From contig CANNQU010000034.1 of NCBI GenBank assembly GCA_947507965.1, forward strand, positions 1 to 35,593: a stretch of DNA of 35,593 nucleotides. Direction: 5' to 3'. The translations under genes and the position numbers were made by a program. Positions 1-35,593 of this stretch are shown here, piece after piece (position 1 is the stretch's first letter; each line of letters opens with the position of its first letter). A model generated the notes under the pieces. The model searched no databases, had not been told where the DNA came from, and worked only from the letters and a program-made list of their open reading frames with translations. This stretch comes from Bacteroidota bacterium. Lineage in GTDB: Bacteria > Bacteroidota > Bacteroidia > UKL13-3.

Positions 1-3000
1 TGTACGTTTTTAATCGCTTGGTTATTATTCATACCTACATTGGCGATAACACCCGATGAAGTAGTAGAACAGCCTGCGGCATTCGTTACCATTACCGTAT
101 ACGTGCCGGCAGCCGTAGCGGTATAGGTATTGGTGGTGCCACTTACTGCGGTGCCATTATTATACCATTGGAAGCCCGGGCCAGTGGCCGTGGTCGATAA
201 CACATTACCTACCTTATATACCGTTGGTATCGCCGGTGCGGCATTAACCGTTATTGTTTTGCTCGTTGATGCCATACAGCTTCCGGTACTTTGTGCTACG
301 CCTACTGTTCCTGCTCCTACCGTTGTCCAGTTTACACTGATGCTATTGGTGCCTGCTCCGCTTACGATATTACCTCCTACGACCAACCAGTTATAGGCTG
401 CGCCCGCGATGGCCGCAATGCTATACGTTTGATTGGTGTTTTCACATACCGTTGCCGGGCCTGTGATGCTTGGTGTTGGCTGTACATTGATGGTGATATT
501 CATCGTGCGTGTGCTGATACATCCCAAGGCACTCGTTACCGTTACATTGACCGTTCCGGCTCCAGCTGCACCCCACGTAATAGTTACACCACTACCTGCG
601 CTGCCTCCGCTGATCGTGCCGCCGGTGGCCGTCCACGAATACGTTGCGCCACTTTGACTTACCACACTGTAGCTCGTGCTAAGGGTAGCACAAACCTGCG
701 ATGAACCGGCGATGACACTCGATGGCAAAGCATTTACCGTTACCGGTAATACCGATGCGGCAGTACAACCTGCGGCACTGGCGCCGATAACACTTACCGT
801 GCCGTTGAAGTTACCCCATGTAACCGTAGCCGTTGTGGCTGTGGTAGAGGTAATAACTCCACCCGTTACACTAAACGTGTACGTCGAGGCACCTACGCCT
901 GTATAGGTCTCTGATGAGGTTTGACACGTGGTGGCATTGCCCGTGATTGATACTGTTGGTGTAGCATTTACCGATACAACCGTTGAAGCAGAGCCAAAAC
1001 AAGTAGTACCATTGAGAGAAGCAGTAACAGCTACCGTTACCGATGTAGCGCCAGCATTGGCTTTAACATTAATGGTATTATTATTTCCACCAAAAGTATA
1101 GGTACCGTTGGTAACGGTCCATGTGTAAGTATAAGAAGAATTAAAAGGAGTCGAATAAATATTGGTTGCATCACTACATATTGAACTTGCTCCTGTTATT
1201 GCAGGTGCTGGAGTCGTGTTCACGATAATGGCACGAGAAGAAGTGCTTGAACAAATTCCGTTGGCGGTAAGCAATGTGATAGAAGCCGCAGGACCAGCAC
1301 CCCAAACAACCGATACGGTTGAACTAGTAGATGAACCCGTAATGGCTCCACCAGTTACCGTCCAGGAATAGGTAGTAGCTGCTGGTGAAGTATAAGAAAA
1401 TGTTCCACCGCTACATACATTACCAGCGCCGGTAATCACCGAGGAAGGTGCAGTCGTTACGGCAACACTTAGCGCTGCACTAGTAACATTGCAACCGGTT
1501 GCAAATATAGTTTCATTAACGGTCACCGAATTTGCGCCAGCAGTATTCCATAAAACAGAAATCGTATTCGAACCTTGTCCTGCTACAATGGTACCTCCCG
1601 CAGAAGCTACCCAGGCGTAAAGTCTTCCGGGATTAGGAGCCGTAGTATAAACAATAGTATTACCAGTACAAGCAGTAATTGCGCCTGTTACTAAAGGAGT
1701 AGGTACTGCATTTACATTCACAGCATACGAAATTGAATACGTACAACTTCCATTGGAATACGTAGCGGTAATCAATTGTGCACCAACGGCAGTCCAGGTA
1801 ATGGTAACCGTTGTTGCCGTATTGGCTGTAACCGTACCACCGGTAACCGATAGGCCGGTAGCGGTAGCACCTGTTAATGTATATGTTTGAGATGAATTGT
1901 TACACACTTGTGTTGGACCTGAAGCCACTAAATTAAGAGGCCCGGTTACGGTGATAACTTGTGATGTGCTTGCGGTACAATTCGATGTGTTTTTTTCGAG
2001 TAATGCCAAAGAGGCTGAAGCAACATTGCTCCATACGATGGTAATGGTATTTCCCGACTGATTGGTAACGATTCCGCCATTTACGGTCCAGTTATACGTG
2101 CTACCGGTAGAGGTGGCCGTGTAAGTATATGGAGTAGCGGTACAAACGGTAGTGATTCCGGTGAATGTTGCTAATGGATTTGCATTTTTAGTGACTGCAA
2201 AGCTCGGTGTAGCCCCAGTACAAGAGAGCGCATTTACCAGGTTACAAGTTAATGTTCCGGCACCTGCTGCACCCCAAGTTACCGTAGCACCTGAGGTGCC
2301 TTGACCAGCGGTAATAGCACCACCGGTTGCAACCCAAGTATACGTAGAGATCGTACCGAAAATGCTACCTAGTGAATAATAGCTTACTGCATTAGCACAT
2401 ACCGTGCTTGGTCCTGCAATAATTGCTCTTGGAGCCAAGGCCGGATCACAAGGTGCCGTGATAATATTAATTAAATAATCTTCCGTTTCTCCATAATAAT
2501 AGGTAGCACAAGGTAATGTAGGACTACTGTTTTCATCCATGATCACACGCATCCGGGTATTTCCTAATAAAGCGCCAACTGGTAAGGTAATATTGGTTGA
2601 CCAGGTGGTGCCTATAACAGACCACGATTGGTAAGGAGAAACAGCCACTCTTTCACCGGCGTCGGCGAAAGAGCCATTCTGGTTATAGTCGATATATACG
2701 GTAACAATGCCAGAATAGGGCGATCCATTACATTGACCTACGGTAACCGAAAAAGGGATGGTTCCAAATTGTGCAAGCGTCGGAGCGGTTACTGTTGCAG
2801 TGTAATTCGAATAGGCATACATTATTGAACCGGCACCACCCGTAGTACCACAGGTAGATGTGTTGTTTAAAGTTCCAAAAGTAACATTGAATATCTCATC
2901 ATCACCGGTAAACATGGACGCTGATGGGCAATAACAATTGGTAGGAGAAGCCATATTTACTAAAACCGGATTTGAAGCGGTGGTGGTACTGGCCGAACAA

Positions 3001-4064
3001 GTTACCCTGCAACGATAGTATGTTGCTGCGGTTTGGCTTTGAGAACGAGTAGATAATGTAGCCGAAGTGATATCGGAATAGGTAATATTATCGGGCGACG
3101 ACTGCCATTGGTAGGTTACGCCTGAACCATTGGTGGTAGTTTGTAATGATAGGTTAAATGAAACACCGGAACAAGCGGCCGTAACGGCAGATAAGGTATT
3201 GCCTGGTGCCGGAGCACCGGAACAAATATTGGGAGGTGTCCAGGTATAGGTTTGTCCAGAAGCAGGATAAACTGAAGAAGAAAAAGTAATTGTGGCTGAA
3301 TTAACTGCTCCGGCAGTAGTAGCCGACCAAGAGCTTGTGCTGGTACGATTTGAATAATCGGTGGATGACCCTGAAAGACCAACTTGTGGAGTCCAGGTAT
3401 TCGTCGAGGTACCGGAGCTTCCATAAATGATTCTAACTAAATTGGTTGTTTCATATAATTTAATTTGAACATCTACATAGCTCAATGTATTCTGATATGA
3501 CAAATTCCAAGTAGGATATTCAACCGTTAATATTCGGTTAGGAGCAGTTCCAGAAAGAAGATAAGTGGCTGCACCACCGGTTCTCGCATCGTGCCCTCCA
3601 AAAGCAATAATAGGATTACTGCTGGTACCAATAACGGTAGGGTAATTATAAGGATCGGCTGCCGTTGTACCTAATTGTATGAAACCATTAGAGCTACCCG
3701 AAAAATTGGTGTACGCTACTCCCCCAAAAGTAAAACTAAACCCGATGGCTTGCACCGTTGATGCGGCATCATCCTGTGCGGCCGGAATGAGAGCGGAGCC
3801 TCCAGAGATAGCGGTGTACGTACCACTAGTTTGTGCAAAAGAATACGCTGCCAATTGAGCCTTAACCGATTGGATACTAAATAAGAAAGTAAGCAAAAGA
3901 AGAAACGCAAAGCGCTTTCCACTATTGGTGCTAACTAAATTTAGCGAGTGACGAGAATCCAGAGGTGATCGTCCAGAGGTTGAGTTCCCAATTAAAGCAT
4001 TGGAATTTTCCTTTTTAAATGCATCCACATTAAAAAGATTTTCACGGAGTAATTTTATAAACAT
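1..4064 (-). CDS. Giant secreted Ig-like repeat adhesin, probable T9SS substrate (partial, C-terminus off left edge)
   Basis: An open frame starts at the ATG at 4064-4062 and stays open to base 3, giving at least 1354 codons with no stop in the window. After a basic N-terminal stretch of about 50 residues there is a hydrophobic segment (residues 52-64, FAFLLLLTFLFSI) and a plausible cleavage site after VKA (69). Residues 71-280 form a beta-rich module (IGFSFTFGG, NGFIQLG). About 285-375 is an Ig/FN3-like module (TYQWQSS). About 380-530 is a GEVED-like module (YCPSAS, GDDEIFNVTFG, YIDYNQNGSF, ETEDYL). From about 540 there are nine Ig/PKD-like repeats of about 80 residues, each with a TGxxxVC-type start, a YxWTVxGG strand and a TVxWG strand. 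A different Ig-like unit (FQWYNNG) then ends in GMNNNQAIKNV at the edge, which resembles the lead-in to a type-A sorting domain. The likely role is surface adhesion or matrix binding. The family is inferred; the open frame is directly seen. Confidence 0.85.
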   Translation of the reverse strand, partial: MFIKLLRENLFNVDAFKKENSNALIGNSTSGRSPLDSRHSLNLVSTNSGKRFAFLLLLTFLFSIQSVKAQLAAYSFAQTSGTYTAISGGSALIPAAQDDAASTVQAIGFSFTFGGVAYTNFSGSSNGFIQLGTTAADPYNYPTVIGTSSNPIIAFGGHDARTGGAATYLLSGTAPNRILTVEYPTWNLSYQNTLSYVDVQIKLYETTNLVRIIYGSSGTSTNTWTPQVGLSGSSTDYSNRTSTSSWSATTAGAVNSATITFSSSVYPASGQTYTWTPPNICSGAPAPGNTLSAVTAACSGVSFNLSLQTTTNGSGVTYQWQSSPDNITYSDITSATLSTRSQSQTAATYYRCRVTCSASTTTASNPVLVNMASPTNCYCPSASMFTGDDEIFNVTFGTLNNTSTCGTTGGAGSIMYAYSNYTATVTAPTLAQFGTIPFSVTVGQCNGSPYSGIVTVYIDYNQNGSFADAGERVAVSPYQSWSVIGTTWSTNITLPVGALLGNTRMRVIMDENSSPTLPCATYYYGETEDYLINIITAPCDPALAPRAIIAGPSTVCANAVSYYSLGSIFGTISTYTWVATGGAITAGQGTSGATVTWGAAGAGTLTCNLVNALSCTGATPSFAVTKNANPLATFTGITTVCTATPYTYTATSTGSTYNWTVNGGIVTNQSGNTITIVWSNVASASLALLEKNTSNCTASTSQVITVTGPLNLVASGPTQVCNNSSQTYTLTGATATGLSVTGGTVTANTATTVTITWTAVGAQLITATYSNGSCTYSISYAVNVNAVPTPLVTGAITACTGNTIVYTTAPNPGRLYAWVASAGGTIVAGQGSNTISVLWNTAGANSVTVNETIFATGCNVTSAALSVAVTTAPSSVITGAGNVCSGGTFSYTSPAATTYSWTVTGGAITGSSTSSTVSVVWGAGPAASITLLTANGICSSTSSRAIIVNTTPAPAITGASSICSDATNIYSTPFNSSYTYTWTVTNGTYTFGGNNNTINVKANAGATSVTVAVTASLNGTTCFGSASTVVSVNATPTVSITGNATTCQTSSETYTGVGASTYTFSVTGGVITSTTATTATVTWGNFNGTVSVIGASAAGCTAASVLPVTVNALPSSVIAGSSQVCATLSTSYSVVSQSGATYSWTATGGTISGGSAGSGVTITWGAAGAGTVNVTVTSALGCISTRTMNITINVQPTPSITGPATVCENTNQTYSIAAIAGAAYNWLVVGGNIVSGAGTNSISVNWTTVGAGTVGVAQSTGSCMASTSKTITVNAAPAIPTVYKVGNVLSTTATGPGFQWYNNGTAVSGTTNTYTATAAGTYTVMVTNAAGCSTTSSGVIANVGMNNNQAIKNV

Positions 4065-4354
4065 TGTATAATAAATTAAATTTAATAAATAATTAATGGT
4101 CGTACAAAAATAGAGTTGCAATATTCGATTAATTTTCCAAATACGCAAATAAATATTGCCATTTTAATGTTAAAAAGGCAAGAGGTGTCTATCTTTTAGC
4201 ACAGCAGGCAGATTTCTTTTATCCTTCGTAGCCGACGAACGATCATGTTCATATGATGTAATTGCCGAGTAAAACCTCCATAGGTGCCAAATTAAATAGA
4301 TTTAGAATTGTTTTTATTGTCATCTAGTTAGAAGAAAAAGGTATTATTGTACAA
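4065..4354. other. Divergent intergenic region between adhesin and TonB receptor
   Basis: This 290-base AT-rich gap separates the two divergent surface-protein genes. I see one promoter-like box for the adhesin (4105-4112) but no convincing TAnnTTTG box for the receptor, no hairpin terminator, no RNA gene and no repeat. Confidence 0.6.
4105..4112 (-). promoter_or_regulatory. Putative -7 element for the adhesin gene
   Basis: The minus strand reads TATTTTTG, matching the Bacteroidota -7 consensus TAnnTTTG. It lies about 40 bases upstream of the adhesin ATG. The nearest TTTG upstream is 25 bases away, longer than the usual ~20, so the -33 match is weak. Confidence 0.45.
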
Positions 4355-6727
4355 ATGAAAAAGTACTCACTATTAGTCTGTATGCTGTGTGTCTTTCTAT
4401 CCGGCTTTGCACAATTAAAACAAAGCGTCAGAGGAAAGATTTCGGATATTGAATCGAAATTACCATTATCGGGAGCAGCCATTGAAATAAGAAAAGACTC
4501 GGTGTTTGTGAACGGGGCACAAAGCGACGAAGACGGTAATTATAATATACAAAATATTCCATTGGGAAGAATATCCATCACCGTAAAACAATTTGGTTAC
4601 GGGCAGTTTATTAATCCGAATGTGGAGGTTACCGCTGCAAAAGAAATCATCATCAATATAGAATTAGAAGAGACACCCAATAAATTAAACGAGGTGGTGG
4701 TTACCGCATTCGATAAGATAAAAACAAATAATCAGATGTCGACGGTAAGCGCACGACTTTTTAATATTGATGAGGCATCACGCTATCCCGGCAGCCGTGG
4801 CGAACCTGCCCGTATGGCCAGTAACTTTGCCGGTGTCAACGGCTCCAACGACGCCAATAATGATATTATTGTTAGGGGCAATTCGTCGGCCGGCGTTTTA
4901 TGGCGGGTAGAAGGTGTGGATATTCCGAATCCAAATCACTTTCCAACCCTCGGTTCCACGGGTGGCCCTGTATGCATGCTCAACGCAAAATTAATTACCA
5001 ACTCCGATTTTTTTACCGGAGCCTTTCCGGCAGAATACGGCAACGCCAATGCCGCAGTGTTTGATGTGCGTTTTAAAAACGGGAATAATGAAAGACATGA
5101 ATTTAGTGCCGATATCGGGGTTTTAGGTGCTTCGTTTAGCGCCGAAGGTCCATTGAATAAAACGGCCAAATCATCCTATATCGCAGCGTATCGTTATTCT
5201 ACACTCAAACTATTTAATGCGCTGAAAATACCTATTGGTACTTCTTTCATCCCACAGTATCAGGATTTGTCGTTTAAGTTTAATTTCCCCATAAAGAAAA
5301 AATCAACCCTTACTTTCTTTGGCATTATGGGAAGTTCTAAAATCAACATCTTACTGAGTCAAACGAAAGAAAACTCACCGGAAATTTATTCCGGAAACAA
5401 CTACGACGAATATACCTCCAACGCCATGGGTATCCTGGCACTTTCCTTTTCTAAAACCATCAATAGCACGGCGTACTATAAAATAATTATCAGTGGATCG
5501 GTTCTCATCGATCGATTAAAATTAAATCTGATCTATCGCAAACCCAACTTCTCTATCGACTCCATTGTATTTAATTCGGCCCATATATATGATGATAAAA
5601 AATATTCCATGCATGGGTATATCAATAAAAAATTTAGTACCCGAACAACGCTAAAGACCGGATTTATTGGAAGTGTCTTTCATGTAAATTATATCGATAC
5701 CGCTCGTGTCGAAAACACGATGGCCATCATACGGCGGTACGATGCAAAATCGAATTTTTTATTACTTCAGCCGTATGTTCAAACAAAAATAAAACTCACC
5801 GAAAAACTTGCTATCCATGCAGGAGTAAATTTAATATATTCAACCATCAACCAACATTCTTTGGCCATAAATCCACGCCTTGGAGCTCGTTGGAATTTCG
5901 CCCCGACTAAAACGTTGAGTTTTGGCTACGGTTGGCATAGCGAGGCGATGACCTGGTATTACTATTTTCAACAACAACAACAGCCGGATGGTAACTACCT
6001 TTTAAAAAATAAAAACATTTCATTTTATCATAGCCAACATCTCGTTCTTGCTTTCGACTGGTCGTGTGCCAAGGATCTGCGCTTTAAAGCAGAAACGTAT
6101 TTTCAATATTTATATGATGTACCCGTCTCCGTGTACCCTTCCTCCTATTCCATATTAAATCAGAACCTGCCGGTAACGCTTATCAATAAAGGTTTAGGAC
6201 GCAATTACGGAGTTGAAATAACACTCGAGAAGTTTTTCACTAAAAAATATTATTATATGGTCACATTTTCATTATACCAATCGGAATATACCGGCAGTAA
6301 CGGGCATTGGTATAACACCAATTTCAATGGCCATTATATCTTAAATCTACTGGGTGGAAAAGAATTTAAAATCAATGAAAAAAGTATCCTTGGCTCAGGC
6401 GCTAAAATTACCTTTGCCGGCGGTCAACGTTATGGCCCGGTAGATACAGTAGCCACCGTTAAAAACAAGCTCGTTACATCCATCGACGATAAAACCAATA
6501 CCTTAAAATTCGACCCTTATTTCCGCTGCGATTGGAGGATTTATTACAAAATAAATCGACCTAAGATTACCCACGAAATTTCTTTCGACTTCGTTAATAT
6601 CTTCAACACCAAAAATGTGCTGTCGCTCGCCTATGGCCCCGACCCAAACAACCCCAGCGGCTACACGATAAACAAAAATTATCAGTTGGGCTTTCTTCCA
6701 TTATTTAATTATAAAATCGATTTTTAA
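4355..6727 (+). CDS. TonB-dependent outer-membrane receptor with N-terminal carboxypeptidase-regulatory-like domain
   Basis: The protein has 790 residues. It starts with a lipid-free signal peptide (MKKYSLLVCMLCVFLSGFAQ). Residues 25-110 form a CarboxypepD_reg-like beta-sandwich (VRGKISD, SDEDGNYNIQNIPLG), which is typical of Bacteroidota receptors. A plug domain follows at about 115-240 (NEVVVTAFD, NDIIVRGNSSAGVLWRVEG, PAEYGNANAAVFDV), then a long beta-barrel to the C-terminal aromatic residue (YKIDF). No SusD partner sits beside it and no metal-binding motif is evident, so it is not a classical SusC and the substrate cannot be named. Length fits the smaller TonB receptors that lack a SusD. 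The gene stands alone: the adhesin is divergent and deoD is convergent. No FecR/anti-sigma genes are nearby. Confidence 0.85.
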   Translation: MKKYSLLVCMLCVFLSGFAQLKQSVRGKISDIESKLPLSGAAIEIRKDSVFVNGAQSDEDGNYNIQNIPLGRISITVKQFGYGQFINPNVEVTAAKEIIINIELEETPNKLNEVVVTAFDKIKTNNQMSTVSARLFNIDEASRYPGSRGEPARMASNFAGVNGSNDANNDIIVRGNSSAGVLWRVEGVDIPNPNHFPTLGSTGGPVCMLNAKLITNSDFFTGAFPAEYGNANAAVFDVRFKNGNNERHEFSADIGVLGASFSAEGPLNKTAKSSYIAAYRYSTLKLFNALKIPIGTSFIPQYQDLSFKFNFPIKKKSTLTFFGIMGSSKINILLSQTKENSPEIYSGNNYDEYTSNAMGILALSFSKTINSTAYYKIIISGSVLIDRLKLNLIYRKPNFSIDSIVFNSAHIYDDKKYSMHGYINKKFSTRTTLKTGFIGSVFHVNYIDTARVENTMAIIRRYDAKSNFLLLQPYVQTKIKLTEKLAIHAGVNLIYSTINQHSLAINPRLGARWNFAPTKTLSFGYGWHSEAMTWYYYFQQQQQPDGNYLLKNKNISFYHSQHLVLAFDWSCAKDLRFKAETYFQYLYDVPVSVYPSSYSILNQNLPVTLINKGLGRNYGVEITLEKFFTKKYYYMVTFSLYQSEYTGSNGHWYNTNFNGHYILNLLGGKEFKINEKSILGSGAKITFAGGQRYGPVDTVATVKNKLVTSIDDKTNTLKFDPYFRCDWRIYYKINRPKITHEISFDFVNIFNTKNVLSLAYGPDPNNPSGYTINKNYQLGFLPLFNYKIDF

Positions 6728-6798
6728 CATGCCCTTTATTGCTGTAAAAAAAAGAGAATCAGATCACTGCAACAGAAGTTGAAACAGGCTTGTGCTAC

Positions 6799-7497
6799 TC
6801 AGGCAATTTCTAATGCCAATTGAATCATTCTTATACTCACTTCCTCCCTTTCTTTCGAAGAGGAAAAAAGTTTCGTGATAATATTATCGCTTACCGTGAG
6901 GATGGACAAGGCTTTGATATTGTTTTTAGCAGCGAGTGAATATAAAATACTGGTTTCCATTTCAATACCTAACAAGCCTCGCTCGATCCAAGGATCCCAG
7001 CGGTTTAAATCCTCTCCATAAAAAACATCGGTACTAAACACCATGCCTTGCCTCGTGGCGATAGTAAGTTGGTGTGCCACGGCTCGCGCCTGTTGAAGTA
7101 AATCGGCACTGGCTTGCGGTGCATAATCCATGGTATGATGGTACATTAAATTGGTGTTTGAATCGGTATAAGCCGACTCGGCCAAAATGATCTCGCCAAG
7201 AACCAGGTCGGGTTGAATAGCACCACAGGTACCCACACGAATAATTTTTTTAACGTCATACTCATGAATCAATTCGTGAAGGTAAATGGCGGTAGAAGGA
7301 ATACCCATCCCGGTTCCTTGCACCGACACCCGTTTTCCGTGATACAACCCGGTATAACCCAACATACCACGCACCTCATTATAGCATACCACCTCCGTAA
7401 GCATTTTGCTGGCAATATATTTTGCACGAAGTGGATCACCTGAAATTAAAACAGTTTCAGCAATATCATTTCGGTTGGCTTCAATATGGATACTCAT
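6799..7497 (-). CDS. deoD: Purine nucleoside phosphorylase, DeoD type
   Basis: This 232-residue cytoplasmic enzyme performs reversible phosphorolysis of purine (deoxy)nucleosides to base plus (deoxy)ribose-1-phosphate. The residue numbering matches the E. coli hexameric enzyme closely: Arg24 in SGDPLRAK and Arg87 in IIRVGT (phosphate site), the EMET motif at 179-182 with Glu181 (ribose/base contact), and Asp204 in TVSDN (the proton donor). Full length, with nothing missing. It is divergent from another nucleoside phosphorylase whose promoter region it shares, and close to deoC and an aldehyde dehydrogenase, so it belongs to a nucleoside salvage/catabolism cluster. The stop lies 71 bases from the convergent TonB receptor; no clear terminator hairpin is visible between them. 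Confidence 0.95.
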   Translation of the reverse strand: MSIHIEANRNDIAETVLISGDPLRAKYIASKMLTEVVCYNEVRGMLGYTGLYHGKRVSVQGTGMGIPSTAIYLHELIHEYDVKKIIRVGTCGAIQPDLVLGEIILAESAYTDSNTNLMYHHTMDYAPQASADLLQQARAVAHQLTIATRQGMVFSTDVFYGEDLNRWDPWIERGLLGIEMETSILYSLAAKNNIKALSILTVSDNIITKLFSSSKEREEVSIRMIQLALEIA

Positions 7498-7525
7498 AGA
7501 ATTTTAATTAGCCAACAAATTAAAG

Positions 7526-7533
7526 TAGATTTG
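7526..7533 (+). promoter_or_regulatory. Putative -7 element for the plus-strand nucleoside phosphorylase
   Basis: TAGATTTG matches TAnnTTTG and lies 21 bases before the ATG at 7555. It would place transcription start downstream of the alternative ATG at 7486, favouring the 7555 start. No good -33 TTTG is seen. Confidence 0.45.
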
Positions 7534-7542
7534 AACACATAT

Positions 7543-7550
7543 CAAAAGTA
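7543..7550 (-). promoter_or_regulatory. Putative -7 element for deoD
   Basis: The minus strand reads TACTTTTG, a TAnnTTTG match 45 bases upstream of the deoD ATG. It lies only 9 bases from the opposing box at 7526-7533, so the two transcripts would start face-to-face and overlap. The -33 match is poor. Confidence 0.4.
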
Positions 7551-7554
7551 TATT

Positions 7555-8427
7555 ATGAGTAGTCAACTTTCCGATACCGATTTAATATTGAATAAAGATG
7601 GAAGTGTGTATCATTTACATCTTCGGGAGGAGCATATTGCAACCGACGTTATTGTGGTAGGCGATCAGGATCGTGTAGCACAGATAAGCAACCATTTCGA
7701 TCAGGTGGAATTACGAATAAAAAATCGTGAGTTCGTAACCCATACCGGTACCATCGGCAAAAAAAGAATAACGGTTTTATCAACCGGTATTGGCACCGAT
7801 AATATCGACATCGCCATCAATGAACTCGATGCCGCGATTAATATTGATGCGAAAACACGCCAACCCAAAGATAAAAAAAGAAAACTAAATATAATACGTA
7901 TTGGCACCTCCGGTACGTTGCAAGAAAACATCCCTGTTGGCGCACAGGTGATCTCGGAATTCGGGCTTGGATTGGACGGCGTATTGCATTATTATCAATA
8001 CGAGGCCAATGACATTGAACTAGAGATACAAGAAAAAATAATACACCATCTAAAGCTAAACACGGCCTTTGCAACACCGTATATCTGCAAAGTAAGTACC
8101 CCTCTTTTTAATCAACTACGCCATGGTATGATAGAGGGTATAACCGCTACTGCTCCGGGGTTTTATGGGCCACAAGGAAGAATCATACGCCTAGCTACAA
8201 AGTACCCGAACATCAATGAAGAACTTCAATCCTTTGCCTATAAAAATCATCGCATCACCAATTTCGAAATGGAGACATCAGCGTTATATGGCTTAGGAAA
8301 TTTGCTGGGGCATGACTGCTGTACATGTTGTGCTATCATAGCCAATCGCATCCGAAAAGAGTTCAGCGAAGATTACCATCAGCAGGTCGATCGTTTGATT
8401 GAAACGGTGCTCGAAAGAATCGTATAG
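7555..8427 (+). CDS. Nucleoside phosphorylase (uridine phosphorylase-like)
   Basis: The protein is 290 residues from the ATG at 7555. The longer frame from 7486 overlaps deoD and begins upstream of the apparent promoter, so I reject it. Family motifs of the NP-I phosphorylase fold are present: a phosphate-site segment VVGDQDRV, STGIGTDN, IRIGTSGT, and FEMETSALYGL near the C-terminus, where the glutamates bind the ribose. The overall pattern resembles Bacteroidota uridine phosphorylase-like proteins, but specificity (uridine, thymidine or purine) cannot be read from sequence. A cysteine cluster CCTCC near residue 267 is unusual. The stop is only 3 bases from that of the convergent aldehyde dehydrogenase gene. 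With deoD, deoC and the dehydrogenase it forms a salvage cluster. Confidence 0.85.
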   Translation: MSSQLSDTDLILNKDGSVYHLHLREEHIATDVIVVGDQDRVAQISNHFDQVELRIKNREFVTHTGTIGKKRITVLSTGIGTDNIDIAINELDAAINIDAKTRQPKDKKRKLNIIRIGTSGTLQENIPVGAQVISEFGLGLDGVLHYYQYEANDIELEIQEKIIHHLKLNTAFATPYICKVSTPLFNQLRHGMIEGITATAPGFYGPQGRIIRLATKYPNINEELQSFAYKNHRITNFEMETSALYGLGNLLGHDCCTCCAIIANRIRKEFSEDYHQQVDRLIETVLERIV

Positions 8428-8430
8428 GAT

Positions 8431-10821
8431 TTATTCACCATAAGGAATCCATATATTTTTAATCTGTGTTGCCTGTCGTAAAAACTGTTGCTCTTGACCA
8501 TTCGGCAATTCAAACCAAGGGCGTTGTTTGCCATTATTGACCCAGGTTCGTTTCATGTTTTCGGCAGCCGCATCCTCAACTATTTTACTGCCTTCCTTCG
8601 TTCCAAAATACCATACCCCATCCACTTCATCGTGACGTGCTAAGACACCCGATAACTCGTGTTGATTTCCGGTAATAATATTAATAACACCAGCCGGGAA
8701 ATCCGATGTTTCTATTACCTGATACAAATCGGTGGCACTCAAGGGTGCCGTTTCCGACGGTATAACAACAACCCTGTTTCCCATGGCAAGAGCAGGAATA
8801 ACGGTAGAAATAAAACCGAGCAGTGGAGCCTCCTTCGGACAAACAATACCCATAACTCCGAGTGCTTCAGGCATCGCCATGGTTACATGACGGGAGAGGG
8901 TATGATGCACCTGCCCATCATATTTATCGGCATAAGCGGCATATGTGTAAATACGTTCGATAGAAAGCCTTACTTCGTTCGAAGCCTCCAACTTACTTAC
9001 CCCTAGAAGCGCCATCAATCGATTGGCAAATTCCTCTTCTCTTTGAATTAAATTTTCGGCAAGATAATACAACACCTGAGCTCTGGCATGACCCGTCATG
9101 AGGGTCCACGATGTGGCGGCAATGGCAGCCTCCACGGCATTACGAAGGTCTTTACGACTTCCTTCACTAACCCATGCGATGTTTTCTCCTGAAACACTTT
9201 TTATCGCTCTACTCGTTCCTCCATCTGGCCTCATTTGTTGTCCCCCGATATATAATTTAATCGTGCGGTCAATGGATGGCAGCGACGATGAATCAGCTAA
9301 TTTATGAGCCAGAATTTTCGGACGGTTTTTCGTTACCGAAGGTTGTTTCTGATCATCCGATATTAATTTCAAATATTCATAAAGGCCTTCTTTTCCACCC
9401 TCTCTCCCAAAGCCCGACTCGCGATAACCTCCAAAACCGGAGGCTGCATCAAATACATTCGTACAATTAATCCAAACCGTACCTGCTTTTATTTTTGGAG
9501 CTACATCCAACGCGAGATTTATATTCTCCGTCCAGATGCTTGCAGCTAAACCATAACGGCTGTTATTGGCAAGCTTTACGGCTTCCGGATGGGTTCGAAA
9601 AGTCATCGCAACCAATACCGGACCAAAAATTTCTTCCTGTGCAATGGTAGATGCCGGAGCTACATTGGTGATTAAGGTAGGTGGATAAAAAAATCCTTCC
9701 TCCCCACATTTCCATGACGGCTGCCATACTTTTCCACCTTCTTCAACACCAATCTTCACTAGCCTTTCAATCGTATTCAATTGCTCTAATGAGATGATGG
9801 CTCCGATGTCAATACTCTTATCTAAAGAGTCGCCCACACGAAGCTTCTCCATGCGTAATTTTATTTTCGAAAAAAGTTTTTCGGCGATTGACTCTTGCAC
9901 CAAGAGTCGTGAACCTGCACAACATACCTGCCCTTGATTAAACCAGATGGCATCGACGACTCCTTCTACCACGCTATCCAGATCGGCATCATCGAATACG
10001 ATAAAGGGCGATTTGCCGCCTAGTTCAAGGGATATTTTTTTTCCGGTACCTGCGGTAGCCTTTCGTATGATTCGTCCAACTTCGGTTGAACCCGTGAATG
10101 CTATTTTATCAACCTCGATATGATCGACCATAGCGGCCCCTGTTTTGCCGGCGCCGGTAATGATATTGACGACACCTTTGGGTAACCCAATTTCTTCACA
10201 TAGTTGAGCAAATAACAACGCCGTTAATGACGTAAGCTCCGCAGGTTTTAACACCACGGTATTTCCCATTGCCAGTGCTGGTGCTATTTTCCATGCCAGC
10301 ATTAACAAAGGAAAATTCCAAGGAATTATTTGAGCGATAACGCCTATTTCTTTGTAGTCTTTTAATTCCGTGTCACGTAATTGTGCCCATCCCGCATGAT
10401 GATAAAAATGCCTTGCTGCCAGAGGGATATCAATATCACGTGTTTCACGTATCGGCTTTCCATTTTCTATCGATTCGAGCACCGCAAACAAACGCGAATG
10501 CTTTTGAATCTGTCGGGCCATGGCATATAGATATCGAGCCCTTGAATGGGCGCCTAGCTTCACCCATTTAGGTAACGCTTTTCTAGCCGCCATTACCGCC
10601 ATATTAACATCCGCTACATTAGCTTCCGCAATTTTTGCTATCGGCTTCCTCGTTGCCGGGCTGATGGTTTCGAAATACCGGGTTGACAATGGGGTTAGCC
10701 ATTGACCATCAATATATAATTTAAATTTACGTTTATTTTGGTCTAGCCATTCATTGGCCACGGCAGAACTTTCGGGAGCGAGCCCATATTCCATTGTATT
10801 AAAAATGCTCTTTACTTTCAT
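8431..10821 (-). CDS. Two-domain aldehyde dehydrogenase, ALDH16-like
   Basis: The 796-residue protein has an N-terminal complete aldehyde dehydrogenase domain (about 30-490) followed by a second, truncated ALDH-like domain (about 515-796). The first domain carries all catalytic elements: PWNFP with Asn169, LKPAE with Lys192, GSTEVG at 244-249, Glu266 in LELGGK, the nucleophile Cys300 in GQVCCAG, and Glu397 in EEIFGP. The second domain keeps the Rossmann-like pattern (ALAMGNRVVVIPSE, GVINIITGN, YFGTKEGS) but has no cysteine motif, and ends where a normal ALDH would continue. This is the layout known for the ALDH16 family. It lies 12 bases downstream of deoC in the same direction, so oxidation of the acetaldehyde released by DeoC is the likely job (inference). 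Confidence 0.9.
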   Translation of the reverse strand: MKVKSIFNTMEYGLAPESSAVANEWLDQNKRKFKLYIDGQWLTPLSTRYFETISPATRKPIAKIAEANVADVNMAVMAARKALPKWVKLGAHSRARYLYAMARQIQKHSRLFAVLESIENGKPIRETRDIDIPLAARHFYHHAGWAQLRDTELKDYKEIGVIAQIIPWNFPLLMLAWKIAPALAMGNTVVLKPAELTSLTALLFAQLCEEIGLPKGVVNIITGAGKTGAAMVDHIEVDKIAFTGSTEVGRIIRKATAGTGKKISLELGGKSPFIVFDDADLDSVVEGVVDAIWFNQGQVCCAGSRLLVQESIAEKLFSKIKLRMEKLRVGDSLDKSIDIGAIISLEQLNTIERLVKIGVEEGGKVWQPSWKCGEEGFFYPPTLITNVAPASTIAQEEIFGPVLVAMTFRTHPEAVKLANNSRYGLAASIWTENINLALDVAPKIKAGTVWINCTNVFDAASGFGGYRESGFGREGGKEGLYEYLKLISDDQKQPSVTKNRPKILAHKLADSSSLPSIDRTIKLYIGGQQMRPDGGTSRAIKSVSGENIAWVSEGSRKDLRNAVEAAIAATSWTLMTGHARAQVLYYLAENLIQREEEFANRLMALLGVSKLEASNEVRLSIERIYTYAAYADKYDGQVHHTLSRHVTMAMPEALGVMGIVCPKEAPLLGFISTVIPALAMGNRVVVIPSETAPLSATDLYQVIETSDFPAGVINIITGNQHELSGVLARHDEVDGVWYFGTKEGSKIVEDAAAENMKRTWVNNGKQRPWFELPNGQEQQFLRQATQIKNIWIPYGE

Positions 10822-10833
10822 CTTTGATTTTTT

Positions 10834-11808
10834 TTATGCCATGGGTTGGCGATAAGAAGCGGCATATCTGCCCGTAACAAAATGCTCCAATTGTCGTTCG
10901 ATGTCGCCGAGTAAACTACTGGCACCAAAACGAAATAACGAAGGCGTTAACCACGCATCACCGAGCTCCTCTTTTATAAGAATAAGCCATTCTATTGCTT
11001 GCTTCGCTTTTTGAAGGCCACCAGCCGGTTTAAAGCCAACTTTTATACCGGTTCTTTCATGATAATCACGAATGGCTCTAACCATCACCAAACTTACCGG
11101 TAGCGTTGCATTTACCGCTGCTTTGCCCGTGCTTGTTTTAATAAAATCGGCACCGGCCATCATACACACATAACTGGCTTTGGCAACATTGGTTAAGGTA
11201 CCTAATTCACCCGTTTCAAGTATCGTTTTAAGATGTGCCTCACCACAGGTATTTCGAAACATTTTCACTTCCTCATAGAGTGCTTTCCAATCGCCACGAA
11301 GTACATGAGCCCGACTAATTACAATATCAATTTCTCTTGCTCCGGCAAGAACCGACTTTTTAATTTCTTCAATTTTTTGTTCGTTACTTATTTGCCCTGC
11401 GGGGAATCCGGTGGAGACTGCAGCAACAGGTATTGAAGAGCCTTCTAAAGCCAGAAGTGCAGCCTCAATTAAATTATGATAAACACAAACAGCGGCCACC
11501 TGAATATTCGCATCTTGCATCCCCAGTGCCTTTAAAATATCGGCTCGTACCGGATGTCTCGCTTTAATACAAAGTCGTAAAACATTACTATGGGTGTCAT
11601 CGCCGCCTAATGTCGTTAAGTCGATACACGTGATCGCTTTTAATAGCCATGCGGCTTGCCAATCCTTCTTCACACTTCGTCGGGTACCCATAGTTGCAGC
11701 CCTGCGTTCCACGGCACTTCGGTTGATGCGAATGGGATCAATGAGGTTGATGTCGAAGGCGACCCCTGGATTTCGATACTCGATAAGCTTAAACTTCTCC
11801 GCTGCCAT
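10834..11808 (-). CDS. deoC: Deoxyribose-phosphate aldolase
   Basis: This 324-residue enzyme cleaves 2-deoxyribose-5-phosphate to glyceraldehyde-3-phosphate and acetaldehyde. The Schiff-base lysine is Lys224 in DFIKTSTGK. The second catalytic lysine is Lys260 in VGFKPAGG. The catalytic aspartate is Asp161 in EIDIVISR. The protein is longer than E. coli DeoC (about 260) because of an N-terminal extension of about 50 residues; such longer DeoC forms are known. It is first in a two-gene operon with the ALDH16-like gene (12-base gap). A 14-base palindrome lies in its divergent upstream region (11828-11841). Confidence 0.95.
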   Translation of the reverse strand: MAAEKFKLIEYRNPGVAFDINLIDPIRINRSAVERRAATMGTRRSVKKDWQAAWLLKAITCIDLTTLGGDDTHSNVLRLCIKARHPVRADILKALGMQDANIQVAAVCVYHNLIEAALLALEGSSIPVAAVSTGFPAGQISNEQKIEEIKKSVLAGAREIDIVISRAHVLRGDWKALYEEVKMFRNTCGEAHLKTILETGELGTLTNVAKASYVCMMAGADFIKTSTGKAAVNATLPVSLVMVRAIRDYHERTGIKVGFKPAGGLQKAKQAIEWLILIKEELGDAWLTPSLFRFGASSLLGDIERQLEHFVTGRYAASYRQPMA

Positions 11809-11827
11809 TTAATTTATATTTAATACA

Positions 11828-11841
11828 ACACCATTTGGTGT
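11828..11841. promoter_or_regulatory. Perfect palindrome, candidate operator in deoC / DoxX divergent region
   Basis: ACACCA-TT-TGGTGT has 6-base perfect arms. It lies 20 bases upstream of deoC and 3 bases before a TACATTTG box for the opposite gene, which is where a repressor would block the promoter. No regulator gene is in the window. Confidence 0.35.
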
Positions 11842-11844
11842 ATC

Positions 11845-11852
11845 TACATTTG
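11845..11852 (+). promoter_or_regulatory. Putative -7 element for the DoxX/thioredoxin gene
   Basis: TACATTTG matches TAnnTTTG. Transcription from here would start after the TTG at 11835, ruling out that longest start for the downstream gene. Confidence 0.4.
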
Positions 11853-11990
11853 ATGCACGAAAGTAGGAAATCATTTGATGTAATGATGATGAAAAAATTA
11901 ATATTTAAGATTTTTTTCATTAATCTTACCGTTCGATTGAAACACACGTTGGCACCGACTCGTACTCAAAATAAATTAATTACCCATCCC

Positions 11991-13067
11991 ATGCGAAGAA
12001 TGCATAAATATTTACCCTGGACTGCAAGAATCATCGTTTGCCTATTATTTTTAATTTCCGGTATCGCCAAAATGTTTCCCATCTGGGGTTTCGAAAAGCA
12101 ACTGGTTGATCTTGGAATTTGTGGCTGGTGTGAAGCGCCGTATCTGGCTCGATTACTTATCGGATTGGAGTTGGCCATCGCCATCGCCATACTGCAACGG
12201 CATTATTTAAGGCAACTCGTAATACCGGTTACCATACTTCTTTTGGCCGCTTTTTGTATTCATTTGTCGATTGAAATGTATCAACATGGCGCCATGAATG
12301 GTAATTGTGGTTGCTTTGGTCAACTCATTCCAATGACGCCGTTGGAAGCGTTCATCAAAAATATTATTACCATTGCAATACTCGTTTATCTTTACCGAAA
12401 CATAAAAACAACGCAACAGCAAGAGAGTCGTATTACAGTCCTTTTATTAATTTACATTTCTTCCGCTTTCCTCCTGTTTTTCTTCTTTCCTTTTTGTCCT
12501 TGTGCAAAAGAAGAAATTGCACCTGTGGCGTCGGTAGTAAACAATCCTGCTCTAACCGATACCACCAATAATGCCGTTTTAAAAGATACGACCACCGGCA
12601 AGGTTGCACCACCGGAAGTGGTGATGGAAGAGGCACCCAAAAAAATAAAATCAAAATTTTCGGAGTTCACCCTATTTGAAAATAAGCCGGTGAACCTCGA
12701 CGAAGGCAAAAAAATAGTTTGTTTGTTTGCACCGGGTTGCGATCATTGTAAAAAAACGGCAAAAGCATTATGGGTGCTTTCACAAAAAAAAGGTTTTCCT
12801 AAAGTTTATATCTTATTTATGAATGAGGAAGCGAATTTAATTGATGATTTTTTCAAAGAGTCGGGAAGCCGTTATCCCTATCAAGTATTGGATATCCCTC
12901 GGTTCTGGAAACTTTCAGGAGCCGGTACTACCACCCCAGGAGTAATTTATTTATGGAATGGAAATATCATCCGATCTTTTGAAGGCATTGAAAAGAACGA
13001 ATTTAATTCAGAAGCAATTTTAAAGGCTATTGAAGCGAAACACGAGGGTGTTCAGCCACTTCACTAA
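11991..13067 (+). CDS. MauE/DoxX-like membrane protein fused to a thioredoxin-like domain
   Basis: The protein is 358 residues from the ATG at 11991, chosen because it directly precedes the first membrane helix. In-frame ATGs at 11883-11889 or a TTG at 11835 would add a poorly conserved-looking leader. Four membrane helices span about 10-170 (IIVCLLFLISGIAKMF first). A CGCFG motif at 106-110 is typical of MauE-type redox membrane proteins, and a CPC pair follows the last helix at 169-171. A linker rich in T/A/P/V leads to a thioredoxin-fold domain (about 225-345) with a CDHC motif (Cys250, Cys253) and a GAGTTTPGVIYL cis-proline region. I infer that the membrane part passes electrons to or from the periplasmic thioredoxin domain. 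The actual partner is unknown. Confidence 0.8.
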   Translation: MRRMHKYLPWTARIIVCLLFLISGIAKMFPIWGFEKQLVDLGICGWCEAPYLARLLIGLELAIAIAILQRHYLRQLVIPVTILLLAAFCIHLSIEMYQHGAMNGNCGCFGQLIPMTPLEAFIKNIITIAILVYLYRNIKTTQQQESRITVLLLIYISSAFLLFFFFPFCPCAKEEIAPVASVVNNPALTDTTNNAVLKDTTTGKVAPPEVVMEEAPKKIKSKFSEFTLFENKPVNLDEGKKIVCLFAPGCDHCKKTAKALWVLSQKKGFPKVYILFMNEEANLIDDFFKESGSRYPYQVLDIPRFWKLSGAGTTTPGVIYLWNGNIIRSFEGIEKNEFNSEAILKAIEAKHEGVQPLH

Positions 13068-13098
13068 ATAAAAATTCCAGAGGTGAAAACCCCTGGAA
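13066..13098 (-). terminator. Rho-independent terminator after tRNA-Leu
   Basis: On the minus strand a hairpin (arms 13075-13083 and 13090-13098, one mismatch) is followed by TTTTTATTT. It lies just after tRNA-Leu and touches the stop codon of the convergent DoxX/thioredoxin gene. Confidence 0.75.
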
Positions 13099-13102
13099 TA
13101 AG

Positions 13103-13186
13103 TGCTCGGGACGGGGGTCGAACCCGTACAACATTGCTGTCACAGGATTTTAAGTCCTGCGTGTCTACCAATTCCACCACCCAAGC
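13103..13186 (-). tRNA. tRNA-Leu (anticodon UAA)
   Basis: The 84-base cloverleaf has acceptor arm GCTTGGG/CCCGAGC with one G-T pair, a D-arm containing GGTAGAC, an anticodon loop ACTTAAAAT giving UAA, a long variable arm as expected for a class II tRNA, and a GGGTTCGACCCCC T-arm. The discriminator base is A. CCA is not encoded. It is second in a tRNA-Gly/tRNA-Leu pair. Confidence 0.95.
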
Positions 13187-13191
13187 AGTGT

Positions 13192-13227
13192 AAAAAAAAT
13201 TAGTAGCTCGGAGCTACTAATTTTTTT
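13192..13227 (-). terminator. Perfect hairpin with U-tract between the two tRNAs
   Basis: ATTAGTAGC-TCGGA-GCTACTAAT (13199-13221) is flanked by A and T runs on both sides, so it reads as a terminator on either strand. It ends only about 6 bases before the 5' end of tRNA-Leu, leaving no room for a separate promoter. Partial readthrough or a processing role is likely. Confidence 0.7.
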
Positions 13228-13228
13228 G

Positions 13229-13301
13229 AGCGAGAGACGAGGCTCGAACCCGCGACCTTAACCTTGGCAAGGTTACGCTCTACCAACTGAGCTACTCTCG
13301 C
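13229..13301 (-). tRNA. tRNA-Gly (anticodon GCC)
   Basis: This 73-base cloverleaf has acceptor GCGAGAG/CTCTCGC, a D-arm with AGCTCAGTTGGTAGAGC, an anticodon stem-loop CCTTGCCAAGG giving GCC, and T-arm GCGGGTTCGAGCCTCGT. The discriminator is U and CCA is not encoded. It is the first gene of the tRNA unit, 10 bases after a strong promoter match. Confidence 0.95.
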
Positions 13302-13311
13302 ATAACGCCGG

Positions 13312-13343
13312 CAAATATACATCTTCAAGTTTTTTTATGCAAA
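13312..13343 (-). promoter_or_regulatory. Bacteroidota-type promoter of the tRNA-Gly/tRNA-Leu unit
   Basis: On the minus strand TTTG (13343-13340), a 20-base spacer and TATATTTG (13319-13312) match the full -33/-7 consensus TTTG-N~20-TAnnTTTG. The tRNA 5' end is 10 bases further on. This is the best promoter match in the window. Confidence 0.8.
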
Positions 13344-13356
13344 CTATTTTTAATAT

Positions 13357-15954
13357 TTATTTTAGCAGCTGTTTTAACTCGTGTAATTTGAGTAGTGCCT
13401 CAATGGGTGAAATGGCATTAATCTCTAGTTTCTGCAGGGCTTCCTTTAATTTCTCCAACTCCGGAGAAGCCGTATCAAACATGTTTAACTGAAACATTTT
13501 TTTAGGCAATTTCTTGAGTATCTCTTTGCCTGAGATCTCCGCTCGTTGCGATTCCAGGTGATGCAGAATTTCATTGCTACGATCCAGAATAGTTTTTGGC
13601 ATACCTGCCATCTTTGCTACATGAATACCAAAACTATGTTCACTTCCACCCCGAACCAGTACACGTAAAAAAATTACTTTCGTGTCGGTTTCCTTTACTT
13701 TTACGTGATAATTCTTGATGCCCTCAAAATCTTTTTCAAGCTCATTTAATTCGTGATAGTGGGTGGCAAAAATAGTACGAGGGTGATACGGATGCTTCGC
13801 TAAAAACTCGGTGATACTCCATGCCAGCGATACGCCATCGTAGGTGCTGGTGCCTCTTCCAATTTCGTCTAATAAGATCAAACTACGACTCGATAAATTA
13901 TTTATGATAGAAGCCGTCTCCATCATTTCAACCATAAACGTGCTCTCGCCAAAAGATAAATTATCGGATGCCCCTACCCGCGTAAATATCTTATCAACGA
14001 GGCCTATCTTAGCTTCAGAAGCGGCAACAAACGAGCCCATTTGGGCCATTAATGCCGCCAAGGCCGTTTGCCTTAATACCGCACTTTTACCACTCATATT
14101 CGGCCCCGTTAGAATAATAATTTGTTGCTCTTCATTGTTCAACATCACATCATTCGGAATATAACTCTCACCCGCAGGGAGTCGTTTCTCAATAACCGGA
14201 TGTCGTAGCTGCTTAAATGACAATTCGTATTCATCAGAAATTTCAGGTCGTACATAATTATTGGATTTCGCAATCTTCGCAAAACTTAATAAGCAGTCGA
14301 GGCGGGCCAAAATAGCTGCATTTTGCTGAATAGGGATAATGTATTCGGCCAAGCTTACCACGAGTTCCTTATAGAGTTGTTGTTCTAAGGCAATAATTTT
14401 CTCTTCGGCGCCTAATACTTTTTCCTCATACACTTTCAATTCTTCGGTAATATATCGCTCTGCATGGGTTAATGTTTGCTTGCGAATCCATCCCTCGGGA
14501 ACCTTATTTTTATGCACATTGGTTACTTCAATATAATAACCAAACACACTGTTATAGGCAATCTTCAAGGAGGTGATACCCGTTTTAAGGATCTCCTCAC
14601 GTTGTATTTTTAAAATGTAGTCTTTCCCGCTATTTAAAATTTCACGGAGTTCGTCCAAAGCGGCATTCACTCCTTGCTTAATGATGCCACCTTTACTCAA
14701 AAGAAGTGGTGCATCATCAACCAATGTGCTCTCAATTTTATGATATATTAATTTGCATTCATTTAACTGTTCCCCGATTTTTTGAAATGAAAAATTTTCA
14801 GCTTCAGCACAAATGCCTTTTATGGGAGCGATGAACTTTAGTGAACGTTTCAGATGAGATAATTCTCTCGGGTTTACTCGAAGTAAGGCGCACTTTGAAA
14901 TGAGTCGTTCGAGATCTCCAATCTGTTTCAAGTAATCTTCCGTGCTCACTAAAAATGTATCGGATATAACGGCATAATTAACGGCATCCAACCGTTCATT
15001 AATCTTGATTTTATTCTTTAGAGGAAGCATGAGCCATCGTTTCAGCATACGCCCGCCCATGGGTGTAATCGTTCGGTCAAGTATTTGTATCAATGAGGTA
15101 CCGTTACTGTCAGGGGTCTGCAATAACTCCAGATTACGTATGGTAAATCGATCGAGCCACACATATTCGTCTTCCTCTATACGTGCAATTTTTGAAATAT
15201 GACTTAAATTACTATGATGATTATTTTCAAGATATTGAATAGCTGCACCTGCCGCTATAATGGCATTCTTATATTCATCGATACCGAAACCTTTGAGATT
15301 AACGGTACCAAAATGAGTGGTTAATTTCTCGAAGGTGTAATCATAGCTATAAACCCAATCCTCTATTCCGTAGAGATAAAAATCGGTACCAAAATGAGCT
15401 TCGAAGGTGGACAGCATTTTTTTAGCAACGATTACCTCCGACGGCTTGAAGCCCTGCAAAAGTTTTTCAATGACCTCCTTACTCCCTTCTGCAGCTAAAA
15501 ATTCTCCTGTTGAAATATCGAGTAATGCCAATCCAAATTCGGTATTATGACATACAACCGAGGCCAGGTAATTATTTGCCTTTTGCTCTAAAACATGATC
15601 ATTAAAAGTAACCCCTGGCGTAATCAATTCGGTTACACCTCGCTTAACAATCGTTTTCGTAAGCTTGGGGTCTTCCAGTTGTTCACAAATCGCAACTCGT
15701 TGTCCGGCACGAATTAATTTGGGCAAATAGGTGTCGAGCGAATGGTATGGAAATCCGGCCAAATCCATATGTGAAGCTGCACCATTGGCACGTTTCGTTA
15801 AAATAATACCCAATATTTTTGAGGCCGTAATCGCATCTTCATTAAACGTCTCATAAAAATCGCCGATGCGAAAAAGCACCAAACATCCTGGATATTTCCC
15901 TTTTATTTGATTGTATTGTAGCATCAAAGGCGTTTCACTTGCTTTTTTATTCAT
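13357..15954 (-). CDS. mutS: DNA mismatch repair protein MutS
   Basis: The 865-residue length is typical for MutS1. The N-terminal mismatch-recognition motif is intact: Phe33-Tyr-Glu35 in IGDFYETF, where the Phe stacks on the mismatched base. The connector, lever and clamp regions follow. The ATPase has Walker A GPNMSGKS near residue 615, Walker B LILLDEIGRGTST and the conserved ATHYHEL segment. It binds base mismatches as a dimer and recruits MutL, which is not in the window. The gene is divergent from the TrmH-family methyltransferase across an 84-base gap and ends about 55 bases before the tRNA promoter. The ATG at 15954 fits the usual MutS N-terminus. Confidence 0.97.
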   Translation of the reverse strand: MNKKASETPLMLQYNQIKGKYPGCLVLFRIGDFYETFNEDAITASKILGIILTKRANGAASHMDLAGFPYHSLDTYLPKLIRAGQRVAICEQLEDPKLTKTIVKRGVTELITPGVTFNDHVLEQKANNYLASVVCHNTEFGLALLDISTGEFLAAEGSKEVIEKLLQGFKPSEVIVAKKMLSTFEAHFGTDFYLYGIEDWVYSYDYTFEKLTTHFGTVNLKGFGIDEYKNAIIAAGAAIQYLENNHHSNLSHISKIARIEEDEYVWLDRFTIRNLELLQTPDSNGTSLIQILDRTITPMGGRMLKRWLMLPLKNKIKINERLDAVNYAVISDTFLVSTEDYLKQIGDLERLISKCALLRVNPRELSHLKRSLKFIAPIKGICAEAENFSFQKIGEQLNECKLIYHKIESTLVDDAPLLLSKGGIIKQGVNAALDELREILNSGKDYILKIQREEILKTGITSLKIAYNSVFGYYIEVTNVHKNKVPEGWIRKQTLTHAERYITEELKVYEEKVLGAEEKIIALEQQLYKELVVSLAEYIIPIQQNAAILARLDCLLSFAKIAKSNNYVRPEISDEYELSFKQLRHPVIEKRLPAGESYIPNDVMLNNEEQQIIILTGPNMSGKSAVLRQTALAALMAQMGSFVAASEAKIGLVDKIFTRVGASDNLSFGESTFMVEMMETASIINNLSSRSLILLDEIGRGTSTYDGVSLAWSITEFLAKHPYHPRTIFATHYHELNELEKDFEGIKNYHVKVKETDTKVIFLRVLVRGGSEHSFGIHVAKMAGMPKTILDRSNEILHHLESQRAEISGKEILKKLPKKMFQLNMFDTASPELEKLKEALQKLEINAISPIEALLKLHELKQLLK

Positions 15955-15991
15955 AAAACCAGGCTACTTTAATTATTTTTAAAGAAGTTTG

Positions 15992-16024
15992 CAAAATTAT
16001 ATTTAACCCGTCAACAGTAACCAA
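15992..16024 (-). promoter_or_regulatory. Putative mutS promoter
   Basis: The minus strand reads TTG (16024-16022), a 22-base spacer and TAATTTTG (15999-15992), a reasonable match to the Bacteroidota consensus, with the -7 box 37 bases before the mutS ATG. Confidence 0.4.
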
Positions 16025-16038
16025 CATTTTTTCACCAA

Positions 16039-16572
16039 ATGAATTTTGAAAAGGTAACGATGAATGAATTAGGCCGAATGAACTTGCCTGAATTTAAAGA
16101 AGCAAAGAAAATGCCGGTCGTGGTTGTGCTCGACAATATTCGAAGTGCCCATAATATCGGCTCTATCTTTCGCACTTGCGATGCCTTTAGGGTAGAAGCC
16201 ATCTACCTCACCGGCATCTGTGCCACTCCGCCTCAAAAGGAGCTCATGAAGACCGCTTTAGGGGCCGCTGACACCGTAAGCTGGAAATACTTCCCAACGA
16301 CCTTAGTGGCCTTACAATCGCTTAAATCGGATGGCTATTATATTTGTGCCGTAGAACAAACAACAAATAGCATTATGTTACAAGATTTCTCGCCTAAAGA
16401 GAAAAATGCATTCGTTTTTGGAAACGAAGTTAATGGCGTTGATGCCTCCGTTCTACCATACTGTGATGCCTGCATTGAAATACCTCAATTTGGAACCAAG
16501 CATTCCTTTAATGTAGCCATTACCGCAGGCATCGTTTTGTGGGAAACCTTCTCTAAAACAAAAACCCTTTGA
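16039..16572 (+). CDS. SpoU/TrmH-family RNA 2'-O-methyltransferase
   Basis: This 177-residue SPOUT-fold enzyme uses S-adenosylmethionine to methylate a ribose 2'-OH in tRNA or rRNA. All three SpoU motifs are visible: motif 1 with the catalytic Arg in NIGSIFRTCDAF, motif 2 in FVFGNEVNGVD, and motif 3 in IEIPQFGTKHSFNVAITAGI, which includes the knot. It has no N-terminal substrate-binding domain, like the short TrmH/TrmL-type members, so the target nucleotide cannot be assigned. The last codons and stop lie inside the terminator hairpin of the convergent ompA gene. Confidence 0.88.
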   Translation: MNFEKVTMNELGRMNLPEFKEAKKMPVVVVLDNIRSAHNIGSIFRTCDAFRVEAIYLTGICATPPQKELMKTALGAADTVSWKYFPTTLVALQSLKSDGYYICAVEQTTNSIMLQDFSPKEKNAFVFGNEVNGVDASVLPYCDACIEIPQFGTKHSFNVAITAGIVLWETFSKTKTL

Positions 16573-16590
16573 CGATCGCGTCAAAGGGTT
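16555..16590 (-). terminator. Terminator of ompA overlapping the 3' end of the methyltransferase gene
   Basis: A perfect 12-base stem (16563-16574 and 16579-16590, loop ATCG) is followed on the minus strand by TTTTTGTTTT. It lies 25 bases past the ompA stop. The plus strand has no T-run after the hairpin, so it terminates ompA, while its left arm encodes the final codons and TGA of the convergent gene. Confidence 0.8.
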
Positions 16591-16614
16591 CTATTCTAAT
16601 TTTAGGTGATGTTA

Positions 16615-18171
16615 TTATTTAATCCAAGCATTCGTACCTCCCGAAACGAAGAAATTCACGCGACGATTATAGGGGTCAAATGCTGCTCCTTTTCCCAAAA
16701 CCATGGGAAGATGTTCGCCATTGTTTTTAAGATTTAGACGGCTTCTATCCACTCCGAATTTTTTCACAAGAACCTCAACTACGGCCTCTGCTCTATTGTT
16801 TCCTAACATGTCATTATGACTTTCATCCAGGCGGTAATCGGCATTACCTACAACATCTAATTTTATATTTGGAAATTGCTTCATTATTTCGGAAACGGCT
16901 AAAAGCTCTGCATAAAATTCAGGTTTAACGAACCATTTATCGGTATCAAAATAAATGGTGGGTAAATAACCTACGCCACCCGAACCGGTATTTCCGGTGG
17001 TAACTCTTTTACCGGTCACAGGATCGATATAGTCAGCAGTGGGGATGGTCTTTCCTTGAAAATTGACTAGATTTCCATTCGGAGTATTCAATTCAAAATC
17101 TCTAACATTGGGCACACCATCACCATCATCATCTTTCATCCTTCCCTTTTCATCTACCGGTTGCCCCCGATCGGAAAATGGTTCTTCATCTTTAAAATCA
17201 GGCACGCCATCACCATCCAAGTCCAATGATTCGCCCGCACCCGTTACCCGAGATCCTTCCGGCGTTTCTGCTTCTTTATCCAAATAATCAGCAACTCCAT
17301 CCTTGTCGGCATCACCCGTTAACAATTTCACTTTTTTCTTTACGTCAGCAACATCATCATAAACCGTAGTCAGTGGATTAATCCAATCATAATGTGGTGC
17401 TTTTTTAGACCCTAGTTTATAATATATCCCGATGGTTGTTTGCGAAAACTTATCGAAATTTCTGTTTCTTGCGATCTCTAAATTAGCAAAGTCAAGAGAG
17501 TCGGTACGGGTATAACGAAGACCGGTTTCAATACCGAGGTCAAAATTCTGATTTAAATTGTACATAACACCCAAACCGAGTGGAACGGTTGCGTAATTCG
17601 ATTTGGTTTTCTTCGACCAGTATGAATCGGTTTTAAAGTCAATGTATGGCGTTGTTGTTCCAACAGCAGTAAGGGTTCCGGAGAACTTATTGAAAATGGT
17701 GCCGACTCCTGCAAAGATGAAAAGATTTACTTTTCTTTCCTTACGAAGAAAAGACACATTACCGAGGTTGACATACATTTGTAATTCGGCTGACTTAATA
17801 CTGTTTTTAATATCATAAATATTACCAGCGTATTGTACTCCATTATTTTGAAGAACAAAGGTGCCGGCGTAACCGGATAAACGTAAAGACAAAATATGAG
17901 AAAGTGAATATTTTACTACGGCGCCACCATTCAGTCCGAATTTCGAATCGCTAAAATGCCCGCCATAACGCTTTTTGGTTGATTGTGTGAGATCACCATG
18001 GAAACCTAAGATTCCTGTTTGCAAGCCCACAGCCCAGCGTTTGGTATCCCAGTTTTCAACATTTCGACCATTAACCCAAACACTCCCATCGGTAGATTTT
18101 GAAGCGGTTTGGGCAACCGATGAAACACATAAAAAAGTGGTGAGTAGTAGGAGTTGATATTTTTTTAACAT
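16615..18171 (-). CDS. OmpA-family outer-membrane protein with thrombospondin type-3 repeats
   Basis: The 518-residue protein has a signal peptide (MLKKYQLLLLTTFLCVSSVAQ). Residues 22-265 form a beta-barrel-like region. Residues 285-365 hold calcium-binding thrombospondin type-3 repeats (DADKDGVADYLD, DLDGDGVPDFKD, DDDGDGVPNVRD). Residues 395-515 form an OmpA-like peptidoglycan-binding domain (IYFDTDKWFV, NADYRLDESHNDMLGNNRAE) that retains the aspartate and arginine used to bind diaminopimelate in the family. It would anchor the outer membrane to the cell wall. Such proteins are abundant in Bacteroidota. It is monocistronic, with its own strong terminator. Confidence 0.92.
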   Translation of the reverse strand: MLKKYQLLLLTTFLCVSSVAQTASKSTDGSVWVNGRNVENWDTKRWAVGLQTGILGFHGDLTQSTKKRYGGHFSDSKFGLNGGAVVKYSLSHILSLRLSGYAGTFVLQNNGVQYAGNIYDIKNSIKSAELQMYVNLGNVSFLRKERKVNLFIFAGVGTIFNKFSGTLTAVGTTTPYIDFKTDSYWSKKTKSNYATVPLGLGVMYNLNQNFDLGIETGLRYTRTDSLDFANLEIARNRNFDKFSQTTIGIYYKLGSKKAPHYDWINPLTTVYDDVADVKKKVKLLTGDADKDGVADYLDKEAETPEGSRVTGAGESLDLDGDGVPDFKDEEPFSDRGQPVDEKGRMKDDDGDGVPNVRDFELNTPNGNLVNFQGKTIPTADYIDPVTGKRVTTGNTGSGGVGYLPTIYFDTDKWFVKPEFYAELLAVSEIMKQFPNIKLDVVGNADYRLDESHNDMLGNNRAEAVVEVLVKKFGVDRSRLNLKNNGEHLPMVLGKGAAFDPYNRRVNFFVSGGTNAWIK

Positions 18172-18245
18172 AGATATAGTATTAAAATTATGCCATTAGT
18201 TGATTTTCGCAACGCAATAATAACACAAAAATCTTAAACAGAAAA

Positions 18246-19853
18246 TTAAACTTTGAACATTTGCAAGCTACTTCCCAATGGATTAGTCACTCTTATAATC
18301 TCCCGGATGGCCGATTCATCGAATCGAAAGCAATCCATACAACTAATAATTCGTTCCTGCAGTATCTGATTTGGAAAAAGGGTGTTCTTCATTCGCTGTA
18401 AATTTTTTAAATCTTGATCGGCCTTTTGCTTAAGTGATTTAGTGAATTTTGCGGCTATTTTACTAATGCTTTCATGTAGGTTTTTATTTTCAATGGAAAG
18501 TTGTGTCACCAGCTGCTGATCGATTTGCTTTGCTTTTTCATTTAAGATCAGCATCATATCGTCTATTAACTTTCGTTCGGCATCAAAATCAATTAAATGA
18601 GCATCATTAACTTTCAAAAAACGATTCGTTAATTCTTCTATCGTTAAGGTAAAATATTCGGTCGATGAGAAATCGTATTTTTGGATTTTCTCCAGGATTG
18701 AATTTTGAATGGTGACAACCGAACTACGAACTAAAACAACAGGATACGACACGTTGAAATGATCGAAAACTCCTTTTAGTTGCAGCCAATAGGCAACTTC
18801 CGCAGGCCCTCCAATATACGCCAAATTAGGCAGGATCATTTCTTGATAAACGGGTCGCAGCACAACATTGGGACTAAACTTTTCGGGATGCTCATTAATT
18901 TCATTGATGATTTCGGCTTCACTCCAGCGAAGTTCAGAGCCGATGGCAAGAAAATCGTTGCCTTTCTTCTCCACCCTAAGCCTGGCATGGTTGCCATCAA
19001 AATAAAATAAATTCACTTCACGTGGAGTAATTTGTCCACTATATCCTCCTTGCTTTAAAAAATCAGTGGCCTTATTTACAGCACGCGATGACGCTTCCGT
19101 TTTTATTTCTTCCAATAAAACGGGTATAAACAATTTCTTCAGTTCGATATCGTTGCCATCAATAATTACCAAACCAAATTCTTTAAAAAGTTCATGAACG
19201 ATTTGTCGCGTTGCATTGGCTAAGGTGGAATTATTTTTATAGGCGTCTTCGAAAATTTGAAGTAAAGAAGTAGCCTTAGCTTCATCTCTAAAATACTGTC
19301 GCATCTCGTTAGCCCATAATGCAATAGTGCTCGGATTTAACAACCCTACCGGCGATTTCCCATAATGGGTATCCTCCTTCTCCCATTTCCATTGTTTTCC
19401 ATAAAAGTTAACCTCGCTAATTTCCTCAAAATCATGATCCTCGGAAGCCATCCAGAAAACCGGAATGAAATTCCTTTTTGGATCTTCTTCACTAAGCTGA
19501 CGAGCTAAATTAATGGTCGAGGCAATTTTATAAATAAAATAGGCTGCACCGGTATAGGCACAAAGTTGATGCCCCGTTGTTACGGTAAACGAATTTTCTA
19601 ATCCTAGCTTTTCAATATTGTTCCTTACCATGGCACCGGAAGTTAAACCCGAATATTGCGAACGTAACGATTGAACTAGTGTTTGCCTCTTCTCCTGGCT
19701 AAATTTTCTTTCTTTTGCCGTTTCCAAAACCCCATCCAGAGAAGGCGGATGATGGTATAATGGCTTCAAATAGGCATCCGCATGTACATAATCTTTGACT
19801 AATTTAGAATGCAGCGGAAGGGTATGATAAGGAATAGATTCGATGAATTGCAT
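18246..19853 (-). CDS. bshC: Bacillithiol biosynthesis cysteine-adding enzyme BshC
   Basis: The protein is 535 residues from the ATG at 19853 (MQFIESIPYHTLP, the usual family start). A GTG at 19868 would add five residues. BshC joins cysteine to glucosaminyl-malate in the last step of bacillithiol synthesis. Family landmarks are TVTTGHQLCAYTGAAYFIYK near residue 90, PVFWMASEDHDFEEI near 130, and LPNLAYIGGPAEVAYW near 340, with a long coiled-coil region at about 420-490. BshA and BshB are not in the window. It suggests the organism uses bacillithiol, which is known in many Bacteroidota. Confidence 0.93.
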   Translation of the reverse strand: MQFIESIPYHTLPLHSKLVKDYVHADAYLKPLYHHPPSLDGVLETAKERKFSQEKRQTLVQSLRSQYSGLTSGAMVRNNIEKLGLENSFTVTTGHQLCAYTGAAYFIYKIASTINLARQLSEEDPKRNFIPVFWMASEDHDFEEISEVNFYGKQWKWEKEDTHYGKSPVGLLNPSTIALWANEMRQYFRDEAKATSLLQIFEDAYKNNSTLANATRQIVHELFKEFGLVIIDGNDIELKKLFIPVLLEEIKTEASSRAVNKATDFLKQGGYSGQITPREVNLFYFDGNHARLRVEKKGNDFLAIGSELRWSEAEIINEINEHPEKFSPNVVLRPVYQEMILPNLAYIGGPAEVAYWLQLKGVFDHFNVSYPVVLVRSSVVTIQNSILEKIQKYDFSSTEYFTLTIEELTNRFLKVNDAHLIDFDAERKLIDDMMLILNEKAKQIDQQLVTQLSIENKNLHESISKIAAKFTKSLKQKADQDLKNLQRMKNTLFPNQILQERIISCMDCFRFDESAIREIIRVTNPLGSSLQMFKV

Positions 19854-19912
19854 GAGTTTTACGTACACAAATTAACTGACCACGGGTATCGTAAGAAATA
19901 AATTGATCACCA

Positions 19913-19920
19913 CAAATTTA
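19913..19920 (-). promoter_or_regulatory. Putative -7 element for bshC
   Basis: The minus strand reads TAAATTTG, a TAnnTTTG match about 60 bases upstream of the bshC ATG. No -33 element is clear. Confidence 0.35.
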
Positions 19921-19971
19921 CATAAATCTTCTCAGATGTTGCTACCCACATGGTGTTCAAAGTTAGTATAA

Positions 19972-20622
19972 TTATTTCCAACCATGCTCTCCAATCAAAG
20001 GCACAAAGGCAAAACCGTCGTAGGCAATGGTCGTCGTTTCGGTTTCCGTTATTCGCGCAATTTGCAACATCCGTTGTTGTTTACTATTACCTACCGGTAT
20101 AACCAGGATGCCTCCTATTTTCAATTGATTAACCAAGGTATCAGGCACTACCGGGGCACCTGCTGTTACAATAATCTTATCAAAAGGCGCCAATTTTTCG
20201 AGTCCTTTGGTTCCATCACCTAAAATAAGATGGGCATTTAAATTCATGGCACGTAACATTTCCTTGGCAGAGTCATGTAATTTCCGATGTCGTTCAATGC
20301 TATATACCGAAGCTCCAAGCATACACAAAATGGCGGTTTGATAACCACTGCCGGTGCCAATTTCAAGAACCTTTTCCCCTTTTCGCAAACGTAGTAGCTG
20401 GCTCTGAAACGCAACGGTATAAGGCTGAGAAATAGTTTGCCCTTCCGCAATAGAAAAGGCTTTATCTTCATAGGCATTCTCACTAAAGGCGCTATCTAAA
20501 AAACAATGCCGTGGCACGGTTGCGATAACATTCAATACCGATGCGTCGGTAATTCCTTTTTGCCTCAATAAAGAAGCTAGATTTTTTCGTTTTCCTTGAT
20601 GTAAAAAAGTATCTTCTATCAC
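19972..20622 (-). CDS. pcm: Protein-L-isoaspartate O-methyltransferase
   Basis: This 216-residue enzyme uses S-adenosylmethionine to methylate abnormal isoaspartyl residues, starting their repair. Visible motifs are VPRHCFL, the substrate-side GQTISQPYTVAFQ, SAM-binding motif I VLEIGTGSGYQTAIL, the post-I acidic residue in VYSIERH, and DKIIVTAGAPVVP. The length matches PCMT (about 210-220). The stop is about 120 bases upstream of the bshC start in the same direction. A perfect inverted repeat lies just upstream of its start (20649-20675). Confidence 0.95.
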   Translation of the reverse strand: MIEDTFLHQGKRKNLASLLRQKGITDASVLNVIATVPRHCFLDSAFSENAYEDKAFSIAEGQTISQPYTVAFQSQLLRLRKGEKVLEIGTGSGYQTAILCMLGASVYSIERHRKLHDSAKEMLRAMNLNAHLILGDGTKGLEKLAPFDKIIVTAGAPVVPDTLVNQLKIGGILVIPVGNSKQQRMLQIARITETETTTIAYDGFAFVPLIGEHGWK

Positions 20623-20648
20623 AGCATCAAATAAACCATATTAACCTC

Positions 20649-20675
20649 TTGCATTCAAAATACTATTGAATGCAA
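20649..20675. promoter_or_regulatory. Perfect 10-base inverted repeat upstream of pcm
   Basis: TTGCATTCAA - 7 bases - TTGAATGCAA is an exact inverted repeat, 27 bases before the pcm ATG and without a following T-run. It could be an operator or an mRNA leader hairpin. Confidence 0.45.
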
Positions 20676-20815
20676 ATATGTTGAAAAGTAAAAATGTGTA
20701 CATTATACTTGCCTGACGGCTTGTTTCTTTTTATAGAGTTTTTAAAGGTTATGCCTCGTTAAAAGTTAATAATTATTGAAATAAACTCCTGATTTAAGGT
20801 TTGTTTTGAACCTCA

Positions 20816-21763
20816 ATGACCACCGTAAATATTGCCTTATTTTGTGATGCCTTGATAGAGGACGAATATTTGAACGCCATCACCTCTTTAAATCAGTTTA
20901 AACTCACTGGATATTGGGCCTCGGCTCCCATCGGCCGGTTGGAGAAATTAGAGATCCCCTATTTTGCCAACCAAGAGGTTTTAATTGACCGAGTGGATGC
21001 CATTGTGCTGGCCTTGCCAGCCGCTCAACAATTTGAAATAGCCAAAGCAACAATAAAAAACTGCAAACACCTTTATATTGAAAAACCATTCACATCCAAT
21101 ATCGATCAGGTCGATTTGTTATTATCGATGCAACGAGAAGCAGATGTAAAAATTCAATTGGGTGCCGGACTGCGGCTTAATGAAGGGTATCTTAAATCAA
21201 ATCAAACACCATTGAAACCACACTATCTCGAAACGCAAAATTTGAGAAGTTCTGGTATCGACACTTCGGTGGTACTCGATATGATGATACATGATATAGA
21301 CATTATACTCCAGTTAACGCGTAGTGAAGTTCGTAAAATTAGTGCTCATGCGGTATGCGTTTACAACGACACGCCCGATATGGTGAATGCCCGTATTGAG
21401 TTCGGCAATGGCTGTGTAGCCTCATTAACGGCAAATCGATTAGCAAAAATACCATTGCATACGCTCCAGGCTTTTCAAAAAAACAAGGCAACAACCATTA
21501 ACTTTTTATCTTCCAACTACCCCTTACCGGATGAAAACCTCCAAAGGAGTATTTTGGAAGGAACGAACCTGGATAACAACCAATCTTCCTCTCCGGAAAG
21601 CACGTTAAATCGACAACTTCACATCGTCCAAAATCTAATCTCCTTTTATGAAAGCATAACCCAAAACAGCGTTCCTCCGATTACGTTAAATGATGGCTAT
21701 AAGGCGCTCAAGATAGCCTATCAAATTATCGACAAAATAGAAGAACGCCAAATGGAAAGCTAA
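20816..21763 (+). CDS. Gfo/Idh/MocA-family oxidoreductase-like protein
   Basis: The 315-residue protein has the family architecture: an N-terminal Rossmann-like domain (1-115) with a VDAIVLALPAAQQFE strand-loop and the EKPF motif near residue 94, then an alpha/beta domain with MMIHDIDIILQL near 160, corresponding to the conserved HxxD-type segment. The usual glycine-rich GxGxxG nucleotide loop after the first strand is not recognisable (IALFCDALIEDEY), so cofactor binding may be altered. The substrate is unknown. The nearest plus-strand neighbour is lolD, 128 bases downstream, so co-transcription is possible but not shown. Confidence 0.75.
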   Translation: MTTVNIALFCDALIEDEYLNAITSLNQFKLTGYWASAPIGRLEKLEIPYFANQEVLIDRVDAIVLALPAAQQFEIAKATIKNCKHLYIEKPFTSNIDQVDLLLSMQREADVKIQLGAGLRLNEGYLKSNQTPLKPHYLETQNLRSSGIDTSVVLDMMIHDIDIILQLTRSEVRKISAHAVCVYNDTPDMVNARIEFGNGCVASLTANRLAKIPLHTLQAFQKNKATTINFLSSNYPLPDENLQRSILEGTNLDNNQSSSPESTLNRQLHIVQNLISFYESITQNSVPPITLNDGYKALKIAYQIIDKIEERQMES

Positions 21764-21891
21764 CGTGGCTCACGGTGATGTAAAATGCCTTTAAATACGA
21801 AATACCGTACCCGGATAAATTTACCCTTCCTCTTTATAATATACCGCTTGTTCAATACCATTTAATGGCGATTTTTGACTTAATTTGAAAC

Positions 21892-22542
21892 ATGATTTTA
21901 GCTACTGACATTGTAAAAACCTATGGCACTTTGAAGGTTTTGAATGGCGTTTCACTCGAAATTGCCACCGGTGAGTTAATCGCTATTATAGGTTCCTCGG
22001 GTGCCGGAAAATCAACGCTACTTCACATTTTAGGCACATTGGATCGTGCCGACAGCGGGTCGGTTATGATCGACCAGACAACTATTTCTTCCATGAAAAG
22101 CAAGCAACTCTCTTCTTTTCGAAACAGCAAAATAGGCTTCATTTTTCAGTTCCATTATTTATTACCCGAGTTTACGGCCTTGGAAAACATTTGCATTCCT
22201 GCGTTAATAAAAGGTGTTCCTAAAAAAGAAGCAGAACAACGAGCAATGGAACTAATGGAATTGCTTAACCTACGGGAGAGAGCACTACACAAGCCTGCGG
22301 CAATGAGTGGTGGAGAGCAACAACGAGTGGCTGTAGCACGTGCGCTAATTAATAACCCATCGGTCGTTTTTGCTGATGAACCCAGTGGAAATTTAGACAG
22401 TAAGAATGCCGAAGAATTGCACCAATTGTTTTTTGATTTACGAAAAAAACTCAATCAAACCTTTGTTATTGTAACGCATAACCATATTTTGGCGCAGCAA
22501 GCCGATCGAATTATCACTCTAAATGATGGAAGAATCGTATAA
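21892..22542 (+). CDS. lolD: ABC transporter ATP-binding protein, LolD-like
   Basis: This 216-residue ATPase has Walker [13 protein letters not shown] near residue 36, a Q-loop in [12 protein letters not shown], signature [15 protein letters not shown], Walker [14 protein letters not shown] and an H-loop in VIVTHNH. The [17 protein letters not shown] segment is typical of the LolD/MacB/FtsE class. In the Lol system it would power lipoprotein release from the inner membrane. The membrane partner (LolC/E-like) is not in the window, so the transporter is split or assembled from elsewhere. The 3' end overlaps the NUDIX gene by 20 bases. Confidence 0.88.
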
Positions 22543-22972
22543 AGAATCACCTTCAGTTTGTCGTTTTAATATTAGGGTATATGGAATTGTGATCAATTCG
22601 AAAAACGAAATTCTATTATGCCGAGAACACTTCAATGGACATTCGTTTGTTAAATTTCCTGGCGGCGGACTTGAGTATGGAGAAGGAACACACGATTGTC
22701 TTCATCGAGAATTTAAAGAAGAGTTGGATCTAGCGATTGAAATAAACGAGCATATTTACACCACCGATTTTTTCCAACAAAGTGCCTTTTTTCCCACCGA
22801 TCAGGTGATCGCCATTTATTACAAAGTAACCCTCAAAAACGAGATTGTGGATCCTTATTTTACATCCAATGATTTGAAAATTGATTTTTTCTGGAAATCG
22901 TTAACGCAACTAACAGAGCATGATTTAAGCTTGCCTATTGACCAGGTTATGGTGAAAAAATTATTGTTTTAA
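22523..22972 (+). CDS. NUDIX hydrolase
   Basis: The 149-residue protein has a clear Nudix box near residues 49-71: [20 protein letters not shown], matching GX5EX7REUXEEXGU apart from the final position. It would hydrolyse a nucleoside diphosphate-linked substrate using divalent metal; the substrate cannot be inferred. Its ATG (22523, or 22526) lies inside the end of lolD, so translation is likely coupled. Its stop is 28 bases from that of convergent capA. Confidence 0.88.
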
Positions 22973-23000
22973 CCCGATCATTTTTCATCAACCGGAAAGC

Positions 23001-24341
23001 TTAAAAAGCATTTAAATCACTACTAAATACCTTATCGTAGATCGATTTCAAATAAAGTGCCTCCTTCTCATGGGCATGAGAAAGGTGATGCTCTCCCTTT
23101 TTAATTCGCTTCCATAATTTAGTGGCATCTAAAAAACGCAGTTCACGATCAGCCCTATTATTGTATTTCCCTAAGGTATAAACAGGATTGATTTTTACAC
23201 TTTTCACGACCGCTCCGATGCTTGTTTTGGCAATCTCTAGTTTAATCCATATCGGAAGATGCCCCCAGGTAAAAATATCATACGCTACAAAATCGCCTAA
23301 GCAATAGGTTGCTACTCCTTGTTTTTCACGTTGTGTAATCGGGCATATAAAATTATAATATTCAACGGGTTGGATATTGTGTGCATGCCCTCCCAAAATA
23401 ATATCCACCCCACATTCATCAAATAACCGATGGGTATTGTTAATAATATGGTTTCCGGGATACAATTGATAGGCATTGCCAAAATGTACCGAGGCTACCA
23501 CCAAATCAGCCCCACGGTGATGAGCCATCTGTACCTGTTTTTTGATAAACGACAAATCACCGTTCGGCATATTAAGCGGTATATGATTGCATAAATACTC
23601 TTTGCCCAGTGGAAGGGTAAGATGGTTTAAAGAATAGGTGTAGGCCACAAAGGCAATCCTTATTCCATTGCGTTCCACTATTGGAAAATCATGACGCTGT
23701 TCCCAGCTAGCGGCGGTGCCGCAATACTTAATTTGCTTCTTCTGTAAAAAGGTAATCGTATTAATAATCCCTTCATCTCCTTTATCATACGAATGATTAT
23801 TGGCTGTACTTAATACATCAAACCCTTTGTATTGGTGGTTCCCATTAAATACATCAAACATATCGGCACTGGCATTAAACTCCATGTGATTAAGCATCAC
23901 TTCAGGAACAAGCCCGAGGGGTTGAGATGGATCGACCGGCGTTTCAAGGTTGGCGAAAACAAGATCACTCTGAAAAAAATCGTTACCAATTTCATCCCAT
24001 AAATGGGTGCAAAACTTTTTATCAATCCATTCATAGGGCATCAAGTCGCCTGCAGCACTTATGGTCACCGTGGGAACATCGGATGGAAGATGAGGAGCAA
24101 AGAAGCACGTGTTTATTTTTGGAAAGGAAGGGTCATCATCCATTAATTCATGAGGACGATAGTAGTATTTATACCCAAAATAGAGGCCATCCATTAAACT
24201 ATAATTCAATGGGTCTTCACGAAATGATTTACGAGGACGACGCCATTTTTTTCCAAACAAAAGATGCACAAAAGCCAGAAAAAAGCGAATCATGGCCACT
24301 AGCCACTGACCTTTGAAGGTGAAGGCTTTAACGGGTTTCAT
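23001..24341 (-). CDS. CapA-family protein (poly-gamma-glutamate capsule-type metallophosphoesterase fold)
   Basis: The 446-residue protein has a hydrophobic/amphipathic N-terminal segment (WLVAMIRFFLAFVHLLFG, 13-30) that may anchor it, followed by a PGA_cap domain. Family motifs are AAGDLMPYEW near 95, DLVFANLETPVD near 120, STANNHSYDKGDEG near 190, DLVVASVHFGNAY near 280 and DIILGGHAHNIQP near 318. These are the metal-binding positions of the calcineurin-like fold. CapA proteins act in poly-gamma-glutamate export, but no capB/capC genes are here, so another cell-envelope role is possible. It overlaps the upstream vanZ gene by 14 bases. Confidence 0.85.
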   Translation of the reverse strand: MKPVKAFTFKGQWLVAMIRFFLAFVHLLFGKKWRRPRKSFREDPLNYSLMDGLYFGYKYYYRPHELMDDDPSFPKINTCFFAPHLPSDVPTVTISAAGDLMPYEWIDKKFCTHLWDEIGNDFFQSDLVFANLETPVDPSQPLGLVPEVMLNHMEFNASADMFDVFNGNHQYKGFDVLSTANNHSYDKGDEGIINTITFLQKKQIKYCGTAASWEQRHDFPIVERNGIRIAFVAYTYSLNHLTLPLGKEYLCNHIPLNMPNGDLSFIKKQVQMAHHRGADLVVASVHFGNAYQLYPGNHIINNTHRLFDECGVDIILGGHAHNIQPVEYYNFICPITQREKQGVATYCLGDFVAYDIFTWGHLPIWIKLEIAKTSIGAVVKSVKINPVYTLGKYNNRADRELRFLDATKLWKRIKKGEHHLSHAHEKEALYLKSIYDKVFSSDLNAF

Positions 24342-24783
24342 GGGTTATTTGAGGTCGATAAATCAATACATAAACCAGCGCCGCAATTCCAATACCAATA
24401 CCATTCGCTAAAAAATCAACCCAGTCGCCGGTACGATGAATCGCTAGAGAAGCTTGAAAAACCTCTGTAGCTGCGCCTAAGAATAAACAATACGCCAAAG
24501 CCCATTTAAGAACGTGCCTGCGCATGAAACTAAAATGAAGGTATTTAGCCAACCCCGACACGGTAAAGAAACAAAGAAGACCAAAACTAATCAGATGCGC
24601 CAGTTTATCAAAAGAAAACAAATCAATAAAATCCATGGAAGGCATCTCATTCCCGGGAAAAGCACACAGTATCACCAGTAAAATACTGTACCCTATAGCA
24701 ATTTTATTATATCGTAAAAAAAGCACGTTAACGGATGGAAAACGAAATTTATAAAAAACAAAAATAGCCGAAAGCAATGACAC
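24328..24783 (-). CDS. VanZ-like membrane protein
   Basis: This 151-residue integral membrane protein has about four helices. The VanZ pattern is visible: FDKLAHLISFGLL near 60-72, then ATEVFQ near 108 and RTGDWVDFLANGIGIG near 120. The function of VanZ-like proteins outside teicoplanin resistance is not known. It sits between gcvH (28-base gap) and capA (14-base overlap), so it is the middle gene of a three-gene unit. Confidence 0.85.
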   Translation of the reverse strand: MSLLSAIFVFYKFRFPSVNVLFLRYNKIAIGYSILLVILCAFPGNEMPSMDFIDLFSFDKLAHLISFGLLCFFTVSGLAKYLHFSFMRRHVLKWALAYCLFLGAATEVFQASLAIHRTGDWVDFLANGIGIGIAALVYVLIYRPQITHETR

Positions 24784-24811
24784 TAACGGCTACTTTAATG
24801 GATATGGGGAA

Positions 24812-25186
24812 TTATACTCCTATTAGCTCTTTGTAGGCCTCAGCTGTCATTAAATGATCGCTGCTCGCACTTGTCTTGATTTTCACCATCCAGCCTTTTC
24901 CATAAGCGTCTTCATTCACAAACTGAGGATTGGTTTCCAATTCCGAATTCACCTCCACCACTTCTCCGGCGAGAGGCATAAAAAGATCAGAGACGGTTTT
25001 CACCGCTTCCACAGTACCAAAGACATCCTCACTATTTAAAGTCTGTCCTAGGGTTTCAATTTCAATAAATACAATATCGCCCAGCTCTTTTTGAGCGAAA
25101 TCGGTTACCCCAATAAATGCAAAGTCGCCTTCAAAACGAACCCATTCATGGTCTTTAGTGTATTTTAATTCGGCAGGAAAATTCAT
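24812..25186 (-). CDS. gcvH: Glycine cleavage system H protein
   Basis: The 124-residue lipoyl carrier shuttles the aminomethyl group between the P and T proteins. The lipoylated lysine is Lys63 in [11 protein letters not shown]. The N-terminal [10 protein letters not shown] and [15 protein letters not shown] are family signatures. The length is normal. gcvP and gcvT are not in the window. It is first in a probable operon with vanZ and capA and is divergent from xerC. Confidence 0.96.
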
Positions 25187-25206
25187 GTTAAATATAAATT
25201 AGGTTT

Positions 25207-25214
25207 CAAAAATA
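25207..25214 (-). promoter_or_regulatory. Putative -7 element for gcvH
   Basis: The minus strand reads TATTTTTG, a TAnnTTTG match 20 bases upstream of the gcvH ATG, leaving a short leader. No clear -33 TTTG. Confidence 0.45.
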
Positions 25215-25268
25215 GAATATTTAAAAATACTTTTGGAATAATTTTTTTAAGAACTCAGTAAAATGCAC

Positions 25269-25276
25269 TACTTTTG
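25269..25276 (+). promoter_or_regulatory. Putative -7 element for xerC within a small palindrome
   Basis: TACTTTTG matches TAnnTTTG and is the centre of the inverted repeat ACTAC-TTTT-GTAGT (25268-25281). Transcription from it would give a leader of only about 14 bases before the ATG at 25297. Confidence 0.45.
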
Positions 25277-25296
25277 TAGTACAAGCTGTGAGCGAT

Positions 25297-26172
25297 ATGG
25301 TTGAAAATTTTTTAAATAATCTAAAATTTGAAAAACGTTATTCTACGCATACGGTAACCGCATACCAATCCGATTTACTCCAATTTACCCGATTTCTAAG
25401 TTCTACCTATCAAGTAACCCAACTTGAAACAGCCACCTACCAGCATATTCGCTCTTTTATGGCAAAGCTTATGGAAGATGGAATTTCCTCGAGGAGTATT
25501 CAACGTAAATTAATTACGCTACGTAGTTTTTTTAAGTTTTTGCTTCAAGAGAACATCATTCAACGAAATCCATTACTCCGTATTCAACCTCCAAAATCGG
25601 CATCACGCCTCCCTTCCTATATTGAAATCAAAGACATGAAAAAACTTGATCGTATAGCAGATAGCCCAAATTTTGCCTCGTTGCGTGATCAACTTATCGT
25701 GCAAATGCTATACCACACGGGGATGCGATTGAGTGAGTTAAAAAACCTTAAAAGCAGCAATATCAATTTAACCAAATTGGAATTAAAAGTTTTAGGGAAA
25801 CGTAACAAAGAGCGAATTATTCCTATTACTAGCGAGCTAAAAGAAATAATTACAACGTATCTAAACGCTAAACAAGAATTACCCTTGGCCAACACCGAGT
25901 TTCTTTTGATACTCAATAACGGGAAACCGGTGTATGAAAAATTCATTTACCGTACCGTTACCTCCACCCTTAGCCTGATTACTACTGCGGAGAAAAAAAG
26001 TCCGCACATATTACGCCATACGTATGCCACCCATTTGCTCAATAATGGAGCCAATATTAACGCAATAAAAGAGCTCTTAGGCCATAGCAGCTTAGCTGCC
26101 ACCCAGATATACACGCATAATAACATTGAAGAACTCATCAAAACGCATAAGAGTTCACATCCTCGAGGGTGA
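25297..26172 (+). CDS. xerC: Tyrosine recombinase XerC/XerD family
   Basis: The protein is 291 residues from the ATG at 25297. A GTG at 25288 would add three residues, but MVENFLNNLKFEKRYS is the usual start in this group. The N-terminal SAM-like core-binding domain spans 1-90. The catalytic domain holds the full active-site set: Arg144 in TGMRLSEL, Lys168 in GKRNKER, His237 and Arg240 in HILRHTYATHL, His263 in LGHSSL, and nucleophile Tyr272 in QIYTH. It resolves chromosome dimers at dif; no dif site or phage genes are next to it. It is followed by hpf, a neighbour order common in Bacteroidota, so it is the housekeeping enzyme rather than an integrase. Confidence 0.92.
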   Translation: MVENFLNNLKFEKRYSTHTVTAYQSDLLQFTRFLSSTYQVTQLETATYQHIRSFMAKLMEDGISSRSIQRKLITLRSFFKFLLQENIIQRNPLLRIQPPKSASRLPSYIEIKDMKKLDRIADSPNFASLRDQLIVQMLYHTGMRLSELKNLKSSNINLTKLELKVLGKRNKERIIPITSELKEIITTYLNAKQELPLANTEFLLILNNGKPVYEKFIYRTVTSTLSLITTAEKKSPHILRHTYATHLLNNGANINAIKELLGHSSLAATQIYTHNNIEELIKTHKSSHPRG

Positions 26173-26174
26173 TT

Positions 26175-26206
26175 GCTGTTGCAGGGTATCAACCCTCCAC
26201 AACAGC
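26175..26206. other. Two-stage hairpin between xerC and hpf
   Basis: GCTGTTG (26175-26181) pairs with CAACAGC (26200-26206), and an inner AGGGT (26183-26187) pairs with ACCCT (26192-26196). No T-run follows on either side, so it is not a standard terminator. It may be a processing or stability element separating the two reading frames. Confidence 0.4.
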
Positions 26207-26250
26207 GACACCACATTCATTTTAAAAATCATAATTAATTATTCCCCTAT

Positions 26251-26544
26251 ATGAAACTCGATATTCAATCAATCCACTTCGATGCCGATAAAAAGCTCCT
26301 CGAATACATAGAGAAAAAACTCAATAAACTCGAAACATTTTATGATCATATTCTAGGAGGAGAGGTTTTTTTAAAACTCACCAATGATGCAAAAGACAAT
26401 AAGATGGTTGAAGTAAAGCTTCATGTACAAAACCAAAGCCTCTTCGTTAAAGAAAGCAGCATAAGCTTTGAAGCGGCTATCGATATGGCAGAGAACACCT
26501 TAAGAGGTCAATTGGTAAAATATAAAGAAAGAATTCGAGGATAA
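26251..26544 (+). CDS. hpf: Short ribosome hibernation-promoting factor (HPF/RaiA)
   Basis: The 97-residue S30AE-domain protein binds the 30S decoding centre in slow growth and blocks translation. Characteristic segments are LDIQSIHFDADKKLLEYIEK, the KLNKLE helix, the VEVKLHV strand and the AIDMAENTLRGQL helix. It lacks the C-terminal dimerisation domain of long HPF, so it is the short form. It lies 78 bases after xerC with a hairpin between and is convergent with dnaJ. Confidence 0.92.
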   Translation: MKLDIQSIHFDADKKLLEYIEKKLNKLETFYDHILGGEVFLKLTNDAKDNKMVEVKLHVQNQSLFVKESSISFEAAIDMAENTLRGQLVKYKERIRG

Positions 26545-26549
26545 TCCAA

Positions 26550-26572
26550 TTTTGGTTTTAGATGAACCAAAA
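26550..26572. terminator. Weak hairpin between convergent hpf and dnaJ
   Basis: TTTTGGTT (26550-26557) pairs with AACCAAAA (26565-26572). The stem is AT-rich and no strong T-run follows, so terminator activity is uncertain. It is the only candidate in the 38-base gap. Confidence 0.3.
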
Positions 26573-26582
26573 CAACATTCAG

Positions 26583-27734
26583 CTACTCCGTAAAGAACTC
26601 TTTCATACGTTCGAAGAAGCCTTTTTCGCCTTTTAATGGATTGGGCTTAAAATTCTCGGAATGAGCAAGTTTTTCAAGTAGCTGCTTTTCTTCACTACTA
26701 AGCTTTTGGGGCGTCCAAACGTTTACATCAATCAATTGATCGCCACGCCCATAACTATTCACAGAAGGCAAGCCTTTGCCCCTTAATCGAAGTATTTTAC
26801 CCGCTTGAGTGCCTGGCTCCACTTTTATTTTTGCTTTCCCGTCGATGGTTGGCACTTCAAAACTAGCCCCTAAGGCAGCTTCAGGGATAGAAATATGCAA
26901 ATGATACACCACGTTATTGCCTTCTCGCTTTAAAATCTCATGGGGCTCTTCTTCAATTAAAACGTACAAGTCGCCATTGGCTCCGTTGCGTTCACCCATA
27001 TTACCCTTACCACTTAAATTTAGCTGCATCCCTTCAACCACGCCGGCAGGTATATTCACCGATATTAACTCCTCTCCATCCATAATACCGCTACCATGGC
27101 AAGTACCACATTTATTACTTATTGTGCTTCCCTCCCCCTGACATTGAGGACATGTTGTAGTGGTTTGCATTTGTCCTAGAAAAGTTTGGGTAAGCTTACG
27201 TACCGACCCAGCGCCGTTACACATACTGCACGTTTTAAAGCTACTTTTATCTTTTGCTCCAAGGCCACTGCACGTATTGCATTTTATTTTCTTTCGTACT
27301 TTTAATTTTTTCTCTGCCCCATTGGCAATATCTTCCAAGGTCATTTTTACACGCAGTCTTAAGTTGCCTCCAACATTTTGTCGACGACCTCCACCACCTC
27401 GTTGCCCACCAAAAAAGCCTTCAAATCCTTCTCCAAAAACATTTCCAAAATTTTCAAAAATGTCATCCATGCTCATCCCTCCTCCTTGAAAGCCACCTCC
27501 ATTGGCACCCCCTACTCCCTTGTGCCCATACTTATCATAGCGACCACGCTTCTGATCGTCGCTCAACACCTCATAAGCTTCAGCGGCCTCCTTAAACTTT
27601 TCTTCCGCTTCTTTATTATCCGGATTTTTGTCTGGATGAAACTCAATCGCTTTCTTCCGATAAGCCTTTTTTAGTTCTTCTGTTGATGCATTTTTTGCAA
27701 CCCCTAAAATTTCGTAATAATCTCTTTTGGTCAT
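26583..27734 (-). CDS. dnaJ: Chaperone protein DnaJ
   Basis: The 383-residue Hsp40 co-chaperone stimulates the DnaK ATPase. The J-domain (1-70) has His33-Pro-Asp35. A Gly/Phe-rich linker spans about 74-125. The zinc domain has four CxxCxGxG units ([32 protein letters not shown]) at about 153-220. The C-terminal substrate-binding domain ([23 protein letters not shown]) is complete. It lies 31 bases downstream of grpE in the same direction. dnaK is not adjacent. No CIRCE inverted repeat is visible upstream of the pair. Confidence 0.97.
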
Positions 27735-27765
27735 ATATTTTGGAGTTTTTTTTGCACCAATACTT

Positions 27766-28335
27766 TTAATTTCCTACAATTACTTTAGCAAAACGAATAA
27801 CCTTATCATGCAGCAGATACCCTTTTTCTAATACTTCAATAACTTTTCCTTTCATCGCATCGGAAGCTGGAATACTCGTAACAGCTTCCTCAAAATCACT
27901 GTTAAATTCATTACCTATACAATCCATTTCCGTTAGGCCTCGTTGTTCAAAAGTTTTGATAAATTTATTCTTCACTAATTCCATCCCCTCCTTTATAGCA
28001 TTTATATCGGTGGTTTTATCCATCACTTGTAAAGCTCTGTCAAAATCGTCTAATACGGGCAATAATGACATAATTACATCCTTGCCTGCGGTCTTCATTA
28101 AGTCGTAGCGTTCCACTGAGGTGCGTTTCTTGTAGTTGTCAAACTCAGCGTAGAGGCGTATAAATTTATCGTTCATCTCACTTAATTTATACCTTAACTT
28201 CTCCTCCTCGGAAAGCGCTATCTCAGGTTGTACTTTAGCTGTCGGTGACGAAACATCATCCCCTTCTGTGTTCTGATCATCGGTTGAATTGATTTCATCG
28301 ATAACACCGGAAACATCGTTATCCTTATTGCTCAT
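27766..28335 (-). CDS. grpE: Nucleotide exchange factor GrpE
   Basis: This 189-residue protein promotes ADP release from DnaK. An acidic, low-complexity N-terminus (1-45) leads into a long coiled-coil ([20 protein letters not shown]), then the family segment [22 protein letters not shown], and a C-terminal beta-domain ending in [18 protein letters not shown]. It is first in the grpE-dnaJ pair. No obvious heat-shock operator is visible upstream; control may be by an alternative sigma factor or a distant element. Confidence 0.96.
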
Positions 28336-28407
28336 TGTGGTACATTGTATTTTAAGTTAATCATTACTCAATTTTTTTGCCAAAAATCAATTGCGCCATT
28401 GTGACAT

Positions 28408-28433
28408 AAAAAAAGCGGGGTGAAAAGCCCGCT
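28408..28433 (-). terminator. Terminator of the TlpA-like gene
   Basis: On the minus strand the stem AGCGGG/CCCGCT (28414-28419 and 28428-28433, loop of 8) is followed by seven T residues, 24 bases after the stop codon of the thioredoxin gene. The plus side has a looser T-rich tail. Confidence 0.8.
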
Positions 28434-28456
28434 TAAATTTTATTTTTGGTTTTAAT

Positions 28457-28966
28457 CTACTTCCTATTTGCCATTAAAATATTGTCTAACATGGCTCCGT
28501 GCAAGTCCTTCGCCATAATTTTACCGGTTTCATCGAGTAAATAATTGGTAGGCAATGAAGAAACTTGGTATAATTTCGCAATCTCAGCATCCCATTTTTT
28601 CCCTTCAGAGAGATTGGACCAAATATATCCATCTTGACTAACGGCAGTTCTCCATTCTTCTAAATTATCATCTAAAGAGATGCTGACAATCTCAAATCCA
28701 TTACCAACTGCAAATTTAGCGTCATGGAATTTTTGGTATGTCTTTACTAATTTAGGACTTTCGGCCCGACATTGTTTGCACCAAGAAGCCCAAAAATCGA
28801 TTAGAACAACCTTTCCTTTGTAGTTGGATAACTTGACTTCCACCCCATTGATATCTTTCATGACAAAATGAGGCGCTATTTCACCAATCTTCAATCCACC
28901 ATTATTCGATTTAAAAGACAAGGTGGAAGAAGCAAAAGCGACAAAAACAAGCAGATACTTTTTCAT
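28457..28966 (-). CDS. TlpA-like periplasmic thioredoxin
   Basis: The 169-residue protein has a signal peptide (MKKYLLVFVAFASSTLSF) and a thioredoxin/AhpC-TSA fold with active site WASWCKQC at about 73-80. Upstream is IGEIAPHFVMKDINGVEV, typical of TlpA/ResA proteins, and SSLPTNYLLDETGKI holds the cis-proline loop. It probably reduces or handles disulfides, or takes part in peroxide or metal-enzyme maturation in the periplasm. It is monocistronic, with its own promoter-like box and terminator. The redox partner is unknown; the DoxX/thioredoxin fusion at 11991 is one possible candidate. Confidence 0.88.
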   Translation of the reverse strand: MKKYLLVFVAFASSTLSFKSNNGGLKIGEIAPHFVMKDINGVEVKLSNYKGKVVLIDFWASWCKQCRAESPKLVKTYQKFHDAKFAVGNGFEIVSISLDDNLEEWRTAVSQDGYIWSNLSEGKKWDAEIAKLYQVSSLPTNYLLDETGKIMAKDLHGAMLDNILMANRK

Positions 28967-29001
28967 TTCGACTATAATTAATTAGTTACCTTTTGACCTT
29001 T

Positions 29002-29009
29002 CAAATGTA
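29002..29009 (-). promoter_or_regulatory. Putative -7 element for the TlpA-like gene
   Basis: The minus strand reads TACATTTG, a TAnnTTTG match 36 bases upstream of the ATG at 28966. No -33 TTTG at the right spacing. Confidence 0.45.
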
Positions 29010-29037
29010 ATACCAATTTTTATTAATAGAAATTTTA

Positions 29038-29068
29038 TTGACATCTATTGACAATAACTTTACTTTTG
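29038..29068 (+). promoter_or_regulatory. Putative promoter of the fatty acid hydroxylase gene
   Basis: TTG (29038-29040), a 20-base spacer and TACTTTTG (29061-29068) match the Bacteroidota consensus. The ATG at 29083 follows after 14 bases, which rules out the TTG at 29038 as the start codon. Confidence 0.6.
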
Positions 29069-29082
29069 CATCTTTTACTACG

Positions 29083-29970
29083 ATGTCCAACGAATCCATA
29101 CTCCTCTTAATTTCAATTCCAGTTTATACCCTCTGTATTCTCTTTGAACTGTATCAAAACCATCGTAAAAGAACCCATCATTATATTTTGTCGGAGTCGT
29201 TGATGAGTGGCTGGTTTGCCGGTCTTGGAATTTTGTTTGACCTTACGGTTAAGATTTTCATTCTTGGCCTGTTTTATTGGGCCAACCAACACACCCTGTT
29301 TGAACCCAGTCTTTTACGTACTCATCCGGTATTGGCTTGGGTGCTTGTTTTTTTTGCTCAAGATTTTTGCTTTTATTGGCTCCACCGAACCGAGCACTAT
29401 AGCCGTTTCTTTTGGGCTGTGCACAGCAACCACCATAGCGCGGAAAAATACAATTTCACGGTAGCGTTACGCTCGTCGGTATTCCAGCCTTTCTATCGGT
29501 TTCTGTTTTACCTGCCTATCGCATTCTTAGGATTCGATTATATGACCATCATGCTGATGTACGCCATCAATCAATTTTACCAGTTTTTTCTACATACGGA
29601 GATGATTGGAAAGCTACCACAATGGATTGAAATGATTTTTGCCACCCCATCACACCATCGCGTGCACCATGCCAGTAATATTAAATATTTAGATAAAAAT
29701 ATGGGCCAGGTGCTAATCGTTTGGGATAAACTTTTTGGTACTTTCCAGGAAGAAGAGGAGAGGCCTATTTATGGGTTGACAACTCCGTTAAATACCAACA
29801 ATTTAATAAAGGCCGTGGTAAGCGAGCATCTAAAAATAATAAATGATCTAAAAAAACCAGTGTCCTTGAAAGAGAAATTTTATTACGTTTTTAAAGCCCC
29901 CGGATGGAGCCATGACGGAAGCACCAAGACCAGTGAACAACTGCGAAAAGAACAGGTTTTGAAGCATTGA
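29083..29970 (+). CDS. Sterol desaturase / fatty acid hydroxylase family membrane protein
   Basis: The protein is 295 residues from the ATG at 29083 (MSNESILLL), chosen because the longer TTG start lies in the promoter. It has several membrane helices and the full histidine clusters that bind the di-iron centre: WLHRTEH, VHSNHHSAEKYN, HTE and HHRVHHAS. Members hydroxylate or desaturate lipids using oxygen, so this protein suggests an aerobic or microaerobic organism. In Bacteroidota such enzymes may modify membrane or sulfonolipid acyl chains; the substrate here is not known. It is divergent from the TlpA-like gene and 52 bases upstream of tgt. Confidence 0.87.
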   Translation: MSNESILLLISIPVYTLCILFELYQNHRKRTHHYILSESLMSGWFAGLGILFDLTVKIFILGLFYWANQHTLFEPSLLRTHPVLAWVLVFFAQDFCFYWLHRTEHYSRFFWAVHSNHHSAEKYNFTVALRSSVFQPFYRFLFYLPIAFLGFDYMTIMLMYAINQFYQFFLHTEMIGKLPQWIEMIFATPSHHRVHHASNIKYLDKNMGQVLIVWDKLFGTFQEEEERPIYGLTTPLNTNNLIKAVVSEHLKIINDLKKPVSLKEKFYYVFKAPGWSHDGSTKTSEQLRKEQVLKH

Positions 29971-30022
29971 CATTCGACGGGAAACCAATACAACCATTCA
30001 CTTTTTTTATCAATCCAATCTA

Positions 30023-31141
30023 TTGAATTTCAGATTACAACATACCGACCCCAAAAGCAACGCAAGAGCGGGTGAACTTCATACCGCACATGGTGTTATT
30101 CAAACTCCTATTTTTATGCCGGTGGGTACCGTTGGCAGCGTAAAAACGGTACATCAAGCGGAGCTGAAAGAAAGAGTAAAAGCGCAAATTATTTTAGGCA
30201 ATACCTATCATTTATTCCTTCGGCCGGGTACTACCATTTTACAAGAAGCCGGTGGCTTACACCAATTTATGAATTGGGATAAACCCATACTCACGGATAG
30301 CGGTGGCTATCAAATTTTTTCTTTGTCGGGGCGACGAAAGATAACCGAAGAAGGTGCGAAATTTCAAAATCATATCAATGGCTCCTATCACCTTTTTACG
30401 GCCGAAAACGTGATGGATATTCAGCGCCAGATAGGCGCTGACATTATCATGGCATTTGATGAATGTCCACCCTACCCTAGCGACCTGAAATATGCTACAA
30501 AAAGCATGCATCTTACCCACCGCTGGCTGCAACGCTGCATCACTCATTTCAACGCCACCGAAGGCTTATATGGCTATGAGCAAGCCCTGTTTCCCATCGT
30601 TCAGGGAAGCACTTACCCTGAGTTACGAAAACAATCGGCCGAATTTATTGCTTCTCAAAATTGTGTTGGCAATGCCATTGGAGGGTTAAGCGTGGGCGAA
30701 CCGGCCGAGATGATGTATGAAATGTGCGCTATGGTTTGCGAAATATTACCCAAAGAAAAACCTCGATACCTAATGGGGGTTGGAACTCCGATTAACATCC
30801 TGGAGAATATAAGTTTGGGCATTGATATGTTCGACTGTGTAATGCCTACACGCAATGCACGCAATGGCATGTTGTTTACGAAAGAGGGTATTATCAACAT
30901 CCGAAATAAAAAATGGGAAAATGATTTCAGTGCCATCGATGAAGCGTTAATGCCCGAGTATAGTAAAGCGTACCTACGACATCTGTTCATTGCCGAAGAG
31001 ATTCTGGCAAAGCAAATTGCCTCCATCCATAACCTGAGTTTCTATTTGTGGCTGGTAACAGAAGCTAGAAAAGAAATCATTGCCGGCACCTTCACCGAAT
31101 GGAAAAACATGATGATTCCAAGATTGGGTAACCGGCTTTAG
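30023..31141 (+). CDS. tgt: Queuine tRNA-ribosyltransferase (TGT), zinc-ligand-free form
   Basis: The 372-residue enzyme exchanges G34 of GUN-anticodon tRNAs for preQ1. The start must be the TTG at 30023: it gives MNFRLQHTDPKSNARAG, the family N-terminus, and no ATG fits before ETPIFMPVGT-like sequence (TPIFMPVGTVGS). Catalytic and substrate motifs are ILTDSGGYQIFSL, AFDECPPYPS, GVGTPINILENI and FDCVMPTRNARNG (nucleophile region). The C-terminal zinc site CxCxxC of classical TGT is missing: the segment between IDEALMPE and YSKAYLRHL has no cysteine and is a few residues shorter, though the final histidine is kept. Confidence 0.95.
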   Translation: MNFRLQHTDPKSNARAGELHTAHGVIQTPIFMPVGTVGSVKTVHQAELKERVKAQIILGNTYHLFLRPGTTILQEAGGLHQFMNWDKPILTDSGGYQIFSLSGRRKITEEGAKFQNHINGSYHLFTAENVMDIQRQIGADIIMAFDECPPYPSDLKYATKSMHLTHRWLQRCITHFNATEGLYGYEQALFPIVQGSTYPELRKQSAEFIASQNCVGNAIGGLSVGEPAEMMYEMCAMVCEILPKEKPRYLMGVGTPINILENISLGIDMFDCVMPTRNARNGMLFTKEGIINIRNKKWENDFSAIDEALMPEYSKAYLRHLFIAEEILAKQIASIHNLSFYLWLVTEARKEIIAGTFTEWKNMMIPRLGNRL

Positions 31142-31252
31142 TGGTTCATGGTACCTTGTTGATCGTTTTCTCTCTAACTCGATACACGTAAAATAAAATT
31201 GGGATATAGCCGATTTGAAGGATTATAAATTTTTTGTTACAAACGGATGCAA

Positions 31253-34200
31253 CTACCTGATCAGCGTTATAATTCCTTTTTGCGTTTTCACCTCTTCGCC
31301 ACGAAACTGGTATTCGAATTTAAAATAATATTCGCCGGGAGGAAGTGCAGCACCGCTATTTTTCACATTTCCATTCCAATTATTACCATCATTATCCAGG
31401 CCATCGACGTCAGTATTAAAAACCAATGCGCCCCAGCGATTGTATATACTTAAATGGTAACCTATTTCACCATGAATATCAATATCAAAAACATCATTAA
31501 CACCATCATTATTAATCGTAAATACATTGGGTATAATCAATAATCGGTAATTGGTATTTCGATACGGCAGACATACCGAATCCTCGCAACCATAGGCATT
31601 GTATGAGGTAAGACAAATATTGAAAACACCCGTATCATTCAAAAAGTCATGCTGGGTATTGAACTCATTACTCCTGTTTTTTGCACCCGATTGTGGATGC
31701 CCAAAATCCCAAAGATAAGTATGGGCACCGATGCTAGAATTATTGAATTTAATTAAAGGAGCCATCGTAGTATCCATGGTAAAACCCGAGGTTAAATCAA
31801 CAACAACTATTTTCTTAGTGAAGGTATCCGGACATTCCTTTTGATTTACCAGAGGCTGGTAATTTGGCTTTAGGGTAACCCAATACGTTCCTATCTTCTT
31901 ATAGCTATAGGAGGCATTGGTATCAGGGCGTAGGCGCAATTCAATGGTAGAGTCGCCATAATCCCACGAGTAAAAATCGTATCTCTTGTCGGATATGTTG
32001 GTGATGTCAAAGGTAGTATTCACACATATCGTATCGGGCATCAAAAATTTCACTGGTGGTTTTGCTAATACCACGATACGTATCAGTTTAGCTTTCGGAT
32101 TGGTTTTATCGGGATACCATGCACTGCAATACACATTGGAACCCGTATTAGGATTTACAAAAGAGGCTTCTCCAAAAATATAAATAGAATAGACTCCCGG
32201 ATTTTGGTAAGTAAATGAGAGCGTATCATTTTCCTTTAATACAAAATTCGTATTTCCGGCATCGCCCATATATATAATGTTTCGGTCGCATGCTGCTGAA
32301 CTATTTCGAAGCATAATGGTATAGGGTGCGCACCCCACTGAATCGGTAAGTAGCTGGAACATGGGTATTGGACCAGCAATACTAATTTTAATGATCACGC
32401 TATCTTCACATCCTTTCCATGTTTTCACTTTTAGCTTCACAAAAAAATCTCCATTAACAAAATAAGCATGTGCCGGATTTTTTAGCGTGCTTGGAGCCCT
32501 TAGATCACCAAAATCCCATATCCATGAACTGATGCTATCTTGTGGCACCATATCGCTTGAATCTTTGACCCAAGAGGAGTCAATAAATTGCACGATTTGC
32601 CCACATACCAGAATTTTCGGGTTCCATGTAAAGTTTACATGCAGTTCATTTAATTTAATGATCTTCTCTATCGAATCGACACAACCATTGGTATCGGTGG
32701 CAATGAGTTTTACTGTATATCTACCGGCTTTCAAATACCGATGTTTCGGTGCGATGCCCGTATCTATGGCCCCATCCCCAAAGGACCATTGTAACGCTCC
32801 AACCCATTTCCGATAAGGGTTGAAAACATCATAAGGGTCGCTCCAATTATAAACGCTACTACTGAAACGAACTTCTTGAGAATTACAGACAATTATGTTA
32901 TATGCAAAGTTGAAATAAAATCCAACACCGAACACAAGGGTCGTATCAAAAACACATCCACCTCCAGTGCGTAAGGTATCATATAAAGCGAGTTTAACAG
33001 CATAGGTGCCATTCTTTTGAAAGGTATGGATTTGTTTTTTTACATATCCGTTAACAACTGGCGAGTCAAGGGTTGAAGTGCCGTCGCCCCAATCCCAGAT
33101 GGCTTTGGTACAGGACCCTTGAAGCGTGTCAAAAATAGCAGTAGATGTAGTAAACGGGGCACATCCTTTGGTATTGGTGAGGCTAAAGCGAGGATGTAAT
33201 CGAGGGAAATGTTTTACGAGATAAAAAGTGTCGTAACAATTCCCATTTTTTATCATAAAACCACTTACAGCGGAATCGCCACTGCAGGTGCTATTAATAC
33301 GATAACTAAAATTCTGTTTCGGCATTTTTATCCATGCATAGCCTATGCAAAGGGTATCCTTAACGAACCAAAATTCTTCTAAATCACAGAGCGGTTTTAC
33401 TGCAGAAAAATCAACAGACTGTAAAGCCCCTAAACAATTTATCCCTCCTACTTTTAACTTCGATAGATCAGGTCGGCCGATTACTATTTCTATCCTATCG
33501 CTATCGATGCAGCCACTAAGTGTGTCCCATAAAAGGAGCCTGACAGCATAACATCCCGTGTCGGAATAGTTGTGCTTAACATCGAATGAATCGGTACTCC
33601 AACGGCAATTAAAACCCACATTAATTCCGTTGCGTGTATCGGTTGTACATTGAGCACAGTGGGTGTCGGCAAAATCCCAGAGACGTTTAATACTTGGGCT
33701 GCAATGCCTCGACTGGTAGCTTGTAGGCGACACAAAAAAGGCCGTATCAGGAGTGCACATATAATGGTTTATCACCTTATATGGAGCTATCGTATCGAGT
33801 TCGATATGTGCTTGCGGCCCTTGCACTTCAATGGTATCATAGAGCACGGTATCACATAAGCCACTTTTAATATCAAGTGAAATAATATACTTGCCACAAA
33901 GTGGAAAACTATATTTCGCTGTATTCCCGAAAACCACATTTTTCCAAGTAGCCGTTCCTTCTTCTTTGTACCTCCACGACATGATGGCACCAGGATTGGG
34001 GGGATTGAAAAAATTAAACTCGTTACCTCTTGAACACATTTTCTTTTTGTCTTCGGTGAGATTAACATTAAAACGGTAAAGCGGACAAACACTTACTGAT
34101 TTTATATCGCTGCATCCGTAACGCGATTGAATAAAAAGTTTCACCACATAAGGGCATTTTGCAATATTGTTAAAGCTGTGTATAATATTGTAATAGTTCG

Positions 34201-34912
34201 TGTTGGAACTATCAAATGTACCATCGCCAAAATCCCAATAGAAACGTTTGACATTGATAAGTGCGTAAGCATTTATGTTATTAAAAGAAACGGTTCCACA
34301 ACGAATGAGTGTCATCTGTAGTTGAATTTTCAGGTCATCTACCACCCTCACCGATTTTTCAATTCTGGAGATACATCCATTGGTATCTTCTACCTCAAGA
34401 CTGATAACAAAGTTTCCTGTCTTAGTATAGTTGTGACATGGATTATTAACATTATATACGATGGCTCCATCACCGAAAAGAAATGTCACTTTTCGTATGG
34501 GGGCGCCACTGCTGCCTAATTGGGTGGTATTGGTAACGCAGAGCGGAACAGATAGGCAAAAGGTATCTCTGCTTTTCGTGAAGTCGGCCTGAGGTAAATC
34601 AAAGACTCGTATGGGTTGCGAAACAACGGCAGTACACGATGTATTATTCGTAAATTTAACGATGACCATTGCCATATAACTACCCACATTTGAATAAATA
34701 TGTGCCGCACTAAGCAGGGTATCGGATGCTCCGTCGCCAAAAGTCCAGCTGGTTTTCGATACGATGCCTGTGGTATTTAAAGTAAAGACTACCGAACTCC
34801 CCAAACACACTTTGTAGGCCGATGGTGTGATGTTACAAGATTGACTGTTTCCTTTGAAAAAAGAAGAAAAGAAAAAAATGAAGATCAGAATTTTATAAAT
34901 CAAAGTATTCAT
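31253..34912 (-). CDS. Large PKD-repeat cell-surface protein with type-B T9SS sorting domain
   Basis: This 1219-residue protein is complete. A signal peptide (MNTLIYKILIFIFFFSSFF) is followed by about nine PKD-type beta-sandwich domains, recognised by W/Y-x-FGDG-like motifs (SWTFGDG, FYWDFGDG, AIWDWGDG, LQWSFGDG, WIWDFGD, YSWDYGDS, YLWDFGHP). It has many cysteines, suggesting disulfides. The last 100 residues form the gliding-motility-associated CHU_C/type-B sorting domain: IPNVFTINNDGVNDVF, YNRWGALVF, WNGNVKNSG, LPPGEYYFKFEY. This domain directs export through T9SS. The likely role is adhesion, gliding support or matrix binding. It has no adjacent PorP/SprF partner, which type-B substrates often have. 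Confidence 0.92.
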   Translation of the reverse strand: MNTLIYKILIFIFFFSSFFKGNSQSCNITPSAYKVCLGSSVVFTLNTTGIVSKTSWTFGDGASDTLLSAAHIYSNVGSYMAMVIVKFTNNTSCTAVVSQPIRVFDLPQADFTKSRDTFCLSVPLCVTNTTQLGSSGAPIRKVTFLFGDGAIVYNVNNPCHNYTKTGNFVISLEVEDTNGCISRIEKSVRVVDDLKIQLQMTLIRCGTVSFNNINAYALINVKRFYWDFGDGTFDSSNTNYYNIIHSFNNIAKCPYVVKLFIQSRYGCSDIKSVSVCPLYRFNVNLTEDKKKMCSRGNEFNFFNPPNPGAIMSWRYKEEGTATWKNVVFGNTAKYSFPLCGKYIISLDIKSGLCDTVLYDTIEVQGPQAHIELDTIAPYKVINHYMCTPDTAFFVSPTSYQSRHCSPSIKRLWDFADTHCAQCTTDTRNGINVGFNCRWSTDSFDVKHNYSDTGCYAVRLLLWDTLSGCIDSDRIEIVIGRPDLSKLKVGGINCLGALQSVDFSAVKPLCDLEEFWFVKDTLCIGYAWIKMPKQNFSYRINSTCSGDSAVSGFMIKNGNCYDTFYLVKHFPRLHPRFSLTNTKGCAPFTTSTAIFDTLQGSCTKAIWDWGDGTSTLDSPVVNGYVKKQIHTFQKNGTYAVKLALYDTLRTGGGCVFDTTLVFGVGFYFNFAYNIIVCNSQEVRFSSSVYNWSDPYDVFNPYRKWVGALQWSFGDGAIDTGIAPKHRYLKAGRYTVKLIATDTNGCVDSIEKIIKLNELHVNFTWNPKILVCGQIVQFIDSSWVKDSSDMVPQDSISSWIWDFGDLRAPSTLKNPAHAYFVNGDFFVKLKVKTWKGCEDSVIIKISIAGPIPMFQLLTDSVGCAPYTIMLRNSSAACDRNIIYMGDAGNTNFVLKENDTLSFTYQNPGVYSIYIFGEASFVNPNTGSNVYCSAWYPDKTNPKAKLIRIVVLAKPPVKFLMPDTICVNTTFDITNISDKRYDFYSWDYGDSTIELRLRPDTNASYSYKKIGTYWVTLKPNYQPLVNQKECPDTFTKKIVVVDLTSGFTMDTTMAPLIKFNNSSIGAHTYLWDFGHPQSGAKNRSNEFNTQHDFLNDTGVFNICLTSYNAYGCEDSVCLPYRNTNYRLLIIPNVFTINNDGVNDVFDIDIHGEIGYHLSIYNRWGALVFNTDVDGLDNDGNNWNGNVKNSGAALPPGEYYFKFEYQFRGEEVKTQKGIITLIR

Positions 34913-35031
34913 TTAAAAATGCAAGATACCATTTAGATGCAAAAGTGTATGTAAAAGTTCGTAATCGTGCGTAGAAAAAAATCCTTGAGATTATTCGAGA
35001 TTGGAGGTATTGGCAAAAAAAAGAAAAGGAA

Positions 35032-35089
35032 GTATATACTGAAAATACCTATACATTTAGGCGGACATTATCCATAATAATACGTGTTG
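35032..35089 (+). repeat. Repeat A, copy 1 (58 nt)
   Basis: It aligns without gaps to 35391-35448. The last 31 bases (from AGGCGGACATTATCC) match 27 of 31, and the first half is more diverged. It is followed by a degenerate version of the inverted B end (GTTGATGGCATCAGAT). Confidence 0.7.
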
Positions 35090-35125
35090 ATGGCATCAGA
35101 TAAATGGCATTTCTCGTGCTTTTTT

Positions 35126-35195
35126 TGAGATCCTTCCTTTGTCAGGATGACAATACAACAGGGTCAATGCATCCGGTTTTCCGTCGCTTCATGAG
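35126..35195 (+). repeat. Repeat B, copy 1 (70 nt)
   Basis: It begins TGAGATCCTTCCTTTGTCAG and is identical to copy 2 (35241-35310) except for one base (69 of 70). The starts are 115 bases apart. The intervening 45 bases are T- and G-rich and are themselves loosely repeated. Confidence 0.9.
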
Positions 35196-35240
35196 TGGGT
35201 TGATGGTTGATGATGAGCGGTATTTTTTCGTGTTGGTTTT

Positions 35241-35310
35241 TGAGATCCTTCCTTTGTCAGGATGACAATACAACAGGGTCAATGCATCCGGCTTTCCGTC
35301 GCTTCATGAG
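35241..35310 (+). repeat. Repeat B, copy 2 (70 nt)
   Basis: Second tandem copy of the 70-nt unit, followed by a diverged spacer (TTTTTTCGTGTTGGTTT shared with the spacer before it) and the shortened third copy at 35355. Confidence 0.9.
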
Positions 35311-35355
35311 GGTGTTGGTGGTTGCTGATGAATGGCGTTTTTTCGTGTTGGTTTT

Positions 35356-35477
35356 GAGATCCTTCCTGCGACTAGACAATACAACAGCGTGTATTTACTA
35401 AAAACACTCCAACCTTCAGGCTTACATTATCCCTAATAATAAGTGTTGTATTGTCATCCTGACGAAGGAAGGATCTC
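35356..35477. mobile_element. MITE/REP-like 122-nt element with terminal inverted repeats
   Basis: The left end GAGATCCTTCCT (35356-35367) is the exact reverse complement of the right end AGGAAGGATCTC (35466-35477). Just inside, GACAATACAAC (35375-35385) is the exact reverse complement of GTTGTATTGTC (35445-35455). The left arm is a shortened third copy of repeat B with a 3-base deletion. The right arm is an inverted copy of the B start differing at one base of 33. Repeat A copy 2 (35391-35448) fills the centre. No transposase is inside. It may be a non-autonomous mobile or REP-like palindromic repeat; the mechanism is unknown. Confidence 0.6.
35391..35448 (+). repeat. Repeat A, copy 2 (58 nt)
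   Basis: Gap-free partner of 35032-35089 at an offset of 359 bases. It forms the core between the inverted arms of the 122-nt element. Confidence 0.7.
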
Positions 35478-35593
35478 TTGTATTTCATCATTGAAAAACT
35501 TCCATTCTGGATTAAAAGCAGTGATAAGGGTTTCTTTGTCCTTACTTGACCAGCATTGGAAATTAAGCTTAACCCAGTACATCAAATTCGGAA
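35454..35593 (-). CDS. Partial frame resembling the C-terminus of a GIY-YIG nuclease (runs off right edge)
   Basis: On the minus strand a frame enters from the window edge and encodes 45 residues before a TGA at 35456-35454. The segment WSSKDKETLITAFNPEWKFF followed by NDEIQEI resembles the C-terminal helix and NPEW-type ending of small GIY-YIG family proteins (inferred from motif memory; the catalytic GIY and YIG motifs would lie outside the window). The final codons, reading EILPSSG, and the stop are contributed by the inverted repeat at 35445-35477, so the native end has either been replaced by, or evolved with, the repeat. It could also be a pseudogene fragment. Confidence 0.4.
   Translation of the reverse strand, partial: PNLMYWVKLNFQCWSSKDKETLITAFNPEWKFFNDEIQEILPSSG

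Follow-up and report, generated by a model that had tools for sequence, protein, structure and literature searches.

Does a palindromic repeat at the end of a contig, running into a reading frame that resembles the C-terminus of a GIY-YIG nuclease, belong to that nuclease, as REP sequences belong to RAYT proteins? An earlier note raised this question for the window, by which we mean the whole 35,593-nt stretch of DNA that was analysed, contig C34 of a 3.36-Mb genome in 147 contigs. The 122-nt palindrome that it described is real: it occupies positions 35356-35477, within the final 240 bases of the window, and has outer arms (GAGATCCTTCCT / AGGAAGGATCTC) that are exact over 12 nt. The inner arms (GACAATACAACA / TGTTGTATTGTC, at 35375-35386 and 35444-35455), given there as 11 nt, are likewise exact over 12 nt. 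Two further arms, at 35127-35160 and 35242-35275, lie inside two 115-nt tandem units (Table 1) and pair at 97% with the 34-nt arm at 35444-35477, of which the predicted hairpin is weak, at -3.7 kcal/mol, with a stem of about 5 bp and a loop of 9 nt (RNA parameters). The motif GATCCTTCCTTYGTCAGGAT has 91 copies genome-wide at up to two mismatches, against none for the reversed control, which agrees with the description of the repeat as dispersed and REP-like. The same 34-nt arm supplies the residues E-I-L-P-S-S-G and the stop to the minus-strand frame at 35454-35591. The observation of a palindrome joined to a reading frame is therefore correct, and lies far beyond chance. Elsewhere in the window, the minus strand at 31253-34912 encodes a 1219-aa protein with PKD-like repeats, the C-terminal stretch of which resembles a gliding-motility/type IX sorting domain.

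Table 1. Features at the right-hand end of the window (positions are those of the window).
Feature	Position	Strand	Basis or remark
115-nt tandem unit 1, with one TGTC-tagged REP arm	35122..35236	+	92 matches genome-wide
REP arm TGTCATCCTGACAAAGGAAGGATCT, TGTC tag followed by hairpin	35128..35152	-	sequence also found upstream of the intact GIY-YIG gene on C12
115-nt tandem unit 2	35237..35351	+	92% identity to unit 1
REP arm, second copy of the TGTCATCCTGACAAAGGAAGGATCT-type arm	35243..35267	-	
Left arm of the 122-nt palindrome, degenerate and partly missing	35356..35387	-	
REP arm TGTCATCCTGACGAAGGAAGGATCT, overlapping the end of the minus-strand frame and giving its stop	35452..35476	+	an arm of identical sequence adjoins the intact gene (C12:57387)
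Frame of 45 aa that runs off the contig, a fossil GIY-YIG C-terminus joined to the end of an element	35454..35591	-	translation, paralogous copies, Pfam
Homology over 80 nt (94%) with the 3' end of gene C12:57389-57724, which is intact	35478..35557	-	
Terminal segment of a mobile element (about 30 copies), truncated where the contig stops	35558..35593	-	11 other copies continue to ...CAAATTCGGAATAACCC

The frame had been read as the end of a GIY-YIG-like gene. Its DNA relation to such a gene is genuine: 80 nt are shared with the intact gene on contig C12, and in both the E-I-L-P-S-S-G codons and the stop are derived from an arm. Past this stretch the window frame diverges from the C12 gene, and Pfam and NCBIfam contain no match to it at E ≤ 1. 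For positions 35478-35593 the genome contains 33 matches, namely 27 that reach its end (the window included), five partial ones and the 80 nt of the C12 gene. In the 11 other copies that we read, the frame runs into the element end ...CAAATTCGGAATAACCC with no nuclease domain, and different DNA follows each time. Extending the frame had been proposed as a way to recover the nuclease; since the contig ends here we judged this on the 11 paralogous copies, which yield no GIY and YIG motifs, and the window frame itself has neither these motifs nor the catalytic R and E. The homology limited to 80 nt, the paralogous copies and the lack of a Pfam match together rule out the window frame as the end of a working nuclease, and what was thought to be an intact gene is a fossil.

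All 11 copies that we read are situated no more than about 100 nt from the end of their contig, which accounts for the end of the window at this point. Longer copies start with the inverted counterpart GGGTTATTCCGAATTTGATGTGCTGG and variants of it. The same inverted ends also bound a Y1 (HUH) transposase gene (G000:C52:1505-2391, L130), the remnant of another Y1 gene, where 11 nt (GTTACGAAGTT) may be a target duplication (C39:11858, L124), and family-2 repeats (C25:41403-41621, L128). Because the inverted ends GGGTTATTCC... bound these other cargos too, we took them as a separate element and rejected them as part of the REP system. The window thus ends within this element of about 30 copies, into which a repeat cluster and the 3' end of a nuclease gene have been captured.

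The genome contains three matches to PF01541: two small genes, on contigs C12 and C57, and a 610-aa frame on C29, which from its size we presume to be UvrC. The C12 gene encodes a 111-aa protein that scores 54.9 bits against PF01541 (curated cut-off 22.6). It lies between TGTCATCCTGACAAAGGAAGGATCT upstream and an inverted TGTCATCCTGACGAAGGAAGGATCT that overlaps its stop, and four more arms follow downstream. The linkage of repeat and nuclease suggested by the window is therefore found at an intact gene, with inverted arms on both sides and the last codons and stop supplied by one of them. The C57 gene lies between copies of a different repeat family, CGTCAT(G/A)CAGAGG, and neither repeat motif is present at the C29 locus. 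Across 102 model positions, 26 member proteins share invariant Y13, R34, H38, E74 and N93 and a nearly invariant G26, which we take to be the motif and catalytic residues of the GIY-YIG domain. At E ≤ 0.01 this alignment has just two sequence relatives in the PDB, the UPF0213 proteins 1zg2 and 1ywl (2.5e-8 and 5.4e-7), which, like the C12 group, consist of a stand-alone minimal GIY-YIG domain.

Enrichment of the arm near GIY-YIG genes was a check that the earlier note had asked for. A scan with the two small proteins, of C12 and C57 (alignment A1), gave 79 loci, the best 79 of 524, which carry 47 genus-level labels and include one Chlorobiota and one Neomarinimicrobiota record. Fifteen of them, when read, showed one layout with genome-specific letters, and from these 15 we derived the arm pattern TGTCATYYNGAN{3,22}RRATCT. 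Arm density falls from 5.75/kb at 0-250 nt from the GIY genes to 1.97 at 250-500 nt, 0.65 at 500-1000 nt and 0.13/kb at 1-2 kb, and reaches 0.028/kb at 7-10 kb, whilst the reversed pattern has no match in the 79 loci. An arm lies within about 250 nt of 64/79 GIY genes as against 46/883 other ORFs of the same loci. The loci that were unread when the pattern was made behave alike (an arm within 1 kb in 50/64), and the enrichment is also seen within intergenic DNA, with 8.3 arms/kb within 500 nt of the GIY gene versus 0.37/kb beyond 1 kb. At least one locus with a nearby arm was found under 38 of the 47 labels; a nearby arm is absent from 15 of the 79 loci and from nine labels, including Hymenobacter, Roseivirga, Croceivirga and the Neomarinimicrobiota record. 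Among 29 further top-scoring GIY loci, taken from a set of 247 genomes, 18 have an arm within 1 kb and 15 have shared direct repeats. A lack of enrichment, which the earlier note had named as a refutation, is thus clearly contradicted, and the general idea of a coupling of nuclease and repeat is supported, whereas the copy in the window is a fossil.

Shared direct repeats, defined as at least five 13-mers common, in direct orientation, to the two 300-nt flanks, are present at 45 of the 76 GIY loci with full flanks. The same definition applies to 17/881 other ORFs of these loci, to 12/145 ORFs that have intergenic DNA of 100 nt or more on each side and to 10/164 small ORFs. Direct repeats at both ends were nevertheless rejected as the basic form, as many other loci show the simplest arrangement, a single inverted pair. 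We also rejected a simple code of one nuclease for one arm: across 81 loci, arm and nuclease similarity show a weak correlation (Mantel r 0.21, p 0.001, without control for phylogeny). The genome of L264 has arms like those of the window and a nuclease that is not close to the C12 protein.

Whole genomes were counted in the same way. In the 19 genomes behind the loci, which came from a pick of 15 with and five without shared direct repeats, the number of arms ranges from 6 to 116, and that of the reversed control from 0 to 2. Arms within 1 kb of a GIY gene exceed the uniform expectation in 19/19 genomes, with Poisson P values of 3e-2 to 3e-46 that serve as guides because arrays break independence. 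In the five strongest genomes, one GIY gene has 6/6 (L134), 16/24 (L137), 18/30, 18/46 and 19/46 of the arms within 1 kb of it. In a set of 247 genomes from the class to which the window belongs, at least five arms occur in 44/115 with the nuclease (E ≤ 1e-15) versus 12/132 without it (Fisher p 4e-8, phylogeny not controlled). Fewer than five arms of this pattern are found in 71 of the 115 nuclease-bearing genomes, and G057, G080, G143 and G256 have 26 to 125 arms with no nuclease match at E ≤ 1e-15. Many of the arms listed in G080, G143 and G256 form pairs of reverse polarity, - then +, at a distance of about 105 nt.

The arms beside the gene have preferred orientations. Over 108 loci (79 plus 29), the nearest arm on the left is + in 49/72 (p 0.003) and the nearest on the right is - in 52/73 (p 0.0004). 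Both together, a full + / - bracket, are seen at 31 of 63 loci that have an arm to the left and one to the right, twice the 15.75 of random orientation but no more than the 30.5 that follow from the one-sided preferences alone; for 16 minus-strand loci left and right refer to the contig, and the bracket is unaffected by this. Dispersed copies in Thermonema, for which 65 of 116 places were listed, show the same polarity with no gene: 19/24 close pairs are + then -, and 17 of these 19 are spaced 22-36 nt.

Chryseobacterium provides the most compact form of the unit, in which TGTCATTCTGAACG...GAAGAATCT is followed by 15-67 bases, the gene and an inverted arm that starts 2-5 nt past the protein match or overlaps it. 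Ten Chryseobacterium loci have the unit at one syntenic site; it can therefore be inherited vertically, and its movement is not frequent. At L177, a homologous REP-GIY-REP unit of 392 bp occupies a second, non-homologous place, and its alignment with L174 stops at the arms. When 1.7 kb of L177 was compared with 78 Chryseobacterium genomes, 74 gave a match. Among the matches listed, eight are to the unit alone, six of them beginning at query position 642-643 and four finishing at 1034, where the L177 unit has its TGTC and TGACA ends.

Comparison with relatives, which the earlier note had suggested as a way to find empty sites, was informative here for one site in one genus. In 22 of the 30 relatives that we read, the flanks are just 29-61 nt apart, versus 613 in L177, and this empty site is a terminator-like hairpin with a CGTC/TGTC arm in 0/22 gaps. 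The gap measures 511-526 nt in seven other relatives (an unrelated gene in the three that were translated) and 164 nt in one, likewise with no arm. At this site the unit is thus present or absent as a whole, with its boundaries at the repeats; by eye, we noticed no target-site duplication at the unit. Because the empty site of the 22 relatives holds no arm, we concluded that arms and gene arrived together at this Chryseobacterium site. The gene itself may decay in place: at least five of the 79 GIY-YIG frames are interrupted early (L138, L149, L165, L174 and L207), and L149, L165 and L174 keep REP arms on both sides despite their early stops, as for a decaying selfish gene.

The arrangement extends to other phyla. 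A tblastn search of a plasmid collection with the C12 protein matched 32 records, of which we read 16; 14 other listed records come from genera already read. By eye, tagged palindromes lie on both sides of the GIY gene in 14 of the 16: Spirosoma, Planktothrix, three Shinella, Neorhizobium, Rhizobium CIAT894, Azospirillum, Novosphingobium and Sphingobium (both with a CGTC/TGTC tag without AT), N. gonorrhoeae (dRS3), Aeromonas and two Sinorhizobium (CCTC tag). The bracketed gene was thus seen in Alpha-, Beta- and Gammaproteobacteria and in a cyanobacterium. Photobacterium has tagged palindromes downstream only, and Rhizobium K1/93 has no tagged palindrome beside the GIY gene; seven unread Rhizobium records match the query as K1/93 does and may lack such palindromes too. 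By a strict script, 6 of the first 13 records have tagged stems within 500 nt of the gene, a hit inside the Sphingobium gene being excluded. Counted in six records, those within 500 nt of the gene make up 2/9, 4/10 (the Rhizobium plasmid), 2/127, 3/10, 9/208 and 2/7 (the Aeromonas record, in 4.9 Mb) of those in the whole record. We regard it as near certain that this nuclease group is physically linked with CGTC/TGTC REPs across phyla.

Several of these records deserve a description of their own. In Azospirillum lipoferum (L308) the REP-GIY-REP unit lies between sufB and sufC, and the unannotated Shinella copy (L315) follows an apparent SufB C-terminus. On Planktothrix agardhii plasmid p1 (L301), the bracketed GIY-YIG gene has an MmeI-type restriction gene on one side and drmA of a DISARM system on the other. 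The 'plasmid' records of N. gonorrhoeae (L310, 2.17 Mb), Aeromonas (L312, 4.9 Mb) and Shinella (L315, 4.6 Mb) are chromosome-sized and probably mislabelled.

The tags of these arms correspond to a known class. Di Nocera et al. (2013; PMC3733652) divide bacterial REPs into GTAG and CGTC superfamilies, and describe CGTC REPs as a CGTC tag, in many cases replaced by TGTC or CCTC, with AT and a short stem-loop after it, and with dimers in opposite orientation. According to the same authors they occur in five phyla (Proteobacteria, Chlorobi, Bacteroidetes, Spirochaetes and Thermotogae), include Neisseria dRS3 (= CGTC-1) and Rickettsia RPE-6/RPE-4, and apparently lack a dedicated transposase; the authors report no tyrosine transposase gene flanked by CGTC REPs, and their main text mentions GIY-YIG nowhere. 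The window-type arms share the tag, the AT and the dimer layout with this class. They begin TGTCAT, and five typed arms are predicted to fold as hairpins (RNA parameters), with TGTC unpaired in the folded Chryseobacterium, Thermonema and Flavobacteriia arms. Dispersal is seen in the motif copies of the window genome, and inverted dimers in the + then - pairs of Thermonema. The class has a regular stem of 8-9 bp with a loop of 4-5 nt (PMC3733652), as do the arms at the GIY genes of Shinella, Rhizobium CIAT894, Azospirillum, Photobacterium, Neisseria and Aeromonas, whereas the Bacteroidota arms are looser and less regular and have longer loops, the window arm among them. By tag and layout, the Bacteroidota arms thus seem to fit a looser branch of the CGTC-tagged REPs.

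Taken together, we think it fairly probable that the small stand-alone GIY-YIG nuclease is the dedicated enzyme of the CGTC/TGTC-tagged REPs that bracket it. That the nuclease mobilises the REPs would be the simplest account of the flanking, the co-movement, the REP-free empty site and the absent link to Y1 genes. We lean slightly towards a wider proposal, in which stand-alone GIY-YIG nucleases would be the missing enzyme of the whole CGTC superfamily, dRS3 included and perhaps the Rickettsia RPEs, and would cut the tagged hairpins; such units would form a class of REP-based mobile elements with a GIY-YIG nuclease as their sole protein. The weak covariation of arm and protein, the REP-rich genomes without the gene and the gene-bearing genomes with few arms argue against mobilisation by the nuclease.

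Under the preferred reading, in which the nuclease moves the REPs, the autonomous unit would be REP(+)-GIY-YIG gene-REP(-), of about 400 bp, in which the downstream REP often abuts the stop codon or overlaps it. The REPs that are dispersed singly, as dimers or in tandem arrays would be gene-less derivatives on which the nuclease acts in trans. The two arms may fold out as TGTC-tagged hairpins or as a cruciform, the nuclease would then cut at the boundary of tag and hairpin, and host replication and repair would join either the unit itself or its copy to another location. To our knowledge, GIY-YIG enzymes hydrolyse DNA without a covalent intermediate, and therefore rejoining would need the host. 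The window would represent a by-product, in which a REP cluster and the last 80 nt of a nuclease gene were captured between GGGTTATTCCGAATTTGATGTGCTGG ends and multiplied to about 30 copies.

An alternative that we consider unlikely, yet worth weighing, is that the nuclease is a free-standing homing endonuclease using pre-existing REPs as target and homology, the REPs having spread by other means before the gene colonised them. Such colonisation would suit the REP-rich genomes without a detected nuclease (12/132 with at least five arms, one with 125) and the shared direct repeats on both sides of 45/76 genes, which look like landing in an array; it suits less well the genomes and records in which all or most arms, or a large share of them, lie at the nuclease locus (6/6 and 16/24, and 4/10 and 2/7 for the Rhizobium plasmid and the Aeromonas record). 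In Chryseobacterium the arms came with the gene, into a site that held no arm (0/22) and that is not homologous to the usual one. At the level of the protein, free-standing GIY-YIG homing endonucleases of phages and introns have the catalytic domain PF01541 in common with the C12-type nuclease. Weak matches to homing-endonuclease models (TIGR01453, phrog_7168), below cut-off, speak in favour of this alternative; the score against the group I intron endonuclease model is 24 bits, far short of its cut-off of 56. Unlike the homing enzymes, the C12-type nuclease is bracketed by hairpin repeats and was found at a non-homologous site.

It is very unlikely that the REPs gather at these genes for regulatory reasons, as terminators or at the mRNA ends of a tolerant small gene, with the protein having no role. 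The start of the inverted arm does lie at -30 to +20 nt of the protein-match end in 28/79 loci, and the single insertion site that we studied resembles a terminator. The remaining ORFs of these loci, however, are not flanked in this way, whether by arms (46/883) or by direct repeats (17/881, and 10/164 for small ORFs), opposite arm orientations are preferred on the two sides of the gene, and gene and arms moved together in Chryseobacterium.

REP/RAYT systems (REPtrons, REPINs) resemble the arrangement described here in having a small enzyme gene bracketed by inverted REPs, dispersed REPs and inverted dimers; they differ in that the enzyme is a HUH/Y1 tyrosine transposase and the tag GTAG, where we find a GIY-YIG nuclease and CGTC/TGTC. 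The analogy drawn in the earlier note is thus apt as a comparison, with an enzyme from another superfamily. We surveyed Y1 genes in 20 genomes (the 19 plus G000), where PF01797 has 34 matches, in 15 genomes. Loci were available for 30 of the 34, and these 30 loci (97 kb) contain no arm, so a HUH Y1 gene flanked by the present REPs, the hallmark of a RAYT, was not seen. Five of the 20 genomes have arms and the nuclease but no Y1 match at E ≤ 0.001. Shared direct repeats of other kinds were found at 8/24 Y1 loci (six of the 30, mostly weak or partial matches, were left out), as expected for RAYTs. That a Y1 (IS200/IS605-like, RAYT) transposase moves the REPs, with the GIY-YIG gene a passenger between two of them, is highly improbable: REP plus RAYT is a known kind, most of the genomes have at least one PF01797 match, and a Y1 gene of the window genome shares its flanking inverted ends, GGGTTATT..., with the window element, but arms are absent from the Y1 loci, a quarter of the genomes combine arms and nuclease with no Y1 match, and Di Nocera et al. 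(PMC3733652) report no tyrosine transposase gene with CGTC REPs at its flanks.

Among the papers listed from the open-licence PMC literature (without preprints), we saw none joining GIY-YIG with REPs or dRS3. A nuclease gene bracketed by CGTC-tagged REPs in several phyla provides a single, testable candidate for their missing enzyme. If the nuclease does move these repeats, GIY-YIG would be added to the nuclease classes that spread REP-type DNA, which would help to explain why one hairpin layout (TGTCATTC...GAATCT, CGTCATTCCC...GGGAATCC) is common to distant genomes.
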